From Capsulimonadaceae bacterium (GTDB lineage Bacteria > Armatimonadota > Armatimonadia > Armatimonadales > Capsulimonadaceae): DNA of 64,000 nt. Under the pieces are notes generated by a model. It did not search any database, was not told the origin of the DNA, and saw only the letters and a list, made by a program, of their open reading frames with translations. Within the stretch, counting starts at the first letter, position 1. Each line of letters starts with the position of its first letter. A program made the translations under genes and the position numbers. Below, in pieces: positions 1 through 64,000 of the stretch. Location: assembly GCA_031292625.1 (NCBI GenBank), contig JARLGU010000034.1, forward strand, positions 29,572-93,571, read 5' to 3'.

Positions 1-127
1 GAGCCCCACGTTCTGGAGCTACGTACCGTCGTCGAACAGCTACGCCGCAGCGACAAGCCTCGATGCACAAAAGGCTTACTGGGTCTACGCATACGCGTCC
101 ACGACGATGTACGTTCCGGGAAGCTGA
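1..127 (+). CDS. C-terminal end of a secreted protein (partial)
   Basis: This is the 3' end of a gene entering from the left edge. Reading in frame from base 2 gives about 41 residues ending in WVYAYASTTMYVPGS and a TGA at 125-127. The residues align almost one for one with the last 40 residues of the next gene (FWSY...SYVAA.SL...AYWVYAYSATTMYVP), so the two proteins share the same C-terminal domain. The most likely reading is a tandem paralogue of the S53 peptidase downstream, but only the tail is visible, so the catalytic part could be something else. Confidence 0.8.
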   Translation, partial: SPTFWSYVPSSNSYAAATSLDAQKAYWVYAYASTTMYVPGS

Positions 128-291
128 GCGATCCCCCGGCGCAGCTTGTTGGAGCGATCGGACGTTGCGTGCGCGCTCGAAAAAGCTGCCAAGCGGCGCG
201 ATTAATGCTGGGCCATCCGCCAAATTCGTGCTCAATCGCCTCATGGGACAAAACATTGGGCGAATTTGCGATCAGGTAGTCACGAATATTC

Positions 292-320
292 TTGACAAGC
301 TGCAATTCCAACAGTAACAT
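292..320 (+). promoter_or_regulatory. sigma70-type promoter (TTGACA-N17-TAACAT)
   Basis: TTGACA at 292-297 is a perfect -35 hexamer. It is followed after exactly 17 bp by TAACAT at 315-320, one mismatch from the -10 consensus. It points at the S53 peptidase, about 300 bp downstream. Confidence 0.6.
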
Positions 321-365
321 TAGACTCGTGGTAATAGCAGCCGTTTGCCTTAGGACCCACGCTAT

Positions 366-385
366 CGGCGGGGCTCATCCCGCCG
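366..385 (+). other. Hairpin in the peptidase leader
   Basis: CGGCGGG at 366-372 pairs fully with CCCGCCG at 379-385 around the loop GCTCAT. No U-run follows, so it is not a terminator. It could be part of a structured leader, but I could not match it to a known riboswitch. Confidence 0.4.
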
Positions 386-618
386 TGCGATCATGACGAA
401 CCACCCTTGCGACTTCCATTTGTCGCCATGGCGTTGCTGACAGATTCGCGCAGCATGATCGTGCGGCACGAACGGGATCGCGTAAGCATGCGGCAACCCT
501 GCAATCATTTCGATGTTCATCCTTCTAGAGATGGGCTAACAATCGCGGCTACGTCGCCTCGCGCGACACAAGTAATGCAGCGCGGCATTCTGCTTCGCTT
601 TGTTTCGGGACATGAACT

Positions 619-3600
619 ATGAGAAAACTCGCTCTCGCCGTCCTTTTCATGCTGGCTATTGCGTCGCACGCTTACGCAACGCCCACGGGCTATGTTCGCA
701 TTGCCGGCCACGTCGCCGCGCTGCCTGCGAGCGCAAAATACGTGGGCGCCGTGGATAGCTCACAGCAAATCGGCCTCGCTATTAGCTTGCCCATGCGCAA
801 CCAGGACGCTGCGGAAGCCCTGATTAGGCGCATGTACGATCCCAAGGACGTCCTGTACGGCGAGTATTTGACCCCGGAAGCGTTCACTGAAGGCTACGGT
901 CCAACCCAGGCGGACTATGACGAGGTAAAGAGCTATCTGCTGTCGCAAGGCTTGACCATTACGAAGGAGTTCTCGAACCGTCTGGTCGTTGACGCTTCGG
1001 GGCCGGCCAGCGTCGTCGAGAAGGCGTTTGACGTCAAGCTGAGCCAGTATCACTCCGAATCGGGAAGAGCATTCCATACCATCGATGCCGATCCTGCCCT
1101 GCCTGCCGCGCTTGCCCCGAAAGTGCAGGCAATCCTCGGTTTGGATACGTCGTTCGAGCGCAAGCCGTTCAGCCATATCGTCCCGACGCCCACGTCGGAT
1201 TCCGTGAACCGTCCCAATACGCTCACGGGTCCGGGCGGAAAGACGTACGGGCCAACGGACTTCATTAATGCCTACGGTCTCGATTCGGCCAGCCTGACGG
1301 CAGCAGGATTGACGCCGCTGAATGGGGTGGGTCAAACCGTCGCGCTCGTGGAGCTTGACGGCGGATATTTGGCCTCCGACGTTAGCTCGTACATAAAGTA
1401 CTTCAGCAGTTATTTCGGCAGCTACTCGGCCCCGCTCGTCAATATCGGCGTCGATGGATACGATACATCGACGCTTGGCGACAACTCCCTGGAGGTTACG
1501 CTCGACATCTTTTGTGTTTTAAATATCGCTCCGGGTATCAGCAAGCTTCTCATGGTTGAAGGCCAAGACTATAGCCTGACGGACTGTCTGGAGCTGATTT
1601 CGACCGACACTTCGGACACCGGGACCAGCAAGGTCGCAAACATTGTAAGCATCTCCTACGGCGGCGGCGAGAACTACATGTCTTACAGCTATTTGAATTC
1701 TGAAAACACCGTACTCATGGCCCTTGCGCTTGAGGGAGTGAGCGTTTTCGCGGCGTCCGGCGACTACGGCGCCTATACCGACTATTTGTACACCGGCGAG
1801 ACGACGACAGCGGATATTACCGCGGCAGACCCGGCTGTCCAGCCGTACATCACCGCTGTTGGCGGAACGACCCTGTCGGTCAGCAAAACGACCGGCGCAT
1901 GGACCAATGAAATCGTATGGAACACGTCGACAAGTACTGAGCCCCTTGCAAGCGGCGGCGGCATCAGCGTTGTCTGGCCAATCCCCTCGTATCAATCCGC
2001 CAATATCCCGACATCAAACACGTCCGGCTATTCCAAGACGATGCGCAACGTTCCCGACGTCGCCCTCGACGCCAGCCCTAATTCGCCTTACGCGGTTTGC
2101 TACCTTGGCTCATGGGATGCCGTGGCGGGGACCAGCGCGGCATCGCCGAGTTGGGCTGGATTTGCGGCCCTCGTAAACGAGCAACGCAGTGCCAATAGCC
2201 TTAGCAACCTGGGCCTCGCGAATCCAACCATTTACCGGATTGCCGCTAGCAGCCGCTACGCCAATGATTTTCACGATATCACAAGCGGTTATAACGGTCT
2301 TACATCGAGCAATCCCATCTATAGCGCCGCACCCGGATACGACTTAACGACCGGCTGGGGCAGCTTTATCGGCGCGAACTTGATTGCCGATATGTCCGCG
2401 GTTACTAAGTCGACGGCGACAACACTGAAATCGTCGCTCAATCCCTCGACCACCGGCGCATCCGTTACGTTTACGGCGACCGTCACTCCAACCGTTCCGG
2501 ATGGCGAAACGGTGAGCTTCTTGGACGGCACGACTGTCCTGGGAAGCGCGACCACCTCGGGCTCTGTGGCGACGTTAAGCACTTCAACCCTCTCCGTAGG
2601 GTCCCATTCGATCACGGCGACCTACGGCGGCGACGTCGACTTCGATTCTTCTACATCGGCAACCCTCACTCAGGTGGTGAACGCGTTGCCGCCGAGCGCT
2701 CCTGCCGATCTCGTCGCGACGGCCGGCAACGCCCAGGTGGTCCTCACATGGACAGCCTCTACCGGCGCTACTTCGTACAATATCTACCGGGGATCGAGCA
2801 AGGGCGGCGAGGGCTCGACGGCGATCGGCAGCGCCACGAAGACCACATACACCGACTCTTCGCTGATCAACGGCACGACCTATTACTACGAAGTGAAGGC
2901 GGTTAACTCGGGAGGCTTAAGCCCCTACTCCAACGAAGCGTCCGCCACCCCTCAGGTTCCCGTCGCTTCCGCGCCCGCCGGCCTTGTCGCGACGGCAGGC
3001 GATACCACGATTACGCTTACATGGACGGCCACCCAGTATGCGGCAACGTACAATGTCTACCGGGGAACGGCAACCGGAGGTGAGAGCTCGACCGCGATCG
3101 GATCGACGGCGAAGACCACGTTCACGGATACTGACTTAACCAACGGCACGACGTATTACTACGAGCTGAAGGCGATTGACGCCGCCGGCACAAGCGCGAG
3201 TTCCAACGAAGCGAGCGCGACGCCCCTCTTCGCCGGACCGACGAGCCTTACGGCAACGGCGTCGAATGCTCAAGTCGCCCTTACGTGGATGCCCTCGGCG
3301 GGAGCGCTCTCCTACAATGTCCTGCGCGGCACAACGTCAGGCGGCGAGAGTGCGACGCCTATAAAAACAGGAATTCCAGCTTCGACAACCTCTTACTCCG
3401 ATACCACCGTGACCAATGGGACGAAGTATTACTACGAAGTTACGGCCACGCTCGCATCCAGTACGAGCGCACTATCGAACGAAGCCAGCGCAACCCCACA
3501 GGTCCAGGCGCCAACGAGCTTGACGGCAAGCCCCGGCAACGCGCAGGTCAGTCTCTCCTGGGTCGCATCCCCTGGGGCCACATCTTATAACATCTACAAG

Positions 3601-4545
3601 GGAACGGTCGCAGGCTCGGAGAATTCCACTCCGGTGGAGACATCCGCCACGACGAGCTATACGTGGACGGGATTGACAAACGGCACGACGTACTACTTCG
3701 TTGTCACGGCCGTGTGTGCTGGAGGAGCGAGCACGAACTCCAATGAAGCAAGCGCTACGCCGACAGCGCCCCCGTCCGCGCCAAGCAATCTTACGGCGAC
3801 CGCGGGCACGAGCGGCGTCACGCTTACATGGTCTGCCGCGAGCGGAGCAACGTCGTACAATATCTACCGAGGGACGACGGCTGGCGGCGAAGGCACGGCG
3901 GCCATTGGCGTCAGCACCATTACGAAATATTCGGATACGACTGCGGCAAGCGGCACGACCTATTACTACAAGGTGTGCGGCGTCAACGCGGGCGGAGCAG
4001 GCGCGCTTTCAAATGAGGCGAGCGCATCGGCTGCCAGCGGCCCATCGTATCCCGCGGGGCTTAATTTCTTCTCGTCGCCATACGATTATACGGGCGTATC
4101 GCTCGACACGCTCATGGGATACACCGGCGTAAAGCTCGCCGTATTCGAGCCAACGAGCAACTCGTACGACATTACGCCAAACGGGAAGGCTTCGGCGATT
4201 ACGCTCGGCGTTGGATACTGGGCGCGCTTTCCGCAAGCAGTGACGTTTACGAGCGTGGGTACGGCAGCGCCAACCGCGTCCCCCTTCGCAATTAGCATCG
4301 CCAAGGGCTGGAACATGATCGGCGATCCGTTCAACGAGACAATTCCGCTTGCTAGCTTGACGTTCGGCTCTTCGAGCACATCTTTTGCAAGCGCAACGTC
4401 GGGCAGCAGTCCAATTGTCTACGGAACGTTCTGGAGCTATTCGACATCGTCAGGCAGCTATGTTGCCGCGTCCAGCCTGAAGCCGCTTAACGCGTATTGG
4501 GTCTACGCCTACTCCGCGACGACAATGTATGTCCCGGCAAATTAG
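619..4545 (+). CDS. Secreted S53 (sedolisin/kumamolisin) peptidase with FnIII repeats
   Basis: A predicted secreted acid serine-carboxyl protease of 1308 aa. Residues 1-20 form a signal peptide ending HAYA. About 25-190 is the pro-kumamolisin activation domain. The catalytic domain (about 200-600) carries the family residues: Glu292 and Asp296 in LEVTLDI, Asp382 in SGDYGAY, and Ser506 in GTSAASP. An Ig-like domain (about 600-690) and five fibronectin type III repeats (starting near 692, 781, 871, 963 and 1051) follow. A ~165-residue C-terminal domain with GWNMIGDP and YWVYAYS motifs closes the protein and is shared with the preceding gene. The repeats and tail probably tether the enzyme or bind a surface. 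Length is about twice that of a plain kumamolisin because of the added repeats. The family assignment is firm; substrate and location of the mature enzyme are inferred. Confidence 0.93.
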   Translation: MRKLALAVLFMLAIASHAYATPTGYVRIAGHVAALPASAKYVGAVDSSQQIGLAISLPMRNQDAAEALIRRMYDPKDVLYGEYLTPEAFTEGYGPTQADYDEVKSYLLSQGLTITKEFSNRLVVDASGPASVVEKAFDVKLSQYHSESGRAFHTIDADPALPAALAPKVQAILGLDTSFERKPFSHIVPTPTSDSVNRPNTLTGPGGKTYGPTDFINAYGLDSASLTAAGLTPLNGVGQTVALVELDGGYLASDVSSYIKYFSSYFGSYSAPLVNIGVDGYDTSTLGDNSLEVTLDIFCVLNIAPGISKLLMVEGQDYSLTDCLELISTDTSDTGTSKVANIVSISYGGGENYMSYSYLNSENTVLMALALEGVSVFAASGDYGAYTDYLYTGETTTADITAADPAVQPYITAVGGTTLSVSKTTGAWTNEIVWNTSTSTEPLASGGGISVVWPIPSYQSANIPTSNTSGYSKTMRNVPDVALDASPNSPYAVCYLGSWDAVAGTSAASPSWAGFAALVNEQRSANSLSNLGLANPTIYRIAASSRYANDFHDITSGYNGLTSSNPIYSAAPGYDLTTGWGSFIGANLIADMSAVTKSTATTLKSSLNPSTTGASVTFTATVTPTVPDGETVSFLDGTTVLGSATTSGSVATLSTSTLSVGSHSITATYGGDVDFDSSTSATLTQVVNALPPSAPADLVATAGNAQVVLTWTASTGATSYNIYRGSSKGGEGSTAIGSATKTTYTDSSLINGTTYYYEVKAVNSGGLSPYSNEASATPQVPVASAPAGLVATAGDTTITLTWTATQYAATYNVYRGTATGGESSTAIGSTAKTTFTDTDLTNGTTYYYELKAIDAAGTSASSNEASATPLFAGPTSLTATASNAQVALTWMPSAGALSYNVLRGTTSGGESATPIKTGIPASTTSYSDTTVTNGTKYYYEVTATLASSTSALSNEASATPQVQAPTSLTASPGNAQVSLSWVASPGATSYNIYKGTVAGSENSTPVETSATTSYTWTGLTNGTTYYFVVTAVCAGGASTNSNEASATPTAPPSAPSNLTATAGTSGVTLTWSAASGATSYNIYRGTTAGGEGTAAIGVSTITKYSDTTAASGTTYYYKVCGVNAGGAGALSNEASASAASGPSYPAGLNFFSSPYDYTGVSLDTLMGYTGVKLAVFEPTSNSYDITPNGKASAITLGVGYWARFPQAVTFTSVGTAAPTASPFAISIAKGWNMIGDPFNETIPLASLTFGSSSTSFASATSGSSPIVYGTFWSYSTSSGSYVAASSLKPLNAYWVYAYSATTMYVPAN

Positions 4546-4578
4546 GCGCTAACGAGCTCCGTCTTCTTTCAGCATCTG

Positions 4579-4622
4579 TAAATCTCCATCCACCCAATCG
4601 ACGGGCGGGTGGAGATTTTTCC
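4579..4622 (+). terminator. Rho-independent terminator after the S53 gene
   Basis: AAATCTCC...ACCC (from 4580) pairs with GGGTGGAGATTT across a short loop, with a small bulge in the left arm, and runs into a T tract ending near 4621. It sits 35 bp after the stop codon. Confidence 0.75.
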
Positions 4623-4716
4623 ATCAGGCTTCGCCGCGCTCGCCCAAGCGCCTTCACTGCTTGCCCAATTGCCCTGCGGAGACAGTACGGGAGAATCGCA
4701 ACGTACAGCCGCGCGG

Positions 4717-4722
4717 TACAAT
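4717..4722 (+). promoter_or_regulatory. -10 box of pyrF, leaderless arrangement
   Basis: TACAAT lies only 6 bp before the pyrF ATG (4729). Transcription would begin at or next to the start codon, giving a leaderless mRNA. No Shine-Dalgarno sequence precedes the ATG, which fits. Confidence 0.6.
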
Positions 4723-4728
4723 AGGCCC

Positions 4729-5445
4729 ATGTCCACTGTAAACCCTATTATCGTTGCCGTCGATGTGCCCGCGATAGAGCCTGCCATCGGCCTTGTCCGC
4801 TCTCTTGCGCCACACGTCGGCGCCTTCAAAGTCGGTCTTGAGCTGTTTAACGCGGTTGGCGCGAGGATTTTCGATGCCTTGCGAGAAGCGGCGGGCGGCG
4901 GCGTCAACATATTCTATGACGCCAAGTTCCACGATATTCCCAACACGGTCGCTGGCGCGGTTCGCGCGGCCGTGCGGCACAATATCTGGATGACCAACAT
5001 TCATGCGAGCGGGGGATCGGCCATGATGAAAGCGGCCGTCGAAGCGGCGCAAACCGCCTCCGGCCAGCGACCGCTGGTCATCGCCGTGACCGTCCTGACC
5101 AGCATCGACGATGCGACTCTCTCCGGCGAGCTCGGCGTCAACCGCACGGCCGCCGAGCAGGTGGTCGCTCTTGCGCGCCTCGCACAGGACTCGGGATGCG
5201 ATGGCGTGGTCGCCTCTCCACGCGAAACCAGTGCGATCCGCGAGGCATGCGGCCCAGAGTTCGTCATCGTCACGCCGGGCGTGCGCCCCGTTGGCGCAGC
5301 CCTCGGCGATCAGAAGCGGGTCATGACGCCAGCCGAAGCGATCGCACAGGGCGCAAGCTACCTGGTGATCGGCCGTCCAATTACGGGCGCTCCGGACCCC
5401 GCACAGGCAGCGATTGCAATCGGCCGGGAAATTGGGATTGGCTGA
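4729..5445 (+). CDS. pyrF: Orotidine 5'-phosphate decarboxylase
   Basis: Last step of UMP synthesis: decarboxylates OMP to UMP in the cytoplasm. The 238-residue protein has the class I (PyrF) length and the D-x-K-x-x-D signature, DAKFHDIPNTV (Asp64, Lys66, Asp69), with AVDV near residue 12 and FKVGLELF near 34-40 forming the rest of the site. The start at 4729 is chosen because the homologous region begins at MSTVNPI and a -10 box sits just upstream; a longer frame open from 4609 adds only unsupported residues. No other pyr gene is nearby. It converges on cysS, leaving 28 bp between the stop codons. Confidence 0.95.
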   Translation: MSTVNPIIVAVDVPAIEPAIGLVRSLAPHVGAFKVGLELFNAVGARIFDALREAAGGGVNIFYDAKFHDIPNTVAGAVRAAVRHNIWMTNIHASGGSAMMKAAVEAAQTASGQRPLVIAVTVLTSIDDATLSGELGVNRTAAEQVVALARLAQDSGCDGVVASPRETSAIREACGPEFVIVTPGVRPVGAALGDQKRVMTPAEAIAQGASYLVIGRPITGAPDPAQAAIAIGREIGIG

Positions 5446-5473
5446 GATGCCCCGCCGATGGCGGCGGCCCCCT

Positions 5474-6868
5474 CTATGCCTCGCGCCGCCAAGTCGTCCC
5501 GTGAGGCCGGTCTTCCAGGATGATGCCGATGGATTTGAGGTCGTCGCGGATCTGATCGGAAAGCGCATATTGCTTGGCGGCTCTCGCAGCTTTGCGCCAG
5601 GCGATTGCCAGATCCATTAGCCTCGGCAGATCGTCATTCTGCGAGGATGGCTCTGATTGCGCTGCAAGATTCACGCCCAGATAGGAAAGGAGCAGCGTAA
5701 TGGTCGACGCCAGGTTGCTGACGGTTCCCCGGTCGGCCTCTGGCCTTGCGATTTCCCGATTGAGGTCGGCAAGAGTCTCATAAACGACGCCGATCGCTCC
5801 AGCCGTGTTGAAGTCGTCATCCATTGCCGCGCCAAACTGGTCAACGTACGATTGAACAGGCTTGCCGGCAACGCCCGACGAGATCTGCGCGGCGACGTCC
5901 AGGGCGGTCCGGACACGATCGAGCGCTCGCGAGGTCTCGCGAACGCGCTCCGGTGCGTAATCGATCGGGCTCCGATAGTGCGAGGATAGCACATAGAGCC
6001 GCAACGCCTCGGCGGAAAATGCTCCGAGCAACTCGCGGATCGTGAAGAAGTTGCCCACCGACTTGGACATCTTTTCGCCTGCGAGGTTCACGGATCCCCA
6101 ATGCATCCAGTAACGCGCGAATTGCTCTCCAGTCGCGGCCTCGGTTTGAGCGATTTCGTTCTCGTGGTGAGGGAAGACCAGATCCACGCCGCCCGCGTGG
6201 ATGTCGAACGTTTTCCCAAGGAACTTCAAGGAGAGCGCCGAGCATTCGATATGCCAACCAGGCCGTCCAAGTCCCCATGGGCTTGGCCACGCGGGTTCGC
6301 CCGGTCGCTGCGCCTTCCACAAGGCAAAATCCATCGGATCGCGCTTGGAGGGGTCGACGTCGATGCGCGCGCCCGCTTCCATCTCGGCTGGATCGCGCCG
6401 GGAAAGTTTCCCGTATTCCGCAAAGCTCTTCACTGAGAAGTAGACATCGCCTTCGGGAGTCGCGTAGGCGTGCCCATTATCCACCAGATCCTTCGTGAGT
6501 TGGACGATCGACTCCATATTCTCGGTGACTTTTACAAAAGTCACCGGCGTAATTCCGAGCGCGGCCCAGTCCTCGAGATACGCCTTGGCGAACCGCTCCG
6601 CCAACTCGGCGGCAGGAACTCCCTCGTCGTTCGATTTGCGGATAATCTTATCGTCCACATCGGTAAAGTTCTGAACCATCGTCACATCGAAGCCGCGCGC
6701 CGTAAACCAGCGGCGGATCGCATCGAAGACGACAGCGCCGCGAAGGTGGCCGAGGTGGGCGGGCCCCTGAGGGGTCAGGCCGCAGGCGTAGATCGAGACC
6801 TTGCCTTTGTCGCGCGGAGAGAATTCTTCTTTGGCGTGGGTTAGCGTGTTCCAAACAGTAATTGGCAT
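5474..6868 (-). CDS. cysS: Cysteinyl-tRNA synthetase
   Basis: Charges tRNA-Cys with cysteine. The 464-residue class I synthetase shows the HIGH-type motif PAHLGHLRG near residues 36-44, the KMSKS loop GEKMSKSVGN near 270, and zinc-site residues in YACG, WHIECS and FPHHENEIAQ. The length is standard for bacterial CysRS. It lies 41 bp downstream of cysE on the same strand, the cysE-cysS order known from Bacillus, which couples cysteine synthesis to its use in translation. No T-box leader was recognised upstream of the pair. Confidence 0.96.
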   Translation of the reverse strand: MPITVWNTLTHAKEEFSPRDKGKVSIYACGLTPQGPAHLGHLRGAVVFDAIRRWFTARGFDVTMVQNFTDVDDKIIRKSNDEGVPAAELAERFAKAYLEDWAALGITPVTFVKVTENMESIVQLTKDLVDNGHAYATPEGDVYFSVKSFAEYGKLSRRDPAEMEAGARIDVDPSKRDPMDFALWKAQRPGEPAWPSPWGLGRPGWHIECSALSLKFLGKTFDIHAGGVDLVFPHHENEIAQTEAATGEQFARYWMHWGSVNLAGEKMSKSVGNFFTIRELLGAFSAEALRLYVLSSHYRSPIDYAPERVRETSRALDRVRTALDVAAQISSGVAGKPVQSYVDQFGAAMDDDFNTAGAIGVVYETLADLNREIARPEADRGTVSNLASTITLLLSYLGVNLAAQSEPSSQNDDLPRLMDLAIAWRKAARAAKQYALSDQIRDDLKSIGIILEDRPHGTTWRREA

Positions 6869-6909
6869 GATAGTGAGCGTTCAAATGCGTGGGAAAACCA
6901 CGCAGCCTT

Positions 6910-7710
6910 TCAGATCCCGCTGCCGTGCAGGTTTTCGTTCGCGTGGGCGATCGGGTCGGTTATTTGGTCGAAATATTCGAGAAGCGGCGGTTCCGATAAA
7001 CTACGTTCCGCAAGTTGTCGATGAAGTTCGTGAACATGCACGACCGAGTCCGGCTGGTGATCTTCCTCAATCGCCTCTACGCGGCATTTGATGTCCTCGG
7101 TCTCGCGGAGAAGCCTGCGGATCAATTCCCCCATCGGGTCCGCGCTGCTCAGCGCCATATCCATAACCTGGTGGGTGGGTTGTTCGGAAAGCTGGACGCC
7201 ATCCTTGATGAGAACCCTGGCCGGTATTCCAACGGCGGTAGCGCCAGGCGGAACATCGCGCGTTACCACCGAGTTCGCGCCAATACGCGCATTATCGCCA
7301 ATCGTGATATTGCCGATAATCTTCGCGCCCATTCCGATGAGGACGTTGCTGCCGACAGTCGGGTGACGCTTAATTTTCTCAAGCGCCGTGCCGCCTAACG
7401 TCACCTGGTGATACATCAACACATCGTCGCCCACGATCGCGGTCTCGCCTATAACGACGCCAGCGCCATGGTCGATGAAGAACCGGCGGCCGATCTGCGC
7501 ACCGGGATGTATCTCGATATTGGTGAGAAAACGCGCCCATTGAGAGACGACGCGAGCGAGGAAGCGAAGGTTCGCCTTATAGAGCCGATGCGCCACGCGG
7601 TGGTGAAGAATCGCCCACAATCCCGCATAGGTCCAGACCTCCCAGATCGAACTGAGGGCAGGATCCTTCTTCTTAATCGTTTGTATGTCTTCGCGGATCG
7701 TTGCAAACAT
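6910..7710 (-). CDS. cysE: Serine O-acetyltransferase
   Basis: Makes O-acetylserine from serine and acetyl-CoA, the entry step of cysteine synthesis. Of 266 residues, the N-terminal ~170 show the SAT helical cap and left-handed beta-helix hexapeptides (IEIHPGAQIG, GVVIGETAIVGDDV, TLGG...KRHPTVGSNVLIGMGAKIIG, IGANSVVTRDVPPG). Catalytic His and Asp lie in FFIDHGAGVVIG. The tail after about residue 175 is acidic and helical and longer than in short EpsC-type enzymes; its role is unknown. It starts a likely two-gene unit with cysS. The 284-bp region upstream (7711-7994) holds TATACT and TAGAAT -10-like boxes on this strand but no clear -35. Confidence 0.93.
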   Translation of the reverse strand: MFATIREDIQTIKKKDPALSSIWEVWTYAGLWAILHHRVAHRLYKANLRFLARVVSQWARFLTNIEIHPGAQIGRRFFIDHGAGVVIGETAIVGDDVLMYHQVTLGGTALEKIKRHPTVGSNVLIGMGAKIIGNITIGDNARIGANSVVTRDVPPGATAVGIPARVLIKDGVQLSEQPTHQVMDMALSSADPMGELIRRLLRETEDIKCRVEAIEEDHQPDSVVHVHELHRQLAERSLSEPPLLEYFDQITDPIAHANENLHGSGI

Positions 7711-7994
7711 GATCGCGCACCTTGCCGGAATCCAAGTATAGCACTAGAACCCTGGTGGGCTCTTCCTCGTTCCAACTCGCCAACGAGCGGTCGTGCCTGT
7801 TTACTATTCTACACTATGCCGGTGGAGTAATAAGCCATTTCGGCGACGATCCTTTGTACAAGATTGACGCCGCCCTCCAGAGGAATTGAGGAAGACGAAA
7901 CATTCCGCAACGGTCCGGCAGTTTACCGAATGGCGCAGCCAGAATGCTTATGCGTCCAAAATCACGCACTTATCAAGCAATTCGACTTCGGAAC

Positions 7995-9284
7995 CTATTC
8001 TGCCCCCAAAGCCTCATCGATCACGGCCGCTGTAGCCTCGATATCGTCGCCGGTATGCGCGGCGGAAACGAATGCGGCCTCAAACTGAGAAGGCGCAAAA
8101 GAAATTCCAGCCTCCAGCGCCGCGCGAAAGAAGCGCGCAAAGCGGGCAGTGTCCGAGGCTCGAGCGGACGCATAGTCCGTCACCGGACGATCGGTGAAGA
8201 ACAGCGTAAGCAGAGAACCTATCGTAGTTACGGTGAGCGGAATATGCCGTCGCTCCGCGGATTCGCGCGCCGCTTCGGCAAGCCTTGCCGCCTTCGCCTC
8301 GAGGTCCCGGTAGAGATTCGGAGTGCCCGCAATCAGGTCCAAAACCGCCGTTCCCGCAGCCACCGCGACGGGATTGCCGCTCAGCGTCCCCGCCTGATAC
8401 ACGGGGCCCACGGGGGAGACCAGATCCATGATCTCGGCCCGTCCGCCAAACGCCGCGAGCGGAAGCCCGCCGCCGATGATCTTGCCCATCGTCGTCATGT
8501 CGGGCGCAATGCCCAGCAGCTCTTGCGCTCCTCCCGGCGCGAGACGAAATCCCGTGATCACTTCGTCAAAAATCAACACGGCGCCGGCCTTTGTCGTCAG
8601 ATCCCGCACGGCCTCCAGAAAGCCAGGTTTCGGAAGAACAACGCCCATGTTGGCGGGCACGGGTTCGACAATAACGCAGGCGACCGCGCCCTTGTGAGCC
8701 CGGAGCGCCGCATCGAAAAGATCGACGTTATTAAATGGCAGCGTCACCGTTTCCGCCGTGAGTGCGCTCGGCACCCCTGCGGAGTCCGGCAGATCGTGCG
8801 TCGCAAGGCCCGAGCCGGCCTTGGCAAGTAGGCCGTCGCTGTGGCCATGGTAGCAGCCGTCGAACTTGATGACCCGCGTACGCCCCGTAAAGCCCCTAGA
8901 TACCCGAATCGCGCTCATCACCGCCTCGGTCCCGCTGCTTACGAATCGAACGCGGTCAACACTGGGCACCAGGCCCACAATACGCCGCGCGAGAGCGATC
9001 TCGCCCGGCGATGTTGCGCCAAAGCTGGTCCCGCCTGCCGCCGCCCGTGCAATCGCCTCGGTGACCACGGCGGGAGCATGTCCGAAAAGCATCGGACCGT
9101 AGGACATGACGTAGTCGATATACGAGTTGCCGTCCACGTCGAAGATGCGGCTTCCCGACGCGCGCTCCATCACGAGCGGATCGCCGCCGACCGAGCGAAA
9201 CGAGCGAACGGGCGAACTGACGCCGCCGGGAAGCAGCGTGCGGGCGACAGCGAAAAGATCTTGCGATTTCGTGTGGTCCTTCAT
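7995..9284 (-). CDS. hemL: Glutamate-1-semialdehyde 2,1-aminomutase
   Basis: PLP-dependent class III aminotransferase-fold enzyme that converts glutamate-1-semialdehyde to 5-aminolevulinate in the C5 heme/tetrapyrrole pathway. The 429 residues match the family length. Visible motifs are GTEAVMSAIRVSRG, the PLP aspartate in FDEVITGFR, the lysine segment MGKIIGGGLPLAAFGG, and SFGATSPGEIALA near the gate loop. A CATAAT -10-like box lies 8 bp before the ATG, so it is probably transcribed on its own and leaderless. No other hem genes are in the window. Confidence 0.95.
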   Translation of the reverse strand: MKDHTKSQDLFAVARTLLPGGVSSPVRSFRSVGGDPLVMERASGSRIFDVDGNSYIDYVMSYGPMLFGHAPAVVTEAIARAAAGGTSFGATSPGEIALARRIVGLVPSVDRVRFVSSGTEAVMSAIRVSRGFTGRTRVIKFDGCYHGHSDGLLAKAGSGLATHDLPDSAGVPSALTAETVTLPFNNVDLFDAALRAHKGAVACVIVEPVPANMGVVLPKPGFLEAVRDLTTKAGAVLIFDEVITGFRLAPGGAQELLGIAPDMTTMGKIIGGGLPLAAFGGRAEIMDLVSPVGPVYQAGTLSGNPVAVAAGTAVLDLIAGTPNLYRDLEAKAARLAEAARESAERRHIPLTVTTIGSLLTLFFTDRPVTDYASARASDTARFARFFRAALEAGISFAPSQFEAAFVSAAHTGDDIEATAAVIDEALGAE

Positions 9285-9292
9285 ATGTGGCT

Positions 9293-9298
9293 ATTATG
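9293..9298 (-). promoter_or_regulatory. -10 box of hemL, near-leaderless
   Basis: CATAAT on the minus strand lies 8 bp upstream of the hemL ATG (9284-9282). No ribosome binding site is visible in between. Confidence 0.45.
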
Positions 9299-9361
9299 AC
9301 ATAGGTTCGGCGCGCAAATACTACGGCGGGACGCCGTCCGCTCGGACGCCCAAACGGCGGC

Positions 9362-10612
9362 CTAGGCCGCCGGTCCGCGCGAGATGAACTCGCGCAGCAC
9401 GCGAACAGCTTCGGCCGGGTGGTCGAGACGGTTGAGCTGAAGAGTGGCAAGGTCGAGATAGGCTTCTCGCGCTTCACGGCTCGCGGGGTGCGTTTCGATC
9501 AATTTGTGATAGATCTTCGATGCGCCGTCCGAGTTGCCGCGCCGTTCCAGATACTCCGCGAGCATCAGCAGGGAGGGCGCTGAGAGGTTCCAGTCAAGTC
9601 CGAGCCGTCGCGCTTCCTCGATCCAAACGAGAGCCTGAGCGGGTTGATACCTCGTGAAGGAGTGTTCGATCAGCGCCGCATATTCCTCGGAAAGGCGGCT
9701 CCGAACCAGCGAGGATTTCTCCGGGTATCGATGCGCCATATCCGCGAGCGCGGTTCTGGCCTCGCGGTCATCGGGACGGCGCTGGAGGGCCAGGCGATAT
9801 TTGTGCATCGCTTCGTCCGCGCTTTTGGCCCCTCCCCGCGCAATTGCGGCGCGGGCCTCGTGGACCAAGTACTCCTTCTTGCCTTCGCCTAGCAGATCGG
9901 CGAACTGCGCGACCGCGATGCCGAAAACGAAACCGCCAATATGCGCCCAATACGCGATGCCGCCGCGATCCGGATCCGCGAGGCTGATAATCGCCCCGAT
10001 GATGTTCTGTACAAGCCAAACGCCAAGGCCCGCAAGAGCGGGAGCCTCCCACATCGCCAATCGCGCCCCGAAAAAGGCCGAGGGAGCCCAGTAAATGCGG
10101 ATGCGCGAGCGATAGAAGCGTACCGCATAAATGCCCAGGATCGCCGATACCGCCCCGGAAGCGCCAATCAGCGGCATATACGCTACGGTCTGGTTGCTCG
10201 CGAAGATCATCACCGTCGCCGTATTCAGCAGGCCCGCCGCGATCCCGCCGCCAAAGTAGAGCAGCGCATATAAGGGCCGTCCGACGGCATCCTCGACGCT
10301 CGGTCCGAAAAGCCATAGAAATCCCATATTCCAGAGAAGGTGCGAGACATTCTGGTGCATGAAGAGGTACGTAACAAACTTGACAGCCTCGGGATGACGC
10401 GGAATAAGCCCGAATCGGTCGAGGGGATTCACAGCAAACGCCGAAGTGTCCTGAATCTGTCTTGACAGCAAAAAGCAGACGACATTCACCGTAACCAGCG
10501 TCGCGGTCACCCACGGAAACCGGCGAACGGATCGGTCCGTCGACACCGGGAACGGGCAGACGAGAAGGATCAACAAAATCCAGGCAATATCGGAAAGCGG
10601 CGATGGCATCAT
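9362..10612 (-). CDS. Rhomboid intramembrane serine protease with C-terminal TPR-like region
   Basis: An integral membrane protease that cuts substrates within transmembrane helices. The N-terminal ~250 residues hold the hydrophobic rhomboid core. It has HLLWNMGFLW (H91, N95), the active serine in IGASGAVSAILG (S152), and the partner histidine in YWAHIGGFVFG (H224). The last ~160 residues are soluble, with helical repeats of TPR type (ALQRRPDDREARTALADMAHRYP; IYHKLIETHPASREAREAYLDLATL), probably a protein-binding tail. Its start codon overlaps the stop of the upstream gene (ATGA, 4 bp), so the two are translationally coupled. Rhomboid identity is firm; the substrate is unknown. Confidence 0.9.
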   Translation of the reverse strand: MMPSPLSDIAWILLILLVCPFPVSTDRSVRRFPWVTATLVTVNVVCFLLSRQIQDTSAFAVNPLDRFGLIPRHPEAVKFVTYLFMHQNVSHLLWNMGFLWLFGPSVEDAVGRPLYALLYFGGGIAAGLLNTATVMIFASNQTVAYMPLIGASGAVSAILGIYAVRFYRSRIRIYWAPSAFFGARLAMWEAPALAGLGVWLVQNIIGAIISLADPDRGGIAYWAHIGGFVFGIAVAQFADLLGEGKKEYLVHEARAAIARGGAKSADEAMHKYRLALQRRPDDREARTALADMAHRYPEKSSLVRSRLSEEYAALIEHSFTRYQPAQALVWIEEARRLGLDWNLSAPSLLMLAEYLERRGNSDGASKIYHKLIETHPASREAREAYLDLATLQLNRLDHPAEAVRVLREFISRGPAA

Positions 10613-12312
10613 GGTCGGCTGCCCGGCTCCCCGCGGAAATAGCTTTCCACGGCGCGCTTGTAGGCGGGAGGAATATTCTGCCGCCCGATGGCGCTCTCCG
10701 CGGTCTTTCTCGCCGCAGCCTGGTCACGCCCGTAGGGAACGACGGACGGCCCTGCTGGCAACGGGCTTATGCCGGGGCCGGCTTCGCGCGACACTCCAGC
10801 CCCCGCGGGCGGCGACGCCAACCTGTCGCGTCCCGTGCTTTGGCGCGGATCGTAGCCCCCAATTCGCCTGGGCGCGGCGGATGTTGGAATATCGTTACCG
10901 GCATCGCGCTCGACGCTTCCTTCACCGCGCGCCGACGAAGGGCGGTCCACGCCCGGTCCGCTCGACGGTCCTTTTCCATTGCCCGACTGGCCGCCTGCCG
11001 CGTCCTCTCCTTGTCCGGGCCGGCCTTGGGCGGCTCCGGACATTGCTTTCGGTTCTCCCGCCGAGCCTCGGTTCCGGCCGCGTGATGCTGGCTGCCCCGT
11101 GCCGTCCTTACCGGAGCCGCCGCCGTCCCGCCCTTTCGCGTCCTGAGCGCCCTGTTCCAATTCGCGCGCTGCCTGGTCGACGGCGCTTCGCATCCGTCGA
11201 GTCCCTTCAGCGTCAGGCGCCTCGCGCTGGGCGGCTTCCGATGCGGCCCGCAGATCCCTTGCCGCTTTCGCGGAATCGCCGTCCTGGAGGGCACGTGACG
11301 CGTTTCTTACGCGCTCCTGCGTTTGCGGCATGCCTGCGCCTTCGAGCGACCGATCGATCTGATTCAGGCGGCGCGCTGTTTCACCGGCCGACTGGCTAGG
11401 CTCCCCTCGCTCAATCTTGTCCGCAAGAGAGCGCAAAGTCCCGGAAAGATCCTCCGCACGGCCATCGTTGCCTGAATCGGACGAATCGCCATTCTGACGC
11501 CCCTGCCCTTGCGCTGCGCCTCCCGATCCAAGCGCGCGATCCATCGCGCGTTGGAATTCGCTTTCGTTCTTCATGGGCCGATCGGGAGAAAGTTCGTTTT
11601 CGTGTTGCTCGACCCGATCGGAGAGACGCTGCACCTTCCGGCGCGCCTGCTCAGGCGGCAAGTCGCGGATTTCGCGAGCGGTCTGCACGCCGTCTCGAGC
11701 CAGCGGAGCGGCTTCGGTTGCCGGCGGCAAGATGCGGGCCGCCGCCGTAAAGCGATCTCCGAGCGTCCGCCCCACCCGCGTTGCACGGGCGTTCCAATGG
11801 GGCGTCGCGATAGCGTTAGGAAGAAGGGCGCATAGCAGAGCAAAGAGCGTCAAGAGCACTGCCGCAAGAAGAGCGCACAGCGCGGCAATTCGCAGCCGGC
11901 GTGGCGCTGTCAGATTTCCTGCAGCCACTCGATCCGCCGCCTCGTCGGCATCGCGGCGCTGCAGAGCATGGAACGCGGGATCAATGCCGCCAGCTCCGGC
12001 GAACGCGATCGATGACGAAAGCCGCTCCTTCAGCCCAAGGCGCTCATCGGCAAGACGAGCGACGTCCATCGTCGAGAGCGGCAGCATCAGCGCGCGGCCA
12101 ACCCCGAATCCGGCGGCGAGCGCGTACGCGAGCGCGATGACCGCCCACGGCGGCAAGGAAAGTAGATCGTACCGGCCGAGCAATACTGCGGCAAGGCCCG
12201 CCGCCGACGACAAGATGGACGCCCACAAGGCGTTCACCGCGAACACATGCAGACGAAGCCTGTCCGCCGCTCCGGCAAGCGCCAGATCGAGTCGACTGGA
12301 GACCGGTTCCAT
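10609..12312 (-). CDS. DUF4175-like membrane protein with disordered tail
   Basis: A 567-residue protein of unknown function. Two hydrophobic hairpins (about residues 25-85 and 160-185) flank a segment with MDVARLADERLGLKERLSSSIAF, a phrase typical of DUF4175-like membrane proteins. From about residue 260 the sequence is low-complexity and rich in G, Q, S, R, D and E, probably disordered and extracytoplasmic. The start at 12312 is chosen because TATAAT stands 6 bp before it (leaderless); a longer frame starting at 12345 runs through that promoter. It is coupled to the rhomboid gene, so a membrane quality-control or signalling role is possible, but that is a guess. Confidence 0.7.
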   Translation of the reverse strand: MEPVSSRLDLALAGAADRLRLHVFAVNALWASILSSAAGLAAVLLGRYDLLSLPPWAVIALAYALAAGFGVGRALMLPLSTMDVARLADERLGLKERLSSSIAFAGAGGIDPAFHALQRRDADEAADRVAAGNLTAPRRLRIAALCALLAAVLLTLFALLCALLPNAIATPHWNARATRVGRTLGDRFTAAARILPPATEAAPLARDGVQTAREIRDLPPEQARRKVQRLSDRVEQHENELSPDRPMKNESEFQRAMDRALGSGGAAQGQGRQNGDSSDSGNDGRAEDLSGTLRSLADKIERGEPSQSAGETARRLNQIDRSLEGAGMPQTQERVRNASRALQDGDSAKAARDLRAASEAAQREAPDAEGTRRMRSAVDQAARELEQGAQDAKGRDGGGSGKDGTGQPASRGRNRGSAGEPKAMSGAAQGRPGQGEDAAGGQSGNGKGPSSGPGVDRPSSARGEGSVERDAGNDIPTSAAPRRIGGYDPRQSTGRDRLASPPAGAGVSREAGPGISPLPAGPSVVPYGRDQAAARKTAESAIGRQNIPPAYKRAVESYFRGEPGSRP

Positions 12313-12318
12313 GTTCTC

Positions 12319-12324
12319 ATTATA
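12319..12324 (-). promoter_or_regulatory. -10 box of the DUF4175-like gene, leaderless
   Basis: A perfect TATAAT on the minus strand ends 6 bp before the ATG at 12312-12310. The spacing places the transcription start at the initiation codon. Confidence 0.6.
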
Positions 12325-12375
12325 CGCGCAGATGCGCCCGATCATGCGCGAGAAGCGGGGAATGGGAGAGATGAC

Positions 12376-13173
12376 CTACAGAAGCGTATTGGGCTTCGAC
12401 GCGGCCCGCGAAGGATCCACGCGCTTGCGTTCGCGAATCGATTCACGAAGAAGATGAACGAGGTATGGCAAGTCGTTGCCGAGATACCGGCCGTAGAGGC
12501 GGCGGGGTTCCTGGATAAGCCGGAAGGCCCATTCGAGACCGGAACGCTGCATCCAGCGGGGAGCCCGCCGAACCATGCCGGCCGCCATATCGAATGCCGC
12601 GCCGACGCCAATCGAAACGGGAACCTTCAATGAGTCTCGATGAGCCGAAATCCACTTCTCCTGCTTGGGCGCGCCGAATCCGACCAGAAGCACATCAGTG
12701 CCGGAGCTTGTCACGAGATCACAAATACGGGCATCTTCCTCCGGCGTATTTAGAACACAAGGATCGGGGCAGTCGGCGCCAACGATTTTAATACCTGGAT
12801 ACTTTCGCGCGAAGATCTCCGCTGTTTTGCTGGCCGCTCCTGGCTTGCCGCCGAGGAAAAAAAGCTTAAGCCCGCTGCGTTCCGACTCAGCCGCAAGCGA
12901 AAAGAGCAGATCGCTCCCGGCAACCCGCTCCTTGAGCGGCACGGGACCGAATTTTGAAACCCACACGATCGGCATCCCGTCAGCAAGAATTAAGTCGGCC
13001 GTCGTATAAATATCCCGAAACTCGCTATCTTTACGCAGTGATGCAAGGTGGTCAAGGTTTGCCGTGCAAACGAGATGCGGTCCCGTGCCGCCGCGGGCCA
13101 TATCGCGAATGCTTTCGACAGCTTCCTCCATCGTGACGTTGTCAAAATAGATGCCACCGATGTTACTCTTCAT
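12376..13173 (-). CDS. WecG/TagA/CpsF family glycosyltransferase
   Basis: A GT26-family enzyme that adds a sugar to a lipid-linked polysaccharide intermediate at the inner face of the membrane. The 265 residues include the conserved active-site segment CTANLDHLASL, DGMPIVWVSK, LFFLGGKPG and the signature VLLVGFGAPKQEKWI, followed by GVGAAFDMAAG. The start at 13173 overlaps the EpsI stop codon by ATGA and is preferred over an in-frame codon 45 bp upstream. It is the last gene of the exopolysaccharide locus. Confidence 0.92.
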   Translation of the reverse strand: MKSNIGGIYFDNVTMEEAVESIRDMARGGTGPHLVCTANLDHLASLRKDSEFRDIYTTADLILADGMPIVWVSKFGPVPLKERVAGSDLLFSLAAESERSGLKLFFLGGKPGAASKTAEIFARKYPGIKIVGADCPDPCVLNTPEEDARICDLVTSSGTDVLLVGFGAPKQEKWISAHRDSLKVPVSIGVGAAFDMAAGMVRRAPRWMQRSGLEWAFRLIQEPRRLYGRYLGNDLPYLVHLLRESIRERKRVDPSRAASKPNTLL

Positions 13174-13835
13174 GAATGATTCACCTTGCGCGCAAGCATA
13201 GGACCGACGGCGCCCCACATCCGGGACGCAAATGCAAGAAGCCTTGCGTGCGAAGCCTGACGATCTTCAGATGTTGCGTTCCCCGAAACAGGCGTCATAA
13301 AACGCACAAAATAGATCGGCTCCGCGCGCCGGAACAACAGCGCGCTCGAAAGAAGGCGCATCCGAATATCGGTAGCGGACGCAACGCTCCCGTCCTTTGC
13401 AAAATAAAAATAAACAATGTCGGCGATCGACGGATCCTCGCCGCTGTACACGACATCGCAGGACCGCACGTTCAGCCGATAGCCTGGCAACATCTCCACG
13501 CGATCGTTGTTAATCACGCCTCCCGTGCCGATCAGGCACGATCGAGGATCGTGCAATGCATCCCGATCCGTGCCGCCTATGAGCGCGAACGCAACGCGAA
13601 AGCCATCATCCGCTACATATTGTCGGTCAATTAGCTGTGCAGTCTCAAGAGCTTCAAGCGTCGATTTTGAAACGGTTTCGGTTCGTCCCGAATATCCATC
13701 GATTTTGAATGGCACCAAATTCTCGGATATTGATCGAAATTTCGCGGCGGCCGGCGGTTTCCATACAAACGATAAAACCGCTGCGATCGCCAAAATTGCG
13801 ATCAAAAAATATCCAGCCCGGCGAATTTCCGGCAT
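13170..13835 (-). CDS. EpsI family exosortase-associated protein
   Basis: A 221-residue protein with one N-terminal membrane segment (about 8-25) and an extracytoplasmic DUF3485/EpsI domain. The signature HDPRSCLIGTGG (histidine and cysteine conserved in the family) is present, followed by a beta-rich region (YRLNVRSCDVVYSG). EpsI proteins accompany or are fused to exosortases in polysaccharide loci; here it is a separate gene that overlaps the exosortase gene by 34 bp. Its exact biochemical role is not established for the family. Confidence 0.88.
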   Translation of the reverse strand: MPEIRRAGYFLIAILAIAAVLSFVWKPPAAAKFRSISENLVPFKIDGYSGRTETVSKSTLEALETAQLIDRQYVADDGFRVAFALIGGTDRDALHDPRSCLIGTGGVINNDRVEMLPGYRLNVRSCDVVYSGEDPSIADIVYFYFAKDGSVASATDIRMRLLSSALLFRRAEPIYFVRFMTPVSGNATSEDRQASHARLLAFASRMWGAVGPMLARKVNHS

Positions 13836-14716
13836 CCGAACAACCTCGCGAGCCCAAACAAAAATGCAAACCCGATCACGAGGGTGATCAAGCCGCTATA
13901 ATCGTGAAACGATCGAGCCGCATCGTCGCTAACGCATTGTCCTACGAGCGCGATCAAAACGATCCGAACGACGTTCACGGCAACCGCCAAAGGAATCGAC
14001 ACTGCAAAAATCGCCGATCTCTTGAGAACGGAACCATTTAACATATACGCAAAAAAAACATCAAACGTCAATAGGGCGAGCAGCGTCTTGAAGCCGCTGC
14101 ACGGCACGTCGACAAACAACGTATAGTCCGACAGCTTGATCTCATAACCTGAACGAACGTTGTCGAAACCGGTATGCGCCAGAAGCCAAGAGGCGCCGCC
14201 GGTTGACAGTTGCTGCAGACCATGCGTCGAATCGTTCAGCCAGGGCCCCGGCAGCGGAACCATCAGCGCCAAGAACAGCAGCGGATACTTTGCAACCCGA
14301 ATAAACTCAGCGCCGCCGACAAACCAGACAGCCGACCAGATCATGAAGATCAGCGACCACGACATGACGATCTGTATTTCACGCTGAGCCGCATCGATTT
14401 GGAGCAAGCAGACAAGCGCTAGAATGACAAGGGCGCCGAACGAAGGACTCGGCTTCAGTCCTCGTAAACACTCACGCTTCCGCCAGAGCATCAGAAGAGA
14501 CAACGCCGGAATCAAAAGGGCGTGGTTGTAAAACGACTCCGGCCGAGTGTAAGCGTACCACCACGCTCCCAGAGTCGTTCTCGCGACAACGGCGAACAGC
14601 GCAAGCGCCACGATGTACGGCCAAAGATCTCCAAAATTCGGCCGCCAGCCTGAAGGTTCGTCCTCCGCGGACGCGCCGGGTTCTACTGGCAGCGGCTCAG
14701 CAATATCCGCGTTCAT
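13802..14716 (-). CDS. Exosortase (membrane cysteine transpeptidase family)
   Basis: Exosortases cut PEP-CTERM-type sorting signals at the outer face of the membrane. This 304-residue protein is almost all membrane helices after a 30-residue acidic N-terminus. It carries the three family residues: Cys206 in DVPCSGFKTL, Arg251 in VNVVRIVLIA, and His271 in FHDYSGLIT. PFNH-like ESFYNHALLIP near residue 60 also fits. It sits between a PpiC-like foldase and EpsI at the end of the polysaccharide locus, the usual setting. No protein with a PEP-CTERM-like tail was seen in the window, so its substrates must be encoded elsewhere. Confidence 0.93.
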   Translation of the reverse strand: MNADIAEPLPVEPGASAEDEPSGWRPNFGDLWPYIVALALFAVVARTTLGAWWYAYTRPESFYNHALLIPALSLLMLWRKRECLRGLKPSPSFGALVILALVCLLQIDAAQREIQIVMSWSLIFMIWSAVWFVGGAEFIRVAKYPLLFLALMVPLPGPWLNDSTHGLQQLSTGGASWLLAHTGFDNVRSGYEIKLSDYTLFVDVPCSGFKTLLALLTFDVFFAYMLNGSVLKRSAIFAVSIPLAVAVNVVRIVLIALVGQCVSDDAARSFHDYSGLITLVIGFAFLFGLARLFGCRKFAGLDIF

Positions 14717-14848
14717 TTGGCTCCAATAACAATGCGCAGCAGAAACGGAAAACCATTCTTTATAGCTCAGATACTCTCAATCCTCTGCGCGTGCACTCGT
14801 CTCTATCAGAATGTTCGCCTCAGTCGTCCGCGACCGGCCCCTGTCCGC

Positions 14849-15763
14849 TTACTTCAGGCGCGGACCATCCATCGTCACAACCGCGGGAGGAACCGCCGCC
14901 GCGTACTTTTCCGACTCGCACACGATCGACGCGCGCCGGCGGATATCGAGCAGGACATCGGTCGCGGACGGAGCCTTGGCGAGCTTCGCAGCCATCATGA
15001 CCTTTGGATATAGCTCCTCGAAAGACGGCAGTTCGGGCGGCACGACAGAGTTCACGCGTACGACCAGATAGTGTCCTTCATAGGGAAATGAGGCGGTGTC
15101 CCCCTGGCTTAAGACCTTAATCTGGTCCCGCAAGCTATCGGACAGCTCTCCGCCCAGGCCGCTATCGAGATCGACAAGACGAACTCCAGGCGTCTGCCCC
15201 ACGTTGTCCGCGGCGACTCCATCGGTCAACATTCTCTTCACCTGGTCGCGCACGAGGGTGTCTCGCGCAACAACCGCCGTCGTTAGCAGGCGGCGCGGCA
15301 GAACGAACTCATCGGGATGGTCCTTATAGTATTGGCGCCCCTCCGCTTCCGTCGCCGTCACATCGGCAACCCGAAGGTTGCGAAGCGCGAGGTTTAGCCG
15401 CAGAGTGTCCTTGTACATATTCAGCGCCTTGTCCGACTTTTGCGCCTCTAATAACGCGACCGGATCGCGCCGGCTGATGTCCTGCATTGCGTCGTCGATA
15501 TCCTGCGCGGTTGGAAGGCAATCGCGCCGGGATGCTTCTTGGAATACAAGCGCGCGCCAGATCATTTGGGTCAACAAGCCCCGCGAATAAAGAAAATCCA
15601 ACCGGTCGTCCAGGTCCTTTTTGACGATCGTTTCCCCATTCACGCGCACCAAGACCCGCCGGCTTGAATAGCGCGCGTAAAGCAACGCATTGCCGATCAA
15701 CGAAATGACCGCAACGATTCCAAAAACCCAAGTCAGTAATTTTCTAAATCTGCGATGTCCCAT
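14849..15763 (-). CDS. PpiC/SurA-like peptidyl-prolyl isomerase, membrane anchored
   Basis: A 304-residue protein with an N-terminal anchor (about residues 10-30) followed by a SurA_N-like helical region (VRVNGETIVKKDLDDRLDFLYSRGLL) and a divergent parvulin domain (YYKDHPDEFVLPRRLL... LGGELSDSLRDQIKVLSQGDTASFPYEGHYLVVRVNSVV). Such foldases (EpsD/PrsT type) often accompany exosortases. It is likely to help fold secreted parts of the polysaccharide machinery or exosortase substrates. A 132-bp gap separates it from the exosortase gene. Isomerase activity is not certain because the parvulin core is short. Confidence 0.8.
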   Translation of the reverse strand: MGHRRFRKLLTWVFGIVAVISLIGNALLYARYSSRRVLVRVNGETIVKKDLDDRLDFLYSRGLLTQMIWRALVFQEASRRDCLPTAQDIDDAMQDISRRDPVALLEAQKSDKALNMYKDTLRLNLALRNLRVADVTATEAEGRQYYKDHPDEFVLPRRLLTTAVVARDTLVRDQVKRMLTDGVAADNVGQTPGVRLVDLDSGLGGELSDSLRDQIKVLSQGDTASFPYEGHYLVVRVNSVVPPELPSFEELYPKVMMAAKLAKAPSATDVLLDIRRRASIVCESEKYAAAVPPAVVTMDGPRLK

Positions 15764-15822
15764 TAGGCGAGAAGCCTCCCTTGCGCTCTCGCGCGGAAAC
15801 CCGAAAACTGAATGAACAACTC

Positions 15823-15828
15823 AGTATA
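15823..15828 (-). promoter_or_regulatory. -10-like box upstream of the PpiC/exosortase genes
   Basis: TATACT on the minus strand lies about 60 bp before the PpiC start, in the 159-bp gap after the glycosyltransferase genes. No convincing -35 is seen. It may give the exosortase end of the locus its own transcription; a GGGAGG ribosome site (about 15775-15780) precedes the ATG. Confidence 0.4.
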
Positions 15829-15922
15829 CCTTTCCATATCCGCTGTGCCTGATGAAGTTTGGAACGGCAACGACTCGCGATTGCAGATAGAAAAGCTCAA
15901 GTTTAGGCGCGGAGGCGACGGC

Positions 15923-16966
15923 CTATTCCGGCCCACTCAGAATCGCGCCCGCGATTGTCGCCGCCCACTTATCGAGGCTCGCGTGCTCCTCAATCCAGGC
16001 GCGCGCCGCCCCTCCAACCCTTCGCCGCAGCGCATCGTCGTTACGGAGGCGGTCGATCGCCGCAATCCACCCGTCCACATCGCCGGGGGACACGTAGAAG
16101 CCTGTCTCGCCATCGACGATTACGTCCTTTTGCCCGGTCGTCGCCGTCGTAACGACCGGCTTCCCCATCGCCATCGCTTCGAGGATTGTGGTCACCCCCG
16201 CCTGAAAGTCGTTCTCGATTAATGGAACGGCCACCAATGCGCTCGCCGCGTACAACGCGCGCAACTCGCCATACTCGTAGCGCCGCGCGGATACGCCCGG
16301 CGGCAACACGCGGTTTTCGGTCGCATTGCGATGCTTGGACCACGGGGAGGCGGCGGCGAGCGAAAAGGCAACGTCCGGCAGGCGCGACGCCGCGGCGATC
16401 AGCGTATCGTAGTCCCGCCACTCCAGCCCCGCCGCGCTCACCAAGTTTGCGGATTCGGCAATACTTGGGTCCGGACGAAAGAAGCGCGTATCGGCGTGAA
16501 AGGGGATCAAGGCGAGCGTTTGCTCGGGGATGCCAAGGACGTCCACGGCATACCGATACTGCGTCGCCGCGTAAACGAAGATCCGGTCAATCTGGCGATG
16601 CGCCTTCCAGAGCGTGAAAAACGGTCGTTTCTTGGCGGCGGAAAGCCGGTGGCCGATCGTAACGTGACGCGGGCGGCGTATCGTTGTCTTCAGCAGCAAC
16701 GCGAGCGGAATTGAAACATTTTCACCGTTCGTGAAGATCACGTCATAGTCGCAGCGGTCACGGTAGGCGCGCAATGCAAGCGCCACATCCTTCGGAATTC
16801 GCTCAGCTGCGACCGTCTGATAATCGATGCATTCCACCGACGCGCCCCGAGCAAGCAGCGCGTTGGTAAGCGCATCGTAGTCCATCGTCGGGTGGCGGCC
16901 TGCGGCGACATCCTCTTCGATGCCGCGCTTCATCACGCTCGGAATGGCTAAGAGCACGCGCGTCAC
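15923..16966 (-). CDS. Glycosyltransferase family 4
   Basis: A 347-residue retaining GT-B glycosyltransferase predicted to add a sugar to the exopolysaccharide repeat unit. The C-terminal nucleotide-sugar domain shows the family's acidic motif region SALVAVPLIENDFQAG, then TTILEAMAMGKPVVTT and GETGFYVSPGDVDGWIAAI. The GTG at 16966 is chosen because GAGGGAG lies 7 bp upstream and the codon overlaps the previous stop as GTGA; a TTG 6 bp earlier is the alternative. Sugar specificity cannot be read from sequence. Confidence 0.87.
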   Translation of the reverse strand: MTRVLLAIPSVMKRGIEEDVAAGRHPTMDYDALTNALLARGASVECIDYQTVAAERIPKDVALALRAYRDRCDYDVIFTNGENVSIPLALLLKTTIRRPRHVTIGHRLSAAKKRPFFTLWKAHRQIDRIFVYAATQYRYAVDVLGIPEQTLALIPFHADTRFFRPDPSIAESANLVSAAGLEWRDYDTLIAAASRLPDVAFSLAAASPWSKHRNATENRVLPPGVSARRYEYGELRALYAASALVAVPLIENDFQAGVTTILEAMAMGKPVVTTATTGQKDVIVDGETGFYVSPGDVDGWIAAIDRLRNDDALRRRVGGAARAWIEEHASLDKWAATIAGAILSGPE

Positions 16967-18063
16967 GGCCAATCTCCCTCCGCGACTCGTCGCAGCAAAT
17001 CGACGAGCTGTCCGTAATTGCGCGATGCGTTGAAGCGCTCGCGCGCGACGACTCGCGCTCGAGCCGACATCGCCCGGCGCATCTGCTCATCACCGGCAAG
17101 CCGTATCAGTGCGTCTCCAAAATCTTCGAGGCGGCACTTGTTGACGATCAAGCCAGTTTGCTCGTGCTCCACGGCTTCCGGGATCGCGGCGACATCGGTC
17201 GTTAGCACCGGCAGTCCGGCTGCAAGAGCCTCCATAATGGCGAGAGGCAGACAGTCCGCGGTAGTCGGAAACGCGAACAGATCCGCGCGGGCGTAAAGGT
17301 CGACCAACGCCGGGCAGTTGGGAGTCAGGCCATTGTGAACCCGAACGCCTTCATCTTGCCCCGCTCCCACATCCTCCGACCGCGTCACGATGTCCAGCTC
17401 TATATCCGGCTGCACTCTACGAGCGCGGCGAAAGGCGTCCAGCAAAACGGCCCCGCCCTTGCGCTCGAAGTCGCCGCCGACAAACAGGACGCGCACGACA
17501 CCCGATGCATTCTCGCTTCGCTCGATTTTCCACCGGTCGACATCGATGCCGGGCGGAATCACCGCGACACGGTTCGCATCGACAGCATAGTCTTTCACGA
17601 GAGACCGCTTCGCCCACTCGCTCCACGCGACGAGACCTCTGGCGGCCGCAAACGCATTGCAGTGAATCCGATGCTTGAGCGCTTCTACCGCGCCCGAGTG
17701 CACTGGATGTCCATATCCGGCCGCGAGGTCGTCGATCTGGTAGGGCGTTGCATCCAGCGAAACGACGCTAGGAACCCGGCGCATGTACGCGCCAGAGAAA
17801 AGCGCGGTCACCTGCGTGTGGAAAAACGCGGCGTCGCAATCGGTCCAACCGCACATGCCGCGAGAGGCTGCAAGGGAAGCGCGCACGCTCCAGTTATCGC
17901 GCAACGGCCCAATGGCGCTCCACGGCAGCGGCAGCGGCGTGCCATGATAGGGCAGATCGAGGTAGCGCGCCTCGATCCCCTCCATCGATGCGATCGCCGC
18001 TTTCAAGTTGTCGGCGTGCGTCGCGTGCCCAAGAGAATATTCCAGCGCAAATGCTAATTTCAA
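16963..18063 (-). CDS. Glycosyltransferase family 4
   Basis: A 366-residue GT-B enzyme. Its N-terminal domain includes SLDATPYQIDDL; the C-terminal domain has VIPPGIDVDRW, VLFVGGDFERKGG, LVDLYARADLFAFPTTADCLPLAIMEALAAGLPVL and QTGLIVNKCRLEDFG. It is clearly a paralogue of the GT4 at 19071-20159, which has the same DxTPxQ and FVGGDFERKGG phrases. The TTG at 18063 is preferred because it overlaps the previous gene's stop (TTGA) and the recognisable GT fold begins there (KLAFALEYSLG); the longer in-frame N-terminus is Arg-rich and lies inside the upstream gene. Confidence 0.85.
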   Translation of the reverse strand: MKLAFALEYSLGHATHADNLKAAIASMEGIEARYLDLPYHGTPLPLPWSAIGPLRDNWSVRASLAASRGMCGWTDCDAAFFHTQVTALFSGAYMRRVPSVVSLDATPYQIDDLAAGYGHPVHSGAVEALKHRIHCNAFAAARGLVAWSEWAKRSLVKDYAVDANRVAVIPPGIDVDRWKIERSENASGVVRVLFVGGDFERKGGAVLLDAFRRARRVQPDIELDIVTRSEDVGAGQDEGVRVHNGLTPNCPALVDLYARADLFAFPTTADCLPLAIMEALAAGLPVLTTDVAAIPEAVEHEQTGLIVNKCRLEDFGDALIRLAGDEQMRRAMSARARVVARERFNASRNYGQLVDLLRRVAEGDWP

Positions 18064-19070
18064 TCGACGGAGATGCCTCCAGCGGCGGGTACATGGGATT
18101 GGTTCGCTTCGTTTAGCGTCCGGCGAAACTCTACGATATAGGCGAGGTTGTAGAGAGCGCTCAGCGCCGAAAGCGCCGCGGATGTTGCGCCGGCGGCGTG
18201 CAGGACGAGGGCGGCTCGCTTGAGCATCGCCATGGCAATCGGGGCAAGACGCGGCGAGTCGACGCAAGCCTCGGAAATCAGCCGCGTCGCCCGATGCCGT
18301 CCCTCCGCCCTGGCGCGCACAATGTCCCAGGAAAGCAGTCCATCAGCAACCCGGCGCGCATCGAGACGACCGTAAGACGCCGGGATTCTCGCCCACGATT
18401 CGTAAGAGCGAATAGGCCGGTGAATGCCGTCAGCGTGAAATTCAAATAGAAAGTGGACGCCGCAATCCCTTTCCATGCGAACCGCCAGCTCGACATCTTC
18501 CTGACGCGCATACGTCTCGTCAAATCCGCCCGCGGCAAGAATCCATTGTTTGCGAACCGACGCGTTGCCGCTGTAAAAGTGCATTGGACCGGCGGGACAA
18601 CCATAGAACTGGCCGCCGGGCCGGAACAGATTGTAAATATCCTGCAGCTTGGCGTGCTCCCACGCAATCCAAACTGGCTCCGCGCGGCGGTTGGCGGGAT
18701 CGGGAGACATCAGTCCCAGCACCGCGATCTTATCGTCCGCTTCGTGATGCTTGCGGTGCCAGGCGATCAAATCCGGAACAGGTTCTACATCGTCATCGAT
18801 GAAGAGAATGATCTCGCCAGCCGCCTCGCTCACGCCCCGGTTGCGCGCGGCCGCCGGACCGGCGTTGTCCTGACGAATCGCCCGCAGGCGGTACGACATC
18901 GAGTTTGCGGCCGACGCCAACATCTCGTCGGTGCCGTCTTCGCTTCCATCGGAGACCACGACCACCTCGAACGAATCGTGAGGCTCGGTCTGACGCGACA
19001 GACCTTCAAGGGTTCGTTTCAGGCTCTCGCGCCGGTTATACGTGGGGATCACCACGGAAAGAGAGTCCAA
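18060..19070 (-). CDS. Glycosyltransferase family 2
   Basis: A 336-residue inverting GT-A glycosyltransferase: SVVIPTYNRRESLKRTLEGL at the start, VVVSDGSEDGT for nucleotide binding, and the metal-binding DxD as FIDDDVEPVPD. It probably acts on the lipid-linked repeat unit. The initiator is TTG directly after the TAG of the upstream GT4, with no gap, which implies translational coupling. A hydrophobic C-terminal stretch (about 285-315) may touch the membrane. Confidence 0.87.
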   Translation of the reverse strand: MDSLSVVIPTYNRRESLKRTLEGLSRQTEPHDSFEVVVVSDGSEDGTDEMLASAANSMSYRLRAIRQDNAGPAAARNRGVSEAAGEIILFIDDDVEPVPDLIAWHRKHHEADDKIAVLGLMSPDPANRRAEPVWIAWEHAKLQDIYNLFRPGGQFYGCPAGPMHFYSGNASVRKQWILAAGGFDETYARQEDVELAVRMERDCGVHFLFEFHADGIHRPIRSYESWARIPASYGRLDARRVADGLLSWDIVRARAEGRHRATRLISEACVDSPRLAPIAMAMLKRAALVLHAAGATSAALSALSALYNLAYIVEFRRTLNEANQSHVPAAGGISVD

Positions 19071-20159
19071 CTAGAGGCTCTCCTTAATCGCGATGAGGAT
19101 CTTGCGAATATTCTTGCTCGCATCGTAGCGCACTTCGGCATCGATCCGAGCAGCTTCGCCCATTGCTCGCCGTTTTCGCGGATCCGCGATGAGCTCGTCC
19201 AGCTTCTCGCCAAAGACCCGCCCATCGCGTAGAGGAACGAGGTAACCGGTTTGACCGTCGCGGATAACGTCCGTCGTGCCGCCAACCGCCGAGATGATGC
19301 ACGGCAACCCCGCCGCCATCGCCTCAATTCCCGCGATCGAATAGCAATCCGCGAGCGTCGGCAATGCAAACACATCGGCATGGTGGTACAGCTTGATCAG
19401 TTCCGGATCATTGGACGAAAGGTTGTGGTAGATGGTAATGCGCTCGTCGGAACTGTGGATATCGTCTCTTGTCACGATATGCAGCCGCCAGCCTTTCGCG
19501 CTGGTCGAGCGTGCCCATTCGAGAAGCATGTGCCCGCCCTTACGCTCAAAATCGCCGCCAACGAACAGGATGTCGCAGATGCGCTTGCCCGCCTTCACAT
19601 TTTTGCCTTCGGGCGACCACACGCCGAGATCGACTCCCGGCGGAACGATGCGCATTCGATCGGCGCTCGCTCCATAATCGGCGACGGCGGATTCGCAGGC
19701 CCAACGCGACCATGGGAACAACAACCGGCATTCCCGGTACGATACGGCGCGGCGACGATGTTTCATATCCTCGATGGCCGAAATTCGCGACGGATATTTG
19801 CCGTAAAAGTCGCCGAAATCATGAAGCTGCTTCGGGGTAACGTCGAACGTCATGTAGCACGGGTTCTTGCGCAAGTAGTTCGCACGCGACGCGAGGGCGG
19901 AGTGGACGCCGATCAGCGTGGCATCGAACGGCCCCTGGCTCAGCCCCTCGTCGATCTCGATCTGCGCGCGCAGACGCGACTTTACGCCGGTAGGAAGCGG
20001 CAGGCGTTCGAGGCGGCCGCCCTCCTTCCAATAGTCGACGACAATCCAATGCGGCTCAATCCCAAGATCCGTCGGAAAATGGGAGCGCCAGTTCAGGTAG
20101 TGGGTTCGCAGTCCCACCTCCGTCGACATTATGATTGCAAAGCGTAACGGCCTATTCAT
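19071..20159 (-). CDS. Glycosyltransferase family 4
   Basis: A 362-residue GT-B enzyme. The N-terminal half has MTFDVTPKQLHDFGDFYGKYP. The C-terminal half has IVPPGVDLGVW, ILFVGGDFERKGG, KLYHHADVFALPTLADCYSIAGIEAMAAGLPCI and GQTGYLVPLRDG. It is paralogous to the GT4 at 16963-18063. Such paired GT4 genes in one locus suggest a duplicated transferase adding related sugars; this is inference. It lies 48 bp after the acyltransferase gene, though slightly separated from it. Confidence 0.87.
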   Translation of the reverse strand: MNRPLRFAIIMSTEVGLRTHYLNWRSHFPTDLGIEPHWIVVDYWKEGGRLERLPLPTGVKSRLRAQIEIDEGLSQGPFDATLIGVHSALASRANYLRKNPCYMTFDVTPKQLHDFGDFYGKYPSRISAIEDMKHRRRAVSYRECRLLFPWSRWACESAVADYGASADRMRIVPPGVDLGVWSPEGKNVKAGKRICDILFVGGDFERKGGHMLLEWARSTSAKGWRLHIVTRDDIHSSDERITIYHNLSSNDPELIKLYHHADVFALPTLADCYSIAGIEAMAAGLPCIISAVGGTTDVIRDGQTGYLVPLRDGRVFGEKLDELIADPRKRRAMGEAARIDAEVRYDASKNIRKILIAIKESL

Positions 20160-20207
20160 TACTCATCCAACGTTCCAAGATGCTGATCGCACACGAACCT
20201 CGCACGA

Positions 20208-20771
20208 TTACGACGGCTCACCATCCAACTGCCGGATCACCTTCGCCGGCACGCCGCCGACCAGAGTGTGCGGTTCCACATCGCGCGTTACGACCGCTCC
20301 GGCTGCAACAATCGCCCCCGCTCCGATCGTGACGCCGGGCAACACCCGAGCTGCCGCGCCAATCCACGCACCGTCGTCGATCACGATCGGCCGCGTTTCG
20401 AGATCCCCCGCGCGCGCATCGGACGTGCCCAGGCGGTGCGTCGCCGTAATCAGCACGACATGGTGTCCAATCGATACTCCGTCGCCAATTGTTATGCGAT
20501 CGCTCAGATCGAAGTAGACGAGCGAGTTGACAAAACAGCGGTCGCCAATGCGCAGCCGTCTGCGCGGATCGCGCGCACCGGCAAGCATGGGAAGCCCCTG
20601 CAATATCGTTCCACGCCCGACCTTGAGCCCATACGCGCGGCACATCGAAGCGCGGGTTCGCAAGAAAGCGCCATCCGGCAACAACCGCACCAGCAGGCTA
20701 AAAAGCCCCCACCCCGGCTGCAAACCGCCGAACTCCGTATTGATAATGTCGATCGCCTTATCCGGCCTCAT
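20208..20771 (-). CDS. Hexapeptide-repeat acyltransferase (WcaF/NodL-like)
   Basis: A 187-residue left-handed beta-helix acyltransferase, probably O-acetylating a sugar of the exopolysaccharide. Hexapeptides run through VGRGTILQGLPML, LRIGDRCFVNSLVYFDLSDRITIGDGVSIGHHVVLI, GAWIGAAARVLPGVTIGAGAIVAAGAVVTRDVEPHTLVGGVPAKVI. The last segment is the typical closing coil. The catalytic histidine is likely within TATHRLG. The acceptor is unknown. Confidence 0.88.
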   Translation of the reverse strand: MRPDKAIDIINTEFGGLQPGWGLFSLLVRLLPDGAFLRTRASMCRAYGLKVGRGTILQGLPMLAGARDPRRRLRIGDRCFVNSLVYFDLSDRITIGDGVSIGHHVVLITATHRLGTSDARAGDLETRPIVIDDGAWIGAAARVLPGVTIGAGAIVAAGAVVTRDVEPHTLVGGVPAKVIRQLDGEPS

Positions 20772-20796
20772 TGCAAACCCATCCCGGCAACGCCAA

Positions 20797-22287
20797 TTAA
20801 GGCTCCGCCGTAAAGGCCGCCGTGCCAGCCCGCCGCCTGGCTAGCGCGGAACGTATCATACTCATATCCTCCGCCTGCACGCAGCGGAACAACAGACAAA
20901 GCGGCAGATATGCCAGTGCGCCGGCCGCCCCGTACAGCACGATCAACGACGTCTTGTGACTCTCCCCCGTCGCGTGCAGCAGCAACACCAGCGGCAACGA
21001 CGCCGCAACCGCCTTGAGCACCGTCCAGAGGCTTCCAACGCCCATCAGCGAATACGATGACGCGCGAAGATAGCATGTCAGCAGAAACGTCTCCACGGCA
21101 ACATCGCTCACGGCCGCGCCGATCGCGCCGTTGTGCCACTGCGACTGCCACAAGGTCACCAGAGCGATACACAGCGGAGCGCTAATCAAAGCCGCGATGC
21201 CGGTAATGCGACTGAGCGCCTTCTGCTTGTCGCTGGCGATCAGACTGGTTCCGACCACCTGCGATAGATACCACGCGACGAAGCCCGCGCCAAAGACAGC
21301 GAGCACCGGAACGCTACCCGCGAAGTCCGGCGAATAGCGCAAAATCACCAAAATCTGCCTCGAACCGAAAAGCAGCAGCACCGCAAACGGCACGACGGCA
21401 ATGAGCACCATGTTGATCATCCGCCGCACCAACGGGGCGAACGCGTCCGGGTCTTCGCGGCTCATTCGCGCCAGTGTCGGCAGCAACGCACTCGTGAGCG
21501 CGACCGGGAAAAAGAGCGCTGCGCCAATCAGCCGCCTTCCCAGATTGTACCAACCGACCATCGATATAGCGCCAAGTTTCTCGAGAATCGGCGAGTCGCA
21601 TTGGCTGTACAAGCTCGAAAATACGGAACTTGCCGCAAACGGCAGCCCTTCCTTCAGAAGTTCCGCCATCGACCGGATTGTCGGCAACTTAACACTGCCA
21701 ACATAGGGTCGAACGAGGATGATATTGATGAGCAGTGAGCAAACGTTGCTCAAAAGCGATATTGCGATCAGGGTCCAAATCGGCTGGTTCATCAGCAGCA
21801 GGATGATTGTGCCCACTGAATAGATCAAGCGCTCCAGAAAGATCGGCAGGTTCTGTTTGGGGAGCTGCTCGAGGCCCTGCAGAACGGATCCAAACGCGTC
21901 GTTGAACGTGCCAAGCCCGGTGGCGGCTTCCGCGATGACGATCAAGAGCGTCACTTCTCGCGAATAATGCAGGATTTCGCTCGCCGCGAGAGCAATGCCG
22001 ATCGCCGCCAGCGTCAGGGGCAAGCGTACCGCAAGCGCGGCCGGCAGCAGGTCGGAGACGCGGCCATGATCACGCGCCACCTCGCGCACAAGCACGGTGG
22101 AAGTGCCAAGCGTGATAACGATCCCGCACAAACCGGCGATTGCGAAGGCCAGACAAAACTGCCCAAAACCGACATCCCCGAGGTGCTGGGGCAACATGAC
22201 GGTTACCCAAAAGCTGAGAACCCATGTAAGGAGCTGATTGGCAACCGAGACAAGAACATTGCGAGCGACCATGTTCGTACGCGTCAT
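20797..22287 (-). CDS. Polysaccharide flippase (Wzx-like, MATE/PST superfamily)
   Basis: A 496-residue protein with 12-14 hydrophobic helices, starting MTRTNMVARNVLVSVANQLLTWVLSFWVTVMLP. It should move lipid-linked repeat units across the inner membrane for polymerisation. The start at 22287 overlaps the ligase stop by ATGA and is preferred over a codon 48 bp upstream. It sits directly after the O-antigen ligase/polymerase gene, the usual pairing in Wzx/Wzy-dependent export, and the Wzz-like gene is present upstream. Confidence 0.9.
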   Translation of the reverse strand: MTRTNMVARNVLVSVANQLLTWVLSFWVTVMLPQHLGDVGFGQFCLAFAIAGLCGIVITLGTSTVLVREVARDHGRVSDLLPAALAVRLPLTLAAIGIALAASEILHYSREVTLLIVIAEAATGLGTFNDAFGSVLQGLEQLPKQNLPIFLERLIYSVGTIILLLMNQPIWTLIAISLLSNVCSLLINIILVRPYVGSVKLPTIRSMAELLKEGLPFAASSVFSSLYSQCDSPILEKLGAISMVGWYNLGRRLIGAALFFPVALTSALLPTLARMSREDPDAFAPLVRRMINMVLIAVVPFAVLLLFGSRQILVILRYSPDFAGSVPVLAVFGAGFVAWYLSQVVGTSLIASDKQKALSRITGIAALISAPLCIALVTLWQSQWHNGAIGAAVSDVAVETFLLTCYLRASSYSLMGVGSLWTVLKAVAASLPLVLLLHATGESHKTSLIVLYGAAGALAYLPLCLLFRCVQAEDMSMIRSALARRRAGTAAFTAEP

Positions 22288-23921
22288 CCGTTCCCCCGCA
22301 ACTGTCTCGCCCGCTGATCGCTCCAACCTCGCCATTGAGTGGGTTGGGGCCGGAACTCCGGTTCCGGCGGCTCTTTAACGGATTGCCGCCGAAGGGCGTT
22401 GATCCGGACAGCGGTAAGCAGTCCAACCCACGTCCCCGTAAAGAGCATATTCCGGCAGCAACCGAGCTGCATATCCAGCAACCCGAAGATAAGCTGCATG
22501 ACCGCCAGGCATCCCACGTACATGCCGACAAGCTTGTCGGTCGACGTAAAGCGCGGATCGCGGCAGGTTTGAGCCGACGCGATGATTATGGCGGCAAAAA
22601 GCACCCAGAACACGGTAAAGCCAATCGTTCCAGTGCGCATCCAGACCCATAGGACGGAGTTGTGCGGAATGAAGCGGATTAGCGGATCGACGCTGCTTAA
22701 GTCGACCATGTTCGTGAACATGATAAACGGCTTCCCGTAGCCATAGCCAACCACGGGGCTCGTCATCATCGTCTCGAAAAGGTTGGCATTTTCAGCATCG
22801 CGATACGCGTTTGACGACAGATCGCGGTCATCCGGCGAGATCTGCGACTTAACGGCGCGAGCCGGCTGCGCAAGCGTGCCCGTCTTATTCCAAAAAGCCG
22901 GAAAGTAGATCGCACTTACGACCACGATCAGAATGGATACGATTCTGATCATCCGCCTGCGCATCGGCAACGCGGCGTACGCCAGGGCGAGCAGCATCGG
23001 TATGACGATCAAGAACGCTGCGGTCGCGGCGCGACGCTGATTAGCCGCGTTCATCCACAAAACGACCGGAAAAAACAGTGTCATCAACCATCGAAGTCCC
23101 GGCTCCGCGCCGGTAAGCCACAAAACGACCAGCATCAATGCGAACGCATCAAAGAAAAACGACTCCTCATGCGTGCCGATGCCAATCTCGGGAATCGTCG
23201 ACCCATGTTGCTCCACGACATATCGTATGGCGGCCTGCGCGGCCTTAAACCCTACGCAGAGCGCCGTCACCCAGAGCAGCCGCCGCGTCTGCGCGTCGGT
23301 ATCCGTGGTCATGTTCGTCGAAAGCAAGTACGCAAGCACCAGATACGCGAGCGGGCGGATCTCGAACATCGCCTTGTTAAACGCCCCGCCCGTCGCCATT
23401 CCGACGACTAGCGACAGCGCGACACATGCAAGGAAGCCGAAGAAAAGCCACACGAGCCCATCGTGCTTTACCCGCAGATCGTGAAAGACGATCCCCCGAA
23501 TCAGAAACGAAGACACAGACAGCGCGATGAAGACCTCGAACGGGCTAAACGGCATCGCGTGGAAGGACGGGACGTTCATATAGCGCTGCACTACCGTGTT
23601 CCAATCCCAAAAGATCGGAAATTGATCGGTGCGCGGCATCTTAAAGTCCAGGGAGATTGTGAGTTCGAACAGGCAGGCAAGCCCCAGCGTTATCGCGGGA
23701 GCGGAGCGCGGAAAATACCAGGCGGCGGAAGTTAGGGCGATCCCGGTCGCGACAAGCAGCGGAGCGCCGAAATTGTCGCCGCCCAAAATGTACAGGCCGC
23801 CGAGCAGCAGAGCGAAAAAGCAGGCAGCGCCGACCAGCTTCATTTCGCGCAATCGGGCTGCGCGGGCAAGCTCCTCGGCTGTGATGTCCACAACCGTATG
23901 TTTGGCGTATGTTTCTCGCAT
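22284..23921 (-). CDS. O-antigen ligase/polymerase family membrane protein
   Basis: A 545-residue polytopic protein of the Wzy/WaaL family. It has a long hydrophobic N-terminal half, a large extracytoplasmic loop (about 370-440: PARAVKSQISPDDRDLSSNAYRDAENANLFETM) and the family phrase VVGYGYGKPF followed by RFIPHNSVLWVWMRTG, which contains the conserved PHN motif. It most likely polymerises repeat units, since no lipid A locus is nearby. It starts 3 bp after a small membrane-peptide gene and overlaps the flippase gene. Confidence 0.88.
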   Translation of the reverse strand: MRETYAKHTVVDITAEELARAARLREMKLVGAACFFALLLGGLYILGGDNFGAPLLVATGIALTSAAWYFPRSAPAITLGLACLFELTISLDFKMPRTDQFPIFWDWNTVVQRYMNVPSFHAMPFSPFEVFIALSVSSFLIRGIVFHDLRVKHDGLVWLFFGFLACVALSLVVGMATGGAFNKAMFEIRPLAYLVLAYLLSTNMTTDTDAQTRRLLWVTALCVGFKAAQAAIRYVVEQHGSTIPEIGIGTHEESFFFDAFALMLVVLWLTGAEPGLRWLMTLFFPVVLWMNAANQRRAATAAFLIVIPMLLALAYAALPMRRRMIRIVSILIVVVSAIYFPAFWNKTGTLAQPARAVKSQISPDDRDLSSNAYRDAENANLFETMMTSPVVGYGYGKPFIMFTNMVDLSSVDPLIRFIPHNSVLWVWMRTGTIGFTVFWVLFAAIIIASAQTCRDPRFTSTDKLVGMYVGCLAVMQLIFGLLDMQLGCCRNMLFTGTWVGLLTAVRINALRRQSVKEPPEPEFRPQPTQWRGWSDQRARQLRGNG

Positions 23922-23924
23922 CGC

Positions 23925-24059
23925 TTAATGTTTCATCCCGTAGCGAAGAAGCGTAGCCAAGATGACCGCTATCATAAAGAACCAGCGAGCAGGCGTCATT
24001 TTGTCGCGCGACAAGCCAAGAACCAGTGCGACAATCACGATCGGGAGGATCAAGTTCAT
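23925..24059 (-). CDS. 44-residue membrane peptide in the exopolysaccharide locus
   Basis: A very short gene whose ATG overlaps the stop of the upstream GT2 (ATGA) and whose TAA lies 3 bp before the ligase ATG. The product starts MNLILPIVIVALVLGLSRDK and ends LLRYGMKH. It has two hydrophobic helices (about 2-16 and 26-39) split by a charged, Pro-containing turn. The tight coupling on both sides is what supports it as a real gene. The function is unknown; a helper subunit for the membrane-bound GT2 or the ligase is a reasonable guess. Confidence 0.65.
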   Translation of the reverse strand: MNLILPIVIVALVLGLSRDKMTPARWFFMIAVILATLLRYGMKH

Positions 24060-25411
24060 TTACGCCTCGCCTCCAAAATCTTGTCGTCCGGCGGCGTTCC
24101 CGCAGGCACGTTCTCGTTAGCGCCGGGTTCGACAGGCGCAATCTCCTTGCGCTGGGTCCGCACCCATCCCTCTTTCCGTCCGAGCCTTTTCGGACGGGGC
24201 AGGACAGTTACTATCTTCCAGACCATGTAGAACGGCCCTGCAAGCAGGGCGCGGTAGGCCTCGGCGGGTGCGCCGGAAAGCCGGAAGCCCCCAAGAATGT
24301 AGACCATAAACCCCGCGGCCGCAACGGTCCAGGCAACCATCGGAAGAATCGGCCGCGCCCCGAGCGACGCGATCAGAAGGGTCACGCCTCCCCACGCCAG
24401 GAGAAACGCGCCAATCTCGGCAACCGGCGGAATCAACAGGTCTAGCGATGCGTCTAGAAGCATCCAGTTGCGCGTAAGTAAGCCCCGCACGAACATCGGC
24501 ATGGCGCGACGCCGCACAATCTCATGGCGGCCATGCTCCCAACGCCGCCGTTGCGTCGCCGCGGCCGCGCGCGATGTCGGCATTTGCGCTCGTACGACTG
24601 CGCCGGGAACGAACCTTACGCGAACACCGTGTTTTTCGACCAGGTCGAGCCCCAACTCGATGTCTTCCGTCAGCGAAGCTCCCCTCCAGGACACCACATC
24701 GAGCAGATCCGCGCTGAAGCACATTCCGTTGCCCTTGAGCCCCACGGACAAACCAAGCGCTTCCCGTGCGAGCGGACGAACGTAGTGGACCAGACCAAGC
24801 GCGCCGGCCATCAGACTGGTGCGCCAGCTTTCCTCGGGATTGAGCACGGCATACCAGCCCTGCGCCGCAAACTGCCGCCCCCCTGCGCGGACCAGGGCCG
24901 CATCCATGGCCGCGAGGTACCCTGGCTCCATGAACGTGTCCGCGTCCATAATCACGACCGCATCGATCCCGCCTTCTTTCGATAGGCGCTCCAACGCCCA
25001 GTTGAGCGCGTTCGGCTTGCCGCGTAACCGGTCGTCGCGGCGCTCCCAAACCTCAATGCCGGGAAAGCCGCCGGCAATCGCCGCCGTTCCATCATCGCAA
25101 TTGTCCGCGATGACGACGATCCGAACCGAGCCAGCCGGACGCTCCTGTTTGGCAATGTAGCCGAGAACCGAGCCGATCACCACTTCCTCGTTGTGCGCGG
25201 GGATCAATATGCAAAAACGCGCGGCAATCCGGGCCGGGATCACCGGCGAAAACTGCCGGGCCCTGTCCAACCGGCGAGCCGCGCGCCAGGCCACGTAGAG
25301 GAGAAAGAGGCAATAGGACAGACTAACCAGAACGACAACGCCTAGCGTAATCAGCAGGGCGAAACTGATCGAAAGCAAATCATGTGCGAAAGGTGCTTCA
25401 GGAACGCGCAT
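24056..25411 (-). CDS. Membrane-bound processive-type glycosyltransferase family 2
   Basis: A 451-residue GT2 with an N-terminal membrane helix (about 10-35), a cytoplasmic GT-A domain and two or three C-terminal helices. It has FCILIPAHNEEVVIG, VVIADNCDDGT, VVIMDADTFMEPGYL (DxD), SLTEDIELGLDL (catalytic TED) and TQRRRWEHGR, the Q-x-x-R-W motif of processive transferases such as NodC and BcsA. It could polymerise or extend a glycan across the membrane. Start 25411 (MRVPEAP) is chosen over an upstream TTG with no support. Confidence 0.88.
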   Translation of the reverse strand: MRVPEAPFAHDLLSISFALLITLGVVVLVSLSYCLFLLYVAWRAARRLDRARQFSPVIPARIAARFCILIPAHNEEVVIGSVLGYIAKQERPAGSVRIVVIADNCDDGTAAIAGGFPGIEVWERRDDRLRGKPNALNWALERLSKEGGIDAVVIMDADTFMEPGYLAAMDAALVRAGGRQFAAQGWYAVLNPEESWRTSLMAGALGLVHYVRPLAREALGLSVGLKGNGMCFSADLLDVVSWRGASLTEDIELGLDLVEKHGVRVRFVPGAVVRAQMPTSRAAAATQRRRWEHGRHEIVRRRAMPMFVRGLLTRNWMLLDASLDLLIPPVAEIGAFLLAWGGVTLLIASLGARPILPMVAWTVAAAGFMVYILGGFRLSGAPAEAYRALLAGPFYMVWKIVTVLPRPKRLGRKEGWVRTQRKEIAPVEPGANENVPAGTPPDDKILEARRK

Positions 25412-25514
25412 CCAAACATGTCCCGGTTGATCCGAACACGCCAATTAAGGCGAAGAGAAATGTGGTCGTAGAACGACCGCGCTCAAATGAAAAGCGCTTC
25501 CAGCCCTGGCATCG

Positions 25515-26429
25515 CTAGAGTCTTAACCGTCGCGTCAACCAATCCGGAACACTCGTCCGGTAACGGTTGAGCGCAACCCCGAGAACCTTTTCGCGTCCGA
25601 CAAGCTCGATGGCCTGCAAGACCATCTGCCGGGGGGTCGCTCCCGAATGGACAACCAGCATCACGCCATCAAGATAACGCATGATCGGCGTCGCGTACTC
25701 GGTCGATACGGCGGGCAGGTCGACGATGATCACGTCGAACACGTGTCGCGCCGACGACAACAGTTGCAATATCCGGGGCGACCGCGCATTGCGCGCGGGA
25801 CGCGCGGCGGGACGGCCAGCCGGCACGATCGTCAGGTTGTCCGGCTCGACCATTTGATATGTGGTTACCGTGTGCGACGCCTCCTCGAGAACGTCGATAA
25901 TGCCATGTATCGGCCCCGATGGGTGCTTGCCGCCGTCCGGCAGCGCAACGTCCGCGTCATACAATCGAAGCCGGCTCCCAAGATCTCCATCAGGCAACTG
26001 CGACAGGCTAAAATCCATCAGACAGACGCGCTTGTACGAATTGCGCGCCATGGTCACCGCCAGGTGCATCGCGGTCGTTGTCTTGCCTTCGCCGGGAACG
26101 GCGCTCGATATGCCGAGGACGAACGGTCTGTCCTGCTCCAGTCCTTCTTCCGCCAATGCGGACATCGACAAGGCGCTCGGAGCGATTGCCTCGAACATGT
26201 GGCTCTCGATGGCCGACTGCAAGTGGACGAACTCAGGCGGCGACTGTTCCGTCCGAACCGGCGCAATAGTCGGACTGATGGTACGAAGCGCTTCTCCCGG
26301 GTTTGCCGGCGCGATAATCCGCTCAGTGGGAGCTATATACGATTCGGCGCTCCGCACGGCGGGGCTATGCGATTCGCCGGCAGCGCTTTCGATGTCGCTA
26401 TCCTGGGGCTGATGATTGTAATCAGACAT
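25515..26429 (-). CDS. CpsD/CapB-like ATPase with degenerate kinase features
   Basis: A 304-residue P-loop protein of the BY-kinase (bacterial tyrosine kinase) family that works with Wzz-type proteins to control polymer length. Walker A is SAVPGEGKTTTA and Walker B is FDVIIVDLPAV. The Walker A' segment reads VCLMDFSLSQ, lacking the usual second Asp (typically DADLR). The C-terminus (SVPDWLTRRLRL) has no tyrosine cluster. It may bind ATP without tyrosine autophosphorylation. About 100 N-terminal residues are low-complexity. Start 26429 has GGAAG upstream. It follows the Wzz-like gene by 42 bp. Confidence 0.85.
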   Translation of the reverse strand: MSDYNHQPQDSDIESAAGESHSPAVRSAESYIAPTERIIAPANPGEALRTISPTIAPVRTEQSPPEFVHLQSAIESHMFEAIAPSALSMSALAEEGLEQDRPFVLGISSAVPGEGKTTTAMHLAVTMARNSYKRVCLMDFSLSQLPDGDLGSRLRLYDADVALPDGGKHPSGPIHGIIDVLEEASHTVTTYQMVEPDNLTIVPAGRPAARPARNARSPRILQLLSSARHVFDVIIVDLPAVSTEYATPIMRYLDGVMLVVHSGATPRQMVLQAIELVGREKVLGVALNRYRTSVPDWLTRRLRL

Positions 26430-26471
26430 GTTTACTTCCGTGATCGTCAAGTCGAGGCCGCCAAACGGCCG

Positions 26472-28055
26472 TCAAGATGCGTTATCGGGCTGATCGTCAT
26501 TCGAGAACGTTGACCATCCCTTGCCCTTGGAACCTGGCGAATCAGGTCCGCCAAGCGCCTTGCGGGCGGAGCCGCCCGCTTCCGTGAGCAGTCTGACGCC
26601 GCCTGTCGTACGCGCCATGTCTGGCAGAAGAGCGAGGACCGGAACGCCTAACGATGTCTGCGCATCGATCGGATCCCGCAGCGAGCGATCCATCCACTCG
26701 CTGGCGAAAACGAGCGAACCGCCGATCAGGATTGCGAGGATGATGCCCCCGATGAAGAGGAACAGCGCACTCTTGCCGCGGGTCTTCGAGGTCGGCTGCT
26801 GCGTCAAAAGAACCGTATATTCGTCGGTAACCTGCTTACGCCCGATCTGCTCGCTCATCCTGGCCTGATCGAGACGGTCAATGAGCGTATTGTAGTTCTG
26901 CTCGTATATTCGATAATTGCGGGTCAGTTCCGCTAACTGGCGCTCATAATCCGGATTGTTGCTAACGACGATGCTTGCGCCGAGGATGCGCTGCTCGGTA
27001 TCGCTGAGTTCCGTACGCAAGGACTTGAGATCGATACTGGTTTGCAGGAGTTGGTTCTGCAGGCCATCATAAACGGGATTGGACTGAAGGTCACGAGTCC
27101 CGACGGAGAGCGCGCGCTTCTTATCGGCGCTAATCATCGTCTCCAGCCGCGCAATCTGCTTCTTGAGCGCGATGACGACCGGATGCTCCGACGTGTAGCC
27201 CTTGACATCAATGTCATCGTTCAGTTCATCCTTGAGCTGCTCAACGCGAATTTCGCGCGGCGTCTGAGCGCCAGTCGTTACGCGCTCCGTCTCACTCGTG
27301 CGGGGCGTCGTCTGGAGCTGCTGTTTGAGAACCGCGACGCGCTCCTCCGCGGATGCAATCTGGACTCGCAGCTCATCGCGGCGCTCCTTGAGGTTCTCAA
27401 GCTGCTGCTGGCTGCCGGCCATGTTGGTTGGATCACCCGCGGGATGGCTCTTCTTCCACACTGCCAGACGCTCGGCGGAATCGTTAAGGCGCGACTTGTA
27501 GTCGGCAACCTGCTGCGACAGGAACGCCACCTGGCCCGCGAGATACGATGTCTTTTCATCGGTATCCTTCTTGATGTACGCGCCGATAATCCCGCTCAGA
27601 ACAGTCAACGTGTCATCAGGATCGCCGTAAGTGGACTGTACGGAAAACGAATCGCTATTGTCCGAGGCGACGACGAGGCCCTTTTCGAGATTGTTCAACT
27701 CATCTTGATTATCGCAATCAACGGGGAGGTGCATGAAGACCGGCTTGCCGTTCGGCCCAGTCAGAGCCGTCTTCATAAATTCCTTGGTTTCGATAAGCGC
27801 CTGGAGCTGATTGACGGTGTGGCTTAGAGTAACGCTCACTGGCTGATCGTCGTTGGTGTTCGTCGCGAGCGGGTTTTCAGCCGTCCTGGGAGAGAGAACG
27901 ACCGTAAGCGTGCTCTGGTACTTTGCGGGACGAAACACCGTGTAAAACACCAGAAGCGTGACGATTAAGCCCGCAGACACGATAAACAACCACTTATGGC
28001 GCAAGAACGAATCCAGCACCCGATACAGCATTGTGCGTTGATAATACATGTTCAC
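26472..28055 (-). CDS. Wzz/GumC-type chain-length determinant protein
   Basis: A 527-residue polysaccharide co-polymerase. It has a first membrane helix near residues 19-42 and a Wzz domain beginning KYQSTLTVVLSPRTAENP. A long periplasmic coiled-coil follows (about 170-420; LKERRDELRVQIASAEERVAVLKQQL, IARLETMISADKKRAL). A second membrane helix near 440-465 (ALFLFIGGIILAILIGGSLVFA) precedes a short cytoplasmic tail with EWMDRSLRDPIDAQTSLGVPVLALLP, which docks the ATPase in this family. A TATAAT box stands about 45 bp upstream. It sets glycan length together with the next gene. Confidence 0.92.
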   Translation of the reverse strand: MNMYYQRTMLYRVLDSFLRHKWLFIVSAGLIVTLLVFYTVFRPAKYQSTLTVVLSPRTAENPLATNTNDDQPVSVTLSHTVNQLQALIETKEFMKTALTGPNGKPVFMHLPVDCDNQDELNNLEKGLVVASDNSDSFSVQSTYGDPDDTLTVLSGIIGAYIKKDTDEKTSYLAGQVAFLSQQVADYKSRLNDSAERLAVWKKSHPAGDPTNMAGSQQQLENLKERRDELRVQIASAEERVAVLKQQLQTTPRTSETERVTTGAQTPREIRVEQLKDELNDDIDVKGYTSEHPVVIALKKQIARLETMISADKKRALSVGTRDLQSNPVYDGLQNQLLQTSIDLKSLRTELSDTEQRILGASIVVSNNPDYERQLAELTRNYRIYEQNYNTLIDRLDQARMSEQIGRKQVTDEYTVLLTQQPTSKTRGKSALFLFIGGIILAILIGGSLVFASEWMDRSLRDPIDAQTSLGVPVLALLPDMARTTGGVRLLTEAGGSARKALGGPDSPGSKGKGWSTFSNDDQPDNAS

Positions 28056-28097
28056 TCCCGCGGCGTAGCGCTAATTCGACGCTCGGCTTCCGCATCT

Positions 28098-28103
28098 ATT
28101 ATA
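28098..28103 (-). promoter_or_regulatory. -10 box upstream of the Wzz-like gene
   Basis: TATAAT on the minus strand, in the 198-bp gap between the sugar transferase and the Wzz-like gene. No -35 hexamer is evident at the right distance, so this may be a secondary or activator-dependent promoter for the long locus. Confidence 0.4.
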
Positions 28104-28253
28104 GTACAGGCAGCCAACAAATCATCGGTTGCTCAGGCGAAACTCTTGAGTGAGGGGCTTTTGGAGGGGGCGAATCATGCAAACGCGCTCCTCGAATCAG
28201 CGGCCGGAGCCGTTGCCGGAGAGCGCGTATGCGGTGACGAATTAGGCTGACGC

Positions 28254-28982
28254 TCAGTATGCGCCCCGCCCTTCCAAAACAGCCGGCAAAGTCATCAACA
28301 AGATCCGGACGTAAAGCGGAAAAGTCTGGTTTGCGATATACTCCAGGTCCAACTCAATGCTCCGCTCAAATGGGAGATCACTGCGTCCGGACACCTGCCA
28401 AAGGCCAGTGATGCCAGGCTTAACTAAAAGGCGGGCGCGCTGACGGTCGCTGTATTGCTCAACCTCGGACGGGAGCGCCGGGCGCGGGCCGACCAAACTC
28501 ATATCGCCCTTTAGCACGTTAACGAGCTGCGGCACTTCGTCCAGGCTGAACTTGCGAATGAAGCGGCCGACGCGGGTAATTCTAGGATCGTTGCGGATCT
28601 TGAAGACGGGGCCGCTTGCCTCGTTCATGCGGATCAGAGCCTTGCGCCGCGCCTCGGCATCCACGACCATCGAGCGAAACTTGTAGAACCAGAACTCCTC
28701 GCCGTCTTGGCCGACTCTCTTTTGCCGGAACAGCACGGGGCCAGGGGATTCGAGTTTAATCAATAGAGCAATCATCATGCACGGGAGAAGCATCGCGAGA
28801 AGCGCCGCGGAGGCGCCAAGCACGTCGCAAACCCGTCGAACAACATGGAACCCAGGCGCGGCGTAGACAGCTGGAACGAACAGGTCCGAACCAAACGCGT
28901 GACGAGAGGAAGCCGTTCTTTGGCGAGTGACTATGCCGATTTCTTGCCCTATTCTACCGGGCGAAAGGATTCGCAGGTTCAT
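28254..28982 (-). CDS. Initiating sugar transferase (undecaprenyl-phosphate hexose-1-phosphate transferase)
   Basis: First enzyme of repeat-unit synthesis: moves a sugar-1-phosphate from a nucleotide sugar to undecaprenyl phosphate. The 242 residues match the C-terminal catalytic part of WbaP/EpsE proteins, with only one membrane segment (about 50-75). Family motifs are [57 protein letters not shown] and [14 protein letters not shown]. It starts the locus on this strand, with AGGAGGT 5-12 bp before the ATG. The neighbouring galE could supply UDP-galactose as substrate. Confidence 0.95.
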
Positions 28983-29407
28983 TTCGGACCTCCTGTGAAA
29001 TCAAAAGAACGATCTCGAACACAATCGGCCAATCGCGCCCGGCCCGTCGTTCGCGGAGCGCCCAACACGCAGGGCGGCATAGTCATCCGCAGCGGATTCA
29101 GGGCTGCTTGTGTAAGCGAGCTTGACGCTCCTAACACGCTCGATACGATGATTCTGATCTTGGTAAAAAGCATAAACCGTGCCAACCTGAGCATACTACC
29201 TGATTTCCCGTCTTGCCAAGCGAAAGCCTATAACGCCGTCCGCTAACGTTCAGCCAAACACACATCTAGCCGGAATGGTTCCGAAGTACGTCTCCAGAGT
29301 ACGTCGACGCACAGCCATGATTGACATTCCAGTGCCGATTTCTGTATCATGTCTCCAAGGGCAGCAATCGCCGGACCATCCGGCCGTGCCGCCAGCATGG
29401 AGGTTTT
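28983..29407. other. Divergent intergenic region between the polysaccharide locus and galE
   Basis: These 425 bp separate the minus-strand sugar transferase from plus-strand galE. The right part holds the galE promoter (29321-29350). A ribosome site for the sugar transferase is at the left edge. I see no clear promoter for the minus-strand locus and no repeats. Short frames here have no recognisable protein sequence. Confidence 0.6.
29321..29350 (+). promoter_or_regulatory. galE promoter (TTGACA-N18-TATCAT)
   Basis: A perfect -35 TTGACA at 29321-29326 and TATCAT at 29345-29350, 18 bp apart, about 55 bp before the galE start. GGAGG lies just before the ATG. Confidence 0.65.
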
Positions 29408-30409
29408 ATGTCGAACGTACTCGTGACGGGCGGAGCAGGCTACATCGGAAGCCATACCACGAAACTGCTCCTGCGCGCTGGGCACAAACCCATAGTTCTC
29501 GACTCCCTTGAGCTCGGACATCCCGCCGTGTTCAAATTCCTGCCCGGTGCGACGCTTGTCCAGGGCAATACCGGCGACGACCAGATCGTTCGCGAAACGC
29601 TTAAGAAATACGAAATCGACGCCGTTGTTCACTTCGCGGCCTACGCTTCGGTGCCCGAAAGCGTCGGCAATCCCGAAAAATACTACGTCAACAATATCGC
29701 CAAGAGCCTCACTCTGCTCAATGCGGTAAAAGACGCCGGGATCAAAAAGGTGATCTTTTCGTCGTCAGCGGCCACATTCGGCGAACCGCAATACACGCCA
29801 ATCGACGAGGATCATCCTCAGAAACCAACGAACCCTTACGGTCAAACTAAACTGGACTTCGAACACATTCTCAAATGGTACGATGTCGCCTATGGCATCA
29901 AGAGCACTTGGCTGCGCTACTTCTGTGCCGCCGGCGCCGATCCCGAAGGCGAACTCGGCGAGGATCATACGCCCGAAACGCACATGATCCCACTTTCCCT
30001 CTTTGCAGCGCTTGGTAAACGTCCCGACATAAAAATGTTTGGCCTCGATTATCCGACCGAAGACGGAACCGGCGTCCGCGACTACATTCATGTAACCGAT
30101 TTAGCCAGCGCGCATGTACTGGCGCTGGGCGCGCTCAATGGCGGGGCCCAGACCAACTACTACAACCTAGGCAACGGCAAAGGCTACTCGGTTAAGCAGG
30201 TCATCGATACCGCAAGAGACGTTACCGGTCTGCCGATTAAGGCCGTCGAAGCGCCCAGACGTCCAGGGGATCCCGCGGTTCTGGTCGCCTCGTCCGAGAA
30301 GATCACGAAAGAGCTTGGATGGAAGCCTCAATACGGCGACCTGCCAACAATGATCCGGACGGCGTTTGAGTGGTTCCGAACCCATCCCAAGGGATACGCC
30401 GACAAGTGA
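29408..30409 (+). CDS. galE: UDP-glucose 4-epimerase
   Basis: Interconverts UDP-glucose and UDP-galactose (extended SDR family). The 333 residues show the NAD-binding GGAGYIGSH, the catalytic region SSSAATFG and YGQTK (Tyr and Lys of YxxxK), and the conserved DGTGVRDYIHVTDLA. The ATG at 29408 has GGAGG directly upstream; a longer frame from 29321 runs over the promoter. It lies head to head with the exopolysaccharide locus and probably feeds it UDP-galactose. Confidence 0.95.
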   Translation: MSNVLVTGGAGYIGSHTTKLLLRAGHKPIVLDSLELGHPAVFKFLPGATLVQGNTGDDQIVRETLKKYEIDAVVHFAAYASVPESVGNPEKYYVNNIAKSLTLLNAVKDAGIKKVIFSSSAATFGEPQYTPIDEDHPQKPTNPYGQTKLDFEHILKWYDVAYGIKSTWLRYFCAAGADPEGELGEDHTPETHMIPLSLFAALGKRPDIKMFGLDYPTEDGTGVRDYIHVTDLASAHVLALGALNGGAQTNYYNLGNGKGYSVKQVIDTARDVTGLPIKAVEAPRRPGDPAVLVASSEKITKELGWKPQYGDLPTMIRTAFEWFRTHPKGYADK

Positions 30410-30509
30410 CCCGCGTCCGCCAAGTCATCGGCTGGCGTCTCATCCGCATGGGGCCGGCGAGCGTCGCGCAAACGCTCGCCGGATCGCCAAACGGGAACGG
30501 CGCCCCACA

Positions 30510-31589
30510 ATGAAACAGCTCGCCTCATACAGCCGGTTGAGCTACCTGCTCATCTTTCTCCCGGTAAGCGTCGTCCTGCGCCTGACGCATGCGTCGGAGC
30601 TCTGGCTTTTCCTGAGCTGCTGCGCCGCGATCATCCCGCTGGCGGAGCTGATGGGGATTGCGACCGAAGACCTGGCCAAGCGGCTGGGGTCGCAGCTTGG
30701 CGGACTGCTGAACGCAACGTTCGGCAACGCCACGGAATTGATTATCGGCTTCTTCGCCCTTAGTGCCGGACAAATCGATCTCGTCCGCGCCTCGATCATC
30801 GGAAGCATTATCGGCAACATTCTGCTCGTGCTCGGGGTCAGCATCCTCGCTGGCGGCATGAAGCACAAGATGCAATACTTCACGCAGGATGTCGCGGAGA
30901 CTCACTCGATCAACCTGATCCTGGCCTCGATATCCCTCGCGATCCCCGCCGTTTTCGCGACGGCCTTTCACCATCCGCTGAGCAGCACATCCGATGCCGT
31001 GGAGCATCTCTCAATCGGCGTCGCCATTCTCGTGCTGATCCTCTACATCGCCTCGCTTATCTTTTCGCTCAAGACTCACGAAAACCTGTTTCGCAGCGGC
31101 GAAGAAGAAGAGTACGAACCGCCTGCAATGAGCAAGCCGGCCGCAATCTGCATGCTCGCGGCGGCCGCGCTGCTCATCTCGATTCTGAGCGAATGGCTCG
31201 TCGGCAGCGTCGACATTGCGGCCCACGGAATGCACGTCAACCCGACGTTCATCGGCATCATCATCGTCCCGATCGTCGGCAACGCCGCCGAACACAGCAC
31301 GGCGGTTATGATGGCCATAAAGAACAAGCTGGACATTACGCTGAACATCGCGATCGGCTCATCGACCCAGGTGGCGCTGTTCATTGCGCCAGTCTTGGTC
31401 CTCGCCGGGGCAATCAGCCACCATCAGCTCACGTATCTTTTCGGCGCGCCCGAATTGACCGCAGTCGCCGCCGCCGTGCTTATCGCCGGCTTCATCGCGG
31501 GCGACGGCAAGACGCACTGGCTGGAAGGCGCTCAGCTGATCGCCGTCTACTTCATCATCGGCATGGCGTACTACTTTCTGCCCAAGTAA
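30510..31589 (+). CDS. Ca2+/H+ antiporter (CaCA superfamily, Cax type)
   Basis: A 359-residue inner-membrane exchanger with about 11 helices and the two inverted alpha repeats of the family: LNATFGNATELIIGFFAL (about residues 70-85) and IVPIVGNAAEHSTAVMMAIKNKLDI (about 255-280), with the key Glu in each. An acidic loop (SGEEEEYEPP) separates the halves. It should expel Ca2+ in exchange for protons. The start at 30510 is the first Met before the first helix. galE ends 100 bp upstream; no functional link is evident. Confidence 0.93.
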   Translation: MKQLASYSRLSYLLIFLPVSVVLRLTHASELWLFLSCCAAIIPLAELMGIATEDLAKRLGSQLGGLLNATFGNATELIIGFFALSAGQIDLVRASIIGSIIGNILLVLGVSILAGGMKHKMQYFTQDVAETHSINLILASISLAIPAVFATAFHHPLSSTSDAVEHLSIGVAILVLILYIASLIFSLKTHENLFRSGEEEEYEPPAMSKPAAICMLAAAALLISILSEWLVGSVDIAAHGMHVNPTFIGIIIVPIVGNAAEHSTAVMMAIKNKLDITLNIAIGSSTQVALFIAPVLVLAGAISHHQLTYLFGAPELTAVAAAVLIAGFIAGDGKTHWLEGAQLIAVYFIIGMAYYFLPK

Positions 31590-31645
31590 CGCCGGCTCCG
31601 CAATACGCCTCTTCCCGGCAAGCGCCTGCATCTCCCGGCTTGAAG

Positions 31646-31659
31646 GCATTCCGCTTGAG
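31646..31659. repeat. Left 14-bp direct repeat flanking insertion 1
   Basis: GCATTCCGCTTGAG, repeated exactly at 31874-31887. Together they bracket the 214 bp containing core copy 1. It reads as a target-site duplication. Confidence 0.75.
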
Positions 31660-31873
31660 GGATCTATTCACATCAACGATTGTCACCGATATTGGCGCGG
31701 ATTGCGGCCGTGAACGACCGTCCCGAGATGTCAATTCCCATCATTGGGGCCGCCGGATCACGAAAATGCTGGACGTCTACCGATTAGGCCCGTTAACGGG
31801 CTTTCTCAACACAGGACGGCCCTTACAGGACCGGACTCGTGCCGCTGTTAACAGTTATATACGCGACTGCCCT
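31660..31873 (+). mobile_element. Short non-coding element, copy 1 (core 31666-31859)
   Basis: A 214-bp insert between 14-bp direct repeats. Its 194-bp core (31666-31859) matches the reverse complement of 44301-44494 at about 174 of 194 positions without gaps. It has no reading frame and no evident terminal inverted repeats. Internal palindromes include GCCCGTTAACGGGC followed by TTTCTC (terminator-like) and CTGTTAACAG near the right end. The core ends about 75 bp before the start of the metalloprotease gene, so it forms most of that gene's upstream region. I do not recognise the family. A structured RNA that moves, or a transposon-derived miniature element, would both fit. Confidence 0.7.
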
Positions 31874-31887
31874 GCATTCCGCTTGAG
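31874..31887. repeat. Right 14-bp direct repeat flanking insertion 1
   Basis: Second exact copy of GCATTCCGCTTGAG. The bases outside the two copies differ, so the match stops at 14 bp. Confidence 0.75.
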
Positions 31888-31933
31888 TCCGCCTTGCGCG
31901 CGGAACGAAGCCGTGGTAATGTAGAGTACGATT

Positions 31934-32605
31934 ATGTTCTACCAAGCGCGTTCACCTTATATCGCTTTGATCTGGCTGCTCGCGGCCGTATTCATTGCCG
32001 CGGCAACGCCTCGCGCGGATGCGGATCTAGCGATCCAGGGCGGATCACAGGCGCAGCAACAGTTGCTTCGACAAATCTTTACGAGCCGGATTCCAGCTCC
32101 GTTGAGGCAGGGCGCGACGCTGTTCGTTAACATACTGACCGACCGGCAAATGAACGCATACATCCATTACGGCAACAGCGCGCATATGTCGAGCAACGAT
32201 GCCGCCGATGCGATCGACGGGATCTTCGAGGATGGACCGCCGACCATCACGTTGCGCGGCGCAACGGACCAATGCGCCCTGCCATTTACGTTTGTCCACG
32301 AGTTCGGGCACTTCTTTTGGCAAAACGGGCTTACGAAAACGGATCGAAGCCGGTACGGCGAAGTATACTCTAAGCAGAAAAGGGCGCATAGCCTGATCAC
32401 CGAATACGCCGCAACCGATGTCCATGAGGGTTTCGCGGAGGCGTTTTCATACTACATATTGTCTAAGACGACTCTGCGACATCGCGATCCGCTGTCCTGC
32501 GCGTATCTCGACAACGTCTTCGGGCGAGTTGGCAATGCAAGCCAGCCAGTCGTTAGAGTCTCGCAACATGTATCCAGCAAGTTATACGCGTCGCCAGGCG
32601 GATGA
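31934..32605 (+). CDS. Secreted zinc metalloprotease-like protein (HEFGH)
   Basis: A 223-residue protein with an N-terminal signal or anchor (about 9-30, ending PRADA). The zincin motif is FTFVHEFGHFFWQNG (His122, Glu123, His126). A second acidic motif, VHEGFAEAFSYYIL (Glu165/Glu169), could supply the third zinc ligand as in gluzincins. The compact domain and absence of other domains resemble small toxin-like or housekeeping zincins, but no named family is certain. It lies directly downstream of mobile copy 1, which may affect its expression. The acetyltransferase gene follows after 24 bp. Confidence 0.75.
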   Translation: MFYQARSPYIALIWLLAAVFIAAATPRADADLAIQGGSQAQQQLLRQIFTSRIPAPLRQGATLFVNILTDRQMNAYIHYGNSAHMSSNDAADAIDGIFEDGPPTITLRGATDQCALPFTFVHEFGHFFWQNGLTKTDRSRYGEVYSKQKRAHSLITEYAATDVHEGFAEAFSYYILSKTTLRHRDPLSCAYLDNVFGRVGNASQPVVRVSQHVSSKLYASPGG

Positions 32606-32629
32606 GCGCGCTGGATGCGACGAGGAACG

Positions 32630-33886
32630 ATGCCGGACAGAAACCTCACAGCACGCGCGATTACGGCAAAAGAGATGGACCAGCACTTCAATCTGCTGTG
32701 TCAATCGTTCCAGCTCGATTCCGACCTCGCCTACCCAATCTACAAGCAAGATCCGTTTTTCGCCTTGGACCACAAACGCGCCCTGTTCGACGGCGCCGAA
32801 ATGACGGCCGTCCTCACGCTCGTCCCGGCGGCATTGACGATCCACTCTTCATCCACGCTGCCCGTCGCGGGAATCGCCGGAGTTGGAGTGCCGCCATGGC
32901 TGCGTGGCCGGGGTTATGCAACCGAGCTAATCCGGCAGACGGTGCGCACGGCCTACGGCGAGTTTGGATACGCTCTCGCGGCACTTGAAAGCGACCAGCC
33001 GGCGTTCTACCGGCGTCTTGGATTCGAGCCCTGTTCTACCGTCGTTGCCTGGTCCGCCGCGCCGGGCGCGCTGCCCGAAAGCCCTCTGGCGGCAAGCGTA
33101 ACGATTCTGCAACCCGATGTCCTCGCCCTCGAATCGCTGCGTATCCACGCGCTGTATCACGAAGCCGCTGCGTCGCAAAGCGGCGTGTTTCAGCGCGACG
33201 AGAGGCGATGGGAAGTGATCGACACGCTGGCGACCGGTCGAACGGTTGCGGTATGGCGCGATGCGGACGGCGGACTCGCGGCATATGTCGCATTCGTAAA
33301 GAATAACGGCGATGCGGAGGCTGGCTGGACAATCACCGAAATGGCGGCGAAAGACGATGTGGGCCGGCGCGCGCTCGTCGGCTTTCTTGCCCGGCAAACG
33401 GCAGTCAGACGCATCAGCGGCAGAATGAGCCGGTCTGCCTTCGTGGAATTCGGCCTCGATCGTATCGCGGGCGTCACCCACGAAAATCAGGACGGCGTTA
33501 TGCTGCGCATCCTGAACCTTCAGGCCGTGCTCGAGAGCCTGGCGCGCAGTGCCGAGTTTGCCGGACGGCTTGCGACGGCTGAGGCAGGCTTCACGATATG
33601 CGTCGACAACGAAGACTTTCCGGCCGCGCCCGTGAGGCTGCGTCTGTTCACGGTTGCGGACGAGCGCGGCGCGAACAGGGCAGTGATCACACCGGCGGAC
33701 GAGCTTGACGGCGACTGCCTGGCCGGCGACATCGGCGCACTAACCCAACTGGTACTCGGCTACGCCCCGGCATCGCTCCTAAAAACGGCAGGCCGCGTTC
33801 GCGCCACCACGGCGCGCGCCATAGATATCGCGGAGCAGCTTTTCCCGCCCGCCGATATATTCCTCGCGACGCCGGACCGGTTTTAG
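32630..33886 (+). CDS. Eis-like GNAT N-acetyltransferase
   Basis: A 418-residue protein with the three-part Eis layout. It has an N-terminal GNAT domain with acetyl-CoA loop VPPWLRGRGYATELI (about residues 90-105), a second degenerate GNAT-like domain, and a C-terminal SCP2-like domain (CLAGDIGALTQLVLGY). The C-terminus ends in Phe, as in Eis enzymes where the terminal carboxylate is catalytic. Eis proteins acetylate several amines of aminoglycosides or lysines; the natural substrate here is unknown. GAGGA lies before the chosen ATG (32630). Confidence 0.87.
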   Translation: MPDRNLTARAITAKEMDQHFNLLCQSFQLDSDLAYPIYKQDPFFALDHKRALFDGAEMTAVLTLVPAALTIHSSSTLPVAGIAGVGVPPWLRGRGYATELIRQTVRTAYGEFGYALAALESDQPAFYRRLGFEPCSTVVAWSAAPGALPESPLAASVTILQPDVLALESLRIHALYHEAAASQSGVFQRDERRWEVIDTLATGRTVAVWRDADGGLAAYVAFVKNNGDAEAGWTITEMAAKDDVGRRALVGFLARQTAVRRISGRMSRSAFVEFGLDRIAGVTHENQDGVMLRILNLQAVLESLARSAEFAGRLATAEAGFTICVDNEDFPAAPVRLRLFTVADERGANRAVITPADELDGDCLAGDIGALTQLVLGYAPASLLKTAGRVRATTARAIDIAEQLFPPADIFLATPDRF

Positions 33887-33887
33887 C

Positions 33888-33906
33888 GCCGGAGTTAAAT
33901 TCCGGC
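33888..33906. terminator. Hairpin between convergent genes
   Basis: GCCGGA and TCCGGC pair around a 7-nt loop directly after the acetyltransferase stop codon and before the stop of the convergent radical SAM gene. No T-run follows, so it is only a weak terminator candidate. Confidence 0.35.
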
Positions 33907-33928
33907 CTCCCAAAGCCGGCGGCCGCGC

Positions 33929-35038
33929 CTATCCGGCTTTCGTCGCCTCCGCCTTATCGACTGGCTCGATCCCGTAAAACGCGCGCATGTGGTCGCCGTA
34001 GATCCGGAGCGGATCGAGGCCGACGTTGCGGTTGACGCGCTCTTGGAACGAGTACTGATCGAGCGCAACGCAGGTCTGATGCGGGCAGTGAACCACTCCG
34101 CGGAACAGCCTGGGCAGTTCGTCGTCAAAGATGCTGCCGCGCGCCTCCGGCTGCTCAAAGCAGGCGACATGGATCTCGCCCTTGTAGTTTAGCTCATAAG
34201 CGAGCGACGGCTCGACGCACTTTCCGCCGCACGATTTCACGATGCCAGTCCGGAAACCGTAGTCGACCTCGGGCAGCGCCTCCTTCAGCAAGGCCAAATC
34301 CTCCTTCGAGTACTGTCCCTCGCTATCCCAAAGGGGGTTCGGATGAAGCGGTATGCCCCGCTCCTTGAGCCGCTCGCGATTTTCGAGATAATGGGCGATG
34401 TTCGAGCCGCTCATAACGTAGTTGACGATGCCGATGCGAAAACCGGCTTCGAGGATCGCGTCAATTCTGGCAACGAACTTGTCGACAGTCGTATGGCTGG
34501 GATGCAGCGTGCACATGAGGGTGATCTTCGACTTGTCGAGGTCGCGGTATTCGTCCGGATTCCACCAGGCGTTCGTGTCGATCCGGATCGCGGTCACGTT
34601 TTCCATCGCCGCCAGACGGGGAAGCAGGACGCGCATCGACACACGGTCGATGAACGGTTCCCCGCCCGTGATAACGAATGACAGACGCTTGTCCGCGAAA
34701 TGGCGGTCGAACGCCTCCAGCCACTTTTCGACCGGAAAGTTGTCAAACCCGTGCGCCGTCATTCCCCCGCCCTTATCTTCTTTGCGTCCATGAGACTGGA
34801 TGCAGTAGGGGCAGGCATAGTTGCACCATTCCGATATCAACCAGCGCAGAATGATTACCGGCTTCTCGTTTTCCGGTTTCCATACGTCAAGCACTTTGCG
34901 AAAAGCCTCGCGGTCATGCGCGCTGAGCGGCCTATCACGAGCCACGCGCAATTGGGCCGCTCCGCGCAGCACTTCGGCCTTCCAGGCGACGCGCTTACGC
35001 GTGGAGCCAATGAGATCGGTAAGATTGTTCGCGTTCAT
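33929..35038 (-). CDS. Radical SAM protein with C-terminal cysteine-rich (SPASM/twitch-like) region
   Basis: A 369-residue enzyme with the 4Fe-4S triad CNYACPYC (Cys72, Cys76, Cys79) and GGEPF for SAM binding. The C-terminal region has extra cysteines in CGGKCVEP, IHVACFEQPE and VVHCPHQTC, suggesting an auxiliary Fe-S cluster as in SPASM/twitch enzymes that modify peptides, proteins or small molecules. No precursor peptide or partner gene is adjacent. It is transcribed away from the Moco operon, whose MoaA is also a radical SAM protein but of another family. Start 35038 has GAGG upstream. Confidence 0.85.
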   Translation of the reverse strand: MNANNLTDLIGSTRKRVAWKAEVLRGAAQLRVARDRPLSAHDREAFRKVLDVWKPENEKPVIILRWLISEWCNYACPYCIQSHGRKEDKGGGMTAHGFDNFPVEKWLEAFDRHFADKRLSFVITGGEPFIDRVSMRVLLPRLAAMENVTAIRIDTNAWWNPDEYRDLDKSKITLMCTLHPSHTTVDKFVARIDAILEAGFRIGIVNYVMSGSNIAHYLENRERLKERGIPLHPNPLWDSEGQYSKEDLALLKEALPEVDYGFRTGIVKSCGGKCVEPSLAYELNYKGEIHVACFEQPEARGSIFDDELPRLFRGVVHCPHQTCVALDQYSFQERVNRNVGLDPLRIYGDHMRAFYGIEPVDKAEATKAG

Positions 35039-35283
35039 ATCCCTCGCAATCCATCTAAAGGAGTAAAACAGGGTTATACCCACACGTCGCAACTCTTTAT
35101 CTTATAAGAGAATTGGTATCCATACGCAGTATCGGATGCTTCCGCCACTGCCTTAAGGGCCGAATTCTTGCACGAACGTTCTTTCGTGATGAAATAGACA
35201 AAAACCTTTAATGGCCCCCCTGCGGCGGAACGAACTTCCAAACTCATCACCTACCTCATTTACGCCAAGCGTCAAGGCGGACT

Positions 35284-35340
35284 CTACGGTCAGCTTTTTA
35301 AATGAGGCAACCACAGAGCTACGGTCAGGTTTTTAGTGAG
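35284..35340 (+). repeat. Two-copy direct repeat upstream of moaA
   Basis: CTACGGTCAGCTTTTTAA at 35284-35301 and CTACGGTCAGGTTTTTAG at 35319-35336 differ at two positions; both continue into TGAG after zero to two bases. The copies are 35 bp apart, between three and four helical turns. They may be binding sites for a regulator of the Moco operon. Confidence 0.5.
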
Positions 35341-35376
35341 CCAATGCGGTAAGTGTTGCACCCATCCGGCGCGGGG

Positions 35377-35382
35377 TATAAT
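35377..35382 (+). promoter_or_regulatory. -10 box of moaA, leaderless
   Basis: A perfect TATAAT ends 5 bp before the moaA ATG at 35388. TTGCAC at 35356-35361 is a possible -35 with a short 15-bp spacer. No ribosome binding site is present. Confidence 0.6.
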
Positions 35383-35387
35383 CCGCC

Positions 35388-36386
35388 ATGGCTTGCGATA
35401 TCCAGGACCCGTTTGGCCGCGCAATCCGCTACTTGCGTGTCAGTGTTACGGACCGCTGCAACCTGCGATGCGTCTACTGCATGCCCGAGCACGGCGTGCC
35501 GTATGAGGCGCCGGACAAGCTCCTGAGCGTGGATGAAATCGCGCGTATCGTTTTGCTGCTCTCTCGCCACGGCCTTGCCAAGGTGCGCGTCACCGGCGGC
35601 GAACCGCTTGTGCGGAGCGCCGAGGTGATCGATTTAATTGGGCGTATCTCGGCAATACCCCAGATCGCCGATATCGGGCTCACGACGAACGGGATCCTAT
35701 TGGAGCGGCATGCGCGCGCATTGCGAGCGGCTGGCCTAAAGCGCATCAATATCAGCCTCGACACGCTGCGGCGCGAACGCTACGCCCGGATTGCGCGAAT
35801 GGACCGATTCGATGAAACCATCGCGGGGCTTCACGCAGCCGAAGCGGCTGGATTTTCGCCAATCAAGCTCAACATGGTTCTGATGAAGGGCATCAACGAC
35901 GACGAAATTGCCGATTTCGCCAGGCTGACCCTCGATCATGCCTACCATGTCCGCTTCTTGGAGTATATGCCGATCGGCCAGGTGACGCCGCACGAATGGC
36001 GAGCACGCTATCTCAGCAACGACTGCGTGCTGGACCGGTTGAACGGCGAATTCGCAATGGAGCCAATTGAGGTGGATGCAAGTAGTACATCCCGCCGCCT
36101 AAGGATCGAGGGCGCGTCTGGTTATGTCGAAGTCATTAGCCCGATCTCGCACCGATTCTGTGCGGGGTGCAACCGGCTTCGCCTTACGGCGAACGGCGCG
36201 CTGGCGCCCTGCTTGTCGGACAATTACGAATACGATCTGCGTGGCCCGCTCCGTGCAGGCGCAAGCGACGACGAGTTGCTCGGGCACATCCGCGCGGCCG
36301 TTTCGCACAAACCCGTGCAGTCCGATTTCGAGGGACGCGTCAACCGGGGCGGGAGCCTGCGGATTATGGCGCAAATCGGCGGATAG
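35388..36386 (+). CDS. moaA: GTP 3',8-cyclase
   Basis: Radical SAM enzyme that, with MoaC, turns GTP into cyclic pyranopterin monophosphate, the first stage of molybdenum cofactor synthesis. Of 332 residues, the N-terminal cluster motif is CNLRCVYCMPEHG and SAM binding is GGEPLVR. The C-terminal second cluster is FCAGCNRLRLTANGALAPCL, and the protein ends in the essential Gly-Gly. It opens the operon moaA-moaC-moaB-moeA. moaC starts 119 bp downstream. Confidence 0.97.
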   Translation: MACDIQDPFGRAIRYLRVSVTDRCNLRCVYCMPEHGVPYEAPDKLLSVDEIARIVLLLSRHGLAKVRVTGGEPLVRSAEVIDLIGRISAIPQIADIGLTTNGILLERHARALRAAGLKRINISLDTLRRERYARIARMDRFDETIAGLHAAEAAGFSPIKLNMVLMKGINDDEIADFARLTLDHAYHVRFLEYMPIGQVTPHEWRARYLSNDCVLDRLNGEFAMEPIEVDASSTSRRLRIEGASGYVEVISPISHRFCAGCNRLRLTANGALAPCLSDNYEYDLRGPLRAGASDDELLGHIRAAVSHKPVQSDFEGRVNRGGSLRIMAQIGG

Positions 36387-36451
36387 AGAACGGAGAGAAG
36401 GTGTGCTCCGTGGCCTGACTGGCTGTTTTTCCGCTACCGCCTCGCGGCGTC
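36387..36451 (+). other. Segment between moaA and moaC resembling one upstream of the OppF-like gene
   Basis: AAGGTGT, a variable 7-bp stretch, then GGCCTGACTGGCTGTTTT match AAGGTGT, 8 bp, GGCCGGGCTGGCTGTTTT near 57372-57405. In this copy GGAG/CTCC can pair around the AAGGTGT; in the other AAAAGG/CCTTTT can pair. It may be a small structured RNA or processing site; evidence is only these two copies. Confidence 0.35.
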
Positions 36452-36505
36452 GTGACACAAAATTCGGCCATTCTCACATTACGCCAAGAGGTATCCGGTT
36501 TTCGC

Positions 36506-36982
36506 ATGAAGATGACACACGTTGACGAACGAGGCGAGGCGCGGATGGTGGACATCGGCGGCAAGCCGGTAACGGCCCGCCGGGCGGTCGCGCAGGCGTA
36601 TATCCATATGTCGCAGGATGCGCTGAGCGCAATCCGTGAAAACTCGCTGGTCAAGGGGGACGCGCTCGGTGCGGCGAGAATTGCCGGCATCATGGCAGCC
36701 AAACGTGTCGATGAGTTGATACCCTTATGCCACTCGCTTCCGCTGTCGGCTGCTACGGTCGACTTTACCGTCGAAGAAGACGGGGTCCGCGTGACAGCGA
36801 GCGCATCGACAACGGCCCAAACAGGGGTCGAGATGGAAGCGCTTACCGCCGCGAGCATCGCGGCGCTCACCGTGTACGATATGTGTAAATCGATCGATAA
36901 ACGAATATCGATCGACGAAATCCGGCTTGTCCAAAAGACCGGGGGAAAATCAGGAGATTTCGATTGGGATCCGTCAGAATAG
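36506..36982 (+). CDS. moaC: Cyclic pyranopterin monophosphate synthase
   Basis: Acts directly after MoaA to make cyclic pyranopterin monophosphate. The 158 residues hold the family blocks MVDIGGKPVTARRAVAQAYI, GDALGAARIAGIMAAKRVDELIPLCHSLPL, GVEMEALTAASIAALTVYDMCKSID and VQKTGGKSGDF. The lysines and aspartate of the active site are within KSID and KTGGKSG. The start at MKMTHVDE is chosen because AAGAGG precedes it and homology begins there. It overlaps moaB by 19 bp. Confidence 0.95.
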   Translation: MKMTHVDERGEARMVDIGGKPVTARRAVAQAYIHMSQDALSAIRENSLVKGDALGAARIAGIMAAKRVDELIPLCHSLPLSAATVDFTVEEDGVRVTASASTTAQTGVEMEALTAASIAALTVYDMCKSIDKRISIDEIRLVQKTGGKSGDFDWDPSE

Positions 36983-37470
36983 CCGTACTTACGATTAGCG
37001 ACCGTTGCAGCCGCGGCGAAACCGCGGACGTTTCCGGTGCAGCGCTCTGCGAAATATTCGCGGCGGAGCCGTACGAAACTGCGCTTTATGCGGTGGTCCC
37101 GGACTCCGTCAAGGCGATCTCCGGAGCGCTGAAGCGCTGGACCGACGAAGGCCTGGCGGACGTAATCGTCACCACTGGGGGAACCGGGCTCTCTCCGCGA
37201 GACCGCACGACCGAAGCGACGCGCAAGGTTCTCGATCGGGAACTGCCCGGTATCGCCATGCTGCTGCTCGCCGAAGGGCTAAAGAAGACGCCGCTTGCGT
37301 CGCTCAGCCAGGTTTTGGCCGGTACGCGAGGCCATACGCTGATCGTCAACCTCCCCGGCTCCCCGACGGCGATTCGGGAACTCGCGGCGTGTCTGCTCGG
37401 AATTCTTCCGCACGCCGTGGACTTGCTGCATGGCGACGACCAGGAACATCCGTCGACAAGCGCCGTATGA
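36964..37470 (+). CDS. moaB: Molybdopterin adenylyltransferase-type protein (MoaB/MogA)
   Basis: Binds molybdopterin and, in MogA-type members, adenylates it ready for molybdate insertion by MoeA. The 168 residues have the signature TTGGTGLSPRDRTTEAT and the MPT loop NLPGSPTAI. The initiator is probably TTG at 36964, inside the end of moaC, because the homologous sequence VRIAVLTISDRCSRGE starts at once and no ATG or GTG is available. It overlaps moeA by ATGA. Whether it is functionally MoaB or MogA cannot be settled from sequence; adenylation is likely since no other copy is here. Confidence 0.9.
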   Translation: MGSVRIAVLTISDRCSRGETADVSGAALCEIFAAEPYETALYAVVPDSVKAISGALKRWTDEGLADVIVTTGGTGLSPRDRTTEATRKVLDRELPGIAMLLLAEGLKKTPLASLSQVLAGTRGHTLIVNLPGSPTAIRELAACLLGILPHAVDLLHGDDQEHPSTSAV

Positions 37471-38702
37471 ACCCGTCCGATCCGCTTCCGTATGAAGAGG
37501 CGCTCTCCCGAATCCTATCGGCGATTTCGCCGCGTGCTGTCTGCCAGGTTCCCTGCGGCGATGCGGCAGGGCGAGTCGCCGCGGAAGATGTTCCAGCCCT
37601 CCTCGATCTTCCCCCCTTTGCCAATTCCAGCATGGATGGCTACGCGTGTATCGCCGCGGACACGGCGGCGGCAACGCCCAACCACCCCGTTTGCTTACGC
37701 ATCGTGGGAGAAAGCGCGGCCGGTCACGCGCAATCGGCCGTCGTTGCGAGCGGACAGGCGATGGCGATCTCGACCGGCGCCGCCATGCCGCCCGGCGCGG
37801 ACGCCGTGGTGATGGTGGAAGAAACTCGGCCATGCGCGGATCCGGCGTTCGTTGAGATCCTATCCCCAATAACACCGGGACAGTACGTGCGCTCGGCAGG
37901 CGAGGACGTCCAAAAGGGAGCCATTGTCATCGACGCGGGCACGCTCCTTCGACCTGGGGCAATCGCTCTCATTGCGGCATCCGGACACGCGCGCGTTCGC
38001 GTACACGGCACGCCAAGAGTGGCGCTAATTGCCACGGGAAGCGAATTGGCGATGCCGGGAGAAAAGTTAGCGACTGCGCAGATCTACGATTCGAACTCCC
38101 TGATGCTGGCATCGCTTGTCCGCGAAGCAGGCGCGGTTTGCGGTCCCCAGATTCGTTCCACTGACGATATTCAAAGCCTTCGGAGCGTCATCGAAGGCAC
38201 GACGTTGCAAAAGGCGGACATGATCGTCACAACAGGAGGCGTTTCGGTCGGACAGCACGACTACGTCAAGCAGCTCGTATCCGAAACAGGCGAGATCGAT
38301 TTCTGGCGCGTCGCGATCCGGCCAGGGAAGCCCTTCGCATTCGGCCGGATCGCCGGACGGCCCATTTTCGGTCTGCCCGGCAACCCGGCGTCCGCATTCG
38401 TAACGTTCGAGCTATTCGTTCGACCGGCTCTGCGCCGCATGGCCGGACATGCGGACTGCGTCAGGCCAACCATCGGCGCGACGCTTACGGAGACCGTCGA
38501 GCACGAACCTGGACGAAAGAGCTACGTACGGGCGCATTCGGAATGGGTGGACGGAAGGTTGCATACCAGGTCGGCGGGACTGCAGGCGTCGCATCGATTC
38601 CGTTCGCTCGCCGCCGCGAACTCGTTGCTGATCATCCCGGAAGACCGTTCGCGGATCGTATCCGGCGAAACCGTAAGCGTCCTCCTTCTAGGCCCTGAAT
38701 AA
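37467..38702 (+). CDS. moeA: Molybdopterin molybdenumtransferase
   Basis: Inserts molybdate into adenylated molybdopterin. The 411 residues match MoeA length and domain order: domain 1/2 (PFANSSMDGYACIA), the MoaB-like central domain with TTGGVSVGQHDYVKQL and PIFGLPGNPASAFVTFELFVRP, and the C-terminal beta domain. The start at 37467 overlaps moaB's stop codon. It ends the operon; moaD, moaE and mobA are not in the window. Confidence 0.95.
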   Translation: MNPSDPLPYEEALSRILSAISPRAVCQVPCGDAAGRVAAEDVPALLDLPPFANSSMDGYACIAADTAAATPNHPVCLRIVGESAAGHAQSAVVASGQAMAISTGAAMPPGADAVVMVEETRPCADPAFVEILSPITPGQYVRSAGEDVQKGAIVIDAGTLLRPGAIALIAASGHARVRVHGTPRVALIATGSELAMPGEKLATAQIYDSNSLMLASLVREAGAVCGPQIRSTDDIQSLRSVIEGTTLQKADMIVTTGGVSVGQHDYVKQLVSETGEIDFWRVAIRPGKPFAFGRIAGRPIFGLPGNPASAFVTFELFVRPALRRMAGHADCVRPTIGATLTETVEHEPGRKSYVRAHSEWVDGRLHTRSAGLQASHRFRSLAAANSLLIIPEDRSRIVSGETVSVLLLGPE

Positions 38703-38779
38703 GATTCCCGCGCCAGCCATGCGTTCCGTTGCAACGACGCCGATTGAACGTGCAGCCTGGTAAAATAAGCTCGCGTGCC

Positions 38780-39640
38780 ATGGGCGTCAGAAATCACTCC
38801 TCGCAACCCGACGGCAAGTTACCGCAGGCAGACCAGCCCACTGCGTTTACGCAGGTGGCGCCGTTTTACGACGCCCTGATGGCGGGCGTGCCGTACGACT
38901 ACTGGGCCGACTACATTGAACAGCTTTTCGCGCGACACGGCATCGAGCCTGACACGATCCTCGACATCGGCTGCGGGACGGGGGCGCTGACAATCGAATT
39001 GGCGGAGCGCGGCTTCCGCTGCGTCGGCGTGGACCTATCCGAGTCCATGCTCGAATGCGCCAGGGCGAACTGCTCACGGAAGGCGCTCGCGATAGAATAC
39101 AGCCGCCAGGACGCCGCCGAGTTCTCTTTGCCCGGCCGGCGCTTCGATGCGGCCACTTCGCTTTTCGACTCGCTCAACAATCTGATCACGCCCGAGCGGC
39201 TGACCATGGCGTTCAAACGCGTCGCGCACCACTTATCCGTGCCGGGGATATTCATCTTCGATATGAACACCGAGTACGCGTTTACATCCGGCATGTTCAA
39301 TCAGCGAAGCACTCCTGCGGACGGCCCTCTTCAATATCTGTGGCGCGCGCACTACGATCGCGACGAACGAATCTGCCGCATCGACATGAGTTTCCGCTAC
39401 GAGCCTGACGGACAAGCGCCGCGCGAGTTTCACGAAACCCATGTGCAGCGCGCTTACGACTCCGCGGAAATCGAGCAGTGGCTGCTGGCATCCGGGTTCG
39501 ATTACGTTTGGCGCTACGACGCTTACACATTGAAATCTCCAAAACGCCGCTCTGACCGGGTGTTCTTCGTGGCCAGCCGCAGCCTAACCGCGCGACCTCC
39601 CTACGTCAACAAAGTGCTGCCCGTCCGGCGGCGAGGATAG
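38780..39640 (+). CDS. SAM-dependent methyltransferase (class I)
   Basis: A 286-residue Rossmann-fold methyltransferase with motif I ILDIGCGTGALTIELAERG, motif II VGVDLSESMLECAR and SLFDSLNNLITPERL. The rest resembles uncharacterised small-molecule methyltransferases. The ATG at 38780 follows a TAAAAT -10-like box by 13 bp; an earlier in-frame ATG at 38729 would put that box inside the gene. It stands alone after the Moco operon and the acceptor is unknown. Confidence 0.82.
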   Translation: MGVRNHSSQPDGKLPQADQPTAFTQVAPFYDALMAGVPYDYWADYIEQLFARHGIEPDTILDIGCGTGALTIELAERGFRCVGVDLSESMLECARANCSRKALAIEYSRQDAAEFSLPGRRFDAATSLFDSLNNLITPERLTMAFKRVAHHLSVPGIFIFDMNTEYAFTSGMFNQRSTPADGPLQYLWRAHYDRDERICRIDMSFRYEPDGQAPREFHETHVQRAYDSAEIEQWLLASGFDYVWRYDAYTLKSPKRRSDRVFFVASRSLTARPPYVNKVLPVRRRG

Positions 39641-39839
39641 CGAACTCAGGTCGACCATTGGGGAACGCCGTCCATTCTAAATCCGTTCCACGCTGAATTG
39701 CGTCCCGCCCGCCTCACCAGCGCTATCCTCATCCGTATCGAGAATACAAGGGACGTTCGCGACTGTGCGAGGCCCATGGCGGCAAAGCGGAGTTGCTCCT
39801 ATCCATCATTTTTGCAAGCTTCCCCAAATCGCCCCGTGC

Positions 39840-39845
39840 TATAAT
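39840..39845 (+). promoter_or_regulatory. -10 box upstream of the esterase gene
   Basis: TATAAT about 37 bp before the ATG at 39883; AAAGGA is the ribosome site. The -35 region is weak. The 242-bp gap it sits in holds nothing else I can identify. Confidence 0.45.
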
Positions 39846-39882
39846 TCACGGTGGATCATCTTAATATCCAAAGGATTTTGTT

Positions 39883-40704
39883 ATGCCCATATCTCAACCT
39901 GACAAGGAAACGATCGAACTCTGGCCCGGCGGAGCGCCCGGCGCGCTTGGCACGGAACCAGAGGATCGTCCATCCATCACGCTTTATCCGCCGGATCCCG
40001 CTCTCAAGACTGGAAGCGCCATGGTCGTACTGCCCGGCGGCGGCTATGGCGGACACGCCGACCATGAAGGCCGCCCCGTCGCCGAGTGGCTCAACAGCAT
40101 CGGGATCTTCGCGGCCGTTCTTCAGTACCGCCTCGGCCCCCGTTATCACCATCCCTGCATGGTAGAGGACGCCTGTCGCGCGATACGAACGGTTCGCTAC
40201 CGCGCGAAAGAATGGGAGCTTGACGCGAACCACGTCGGCATCCTTGGCTTCTCCGCCGGCGGTCACTTGACGGCATCCGCAACGACGCTTGCGACGCCCG
40301 GAAATCCGTCGGCCGCGGATCCGATCGACCGGCTGAGCAGCCGCCCGGATGTTTCGGTTCCTATCTACGCCGTCATGGAGATGCGCGGTCCCTATTCGCA
40401 CGATGGATCGCGATTGAATTTGCTGGGCGAGAATCCGCCGGATGATCTAATCGATCTCCTGACTCCCCGCTTACACGTCACCAAAGACACGCCGCCCACG
40501 CTGTTATTACACGCCGTTGACGACGCCGCGGTGCCCATGGAGAACACACTGCTTTACGCGCTGGCGCTCAGCAAGGCCAGGGTGCCCTACCAGATCCAGG
40601 CGTACCAAAATGGCGGACATGGTTTCGGCATGGGAACTGGAAACCCGATTCTTAGCCGCTGGCCTGACGATGCGGCGCTTTGGCTGAAGAGCTACGGATT
40701 CTGA
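39883..40704 (+). CDS. Alpha/beta hydrolase, acetyl-xylan-esterase-like
   Basis: A 273-residue BD-FAE/esterase-type hydrolase. The oxyanion region is VVLPGGGYGGHADHEG. The nucleophile elbow is GFSAGGH (Ser124), the acid lies in LLLHAVDDAAVPMEN, and the base histidine lies in NGGHGFG. No signal peptide is present, so it is cytoplasmic. The family removes acetyl groups from plant-sugar fragments, which suits a genome rich in glycosidases, but the substrate is inferred. Confidence 0.88.
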   Translation: MPISQPDKETIELWPGGAPGALGTEPEDRPSITLYPPDPALKTGSAMVVLPGGGYGGHADHEGRPVAEWLNSIGIFAAVLQYRLGPRYHHPCMVEDACRAIRTVRYRAKEWELDANHVGILGFSAGGHLTASATTLATPGNPSAADPIDRLSSRPDVSVPIYAVMEMRGPYSHDGSRLNLLGENPPDDLIDLLTPRLHVTKDTPPTLLLHAVDDAAVPMENTLLYALALSKARVPYQIQAYQNGGHGFGMGTGNPILSRWPDDAALWLKSYGF

Positions 40705-40717
40705 GACGAGGAGGAAA

Positions 40718-40757
40718 ATGCCCCGGCGCGCGACGTCACGGCAAGCGCCCGGGGCAT
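40718..40757. terminator. Bidirectional hairpin between esterase and uspA
   Basis: ATGCCCCGG (40718-40726) pairs with CCGGGGCAT (40749-40757), with AAAA before and TCT after. It lies between two convergent stop codons and could serve both genes. Confidence 0.6.
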
Positions 40758-40769
40758 CTCCGGAATATT

Positions 40770-41207
40770 CTATCGCACGACCATCACGGGACAATGCGCG
40801 TGATGCACGACGCCGTCCGAGACGCTGCCGATCAGGAACGACTTAAAGCTGCCCATTCCGCGACTCCCGATGACAATCAAGTTCGCCCGCTCCTGCTCGG
40901 CGATAGACACGATGACGCTCACCGGCTGGCCGACCTCCGCCCGAAAGCGGAAAGGAACGTCGAGTTCGGAAAACAAGCGCTTCAGGCCATCGCAAATGCG
41001 TTCTTGCGCGGACTCGAACTGTTGACGATAAACCGCGCCGCTAATCCCCGCGACCTGCGCACTGGGCTCCAGCATGGGGAGCGACGCCTGATTCACGTTT
41101 AGCCCGACAACGGTCGCGCCGTATTTTCGAGCCAAATCGGCCGCAACTTTGGCGGCCCGAAGCGAGTGCTCGGAGCCATCGGCGCAAAGAATGATCGTAT
41201 CGAACAA
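40770..41207 (-). CDS. Universal stress protein (UspA family)
   Basis: A 145-residue cytoplasmic stress protein of the ATP-binding Usp class. It starts FDTIILCADGSEHSLRAAKVAADLA and ends with the nucleotide loop GSRGMGSFKSFLIGSVSDGVVHHAHCPVMVV (G-2x-G-9x-G-S). The TTG at 41207 is preferred as start: GGGAGG stands 6 bp upstream and the length becomes the family standard, while the open frame to 41372 adds unrelated residues. Confidence 0.9.
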   Translation of the reverse strand: MFDTIILCADGSEHSLRAAKVAADLARKYGATVVGLNVNQASLPMLEPSAQVAGISGAVYRQQFESAQERICDGLKRLFSELDVPFRFRAEVGQPVSVIVSIAEQERANLIVIGSRGMGSFKSFLIGSVSDGVVHHAHCPVMVVR

Positions 41208-41519
41208 CGCAAACCTCCCGCAACAGGCTATGACGACACACGACAACCTTCGCGCCATTGCTTGCCTATAATTAAAGCAGAACGCACGCAAAGAGACATC
41301 CGTCTGAGGGAGTATTGATCGATTCACCGGCGGAAGAACATGTCGAGAGATCTTTCCGAAACGGGAAAACAAAGAAACGAATCAATCATTTAGGCGATTT
41401 AGTGTTAAGCCGATTGACGAACGATGCATAATTGAAGAGAATAGAGAACATGGATCGATTGCCATGAAGAGCATTCGTTTAGCACAATGAGCACGGGAAG
41501 CGCCTGGTAAGGAAGTTTC

Positions 41520-42392
41520 GTGACCAAAGTTCGCCAGATCGAAATTGGCAGCGCAACTGATGTTGGCAACGTCCGCCGATCGAACGAAGATCGCGTCGTC
41601 GCCGACATCATTCCGTGCGGCGCGTCGGCGATCCCGGCCGCGCTCCTCTTGGTAGCGGACGGCCTTGGCGGGCACGAAGGCGGCGAGATGGCGAGCATGC
41701 TCGCTCAGACAACGTTGCGCGAAGTTGTCGCTCAGCCGATGGCTTCCGGCAAGATCACGTCGACCGCCATATCCAGGATGCTCGCGGGCGCGCTCAAACT
41801 GGCGAACAAGCGGATTTATGAGGCTGGCGGCGACGTCGTTCACGGCCGGCCAGGTACGACGATGACCGCATGTTTGCTCTCCGCGCAGCGCTACGACCTT
41901 GCCCATGTTGGCGATAGCCGCGCATTCCTCATTACGCCGCACAGCACGCTTCAACTCACGGACGACGACTCAGTCGTTGCCGACGCCGTCCGGCAGGGCA
42001 CGATGACGAACGAGCAGGCGCGCTCTTCACCCTACCGCAACCAGCTCACCCGGTCGATCGGCACCTCCGAGCAGGTGGATCCATCGATTTATCACGGGCC
42101 GATCGACGCCGGAGATGTTGTTGCGATATGCTCGGATGGTTTATCGGAGTATATCACCCCCGAGGAGATGCATGACGCCATCCTCGGAAAAGCGACGCTC
42201 CAGCACTTTTGCGACGATCTTGTCCAGCTTGCCAAACAGCGCGGAGGCCACGACAACATCTCTCTTGTCGCTGCGCGAGCCGGCACATGGGCGGATCGTC
42301 AAGCCGAAGTCGGGCGCGCCCGCGATAGAATGGGAAAAGCGCACCGGCACACCACCCTCCCGCTGCTCCGCCCCTTCAATCGTAAACATTAG
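41520..42392 (+). CDS. PP2C-family serine/threonine phosphatase
   Basis: A 290-residue PPM/PP2C phosphatase with the metal-binding motifs GSATDVGNVRRSNEDRVV, LLVADGLGGHEGGEMAS, LAHVGDSRAFL and AICSDGLSEYI, and GGHDNISLVA near the end. No membrane segment or partner kinase is present; in bacteria such enzymes reverse Hanks-type kinase or anti-sigma phosphorylation. The start is GTG with AAGGAAG before it. It is divergent from uspA. Confidence 0.93.
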   Translation: MTKVRQIEIGSATDVGNVRRSNEDRVVADIIPCGASAIPAALLLVADGLGGHEGGEMASMLAQTTLREVVAQPMASGKITSTAISRMLAGALKLANKRIYEAGGDVVHGRPGTTMTACLLSAQRYDLAHVGDSRAFLITPHSTLQLTDDDSVVADAVRQGTMTNEQARSSPYRNQLTRSIGTSEQVDPSIYHGPIDAGDVVAICSDGLSEYITPEEMHDAILGKATLQHFCDDLVQLAKQRGGHDNISLVAARAGTWADRQAEVGRARDRMGKAHRHTTLPLLRPFNRKH

Positions 42393-42485
42393 GCGCGCAG
42401 GGGCTGCCGGGACGCCAGCCCGTCGAGAAGTTCCACGCGAAGAGCCGCGATCAATGTACGAAAAGCATTTGCCAGGTCCACGGCT

Positions 42486-42515
42486 TTGACTTCACCCTAC
42501 CCTGCGCTGTATAAT
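42486..42515 (+). promoter_or_regulatory. gpsA promoter (TTGACT-N18-TATAAT)
   Basis: TTGACT at 42486-42491 and a perfect TATAAT at 42510-42515 with an 18-bp spacer. GGAGG at 42523-42527 serves the ATG at 42539. Confidence 0.7.
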
Positions 42516-42538
42516 GCTACCCGGAGGACGACAACAGC

Positions 42539-43570
42539 ATGCCGGATTATGACGGGCGATCGGAGAATGTGACGATACTTGGCGCGGGGAGCTGGGGAAT
42601 GGCTCTCGCTCACCTTATTGGAGGGAACGGACACCAGGTAACGATATGGGATCGGGACAACGATTTGATCGAAAGCCTGAAGAATTACCATGTCAATCCG
42701 CGATACCTTCAGGAAGTGATTCTGTCCGAAAACGTCAAGGCGGTCAACTCGCTGCGCGAGGCAGTGAATCCTCGAACGGAGTGGGTCATCGTTGCCGTGT
42801 CTTCCGAAGGCATTCGAGACGTCGTATCCGAAGCGTCCGAGTTCCTCGCGCCGCAAACCGCGGTTCTCAGCGCCGCAAAAGGCCTTGAGCCGGATACGGG
42901 ATTCACGATGTCGCAGGTTATCGACCTCCTGCTCAGCGAAACCGCCCACGCCGGGCTGGTTGTCTTGTCGGGTCCGAACCTTGCGACGGAAATTGTCAAA
43001 CGCGTACCTTCCGCAACCGTCTGCGCGGGCGAAGACCTGGCGCTGGCGCGACGGGCGCAGGAAATGCTTGTTGACCCTGAGTTCTTTCGCGTCTACACGC
43101 ACAGCGACGTGCGCGGCGTGGAAATCGCGGGTGCGATCAAGAACGTGCTGGCTATCGGCGCGGGAATTTCCGACGGATTGGGGTTTGGGGACAATACCAA
43201 GGCGGCGCTGATGACCCGAGGGCTCATGGAGATGACGCAGATTGGCATCGCGGCAGGCGCCAAGCCGCTCACGTTTCTCGGCCTCGCTGGCGTCGGAGAC
43301 CTGATCGCGACGGCCACCAGCCGCTACTCGCGCAACTATCGCGTCGGTCTCGGCCTCGCGGAGCGCAAGCCGATCGATCAAGTCGTAAGTGAACTTCGTC
43401 AGGCTGCGGAAGGCGTCCCCACGACCCGCGCGGCGCGGCTACTCTCACGGCGATACAACGTGCAGACGCCGCTGCTCGATTCAATCTACGACGTCATTTA
43501 CAAAGGGAAGTCGCCCGTGGCAGCTGTCCGCGAACTCGTCTCCAGACCGGCTCGCGACGAGTTCTCCTGA
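42539..43570 (+). CDS. gpsA: Glycerol-3-phosphate dehydrogenase [NAD(P)+]
   Basis: Reduces dihydroxyacetone phosphate to sn-glycerol-3-phosphate for phospholipid synthesis. The 343 residues show the NAD loop ILGAGSWGMALAHLI, LSGPNLATEI, the catalytic lysine in GAIKNVLAIGAGISDGLGFGDNTKAALMTRG, and TATSRYSRNYRVG. It has its own promoter and is convergent with a small membrane protein gene. Confidence 0.96.
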   Translation: MPDYDGRSENVTILGAGSWGMALAHLIGGNGHQVTIWDRDNDLIESLKNYHVNPRYLQEVILSENVKAVNSLREAVNPRTEWVIVAVSSEGIRDVVSEASEFLAPQTAVLSAAKGLEPDTGFTMSQVIDLLLSETAHAGLVVLSGPNLATEIVKRVPSATVCAGEDLALARRAQEMLVDPEFFRVYTHSDVRGVEIAGAIKNVLAIGAGISDGLGFGDNTKAALMTRGLMEMTQIGIAAGAKPLTFLGLAGVGDLIATATSRYSRNYRVGLGLAERKPIDQVVSELRQAAEGVPTTRAARLLSRRYNVQTPLLDSIYDVIYKGKSPVAAVRELVSRPARDEFS

Positions 43571-43632
43571 GGCGCGCTCTCCAAGAGCATGGTGTATCCG
43601 CGTAGGTGCGGCGGGAGTGGAAACGGAAGTCC

Positions 43633-44100
43633 CTATTGATCTGCAGGAATCCGATTGCGGATTTTATAGCCAAGCATCGCCCCCGCCACATACCAAGCGA
43701 CCCAGAGGAAAGCCCCCCCTATTCGCATCGGCGTCTCGGTAAAGGCGGCAGCGCCGATGTTAACGTCCTGCCCCGCTTTCCATAGCAAGCTTTGAAGATA
43801 GTTAAGGAGGCTTGGCAGCCCGAGCGTAAGGCCGAGCGACACGACCGCGCCAATTACTGCGCCAACGACCAGCGTATGGCGCAGGGTCTCTTTTGCCCCA
43901 GCAATCAGGCCAAAGATCAGGCCAATCACGAGAAACGCGAGCGGAGTTGCAACGAACTCGTCTAGAACGCCGGCCGTGGGTGAAACGACAGGAAGTTTCG
44001 AGGCGTTCATGCTGCCGGCCAGAAAAATGGACGACTGGACGCAAACGATCAAGATCACGCCAAGACTGATTGAAATGGCGACTACGGTGTTGGCTTTCAT
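43633..44100 (-). CDS. Small membrane protein of unknown function
   Basis: A 155-residue protein with four hydrophobic helices (about 7-28, 53-70, 74-97 and 130-147), beginning MKANTVVAISISLGVILIV. It resembles DUF4199-type four-helix membrane proteins in size and layout, but the match is not certain. Mobile copy 2 lies about 200 bp upstream with its core oriented toward this gene, as copy 1 is toward the metalloprotease gene. Confidence 0.65.
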   Translation of the reverse strand: MKANTVVAISISLGVILIVCVQSSIFLAGSMNASKLPVVSPTAGVLDEFVATPLAFLVIGLIFGLIAGAKETLRHTLVVGAVIGAVVSLGLTLGLPSLLNYLQSLLWKAGQDVNIGAAAFTETPMRIGGAFLWVAWYVAGAMLGYKIRNRIPADQ

Positions 44101-44176
44101 ATCTTAAGCTGCGGGCTAACAATTTTGCGGTTCATCATAACCGCCGGATATCCGGCGCGCCGTATACCTAAGCGGG

Positions 44177-44182
44177 TATAAT
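44177..44182 (+). promoter_or_regulatory. -10-like TATAAT upstream of mobile copy 2
   Basis: TATAAT in the 456-bp gap between the membrane protein and pgeF. If it drives pgeF, insertion of copy 2 has lengthened the leader by about 230 bp. No good -35 is seen. Confidence 0.35.
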
Positions 44183-44278
44183 CCGGCCGGACAAAGCAAG
44201 CGCAGGCGCGGGACGGATCGCCCTCAAGGCCTGTTAGCCGTTATACCTCGCACAGCTCCGAATTGGCCACACTCGACA

Positions 44279-44297
44279 ACAAACAAACGGGCAACGC
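44279..44297. repeat. Left 19-bp direct repeat flanking insertion 2
   Basis: ACAAACAAACGGGCAACGC, repeated exactly at 44511-44529. The two copies bracket the 213 bp carrying core copy 2. Confidence 0.85.
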
Positions 44298-44510
44298 ATC
44301 TATGACTGTTAACAGCGGCGCGAGTCCGGTACTGAAAGGGCCGGCCTCTGTTGAGAAAGCCCGTGAACGGGCCTAATCGGTAGACGGCCAGCACTTTCGT
44401 GAGCCGGCAGCCCGATTGATGGGGATTGACATCTCAGGACGGTCGTTCACGGCCGGAAACCACGCCAATATCGGTGACAATCGTCGATATGAATGGCTGC
44501 GATCGCCCTG
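44298..44510 (-). mobile_element. Short non-coding element, copy 2 (core 44301-44494)
   Basis: A 213-bp insert between 19-bp direct repeats. Its core, read on the minus strand, is about 90% identical to copy 1 over 194 bp with no gaps; about half of the 20 differences are transitions. GCCCGTGAACGGGC is the counterpart of the copy 1 palindrome. The flanks between core and direct repeat (3 bp on one side, 16 bp on the other) are not shared in position with copy 1. There is no reading frame. It lies in the gap upstream of pgeF, and the right-hand direct repeat ends 28 bp before the pgeF start. Confidence 0.72.
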
Positions 44511-44529
44511 ACAAACAAACGGGCAACGC
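44511..44529. repeat. Right 19-bp direct repeat flanking insertion 2
   Basis: Second exact copy of ACAAACAAACGGGCAACGC, 28 bp before the pgeF start codon. An uninterrupted site would contain it once. Confidence 0.85.
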
Positions 44530-44556
44530 CATGCCTGAATTACACACTATACGCAT

Positions 44557-45402
44557 ATGGCTGGATGGAAACGATCAATCAAAGAGGGGTTGCCGGTTTA
44601 TCAAGCAACCACAATATCATGGCTCCCGAACGTGAAGCAGGGCTTCACCACCCGGCAGGGCGGCGTGAGCCCGCGTCCGCTCGACTCGCTCAACATGAGC
44701 ACGAACGTGGGCGACGATCCAGAGCTCGTTGCGCAAAATCGGCGACGGGCGACGACGGCCGTTGGCGCTCCCCAGTGGCCCTGCATCGCCGCCGGACAGG
44801 TTCATGGCAGCGAGATCGCCGTCGTTGACGACGCAAGCCCCGCGCTCGTCGAAGGCGTCGATGCACTGATTACTTTGCGTTCTGAAGTCCTCCTGCTGAT
44901 GCTCTTCGCCGATTGCGTTCCCGTCTTCTTTTGCGACCCGATACGGCGTGCCGTCGGCCTGGCGCATTCCGGCTGGAAGGGCACCGCTCAAAACGTCGCA
45001 GGGAAGACAGCGAGACGTATGTTGGATGAGTTCGAATGCGACTCCGAAACCTTCTATGCTGCGATCGGTCCGTCGATCGGCAGCGACCACTACGAGGTCG
45101 ATCTCGAAGTGGTTTCAGCGCTCACCAAGTCCTGGCCGGGAGGCTCCGCCAGCCCGCTAACTCCGCGCAACGAGTTCGACTCCAAGTGGCTCGTCAACTT
45201 GCGCCTGATCGTCTTCGACCAGCTTGTCGCGGCCGGCGTTCGCCCCGAAAAGATCGCCGTCTGCGATGAGTGTACGTTCAGCAATCGCAGGGACTTCTTC
45301 TCGCATCGCAGGGACAGCGCAAAGAACGGAACGACCGGACGTATGGCGGGAATGATCGGCATCGCGAAACGCGGCGCGCCAATGCAATGGCCGGCCGGTT
45401 GA
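44557..45402 (+). CDS. pgeF: Polyphenol oxidase/laccase-domain protein (YfiH family)
   Basis: A 281-residue cytoplasmic protein of the YfiH/PgeF family, reported to act in peptidoglycan-precursor editing and as a purine nucleosidase. Family residues appear in GFTTRQGGVSPRPLDSLNMS, AGQVHGSEI, FADCVPVFFCDP, VGLAHSGWKGTAQN, AIGPSIGSDHYEVD and FFSHRRDSAKNGTTGRMAGMI. The His/Cys/His set for zinc is in VHG, ADC and AHSGW. It begins 28 bp after the insertion's right direct repeat. Confidence 0.92.
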   Translation: MAGWKRSIKEGLPVYQATTISWLPNVKQGFTTRQGGVSPRPLDSLNMSTNVGDDPELVAQNRRRATTAVGAPQWPCIAAGQVHGSEIAVVDDASPALVEGVDALITLRSEVLLLMLFADCVPVFFCDPIRRAVGLAHSGWKGTAQNVAGKTARRMLDEFECDSETFYAAIGPSIGSDHYEVDLEVVSALTKSWPGGSASPLTPRNEFDSKWLVNLRLIVFDQLVAAGVRPEKIAVCDECTFSNRRDFFSHRRDSAKNGTTGRMAGMIGIAKRGAPMQWPAG

Positions 45403-45445
45403 GCGAAGAACCGTTGGCCGCAAAAAGACCGCCGCAAAAGACCAC

Positions 45446-45474
45446 TTGACAGCAATCCCATATCATGATATAGT
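45446..45474 (+). promoter_or_regulatory. Promoter of the GntR/LacI hybrid gene (TTGACA-N17-TATAGT)
   Basis: Perfect -35 TTGACA at 45446-45451, 17-bp spacer, and TATAGT at 45469-45474. Transcription would start around 45481, inside the inverted repeat described next. Confidence 0.75.
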
Positions 45475-45479
45475 ATAGC

Positions 45480-45498
45480 CATACTAGTTTCTAGTATG
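45480..45498. promoter_or_regulatory. Probable operator: CATACTAG-TTT-CTAGTATG
   Basis: A perfect 8-bp inverted repeat with a 3-bp centre, overlapping the predicted transcription start. The bases just before it (AGTATAGCCATACT) form another short dyad sharing the ATACT half-site. This is the expected place for autorepression by the encoded GntR-type protein. Confidence 0.65.
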
Positions 45499-45519
45499 CA
45501 GCAAACGTACTGACTTATC

Positions 45520-46761
45520 ATGACAACGTTCACGCAATCTAAAAAGCTGCTGACCCAGCCGGTCTACCAAAGGATTGAAGCCGATCTGCGCGAGCGCATC
45601 GCCCAGGGCGCATGGCTGACCGGCGCGGCGCTTCCCTCGCGATCGTCGCTTGCAAAGGAATACGGCGTTGGCCTTGCGACGCTTGAGCGGGCAATCGCTC
45701 CTTTGCTCGCCGACGGCACGCTCCGCGCCATTCCCGGTCAGAACACGGTCGTCGCCAAAGATAACTCCGATCGCCGCCGCCCGACAACGCCGCAACCAGA
45801 GAGTGGCGCTGCTGGAACGGCGCCATTCGAGGACGAGACCACGCCAGCGATTCTAGGCATCGTCTCCCTGCGGTCGCCGACGCCGAACGAAGTGCCCGGC
45901 AAGGTAAACGGTTGGCTTCATCAGATGTCTCTCAACCTTGAGAGATCGTATCTACAAAACGGCGGCATCATGCTCTTTTCGCCGCTGATTCCAGACGAAG
46001 ACGGCCCCTCTCGCTCAATCGAGACCGCGGTTAGCGAGCTCATGGAGCAGGGCGCAATGACGATCGCCATAGTCGACCTTAGCGGCGGCATTGTGCGAGA
46101 CGAAATTCAGAAACTCCCAGGCATCCAGGCGCGCAAGCCCGTCGTTTTCGTGCACATTTCCGACTCGGAGACGGGCTTAGCGCTGCCTCACGTCTATTAC
46201 GACAGCGCCTATCTCGGGCAACAAGCCGTCCAGCACCTGGCGAGCAAGGGATTCTCGTCCTTCGCGTACGTCTCGCCCTATTGCATTCAATGGTCGATCG
46301 ACCGCTACGAACAGGCGAAGGCGATGGCAATTTCGGCGGGGCTTGGCGCTGATGCCGTAACTCCGATGTTCGGCGATCTTGATATGCCCTTGGATAGCAA
46401 ACGTCCGACCCAGGCGTTTTACGCTGCCGCCTTCGAGTTTGGAAGATCCCTCTTCTCAGGCGTGGATTATCCGAGATGCATTATTGCCCAGAACGATGTA
46501 ACCGCATTCGGATTGATCGATGCCTCCCATGAGCGAGGACTGAGGCAAGGTCTGGATTACGCAATCGTGGGCTTCGACAATGAAACCGGGGCGCTTCCCA
46601 TGGGCCTGACGACATTCCGTCCCCCTCTTGAGGAGATCGCCAATGAGGCAACGCTGCTTCTAACGAGGCTGTGCCGAGGCGAAGACTGCAGCATGCAAGT
46701 CCGTCTGCGCTCAAAATTGATCGCACGAATCAGCACCATGCGCGGGAGCATCGGATCTTAG
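45520..46761 (+). CDS. GntR/LacI hybrid transcriptional regulator (AraR-like)
   Basis: A 413-residue repressor that joins an N-terminal GntR winged helix (about 10-80: QPVYQRIEADLRERIAQG... ALPSRSSLAKEYGVGLATLERAI) to a LacI-type sugar-binding domain (about 105-405: HLASKGFSSFAYVSP, IIAQNDVTAFGLIDA, AIVGFDNETGALPMGLTTFRPPLEEIA). AraR of Bacillus has the same layout and answers to a sugar. A strong promoter and an operator-like repeat precede the gene. The following prepilin-like gene starts 49 bp after it and may be a target. Confidence 0.9.
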   Translation: MTTFTQSKKLLTQPVYQRIEADLRERIAQGAWLTGAALPSRSSLAKEYGVGLATLERAIAPLLADGTLRAIPGQNTVVAKDNSDRRRPTTPQPESGAAGTAPFEDETTPAILGIVSLRSPTPNEVPGKVNGWLHQMSLNLERSYLQNGGIMLFSPLIPDEDGPSRSIETAVSELMEQGAMTIAIVDLSGGIVRDEIQKLPGIQARKPVVFVHISDSETGLALPHVYYDSAYLGQQAVQHLASKGFSSFAYVSPYCIQWSIDRYEQAKAMAISAGLGADAVTPMFGDLDMPLDSKRPTQAFYAAAFEFGRSLFSGVDYPRCIIAQNDVTAFGLIDASHERGLRQGLDYAIVGFDNETGALPMGLTTFRPPLEEIANEATLLLTRLCRGEDCSMQVRLRSKLIARISTMRGSIGS

Positions 46762-46810
46762 ATGACAAAGCCACGCATAACGGGAAGTTTACTACGGTAA
46801 GGAGATTAGG

Positions 46811-47641
46811 ATGCAAAAGAATTCAGGGTTTACATTAATCGAGCTGCTAGTTGTTATAGCTATAATCGCGATACTTGCGGCGATTTTATTTCCCGTGTTT
46901 GCGACCGCGCGCGAAAAGGCACGGCAAAGCTCCTGCGCGTCCAACATTAAGCAGCTCAGCATGGCGATGCTGCAATACGCGCAAGACTATGACGATCAGT
47001 GGCCCTTTGCGATGGGCGCCAACCAATCCGGAGTCGGATGGGCTGGTCGTGTCTATCCTTATGTCAAGAGCACTGCGGCGTTCACCTGTCCCGATGACAT
47101 GACTCAGGCGATCGATGCCGGCTATTTCGTCTGCTCGTATTCGTTCAACTGGAACTTGTTCTACGCCAATTCGACGTGTACGACCTGCGGTTCGCCCCTG
47201 TCGACGTTCACCGCCCCCGCGGTGACGGTGATGCTCGCGGAGGTTTCGGGCGTCGAGGCGGCGCTGACAAGCCCGATAGAGTTGCATAATACGACGACGG
47301 GGTACCCCTACTCGGCATCGGGGAACGGCGAGTTTTTCCGGTGCGGCACGCAGCCAAACTCGCGCGTTTGCGGCTACGTCACAGGCTACCTCGGCAACTG
47401 CGGCAACACGATGGACACGACCACTGCGATGCTCAATACGGCGGGAGTGCATTCCAACGGCGCGAACTTCGGTCTCGCTGACGGACACGTAAAATGGATG
47501 ACTGCCGCGCGCGTCTCCGGCGGTTCGTCGTGGAACACGAATTCCAATACGCCCGAATCCTGCTCTCCCGGTTGGGTCACGGCAGGAACGAACAACGTAG
47601 GGCCCGGAAAGGCGTTCGACGCAACGTTCAACCAGTTCTAA
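46811..47641 (+). CDS. Prepilin-type N-cleavage protein with H-x9-DG tail
   Basis: A 276-residue pseudopilin-like protein. The type III signal is [26 protein letters not shown], cut after Gly with Phe methylated and Glu5 retained. The rest is a Cys-rich globular domain (eight or more cysteines, probably disulfides) ending in [16 protein letters not shown], the H-x9-DG motif common in Armatimonadota and Planctomycetota paralogue families. It should be processed by PilD and may be displayed on the cell surface or bind sugars. AAGGAG lies before the ATG. Confidence 0.9.
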
Positions 47642-47681
47642 CGACTATGGACGCGCCACGAAAAAAACATCAATTTTCCAA

Positions 47682-47710
47682 TTGACGCCCTGCAATAACC
47701 ATGGTAAACT
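47682..47710 (+). promoter_or_regulatory. Promoter of the LacI gene (TTGACG-N17-TAAACT)
   Basis: TTGACG at 47682-47687 and TAAACT at 47705-47710 with a 17-bp spacer. The -10 box overlaps the left end of the long palindrome. Confidence 0.6.
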
Positions 47711-47739
47711 GTCTCCGTGTAGTTACACGGAGACAGTTT
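47706..47739. promoter_or_regulatory. 34-bp perfect palindrome over the LacI promoter and start
   Basis: AAACTGTCTCCGTGTA (47706-47721), GT, then the exact reverse complement (47724-47739). It covers the -10 box, the transcription start and the GGAGA ribosome site, and ends 1 bp before the TTG start codon. It is best read as an autoregulatory operator. A T-run after the right arm means that transcripts coming from the prepilin gene would also see a strong terminator hairpin here. Confidence 0.7.
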
Positions 47740-47740
47740 T

Positions 47741-48709
47741 TTGATATCGTCATTGGAAATCGCCAAACTTTGCGGGATCTCGCAGGGAACCGTTGACCGG
47801 GCGCTGCATGGCCGCCCAGGAGTCAGCGCCGAGACCAAGCGGCGCGTCGAGGAAATCGCGCGCGAGTACGGCTACCGGCCGCATCCGGGCGCCCGCGAAA
47901 TGCTGACCGGGAAAAGCGCCATCCTTGGCGCGCTCGTGCCGTCGATGAACGGCGTGTTCTTCATGGACTTCATGCAGGTCGTCAAAACCGCCTGCGACCA
48001 GTACAACCTGCGAATGTTCATCACGCCGGTCGCCGATCACGACGAGTTTCTCGACGCCCTCAACGAGTTCGCGGCCAGACGCGTCGCAGGCGTCCTCGCC
48101 GTTCCGCCCAGCGCAGACGTGCTCGTGCCCGAAGAAATTGCCCGCACGTTGCGCATCGCTTCTCTGCTCGGTCCGACTGCAACGCCAACGATCCCGCTTT
48201 TCGCGCCCGATGAAGTCTCAACGGGCGCCGACGCAACTGCATACCTTATTGGACTCGGACACACGAGGATCGTTCACGCGACCTACCGCCGCCGCGCGCA
48301 GGCGATCGCGGACCGGACGCGCGGCTACGAGGAAACCATGCGCACGGCAGGACTGACGCCACGGGTGACGGACGACCTGGATGCGCAAGCATGGCGACGG
48401 CTGCTGAACGAATATCGTCCAACAGCCGTCTTTTGCCACAACGACCGCCTTGCGTTGAACGTCATACGCCTCGTGGAAACAGAGGGCCTTTCGGTCCCCC
48501 GGGATCTGGCAGTCATGGGCATCGACAATAGTCCGACCTTCGAGGAGTTTAACACGCAACTAACGACAATGACGTATCCGTTCGACGAAATCGCGCGTAA
48601 GGCGCTTCGCTGGATCGTCGACGGCGTAGATGAGCGGCCGATTAGCCGCATGCCGATCGTGGAGCGTCGCACGACGCGAATGGGCGCAGAGGCGTCCGGA
48701 AAAGGATAA
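47741..48709 (+). CDS. LacI-family transcriptional regulator
   Basis: A 322-residue repressor. The N-terminal helix-turn-helix with hinge helix is LEIAKLCGISQGTVDRALHGRPGVSAETKRRVEEIAREYGYRP, and the sugar-binding domain runs from ILGALVPSMNGVFF to FDEIARKALRWIVDG with VFCHNDRLALNVIR and AVMGIDNSPTFEEF. The start is TTG at 47741 with GGAGA upstream. It lies 8 bp before the GH116 gene and most likely controls it and itself through the palindrome. Confidence 0.92.
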   Translation: MISSLEIAKLCGISQGTVDRALHGRPGVSAETKRRVEEIAREYGYRPHPGAREMLTGKSAILGALVPSMNGVFFMDFMQVVKTACDQYNLRMFITPVADHDEFLDALNEFAARRVAGVLAVPPSADVLVPEEIARTLRIASLLGPTATPTIPLFAPDEVSTGADATAYLIGLGHTRIVHATYRRRAQAIADRTRGYEETMRTAGLTPRVTDDLDAQAWRRLLNEYRPTAVFCHNDRLALNVIRLVETEGLSVPRDLAVMGIDNSPTFEEFNTQLTTMTYPFDEIARKALRWIVDGVDERPISRMPIVERRTTRMGAEASGKG

Positions 48710-48717
48710 CCACACTC

Positions 48718-51393
48718 ATGATTCAAATCACGAACACAAATCAAAAAAACATTCGACTGAATAGCAACCAACGCAATTTTTCCGGCGATGCTCTCTCGGA
48801 AATCGCTTTTCCGCTCGGCGGGATCGGCACTGGGACGATCAGCTTGGGCGGCCGGGGAAACCTGCGCGATTTTGAGATATTCAACCATCCGGACAAAGGC
48901 AACAACTTCGCATTCACATTTTTCGCCCTTAGGGGTAAGACTGTCAGCTCGAAGCCATTCGCCCGGATTTTGGAAGGCGCGGTCCCGCCGCCCTATCGCA
49001 GCGGATTTGGCGAGTCGCCAACCCACCTCATCGGCGTCCCCCGCTTTGCGCACGCCGATTTCAAGGCCGAATATCCGACGGCTCAGATCACGTTGACCGA
49101 CCCGGGTCTGCCGGTCAGCGCGTCGCTGATCGCATGGAACCCGTTCATTCCTCTCAACGTCCCCGACAGCGCTCTTCCGGCGGCGCTGTTCGAGTGGACG
49201 ATTACGAACGAAGGCAACGAAGCGATCGAAATCTCGCTTGCGGCGAGCCTCTCCAACCCGCTAACGGCCGAGGGCGCAACCCCGAAGCCGCAATCCGGAT
49301 CGCTGAATAGCGAGCGAAGCGGCAAGGGTACGCGAGGGGTCTTTCTAACGCACCCGGGCGCTGTTGCCGATGCGCCGGAGACGGGAACGCTTGCCCTTAC
49401 GACGTCGCACGAGGATGTCGATATCGTCCCTCACTGGTTTCGCGGCGCGTGGTTCGACAAGTCCCATCTCTTCTGGGATCAATTCGCCGAAGACGGTCGA
49501 GTCGAGGCAAACGGAGAGTCCCCTGCCCCCGTCGACGGCGATACCGCATCGATCGTGCTTCACGCGACGATCCCGGCTCATGGTTCGGTCACGCTGCCGG
49601 TTTCGATCACGTGGTTGTTCCCGCGCATGAAGAACCCTTGGCGCGACGGAGACGAAGCACCGGCAGTCCTGGAGACCTACGCTGGCGCACGGCACGCCGA
49701 TGCGTGGGCGGTCGCGGAGTATGTCAACGACCACTTGCCTCGCCTCCGCGCGGAGACGGACAAGTGGCGAACGGCGCTGTTTTCGAGTACGCTCCCGGAA
49801 ACCGTACTGGAGGCGATTAGCAGTCAGGCCAGCATCATCAGAACGCCGACGTGCCTTTTGCTGGCGGATGGCCGGTTCTTCGGATGGGAAGGTTGCAGCG
49901 ACAAAGGCGGATGCTGCAAAGGCTCGTGTACGCACGTCTGGAATTACGAGCAATCGCTCGCCTTCCTGTTTCCCGAGCTTGAGCGTACGATGCGCCAGAC
50001 CGAGTTTCTTCATAACACACGTGAATCGGGCAATATGGGGTTCCGCACGAACCTGCCTCCAGGCTCGTCCCTATCCGGCCAAAAGCCGTGCGCCGACGGC
50101 CAAATGGGCACGATCATCCAGGTCTACCGCGACTGGCAGTTGTCCGGGGACGATGCGTTCCTCCGCGAAGTCTGGCCAGGCGTTAAGCGAGCGCTCGAAT
50201 ACGCATGGACGATGACCACGGACGCGGCCGCCGGGAACGACTGTCTCTGGGACCCCGACAAGGACGGCCTCATGGAAGGCGAGCAGCACAACACATACGA
50301 CATCGAGTTCTTTGGACCCAATCCTCTCTGCAGCGTCATGTATCTGGGCGCGCTGAAGGCGTGCGAGGAGATCGCCCGCCATCTCGGCGAGACTGCGAAG
50401 GCCGCTGAATACCGCGCCGTCTATGAAAGCGGGCAGGCCAAAATTGACGCCGAGTTGTGGAACGGCGAGTACTTTATCCAAAAGGTTCATGTTATTCCCG
50501 AAATCCGGCTGAGAGAAGATCTCAAGACGCCGTCCGCGAGCAGCTGCGGCCCATCGTGCGCTTGCGGACCGGCGGACGGAAAATCGCCCGCGCTGGAAAG
50601 CGCAAACGCGCATCCCAAGTACCAGCATGGTACTGGCTGCCTCTCTGACCAACTTCTCGGCCAGTGGGCATCGCATGTCGCGGGGCTCGGATACGTCATC
50701 GATCCGGCGCATGCGCGGGAGGCCATCAAGGCGGTCTACCGCTACAATTTCCGCTCGCCGCTTGCCGACCACGCCAACGTCCAACGCGTTTACGCCTTCG
50801 GAGACGAAGCAGGGCTGCTGGTCTGCTCGTGGCCGAAAGGCGGGCGCGAAGTGCTTCCCCTGCCGTACTCCGATGAGGTCTGGACGGGGATGGAGTACCA
50901 GGTTGCAGGGCATCTGATTTACGAAGGCGCAATCGATGAGGGACTTGCGATCGTCGACGCAGTCGCCGCGCGCTACTCCGGCAATAACCGCAACCCCTGG
51001 AACCAGGTCGAATGCGGGCACCACTATGCTCGCGCCATGGCGTCGTGGTCAGTAAAGCTGGCGCTCGACGGCTTCTCGTACAGCGTGCCCAATCAGGCGA
51101 TTGGCTTTGCGCCAAAGGTCGCGAGCGAGATGTATCGCACGTTCTGGTCCATCGGCACCGGCTGGGGGACGTTCGAGCACGATCGGACAAAGGGCGTCGT
51201 AAAGCTAACCGTGTTGCACGGCACTCTTACGCTGCGGACGCTGGCCGCCGGAAGCCTCGGCGACGGCGCGATCACGGCGAGCCATTCGGGGCAGCCGATC
51301 CAGGCTAAGGTAAGCGACGGCATCGTGACCCTTGCGTCCCCTGCCGCAATCAAAGCGGGCGAAACGCTGGAGATTCGCGCGACCAGTCTATAA
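48718..51393 (+). CDS. GH116 family glycoside hydrolase (GBA2/DUF608 type)
   Basis: An 891-residue hydrolase of the beta-glucosidase/glucosylceramidase-like family. The N-terminal beta-sandwich starts AFPLGGIGTGTISLGGRG. The (alpha/alpha)6 barrel (about 370-840) contains the probable nucleophile Glu391 in FGWEGCS and acid/base Asp528 in NTYDIEFFGPNP, by comparison with the LEG and QTYDxWxxxGP motifs of GBA2. Cys clusters CSDKGGCCKGSC and SCGPSCACG are notable and may bind metal or form disulfides. There is no signal peptide, so it acts inside the cell on imported oligosaccharides. It forms one unit with the LacI gene upstream. The preferred sugar is unknown. Confidence 0.9.
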   Translation: MIQITNTNQKNIRLNSNQRNFSGDALSEIAFPLGGIGTGTISLGGRGNLRDFEIFNHPDKGNNFAFTFFALRGKTVSSKPFARILEGAVPPPYRSGFGESPTHLIGVPRFAHADFKAEYPTAQITLTDPGLPVSASLIAWNPFIPLNVPDSALPAALFEWTITNEGNEAIEISLAASLSNPLTAEGATPKPQSGSLNSERSGKGTRGVFLTHPGAVADAPETGTLALTTSHEDVDIVPHWFRGAWFDKSHLFWDQFAEDGRVEANGESPAPVDGDTASIVLHATIPAHGSVTLPVSITWLFPRMKNPWRDGDEAPAVLETYAGARHADAWAVAEYVNDHLPRLRAETDKWRTALFSSTLPETVLEAISSQASIIRTPTCLLLADGRFFGWEGCSDKGGCCKGSCTHVWNYEQSLAFLFPELERTMRQTEFLHNTRESGNMGFRTNLPPGSSLSGQKPCADGQMGTIIQVYRDWQLSGDDAFLREVWPGVKRALEYAWTMTTDAAAGNDCLWDPDKDGLMEGEQHNTYDIEFFGPNPLCSVMYLGALKACEEIARHLGETAKAAEYRAVYESGQAKIDAELWNGEYFIQKVHVIPEIRLREDLKTPSASSCGPSCACGPADGKSPALESANAHPKYQHGTGCLSDQLLGQWASHVAGLGYVIDPAHAREAIKAVYRYNFRSPLADHANVQRVYAFGDEAGLLVCSWPKGGREVLPLPYSDEVWTGMEYQVAGHLIYEGAIDEGLAIVDAVAARYSGNNRNPWNQVECGHHYARAMASWSVKLALDGFSYSVPNQAIGFAPKVASEMYRTFWSIGTGWGTFEHDRTKGVVKLTVLHGTLTLRTLAAGSLGDGAITASHSGQPIQAKVSDGIVTLASPAAIKAGETLEIRATSL

Positions 51394-51439
51394 ACGAGGT
51401 ACAAATGGACGAGAGAGGTATCGAACCAGGAACGAAACC

Positions 51440-52540
51440 ATGAAACAAATCCGGATGATTCTTGTTGGCGGCTTCCTTGGCTCAGGCAAAACGACGTTGC
51501 TTGCGAGCGCGGCGACGCGCCTCATCGAGCAAGGGAACCGCGTTGGCTTGATCACGAACGATCAGGCAGCGGACCTGGTCGATACCGCTCTTCTCCGGCA
51601 GGCCAATCTCGATGTCCGCGAGATCGCGGGCGGATGCTTCTGTTGCCGCTTCGGTCAGCTTGTCGAAACCGCGGATCAGATCGCGAAGGAGATATCGCCG
51701 GACGTCATTATCGGGGAGCCGGTCGGTAGTTGCACGGATCTATCGGCGACCGTGCTGCAGCCAATCAAGGACCTCCACGCGAACGCCTATCGCCTCGCCC
51801 CGTTAAGCGTTCTGGTCGACCCTGACAGGCTACGCGACGTCCTTGATCCGCGCCGGAGAAGCGCAATGCACCCCAGCGCGCTCTACATTCTCCGAAAGCA
51901 GTTGGAAGAGGCCGACCTGATCGTTATCAATAAGCAGGACAGACTGGACGTTCAGGCGCGTCAAGAGCTGGCAGCCGCAACGGTCGCCGCGTTTTCCGGC
52001 AAGCCGGTCTACGTGGTTTCCGCGCTGACCGGCGAGGGCGTTGGGGCATGGCTCGACGCCGTCATGCGCGACGATCAAGCCGGCCGACGCATCGTCGATG
52101 TCGACTACGACATTTACGCCGAAGGAGAAGCGGCGCTTGGCTGGCTAAATGCGTCCGCAACCCTAACGGCGCAGGACGCCGTGGATTGGCGCGCATGGTC
52201 CTTGAACCTCCTCGACCACATCCAGCAAGCGACTGCCGCGCACAACGCTCAGATCGCGCACGTCAAGCTCTCCTTGACGGCGGAGCGCGGCCAAATCGCG
52301 GCAAACCTGACATCCACAAGCGGCCTCTCCACCATTCGCGGCCAGATCTCCCCTGCCGCGACCAGCGTAATGCTTGTCGTGAACGCACGCGTTGAAGTGT
52401 CCGCCGCGACGCTCCGGTCCGTCGTGGAAAGCGCGCTGGCGGAGGTTTCCGGAGGGCGCGTCATTGTGAACACCGAGCAGATGCGCAGCCTCAGTCCTGG
52501 CCGTCCCGTTCCGACGCATCGCTACGCGTCGGTCGTGTAG
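51440..52540 (+). CDS. COG0523 (CobW/UreG-like) GTPase
   Basis: A 366-residue G3E-family GTPase, often metal chaperones. Walker A is VGGFLGSGKTTLL, the metal-binding CxCC is GGCFCCRF (Cys66, 68, 69), and the guanine motif is INKQD. The C-terminal ~170 residues do not look like the usual CobW_C domain. The start at 51440 is the first Met before the P-loop. Its gene is 46 bp after GH116 in the same direction, but it could also serve the copper/metal proteins downstream; the metal is unknown. Confidence 0.85.
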   Translation: MKQIRMILVGGFLGSGKTTLLASAATRLIEQGNRVGLITNDQAADLVDTALLRQANLDVREIAGGCFCCRFGQLVETADQIAKEISPDVIIGEPVGSCTDLSATVLQPIKDLHANAYRLAPLSVLVDPDRLRDVLDPRRRSAMHPSALYILRKQLEEADLIVINKQDRLDVQARQELAAATVAAFSGKPVYVVSALTGEGVGAWLDAVMRDDQAGRRIVDVDYDIYAEGEAALGWLNASATLTAQDAVDWRAWSLNLLDHIQQATAAHNAQIAHVKLSLTAERGQIAANLTSTSGLSTIRGQISPAATSVMLVVNARVEVSAATLRSVVESALAEVSGGRVIVNTEQMRSLSPGRPVPTHRYASVV

Positions 52541-52664
52541 GCACGGCTAATCTCGATGAACACTATTCGGCCTCAGTGTGGGAATAAAATTGCGCCTTCC
52601 TGAGTCTCTTCCATTGAGACGAACATTTCGCAATGGACGGACAGTCTTCAGGGAGGCTACAACA

Positions 52665-53924
52665 ATGCCGGAACGTATCGACAGCCACGAGAACGGCTCC
52701 AGACAGGACCTTATCGAGCATGACTTGCATCACGACGGCATCGACCGCCGCGGATTTCTAAAGTGCATGGCGTGGGCGGGCACCGGTCTCGTCTGCACGC
52801 TCTCGGGCGGCATTCTTCACTCTTACGCGCTGGCCGACTCTGCTCGGATGAAGCCCGCGCTCGCGAAAGCCGACTTCACATTCGTTCAGATTAGCGACAG
52901 CCACATCGGTTTCTCGAAGGAGGCCAATAAAGATGTTGTCGGAACGCTGCAAGCTGCCGTGTCCAAGATATTGGCCCTTCCATCGCCTCCGCCGTTCTTG
53001 CTCCATACCGGCGACCTGAGCCACCTCTCTAAGCCCGCGGAGTTCGACACGCTCGACCAGGTCCTGAGCGGCGCCGGATTCGACCACGTCCATTACGTAC
53101 CGGGCGAGCACGACGTCCTCGTTGACAACGGGGTCTACTATCGCGACCGTTACGGCAAAGGAACAAAGGGCGATGGCTGGTACAGCTTCGACTACAACGG
53201 CGTACACTTTATCGGGCTCGTGAACGTATTGAACCTGAAGGCTGGAGGTCTCGGCTTTCTTGGACAAAGTCAGCTCGACTGGCTCGCGCAAGACGTGGCA
53301 CAGCTTGGCAACAGCACGCCTATTGTCGTATTCGCCCATATCCCGCTCTGGACCGTTTACCCAGAATGGGGATGGGGAACGGATGACAGCGCGCAAGCGT
53401 TGACATTGCTGAAGCGATTTGGCTCGGTCACCGTGCTAAACGGTCATATTCATCAGACCATGCAAAAGATCGAAGGCAATATCACGTTCCACACGGCCAT
53501 GTCTACGGCATTTCCTCAGCCTTCGCCCGGAGCTGCCGCAGGCCCTGGGCCGCTGAAGGTATCGGACGATCGGTTACAAGCGCTCCTTGGGATTACACGG
53601 GTCAATTACTCCGTATCCGCGTCACCGCTCGCGGTTATCGACACGCCGCTGCAGGCCACGACGGCTCAAGCATCGGCATCGATAACAATCAACATCGACA
53701 ATTTTATGTTTATGCCGATGACGCAGCCGGTTGCCGCAGGGTCGATCGTTACTTGGATCAACAAGGACGATATACCGCACACAGTCAGGAGTATCGATGG
53801 TAAGTTCTCTTCACCACCGCTCGATACTGGCGATCATTTCACTTACCGCTTCACGACGCCGGGAACGTACGCGTATTATTGCTCAATCCATCCGACGATG
53901 ACGGCCACGATCGTCGTCAAATAG
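52665..53924 (+). CDS. Tat-exported metallophosphoesterase fused to a cupredoxin domain
   Basis: A 419-residue protein with a twin-arginine signal (DRRGFLKCMAWAGTGL, Arg28-Arg29) after a 27-residue acidic/His-rich lead. The calcineurin-like phosphoesterase domain (about 70-290) has QISDSHIGF, LLHTGDLSHL, PGEHDV, VVFAHIPLW and LNGHIHQ, the full dinuclear metal set. The last ~85 residues are a plastocyanin-like cupredoxin with type 1 copper ligands in DIPHTV and YYCSIHPTM. Start 52665 has GGGAGG upstream. It is followed within 12 bp by an ECF sigma gene, so it may be part of an envelope-stress or copper/phosphate response. Confidence 0.87.
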   Translation: MPERIDSHENGSRQDLIEHDLHHDGIDRRGFLKCMAWAGTGLVCTLSGGILHSYALADSARMKPALAKADFTFVQISDSHIGFSKEANKDVVGTLQAAVSKILALPSPPPFLLHTGDLSHLSKPAEFDTLDQVLSGAGFDHVHYVPGEHDVLVDNGVYYRDRYGKGTKGDGWYSFDYNGVHFIGLVNVLNLKAGGLGFLGQSQLDWLAQDVAQLGNSTPIVVFAHIPLWTVYPEWGWGTDDSAQALTLLKRFGSVTVLNGHIHQTMQKIEGNITFHTAMSTAFPQPSPGAAAGPGPLKVSDDRLQALLGITRVNYSVSASPLAVIDTPLQATTAQASASITINIDNFMFMPMTQPVAAGSIVTWINKDDIPHTVRSIDGKFSSPPLDTGDHFTYRFTTPGTYAYYCSIHPTMTATIVVK

Positions 53925-53935
53925 AGGGCTCCCAA

Positions 53936-54502
53936 TTGCCGCGTGACAAGCAATTCGAGCGATACAAGGCGACCGTGCTGCCGCATCTCGATGCAGCCCA
54001 CAATCTAGCGCGCTGGCTTGCCCACGACGCGCATGACGCTGAAGACATCGCTCAGGAAGCCGCGTTGCGCGCTTACCGCTTCATCGACGATTGCCGGGGC
54101 AGTGATCCGCGCGCCTGGCTGCTGAGCATCGTCCGCAACACGGCCTATGCGTTCCTGAAAAAGCGCAAGCGAAACGCTGATGCTTTGGCGGAAATGATAT
54201 TGAGCCCATTGGAAGCGCCAGACGAACGGAATCCCGAAACGCTCGTAATGCGAAAACTCGATGCAGCCGCGATCCGCAGCGGGCTCGACGAGATACCGGC
54301 GGAGTATCGCGAAATCCTCGTGCTTCGCGAAATGGAGGGCATGGCGTACAAGGAGATCTCGGAAATCGTAGACATCCCAATCGGAACGGTCATGTCGCGC
54401 CTCGCTCGTGCACGAAAGCTCTTGCGCGCGCAGCTGATCGACGTGGCATCCGGCGCCTCGGCGTATGACGCCAGCGGCAAGGAGCACAGCCGTGAACTGT
54501 AA
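53936..54502 (+). CDS. ECF-family RNA polymerase sigma factor
   Basis: A 188-residue sigma factor. Region 2 is LARWLAHDAHDAEDIAQEAALRAYRFID... WLLSIVRNTAYAFLKKR and region 4 is IPAEYREILVLREMEGMAYKEISEIVDIPIGTVMSRLARARKLLR. The TTG at 53936 is preferred: GAGGG precedes it and the frame upstream runs into the phosphoesterase gene. It overlaps the anti-sigma gene by 11 bp, and is probably held at the membrane until a signal releases it. Confidence 0.93.
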   Translation: MPRDKQFERYKATVLPHLDAAHNLARWLAHDAHDAEDIAQEAALRAYRFIDDCRGSDPRAWLLSIVRNTAYAFLKKRKRNADALAEMILSPLEAPDERNPETLVMRKLDAAAIRSGLDEIPAEYREILVLREMEGMAYKEISEIVDIPIGTVMSRLARARKLLRAQLIDVASGASAYDASGKEHSREL

Positions 54503-55247
54503 GGACATGGAGTCTCTCATTCATGGCTACATGGATGGCGAACTGGACCCGCTCACGAACCAATCGGTCGAGAGACATATCGAAGGTTGCACGTCGTGCG
54601 CAAGGGATCTCGCGAATTTTCGTGAACTCCGGTCAGGGCTGCGCCTTCCCGGCGTGTACCTGCATGCCCCGGCCGAAATGGAACGGCGCGTTCTCAGTCA
54701 AATCCCGCACAGTGCTGTATCCAATGCGAACCGCGCACTTAACTGGCGGTCGCTCCTTGCATTCGCGTCGGCTTGCGTCGTATTGCTGTCCGTGTGGGTC
54801 GTTGGATCGCGGCAGCACAACCCGAATCCCGATGACGCGGCGGCGACGGAAGTCGTTGCCAGCCATGTGCGCTCACTGATGGCGGACCATCTTGTCGATG
54901 TTCGATCCTCCGACAAGCACACGGTGAAGCCGTGGTTCGCAGGCAAGCTCGACTACTCGCCGCCGGTCCAACTCTTAGCGGGAACTGAATTCCCGTTGGC
55001 CGGCGGAAGGCTGGATTACCTCGATGGGCAACCAGTGGCCGCACTTGTTTACCGGCACAAGAAACACACGATCAACCTCTTCGTCTGGCCACAGATGTCG
55101 GCAAATCCACGTTTCGAGACATCGGCGATCCGCGGCTATAATTTGGTGCACTGGAGCGATCACGGCATGACCCACTGGGCAACATCAGACATGACCGCCC
55201 GGGATCTGCTCGATTTTGCGCATCTGATCCGTTCGGCGGGCGGGTAA
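54492..55247 (+). CDS. Anti-sigma factor with zinc-finger (ZAS/zf-HC2) domain
   Basis: A 251-residue single-pass membrane protein. The N-terminal zinc-binding motif is Cys in VNCKDMESL with HIEGCTSC (His-x3-Cys-x2-Cys). One membrane helix is LLAFASACVVLLSVWVVG (about 92-110), and the extracytoplasmic domain (about 140 residues) ends with DLLDFAHLIRSAGG. It should hold the adjacent sigma factor. The start is GTG at 54492 inside the sigma gene, which keeps the two proteins in balance. The outer domain resembles those of RsrA/ChrR-neighbour anti-sigmas only loosely; its signal is unknown. Confidence 0.9.
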   Translation: MNCKDMESLIHGYMDGELDPLTNQSVERHIEGCTSCARDLANFRELRSGLRLPGVYLHAPAEMERRVLSQIPHSAVSNANRALNWRSLLAFASACVVLLSVWVVGSRQHNPNPDDAAATEVVASHVRSLMADHLVDVRSSDKHTVKPWFAGKLDYSPPVQLLAGTEFPLAGGRLDYLDGQPVAALVYRHKKHTINLFVWPQMSANPRFETSAIRGYNLVHWSDHGMTHWATSDMTARDLLDFAHLIRSAGG

Positions 55248-55303
55248 CTCCACACCGAGCCGCCATGCTGGCGAAGCGGTAGTGAGCGCAACGTTATCTT
55301 ATT

Positions 55304-55320
55304 GCCGTCCGTGCGACGGC
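55304..55320 (+). terminator. Possible hairpin terminator after the anti-sigma gene
   Basis: GCCGTC and GACGGC pair around CGTGC, followed by TCTTCAC. It is short with a poor T-run, so it is only a weak candidate in the 220-bp gap before the convergent PII gene. Confidence 0.3.
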
Positions 55321-55467
55321 TCTTCACGATTCGGTCGCGAAGTTTCCGGATTTGGATGAGATACGCTTTGTATAAGCAGTGCTTAACAAAGCTGACGACA
55401 CTCACTATGACGAGCATGATGCAGTCGAGATCGTTCACGAGCCTGCGCATAGTTATGTTTTCGCACC

Positions 55468-55815
55468 CTACATAACGGCTGAGTCTCCCCGGTCGCCGGT
55501 GCGGATTCGGATGGCGTCCGCGATTGGGACGACGAAGATCTTGCCATCGCCATGTTCGCCCGTGCGCGCGTATTCGACGATGGTGTCAACGATTGCATCG
55601 GCATCCTCGTCGGCGACCATCAGCTCGATTTTCACCTTGGGGGGCATGGTAATGATGTATTCCTGCCCCCGGTAGACTCCGGCCCTCTGGCCACCCTGGC
55701 GCCCGCTGCCTCGAACATCGCTAACGGTTAGGCCGCTAATGTCAGCCTCCGCAGCCAGCGCCGCCTTGACGGGTTCGAGACGGAGCGGACGAATAATCGC
55801 GATTATCTTTTTCAT
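55468..55815 (-). CDS. Nitrogen regulatory protein PII
   Basis: A 115-residue GlnB/GlnK-type signal protein that senses ATP/ADP and 2-oxoglutarate. It starts MKKIIAIIRPLRLEPVKAAL. The T-loop is GRQGGQRAGVYRGQEYIITMPPKVK, with Tyr53 at the uridylylation position (Tyr51 in E. coli). The B-loop is TGEHGDGKIFV and the C-loop IRIRTG. No ammonium channel, glutamine synthetase or uridylyltransferase gene is near, so its partners lie elsewhere. Confidence 0.95.
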   Translation of the reverse strand: MKKIIAIIRPLRLEPVKAALAAEADISGLTVSDVRGSGRQGGQRAGVYRGQEYIITMPPKVKIELMVADEDADAIVDTIVEYARTGEHGDGKIFVVPIADAIRIRTGDRGDSAVM

Positions 55816-55874
55816 ATCGATTAGTTACGCATTCAGAGTGTGATGCGCGCAAGCTCTCCCATGCGCGTCACGGG

Positions 55875-55880
55875 TATAAT
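55875..55880 (+). promoter_or_regulatory. -10 box in the PII/VanW divergent region
   Basis: TATAAT within GGGTATAATATTACCC, a near-palindrome that also presents a TATT/TATA-rich box on the other strand. It may serve the VanW gene (start 56008), the PII gene, or both. Confidence 0.45.
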
Positions 55881-56007
55881 ATTACCCAGTCCCCGCGGCG
55901 CGGGAGTTCGCACAATCCATGCGCAGCCGGGATGTTTTGTGTAACCGCGGCGCAAGATGTCCTCTGAGCGCGCGTGGTCCGGCCTCAGTCCGGTTAGGGA
56001 GAGTTTT

Positions 56008-57255
56008 TTGTCGTACACTCGTTTAGTTCGTATTATGGCCTCGCTTTGTTTGACGATCGCCAGCGTTCTGGTGTTCGTTCCGGTTAACGCAGCGCAAATC
56101 GCGCCAGCGCCGGGCACGGAAAGCTCCGCGACGAGCGCGCCGCCCGCGCAGAGGCCCGGCGAATCCACCTCCGCTGCGCCCGCCCCGCAGCCGTATGCCG
56201 GTCCGACGGCAGCTCAATGCCTGGACGGCCGCCTGGAGCTCGGCGACGGACGCGACATTTGGCGCCCGACGCGCGCGCAACTCGGTTTCTCGCTCGCCCC
56301 CGGCGTCGATCCGAACGGGCCCGCGAGCCTGACGCGCTATGTGGCCAACCGCGAGAAAGCGATCGCCTATTTTACGGGCATTGCGCCGTTCGTTCAGCGC
56401 CCGCCGGTAAGCGCCCGGCCTGTCGTACTTGCGTCCTACGCAACGAATCCGCTAGCGGTTCGCGCGAGCAGCGTCCCGGTCCCCGCGAAGATTTTGCCCG
56501 GCCGGGATGGCGCGGCGCTTGAGATCGACAAGGCGGCGGACGTCGTCATCGGTTGCGTTATCAGCGACCCGGCAATCGTGCACATTGCGCTGCCCCTCCG
56601 CCTCCAAGCCGCCCGCATTTCGCTTGAATCGGTTCTTGGGATCGACGCGCGCATCGGGCACTTCGTGACACACTTTAACCCGCGCGAAGCAGGCCGCACC
56701 AAAACCGTACGTCGCGCCATTTCAATGATCGATGACCATGTCGTCGCGCCCGGAGCGATCTTTTCGGTAAACGACACAGTCGGCGAGCGCACGGAAAAGC
56801 GAGGGTTCGGCATCGGCCACGTGTTCGTCGACGGCCAGATGAAAAAAGATGTGGGCGGCGGCATGTGCCAGGTCGCGACGACGTTGTTCAACGCAGCGCT
56901 CCTCGCCAATTTGCAGATCGTCGAACGCCACCAGCACGTACGGACCGTCCCGTACGTCAAACCCGGCAGCGACGCGACCGTTTGGTTTGGCAAGAAGGAC
57001 TTTAAACTCCGAAACGATACGGCCTACCCGATTTTCATCTCGTATCGGACGACGTCGACGTATGCAATCTGCGATGTCTACGGCAAGTCCACCAAAGGCG
57101 TCCACATCGATGTCCAGACCTACCAGCGCCGAAATGCACAGCGCGATTACTTTGGCTCGATCACTCGCTATACGACGATTGCCGGCAGACGCGCCAAAAC
57201 TTACGAGGCATTCAGCCGCTACAAGTGGACGCCGGCGCTGGACTTTTCGCACTAG
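56008..57255 (+). CDS. VanW family protein
   Basis: A 415-residue secreted or membrane-anchored protein. After a hydrophobic N-terminus (about 9-30) and an Ala/Pro-rich linker (about 35-70), the peptidoglycan-binding-type domain precedes the VanW domain at about 225-345: HFVTHFNPREAGRTKTVRRAISMIDDHVVAPGAIFSVNDTVGERTEKRGF... GGGMCQVATTLFNAALLANLQIVERHQH. VanW genes were first seen beside vancomycin resistance genes but occur widely and their activity is unknown. TTG 56008 is chosen because AGGGAGAG sits 5 bp upstream. Confidence 0.88.
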   Translation: MSYTRLVRIMASLCLTIASVLVFVPVNAAQIAPAPGTESSATSAPPAQRPGESTSAAPAPQPYAGPTAAQCLDGRLELGDGRDIWRPTRAQLGFSLAPGVDPNGPASLTRYVANREKAIAYFTGIAPFVQRPPVSARPVVLASYATNPLAVRASSVPVPAKILPGRDGAALEIDKAADVVIGCVISDPAIVHIALPLRLQAARISLESVLGIDARIGHFVTHFNPREAGRTKTVRRAISMIDDHVVAPGAIFSVNDTVGERTEKRGFGIGHVFVDGQMKKDVGGGMCQVATTLFNAALLANLQIVERHQHVRTVPYVKPGSDATVWFGKKDFKLRNDTAYPIFISYRTTSTYAICDVYGKSTKGVHIDVQTYQRRNAQRDYFGSITRYTTIAGRRAKTYEAFSRYKWTPALDFSH

Positions 57256-57360
57256 AGTTTCGATCGGTTGACGCGGCCTTCTGCAGCCAGCGTCCGGTCC
57301 CAGCACACATCGTTAAGCAGTGAAGCCGCTGCGCCGTCCCTTTTTCAAAAACGGCCGCGG

Positions 57361-57420
57361 CGGCCGGGGAAAAGGTGTCCTTTTATGGCCGGGCTGGCTG
57401 TTTTACTTTAGCCTTTTAAC
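57361..57420 (+). other. Segment before the OppF-like gene resembling that between moaA and moaC
   Basis: AAAAGGTGTCCTTTT forms a small hairpin and is followed by GGCCGGGCTGGCTGTTTT. The counterpart at 36393-36430 keeps AAGGTGT and 15 of 18 bases of the second block. It lies in the 261-bp gap after VanW, which otherwise holds GC-rich stem-forming sequence (CGGCCGCGGCGGCCG) and no gene. Confidence 0.35.
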
Positions 57421-57516
57421 GCTCGGTCCGTTGGCAAGCCGCGTGCGAAGCGCTTGAAAAATGGCCCATCGGAACGGAAGCGTTCCTAAGTCCTGACCAA
57501 TTTGGCGTAACCATTC

Positions 57517-58497
57517 ATGCCCCTCGTCGAAGCCGCAAACTTAACGAAGCTTTTCCGAGTCGAGTCCGGCAGCAGGCTGAACGGAAATGCGGCGAGCCTG
57601 CGAGCCGTGGATGGCGTCTCGTTGAGCGTCGATGCCGGCGAGACTCTAGGGCTAGTCGGGGAGTCAGGCTGCGGAAAGACGACGCTTGGCCGGTGCCTGA
57701 TCGGCCTTACGAGACCGACATCGGGGGAAATTCTCTTCGGCGGACGTCGCGTCGACAACCTGCCGCCAGCCGATGCGCGAAAACTCTGCCGCGAGCGCCA
57801 GATCGTCTTCCAGGATCCGTTTGCCTCTTTGGATCCGCGCTGGCGCATTGGCGCGATCCTGGAAGAGCCTCTGCGCATCCACAATATTGTCCCGCGCGCC
57901 GAATGGCGCGACGAAATCGGCCGCCTCCTGGCATCGGTCGGCCTTTCCGCTGATATCGCATCGCACTACCCGCACGAGTTTTCCGGAGGCCAGCGTCAGC
58001 GTATCGGCATCGCACGAGCCCTCGCGGTTCGACCGCGCTTCCTGGTCGCCGATGAGCCCGTCTCGGCTCTGGACGTCTCGATTCGCGCGCAGATTCTGAA
58101 CCTGCTCGCGGACGCGCAACGAGAACGACGCCTCGGAATGCTCTTCGTCACGCATGATTTGGGCGCGGTGCGGCACATTAGTCACCGGATCGCCGTCATG
58201 TACATGGGCGCAATCGTTGAAACCGGCCTGACGGAGCAGATCTTCGCCAACCCGCGCCACCCGTACACACGGACGCTCTTGCGCGCTATTCCTCGCCTTG
58301 GAGAGTCTGCCCCCGGCCAGGGGGAACGCTCGGGCGAGGGCGATGTTCGCAGCGTCCTTGAGCGCGAGGCCGGATGCCGCTTCCGTCCTCGCTGCCCGTT
58401 GGCCGATGAGCTCTGCGCCGCACGGGAGCCCCTCCTCCTGCCGTCCTCCGCGGACGTCGCCCATGCGACAGCTTGTCACCGGCAAGATGAGATTTAG
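57517..58497 (+). CDS. Oligopeptide/dipeptide ABC transporter ATP-binding protein (OppF/DppF type)
   Basis: A 326-residue ATPase. Walker A is GLVGESGCGKTTLG, the Q-loop VFQDPFASLDPR, the signature FSGGQRQRIGIARAL, Walker B FLVADEPVSALD, and the H-loop FVTHDLG. The C-terminal oligo_HPY region with a four-cysteine set (CRFRPRCPLADELC...TACH), possibly an Fe-S site, marks it as the F-type subunit. No permease, binding protein or D-type ATPase gene is adjacent, so it must serve a transporter encoded elsewhere. Confidence 0.93.
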   Translation: MPLVEAANLTKLFRVESGSRLNGNAASLRAVDGVSLSVDAGETLGLVGESGCGKTTLGRCLIGLTRPTSGEILFGGRRVDNLPPADARKLCRERQIVFQDPFASLDPRWRIGAILEEPLRIHNIVPRAEWRDEIGRLLASVGLSADIASHYPHEFSGGQRQRIGIARALAVRPRFLVADEPVSALDVSIRAQILNLLADAQRERRLGMLFVTHDLGAVRHISHRIAVMYMGAIVETGLTEQIFANPRHPYTRTLLRAIPRLGESAPGQGERSGEGDVRSVLEREAGCRFRPRCPLADELCAAREPLLLPSSADVAHATACHRQDEI

Positions 58498-58577
58498 GGG
58501 GATCGGTTCCAGCCGAATGCATGGGCGCTAAGGGGCGTTGCTGAACTGGACACCATATATTTGGCACGGCAACGAGG

Positions 58578-61010
58578 ATGGCTATTGTGAACAGACGTGA
58601 ATTTTTGTTGAGCGGACTTGCACTGACAGGAGTGAACAAACTAATGGTTATGTCCGGAATACCCGCACGCGCATCCGGCGCGAATGAGCCAAGTGAAATC
58701 GTGGGCCGCCGTATCGGCAACGTCGCCACGCTCTCCAACGATAGAGTTGAGCTCAGTATCGACTCGGAGAAGCAAAGTATCACAATTACCGATCCCGCCG
58801 ACGGGCAAGTCGTGCTAAGCGGCGCATGGGTGGCCGCGGATCGCTGGGGAAGTGCGAGCGCATTGTCATGGAAAGGCTGGACCGTCAACCAGACGATCGA
58901 AAGCGTCGCCGGTCCCTTTGGCGACGGCAAGAGGATTGTCGTCGAGCTCAGCAATAGTCCCCACCCGTCAGCGCCGGCGTATCTCTTCAGCTACACGCTG
59001 CACAAAGGCAGCGCGACGCTGGTAATGGGCTTCGGGATGCGAAACACGCTGGACTACGCAGTTCGCCTTATGAGTGCGTCGCCTATCGCGGCGGCTAAGC
59101 TGATGCCTGCGGCGAGCGTTGACCATCTGCTCACCCTCAACGGCTCGGCCGGAGCAGAGGCTGCCCGAGTCCAAGCGGGAACAAGCCGGACGTCGCCTAA
59201 TAGCCTGATGCTCACGTGCATCGCCGCGGGACGTCGGCGCTCGCTCGTCTGGGGCGGACTGGCGAACAAGGAATTCGGCAAGTACGCGTCACTGACCGAT
59301 AGCGCCTTGGAACTCAGCGCAAACGATCCCGTCGGCAGGCTTGTCGATGCGGGCGAAACGTATTGGGCGGAAGACACGTTCTATCTCGATGCGATCACGG
59401 CAGATCCCTTCGACTCCCTGGAGCAATACGGCCGCGCGATGCGTTTGGCCAATCACGCCAGCCCGAATGTCTACGACTTCCCCGTCCTCTGCGGCTGGGG
59501 CGTCGGCGCGCTAAGCCATCTTCCAGCCGTCAACAATTCGGAAAAACTCGTCGGAGAGCTGGAAGCCGCGCAAAAGGCCGGCGTTACAAAGTACACGAAG
59601 GTCGCAATTCGTTTGGAGCCCGACCACTACTGCTACGACACGGGCAATACCGAGCAAGGATGGTGGGATGACAAGCACTGGGCGCAATACGGCCATCTCG
59701 TCCCACCGTATGACACTTTTGACAAATGGTGCGATGCGATCCGCGAACGCGACGGCATTCCGTACACCTATTTTCAGATGGGCATGCCGTCGGACGATTA
59801 TGCGCGCGCTTTCCCCGGACACATGCTGTTCAAAGACATCAGCCGGCTGCAGGTCGCCCATCCGCATCATCAGCCGCTGGTGAGCTACGACTACACCGCG
59901 CAGGATTTCCAAAAGCGCACGCTAACGATGTGGAAGCGGCTGCGAAAGGACGGAATACGCGGTATCAAATTCGACTATCCCGAGACAGCATGGCGGCCAG
60001 AGGGCGGCTTTGAAGACCCACACGCCACAACCGCGTTCGCCTACCGCGAAGCATTCCGCTTGGCTCGCGAAGGGCTAGGCGCGGATTCGTTTCTCGACGA
60101 GCGCAACCTGGGAGAATCCGGACGCCCCTGCCTCGATGTGACGGCAGGGCTTATCGACACCCAACGAAGCTGGGCGGATTCAAATGCATTTGTCCCGGCG
60201 ATGATCAGCATCGACGGCCTGCGCTGGTACAAAAATCGAACCGTGTTCAATTATTACCCGGACTCGAAGACCGTCCATGACTGTACGCCGGAAGTACGCC
60301 AGGCCATGCTGACCATGGTCTTTCTGACCAGCGGCCGAATCGACCTTGCGACCTCTTTCACTCTGTTCACGCCGGAGATCGTTCACGACTTCACGCGCAT
60401 TTACCCGGCCTACCCGCAGCCATTCACGGCCCGGCCGCTGGACGCCTTCACCGGCGTCGCCGATCCGCAGGTCTACGATCTGGAGTTGACGCCCGATTGG
60501 CATCAGGTGGCGCTGTTCAACACATCCGGTAAGGCGGGCATTGTGACGACGCCCTTGAGCGGCGACCGTACAAGCACGGGAGCAATCGGGCTCGACGCCG
60601 ACGCCGCATATTACGTCTACGATTTCTGGTCCGACAAACTTGTCGGCAAGTACCCGGGCACGGCATCGATCGCAAGAGATCTCGGCCCGTCGCATTGCGC
60701 TATGCTCTCGGTTCGAAAAGCACAGCCCAACCCGCAAGTCTTATCCACCAACCGGCATGTGCTGCAAGGATGGGTCGATTTGCAAGACGTCGCGTGGGAC
60801 GGGAACGGCAAGCGACTGACCGGCAGCGCCAAGGTGATTGGCGGCGAGTCGCTGCGCATCACGCTCGCCAACAACGGTCATATGGCGGGCTCAGTAAGCG
60901 CGACGGGATGCGCCGCGCGGTTGGAACAGGCCCCCGAGGGAGACCTCAGCATCGTCGTTTTGGACCGGCCCGACAACGGAGACTGCCGGTGGCAAGTCAG
61001 CTTCGTCTGA
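58578..61010 (+). CDS. Tat-exported glycoside hydrolase of the GH36-like clan
   Basis: An 810-residue protein with a twin-arginine signal (NRREFLLSGLALTG). A beta-sandwich (about 45-290) is followed by a TIM barrel (about 300-600) and a C-terminal beta domain. The barrel has GIKFDYPETAW, where Asp466 is the likely nucleophile, and TQRSWADSNAF, where Asp534 is the likely acid/base, as in alpha-galactosidases of GH-D. The exact family is uncertain. It would act on alpha-galactosides or related glycans outside the cytoplasm. The start could be ATG 58578 or GTG 58587, since GAGG fits the latter better. A TATATT box lies 20 bp upstream. Confidence 0.78.
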   Translation: MAIVNRREFLLSGLALTGVNKLMVMSGIPARASGANEPSEIVGRRIGNVATLSNDRVELSIDSEKQSITITDPADGQVVLSGAWVAADRWGSASALSWKGWTVNQTIESVAGPFGDGKRIVVELSNSPHPSAPAYLFSYTLHKGSATLVMGFGMRNTLDYAVRLMSASPIAAAKLMPAASVDHLLTLNGSAGAEAARVQAGTSRTSPNSLMLTCIAAGRRRSLVWGGLANKEFGKYASLTDSALELSANDPVGRLVDAGETYWAEDTFYLDAITADPFDSLEQYGRAMRLANHASPNVYDFPVLCGWGVGALSHLPAVNNSEKLVGELEAAQKAGVTKYTKVAIRLEPDHYCYDTGNTEQGWWDDKHWAQYGHLVPPYDTFDKWCDAIRERDGIPYTYFQMGMPSDDYARAFPGHMLFKDISRLQVAHPHHQPLVSYDYTAQDFQKRTLTMWKRLRKDGIRGIKFDYPETAWRPEGGFEDPHATTAFAYREAFRLAREGLGADSFLDERNLGESGRPCLDVTAGLIDTQRSWADSNAFVPAMISIDGLRWYKNRTVFNYYPDSKTVHDCTPEVRQAMLTMVFLTSGRIDLATSFTLFTPEIVHDFTRIYPAYPQPFTARPLDAFTGVADPQVYDLELTPDWHQVALFNTSGKAGIVTTPLSGDRTSTGAIGLDADAAYYVYDFWSDKLVGKYPGTASIARDLGPSHCAMLSVRKAQPNPQVLSTNRHVLQGWVDLQDVAWDGNGKRLTGSAKVIGGESLRITLANNGHMAGSVSATGCAARLEQAPEGDLSIVVLDRPDNGDCRWQVSFV

Positions 61011-61031
61011 CCGCGCGCCCCACGCGATTAA

Positions 61032-61060
61032 CGAATGGCCGCCAACTATACGGTCGTTCG
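61032..61060 (+). terminator. Possible terminator after the GH36-like gene
   Basis: CGAATGGCCG (61032-61041) pairs with CGGTCGTTCG (61051-61060), including two G-T pairs. A weak T-rich stretch follows. Confidence 0.4.
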
Positions 61061-61144
61061 CTTATGTTTCGGCGTCACGGGCCAAAATCCGGCACTTTTG
61101 CGGGCGATGGTCCGTTTGCGGTTGAAGGAATTTTGCAGGCAAAC

Positions 61145-61174
61145 ATGGAATTCATGATGATGAGAAGGAGGTGA
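61145..61174 (+). CDS. Nine-residue upstream frame (MEFMMMRRR) carrying the ribosome site of the next gene
   Basis: ATG at 61145 opens a 9-codon frame whose last codons, AGA AGG AGG TGA, are also the Shine-Dalgarno sequence of the next gene, which starts 6 bp after its stop. It may be a leader peptide that couples translation, or simply a by-product of the ATG-rich ribosome site. Confidence 0.35.
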   Translation: MEFMMMRRR

Positions 61175-61180
61175 ATAGAT

Positions 61181-61564
61181 TTGATCGGTACGACCGAAAA
61201 GCAAATTCTTAAAACACTTTATCAGTGGGGAGGCGAAGCCTCTAAATCTACAATCGAAGACAATCTGCAGATTACTCTCGGAACGGAGATCATCGAGCTC
61301 AAGGGGCTCGGATTGATCCATATCGTAGGCGCGGCAATCGCCCTCACTCAGAAGGGCATGAAAGCCGTGGAAGTGAATAACCTTGTTCCTTCGCAAACTG
61401 TACAAGACAATACGAGAGCGCGGGAAATGGTAAAAAAGGCGTTGCGCAGCGTCTTGGAACACGATATGACGGGATACAACGCGACCATGCAGGAGGCCCG
61501 AAAAGCATTTCCGCCTCGGATCATCTCCGCGATCGAAAAGTATTACTTGCACAACTTGCCCTAG
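61181..61564 (+). CDS. Small winged-helix-like protein of unknown function
   Basis: A 127-residue soluble protein. The first ~65 residues (TEKQILKTLYQWGGEASKSTIEDNLQI... IIELKGLGLIHIVGAAIALTQKGMKAV) have the pattern of a winged helix: helix, helix-turn-helix, then beta-wing. The remainder is helical and charged. It might bind DNA or sense a signal, but no family is recognised. The start is TTG with AAGGAGGTG upstream, a strong ribosome site. A strong terminator follows. Confidence 0.7.
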   Translation: MIGTTEKQILKTLYQWGGEASKSTIEDNLQITLGTEIIELKGLGLIHIVGAAIALTQKGMKAVEVNNLVPSQTVQDNTRAREMVKKALRSVLEHDMTGYNATMQEARKAFPPRIISAIEKYYLHNLP

Positions 61565-61590
61565 AAATTATCTCACATGCTATCACACCG

Positions 61591-61620
61591 AACAAGCGGC
61601 GCCGAACAGCGCCGCTTGTT
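61591..61620. terminator. Strong bidirectional terminator
   Basis: AACAAGCGGCGC and GCGCCGCTTGTT form a 12-bp perfect stem with loop CGAACA, between the convergent wHTH-like and polynucleotide-kinase genes. TTTGCGTTT follows on the plus strand. Confidence 0.85.
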
Positions 61621-61633
61621 TGCGTTTCCATGG

Positions 61634-62728
61634 TCAATACGTTCCGGTTCTCAATTCACCCAGTTCCTTGCCATCCGGCCGCGCTCTCAGCATGCCGAAG
61701 GTAATCTGCGTTACCGGCGACGAGTGGCGCAGCGGCGTGAGAACCGTAACTCGATTAGCGCGAAAATCGATATCCTGAAGAAGCCCCGCATCCAAGAAGC
61801 GTCCCGAAGAATCCAGTAAGCCGCACAGCAGCAGCTGATAGTTTCTTGCCGGCGTCACGACCACGGAACGGACGCCGAAGTGCTCGGTAAGCGGCGAGAA
61901 GTGGCGAGCGGATGAAACCGGATCGCCATCGATAATCGCATGGATCGCGTTCTCGGGCAGCGTTGAGGCATAGAGGCAGCCGGCGCCGAGAACGTCTCCG
62001 ATAAACTTAAGCAGGTGCGCCGCCATCGAAGGCGCGCCAGCGAAATGGGCGCCTAAAAAACCGGTCTGTTCCCAGGGGATCGTATGCGTGCGCGCGTCGC
62101 GGAAATACGTACCGAGGCGCGCCGCACGCCGGGCGGTTCGAGTTGCGCGCGCCTTGCGACCCGTCTCAATTCCCGCCACGATGCGGGCGACGACCGGAGG
62201 CGCCGCCCGGCCTTCAAAGAGCTTCAGGAGGGGATTGGGTTCCGCCTGCCTTTCGAAAACCAACACGAGGTCCGGCGGAACGGACATCATCAGCGCCGCG
62301 TAGGCATCGCTTGCCGCCAACCCGCTGACCCACCCCGGCGTATCGATCACCACGCGCTCCGCGCCCGCTCTCAGGCAGTCGCGGACGCACGCCGAGACTG
62401 CGGCAATCCACGCGGGAACACGCATGGGAGGAGAGGTGGCGCCGACAAATGCCGCGTCGCATGTCGGCCAGTCGCGCACGGGCAGCGCCGCATCGCGCGG
62501 TCCGGCGATTGCGGACGCGACGATTCCGGGGATTCCGGCTTCGCTTTGACCGATGTCGGCATCGACGAGCGCGACCGTCCGGCCGGTTTCGCGCACGGCG
62601 TTCCGGACGGCGTCATGCGCGAACGTCGTCTTGCCCGTATCGGTTGCACCGAGCAGCAGAATGGTGCTTCCCTTCGGCAGGGCGGCCACCGCTCGGAGCG
62701 CGTCATCACGGTTCGTTGTTGTCGCCAT
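61634..62728 (-). CDS. Clp1/Grc3-like polynucleotide 5'-kinase family protein
   Basis: A 364-residue P-loop protein resembling the CLP1_P domain of eukaryotic and archaeal RNA 5'-kinases (Clp1, Grc3/NOL9). Walker A is LLLGATDTGKTTFAHDA (Lys33), followed by VALVDADIGQSEAGIPG, the DxDxGQ block conserved in the family, and VVIDTPGWVSG (Walker B-like). The C-terminal domain is Gly/Ala-rich and of unknown role. Bacterial members could phosphorylate RNA or DNA ends for repair. The gene is alone, with a PLD-type gene nearby on the same strand. Confidence 0.78.
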   Translation of the reverse strand: MATTTNRDDALRAVAALPKGSTILLLGATDTGKTTFAHDAVRNAVRETGRTVALVDADIGQSEAGIPGIVASAIAGPRDAALPVRDWPTCDAAFVGATSPPMRVPAWIAAVSACVRDCLRAGAERVVIDTPGWVSGLAASDAYAALMMSVPPDLVLVFERQAEPNPLLKLFEGRAAPPVVARIVAGIETGRKARATRTARRAARLGTYFRDARTHTIPWEQTGFLGAHFAGAPSMAAHLLKFIGDVLGAGCLYASTLPENAIHAIIDGDPVSSARHFSPLTEHFGVRSVVVTPARNYQLLLCGLLDSSGRFLDAGLLQDIDFRANRVTVLTPLRHSSPVTQITFGMLRARPDGKELGELRTGTY

Positions 62729-62905
62729 TGTCCCCTCTCATGAGCCGAAAAAAACTGTTCGATGGACCAAGCAGCCCGCGCGGTGTGCAACGAATGGCAG
62801 AATCTCCATTATGGTGCGTCAATCGCAAAAAACCCGTATAAGATCTGCCCGATATTAGCCGATAGAGTGTGGTATATTCAATCAGATAAAGACGAGGAGG
62901 TCTTT

Positions 62906-63118
62906 ATGCGGAATACAAACTTGGCGACGCTCGTCCCGCCTGCCCAGGCGGAGGCAATTTATGACCTCAGTCTCGATGAAGAGATTGAAACAATTGCCGA
63001 GCCAAACAACCAAATTAAAGTGGACTGGCCTCATCCGGCCACCGACGGGCGAGTTCCTCAAAGAGCTCTTTTTGAAAGTCCTGTGCGGCGGACCAATAAG
63101 TATCAAACCAGCCCGTAA
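62906..63118 (+). CDS. 70-residue hypothetical protein
   Basis: Starts MRNTNLATLVPPAQAEAIYD with GAGGAGG 5 bp before the ATG and a TATATT box about 28 bp upstream. The first half is acidic (DLSLDEEIETIAE), the second half Pro/Arg-rich, ending YQTSP. An acidic helical leader with a different tail is the pattern of some modified-peptide precursors, but no modifying enzyme is adjacent. Its last 104 bp overlap the 3' end of the convergent PLD gene. The longer frame starting at 62762 is not supported. Confidence 0.55.
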   Translation: MRNTNLATLVPPAQAEAIYDLSLDEEIETIAEPNNQIKVDWPHPATDGRVPQRALFESPVRRTNKYQTSP

Positions 63119-63728
63119 GTCTCCGGAAATTCTCCTTGCCTTCCAAAAGGATGTCAAGGTCGCAGTTGGCCTCGTAGTCCACAGGGTCAGCCGGCATCGT
63201 CAGGTTGCTGCTTCCGACGATCGCCAGGCCAGGCGCGCGTTCATCTGTCTCGCCGTACGAGACCAGCGCAACCTTCGCATGCAATCGCCCTCCCGTGTAA
63301 ACCCGCACCTGCAGCCTGCCTGATGCAATCAGAGAGGAAAGCTCAACAACCGTATGGTCGATTTGCGTCGTTCGCGGCAAACTATCGATCGTCCGGCGCA
63401 GGTTAAGAGCCGTCAACGTCGCGGTTCGGTCCCGTTCTTCACGAACGCTTCGCGCGAACGAATCCCCCTCGCCATGAACATCCGCCGTCGACCGCGCCGC
63501 CTGCTCCAAGCGGATTTGCTCTTCAGGGAGCCGGTTCACCACGTTGCCAATCAGAAGGGACGAGCATTCGAGATCGCGCAAGGCAGGCAAAAGCGGCGTC
63601 AGCCCCTCAATAAAGAGATAGCCGACGGCAAGCTGAACCGTACGCGCCCCTACAAGAAGTTCCGAAAGGGATTGGCTAAGGGGCGCCGTAGGCGAGTTTT
63701 CGAGAATGCGAGCGCCACGATGCTTCAT
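63015..63728 (-). CDS. PLD-like domain protein resembling the N-terminus of SNF2-type helicases
   Basis: A 237-residue protein with the phospholipase-D-type motif HAKVALV...AIVGSSNLT (His150, Lys152, Asn175) and the phrase LTGWFDTYWSAAQDFQKELFEEL. That phrase normally leads from the PLD domain into a SNF2 helicase in long bacterial proteins. Here the frame stops shortly after. It may be a truncated remnant or a stand-alone nuclease-like domain. TATACT stands 8 bp before the ATG, so it would be leaderless. The 3' end overlaps the 70-residue gene on the other strand. Confidence 0.7.
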   Translation of the reverse strand: MKHRGARILENSPTAPLSQSLSELLVGARTVQLAVGYLFIEGLTPLLPALRDLECSSLLIGNVVNRLPEEQIRLEQAARSTADVHGEGDSFARSVREERDRTATLTALNLRRTIDSLPRTTQIDHTVVELSSLIASGRLQVRVYTGGRLHAKVALVSYGETDERAPGLAIVGSSNLTMPADPVDYEANCDLDILLEGKENFRRLTGWFDTYWSAAQDFQKELFEELARRWPDEASPL

Positions 63729-63736
63729 ACGCGAGT

Positions 63737-63742
63737 AGTATA
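63737..63742 (-). promoter_or_regulatory. -10 box of the PLD gene, near-leaderless
   Basis: TATACT on the minus strand ends 8 bp before the ATG at 63728-63726. There is no ribosome site. Confidence 0.45.
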
Positions 63743-63956
63743 CCCTGTCATTGTTAAGCGCACCCCACCCGCCCCCACGCTCGAAGCGCCTTCAGCCGTC
63801 CCCCGCGCACAAGACACTTCTTCACGTCCGCTCGTCAAAAATGACCAAAAACCGTTAATCCGTGATTCTCTAGCAGAAATATTTTGACGTTGTGGTTTGA
63901 TCGGGAATTGACGGTTATGTTGTCGAAATAACATTCACCAGTGAGGTGGATTTCAG

Positions 63957-64000
63957 ATGGGACGTACCGGGGATTTGTTGCCGATTGAGATCGTATTTGA
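63957..64000 (+). CDS. Start of a gene cut by the window edge (partial)
   Basis: GAGGTGG 7 bp before an ATG opens a frame MGRTGDLLPIEIVF that runs off the end. Upstream, TTGACG (63908-63913) and TAACAT (63929-63934) are a possible promoter with a short spacer. Too little is visible to name the product. Confidence 0.5.
   Translation, partial: MGRTGDLLPIEIVF

Follow-up and report, generated by a model that had tools for sequence, protein, structure and literature searches.

An ISAs1-type MITE family in an Armatimonadota genome, with copies phased to predicted promoters and direct repeats that run into an end look-alike

What kind of element leaves a non-coding insertion between two copies of a 19-bp direct repeat? 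The question arises in the window (by which we mean the whole stretch of 64,000 nucleotides of Capsulimonadaceae DNA that was analysed), where ACAAACAAACGGGCAACGC occurs exactly at 44279-44297 and at 44511-44529 and at no other site with three or fewer mismatches. By chance, 0.03 matches are expected, and none of 100 shuffles gave two. An earlier note, made from the letters of the sequence, saw here the footprint of an inserted mobile element with a long target duplication, without a reading frame and with a second, inverted copy of its core elsewhere in the window. The bracketing repeat and the inverted copy are both borne out, the latter lying at 31666-31872 with 183 of 207 positions identical and one gap. 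The nature of the element and the meaning of the long repeat turned out otherwise, once the remaining copies were considered.

The genome containing the window is a 5.77-Mb assembly of 65 contigs, in which the core has at least 41 matches at 88-100% identity (40 of 75 candidates were scored). In this respect the earlier note is supported: the insertion is the footprint of a dispersed, non-coding mobile element with a direct repeat. Core matches together with copies found through the inverted repeat gave 52 distinct aligned stretches, of which 40 are close to full length. A consensus built from 35 copies measures 225 bp, and the mean pairwise identity is 88%. The consensus ends in 18-bp inverted repeats, CAGGGCGATCGCATCTAT, and most copies begin with that sequence or a close variant and finish with its reverse complement, contrary to the impression from the single copy that clear terminal inverted repeats were missing, unlike usual MITEs. 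The terminal pattern gives 76 hits with up to three mismatches and its reversed control gives 3. The lack of a reading frame holds for the family: the consensus has no coding capacity, its longest stop-to-stop frame being 49 codons. A scan of the window against Rfam gave no match at the gathering score, and the z value of the element folded as RNA (-2.19) is not counted as evidence for RNA function. Short, non-coding, and provided with terminal inverted repeats and target-site duplications, the element is a MITE. The earlier note had proposed a search of the genome and of its relatives. Many copies are present at home; the core is absent from the other 100 genomes in a set of 101, none of those listed being of the same genus.

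Other forms of the element were seen in the same genome. Four loci (L061, L024, L065 and L074) have a common alternative right end, in which ATTAG/ATGAA is followed by ACCGGGTAGCC or ACCGATCC. Three further divergent copies, with 82-84% identity and all in one orientation, lie at C17:900-8000 (L076), in a region whose ORFs resemble phage structural genes by eye. A perfect MITE inverted repeat on contig C33 (L073, 3061-3078) has no MITE interior adjoining it. At two contig ends, C10:1-300 and C55:79970-80367, copies stand in tandem with the flanking repeat, either as true arrays or as effects of assembly.

Placed in the register of the consensus by alignment of the copies, the given copy occupies 225 bp, 44286-44510 on the forward strand. 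Its right inverted repeat (44493-44510, reverse strand; C64:74064-74081) agrees with the consensus at 16 of 18 bases, with 2 mismatches. The left one (44286-44303, forward strand) is eroded, reading AACGGGCAACGCATCTAT where the consensus has CAGGGCGATCGCATCTAT, and the first 12 bp or so of the copy are target-like. On the left, the 19-bp repeat (44279-44297, forward strand) comprises the target duplication plus a stretch that stands where the outer part of the left inverted repeat would be, and on the right (44511-44529, forward strand) it comprises the duplication followed by sequence like the end of the element. Of the 19 bp, about 7-10 are target and 9-12 replace the outer inverted repeat.

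This arrangement recurs. Forty-four copies have an intact left side, and 32 of these carry a direct repeat. In 22 of the 32, the ordinary class, the repeat stops at the edge of the element and is 8-15 bp long (one mismatch allowed), most commonly 10. In the other 10, the given copy among them, the repeat begins near the usual place but is 7-16 bp longer, extending over positions that the left inverted repeat would normally occupy. It is this extended class that accounts for the 19 bp of the given copy. When the 12 bp following the right duplication are compared with the inverted repeat, they agree on average at 7.3 of 12 positions in the extended class and at 2.95 of 12 in the ordinary class (p 7e-6), and in the seven copies tested the look-alike matches solely at the exact register. 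One member of the extended class, L027, has the look-alike at the right and a canonical left end. The second copy in the window (31660-31874, reverse strand) has a truncated right inverted repeat and is flanked by CTCAAGCGGAATGC at 31874-31887 on its left side, the last base of the repeat being the first base of the element, and at 31646-31659 on its right side (both on the reverse strand). Next to it, at 31934-32605 on the forward strand, is an ORF of 223 aa with a sub-threshold match to PF07737 of Pfam (22.9 bits, cut-off 27.4), probably a mere metalloprotease-like resemblance.

How do the long repeats come about? The listing of repeat lengths that the earlier note had called for did find a long class, 10 of 32, but the ordinary 8-15 bp prevail, so that junctions with a long repeat are in the minority. 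The suggestion that had been drawn from the given copy, of an element that lacks inverted repeats and whose target duplications are long as a rule (IS1634-like, or a target-primed retroelement), can point to that copy and to nine others in which the repeat extends into the left end; with inverted repeats in the consensus and duplications of about 10 bp in 22 of 32 copies, it is ruled out for the family as a whole, and we give it next to no credence. We infer instead that the long repeats originate from targets that look like the end of the element. According to this model, a look-alike 10 bp from the cut would make a favoured target and could assume the role of the left end, so that repeats of 19-24 bp would arise where the target carries such a sequence right after the 10-bp site. 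The look-alike would then replace the left end, perhaps through a template switch during repair. The same geometry is seen in an Anaerolineae genome, where exactly 10 bp separate the end of an ISAs1 element (L257, 276-1501) from a MITE whose end is of the same type. Alternatively, the long repeats may post-date an ordinary 10-bp insertion, through tandem duplication and later deletion or through conversion that copies sequence of the right flank into the left end. The tandem copies at the ends of C10 and C55 speak for such events, as does L027, whose look-alike lies on the right although its left end is canonical. Against them, in 10 of 32 copies the look-alike stands exactly in register and in the other 22 it does not, the flanks listed hold no remnant of a second element beyond the look-alike, and random deletions would be expected to leave longer remnants as well. 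A later origin is a possibility to be taken seriously, but we consider it doubtful.

Since a MITE encodes nothing, the transposase that moves it must be sought through its ends and duplications. These resemble, in sequence and in length, those of ISAs1 elements. Among 29 loci fetched, five of the phylum (L180, L181, L184, L185 and L186) have CAGGGCRAWCGCA ends, and three of the five have exact 10-bp repeats. Named ISAs1 members on plasmids have CAGGG ends. Exact 10-bp repeats flank 12 of the first 16 plasmid loci, and 24 of the 34 distinct sites on plasmids show repeats of 10-11 bp. In the Anaerolineae genome, a continuous ISAs1 transposase match lies between CAGGGTAATCGCATCTAA and CAGGGCAATCGCATCTAA ends, and the MITE that this element adjoins is related to L141. 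The own genome contains relics of ISAs1, five matches that all fall below the cut-off, and no intact ISAs1 gene. Two of the relics, at C12:5232-6107 and C26:5157-5348, are spread over several frames and are possibly the remains of the partner of the MITE, although a look at their surroundings turned up no inverted repeats that match. No autonomous relative with the same ends was found in the own assembly, and tblastn of the regions around unpaired inverted repeats (L071-L080, on C10, C33, C32, C6, C17, C43, C61, C5 and C16) revealed no ISAs1- or ISKra4-like stretch. The full-length relative that the earlier note had proposed to look for was not found at home; elsewhere, there are ISAs1 elements with very similar ends.

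Such ends are found beyond the phylum. A scan for CAGGGCRATCGCATCTAT in a collection with one genome per species gave 58 stretches, and for seven of these a partner end and a direct repeat were recognised. One of the seven, in Desulfobacula sp. S2_67, represents a large family of its own, with at least 53 matches (40 of 75 candidates scored). Ten pairs from this genome have a repeat of 8-11 bp in six cases, one of 18 bp in a single case (L228, an extended repeat), and none in three. A 1.5-kb variant in this family (L234) was considered as an autonomous element and rejected, as it has no ORF above 150 aa. Because ISAs1 is represented by mere relics in the Armatimonadota genome and no ISAs1 transposase was found in the Desulfobacula assembly, the transposase family is assigned from the ends and from the length of the duplication. 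On these grounds, an ISAs1-family DDE transposase likely moves the MITE in trans, and we would predict that an autonomous partner, when met, has CAGGGCGATCGCATCTA ends and an ISAs1 transposase.

The copies of the MITE are also unusual in where they lie. For 21 of 44 copies, where 2.7 would be expected (p 1e-14), the best sigma70-like promoter predicted outward of the left end has its -35 box at 17-20 bp; about half of the copies are not phased in this way. Promoters are sequence predictions throughout this work. Every other 4-bp bin of distance from the left end to a -35 box holds at most 4 copies, and the right end has a -35 box at 17-20 bp in 4 of 38 flanks. Some of the predicted promoters are near perfect, such as TTGACA-17-TATGAT at L002 and TTGACT-18-TATAAT at L006. 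Over the 20 strong cases, the standard deviation of the distance is 1.0 bp to the -35 box and 1.1 bp to the -10 box; since the two vary equally little, either box may be the one that is read. Phasing is found in 14 of the 22 copies with ordinary duplications and in 5 of the 12 without a direct repeat. The extended class is phased less often: 4 of 10 copies have a -35 box within 16-20 bp, 2 of them within 17-20 bp. The given copy is itself a poor example: its predicted promoter (44240-44269, reverse strand), directed outward from the left end, has a -10 box GTTATA/TATAAC at 44240-44245 and a weak -35 box TGGCCA at 44264-44269, the offset being 16 and so off by one. The second copy has a predicted weak promoter at 31894-31922 on the forward strand (TTGCGC-17-TAATGT, offset 19), likewise directed outward from its left end.

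The phasing is replicated in the Desulfobacula family, which belongs to another phylum. There it is the right end that faces promoters: 10 of 21 sites have a -35 box 17-20 bp from it (p 1e-7), and the left end is phased in 4 of 18 (p 0.02). In other genomes, phasing is seen in 3 of 4 paired MITEs and in 4 of 11 unpaired ends that are non-coding. The four pairs are what is left of the seven after removal of one that lies in a coding stretch (L124) and two from Desulfobacula that were counted separately (L125 and L151), and the set of 11 excludes the Hormoscilla repeats L127, L132 and L153, the mutually alike Nostoc loci L138, L145 and L166, further loci of Desulfobacula S2_67, and every end within a long open frame. 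ISAs1 insertion sequences were assessed as well. Fifty-five plasmid loci, less 9 without recognisable ends and 12 sharing a flank, gave 34 sites, which with 8 loci from the phylum make 42. Thirteen of the 42 are phased at either end, where 4.9 are expected (p 8e-4), and six of the 13 have a good promoter score; the ends of these sites were called by rule, and a few (e.g., L276) may be wrong. The weakness of this signal may mean that the promoter property is confined to a sub-branch of ISAs1 or that MITEs have been enriched by selection. A passage of one study reports that ISAs1 is over-represented between convergent genes (PMC9208149), which speaks against a promoter preference throughout the family.

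Two other explanations must be weighed against the view that an ISAs1-type transposase chooses these targets. A preference for promoters calls to mind Mutator-type (p-MULT) transposases. As described in part of the literature (PMC3942029), two groups of them, TnGBS/ISLre2 (p-MULT 3) and ISKra4 (p-MULT 4), are promoter seekers that go in, always in the same orientation, upstream of the -35 box of sigmaA promoters, with direct repeats of 8-9 bp and 15-17 bp to the -35 box. The partner of the MITE might then be such an enzyme, e.g., ISKra4 or ISLre2, and a candidate is at hand. While a PF00872 profile search of the own genome gave nothing, PF06782 has one match there, an intact ISKra4-family transposase at C30:2341-3654 (L082; 437 aa, 238.6 bits, cut-off 205). 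It is intact, yet its element has different ends, GGGTGTGAA, and a 9-bp repeat, CCTCCACGA (by eye), and the candidate was rejected. ISKra4 copies in related genomes have GGGTGYG-like ends where these were recognised (L083, L085 and L112), and the 8-9 bp given for p-MULT repeats in the part of PMC3942029 cited differ from the roughly 10 bp of the MITE. Insertion upstream of -35 boxes, seen in 21 of 44 left flanks, is therefore a behaviour shared with p-MULT 3 and 4 and not a mark of membership, the duplications and the inverted repeat being unlike theirs when compared with the ISKra4 ends of the phylum; a Mutator-type partner is very unlikely.

The other explanation is selection after insertion, by which the MITE would be a mobile upstream regulatory module or insulator, kept where it stands at one distance from a promoter. 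Interrupting genes is costly, so surviving copies are biased toward intergenic DNA, and this counts in favor of selection. So does the strong phasing of MITEs when ISAs1 insertion sequences are phased so weakly. On the other side are the single sharp distance and single orientation in two unrelated families. Also, phasing does not grow with age, as 14 of 22 copies that keep their duplications are phased against 5 of 12 without a repeat. We regard selection as an unlikely source of the phasing, though with less assurance than in the case of a Mutator-type partner, and infer that the phasing reflects the choice of target at insertion. The simplest route to phased insertion would be contact, either with RNA polymerase bound at the promoter or with the DNA of the promoter itself.

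Taken together, these considerations make it probable that the element is a 225-bp MITE with 18-bp ends and duplications mostly of about 10 bp, likely moved by an ISAs1-family transposase, with about half of the copies of the MITE phased to predicted promoters through promoter-guided insertion. A broader proposal, which we put forward tentatively and believe somewhat less than we doubt, is that a branch of ISAs1 independently evolved polymerase-guided transposition to sigma70 promoters, together with a second mode of targeting, at look-alikes, that yields 19-24-bp repeats. Among the titles and abstract openings listed in searches of open-licence papers, we found no report of ISAs1 insertion upstream of promoters. 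If the reading is true, a new family joins the very short list of transposons believed to target promoters, and if insertion is indeed aimed, promoter targeting arose in a bacterial DDE transposase family beyond the Mutator type. Aimed insertion would also suggest that promoters share an accessible feature, at about -45 to -55, on which elements can land, and for which RNA polymerase, the sigma factor and the region of the alpha C-terminal domain are candidates. So compact an element, 225 bp with 18-bp ends, makes the idea testable. Elements of this sort gather just upstream of promoters and leave genes unbroken; they could alter the regulation of many genes at once.

Compared with known systems, the element is like bacterial MITEs in general in being short and non-coding, with inverted repeats, target duplications and many copies, and differs from them in its promoter phasing and in the junctions where the repeat runs into an end look-alike. 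With TnGBS/ISLre2 and ISKra4, as portrayed in the cited part of PMC3942029, it shares insertion in one orientation and at a constant spacing upstream of a sigma70-type -35 box; it departs from them in its inverted repeats, in duplications of 10 rather than 8-9 bp, and in a distance to the -35 box of 17-20 rather than 15-17 bp. The closest likeness is to ISAs1 (NF033564; ISAsp2, ISVa13, ISAzs12, ISAs12, ISAeme1 and ISCysp8), whose inverted repeats are of the CAGGG type, with CAGGGCRAWCGCATCTAA in several members, and whose target duplications are 10 bp, as in the MITE. Inverted repeats and a 10-bp duplication of the ISAs1 kind are found in the MITE. At 225 bp it has no gene, and it is phased far more strongly than the 42 ISAs1 sites. 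Since an ISAs1 insertion sequence carries its transposase gene within the element, this one is classed as an ISAs1-type MITE and not as an ISAs1 insertion sequence. Two of its traits are notable: its promoter phasing, found in two unrelated families, and its repeats into an end look-alike.
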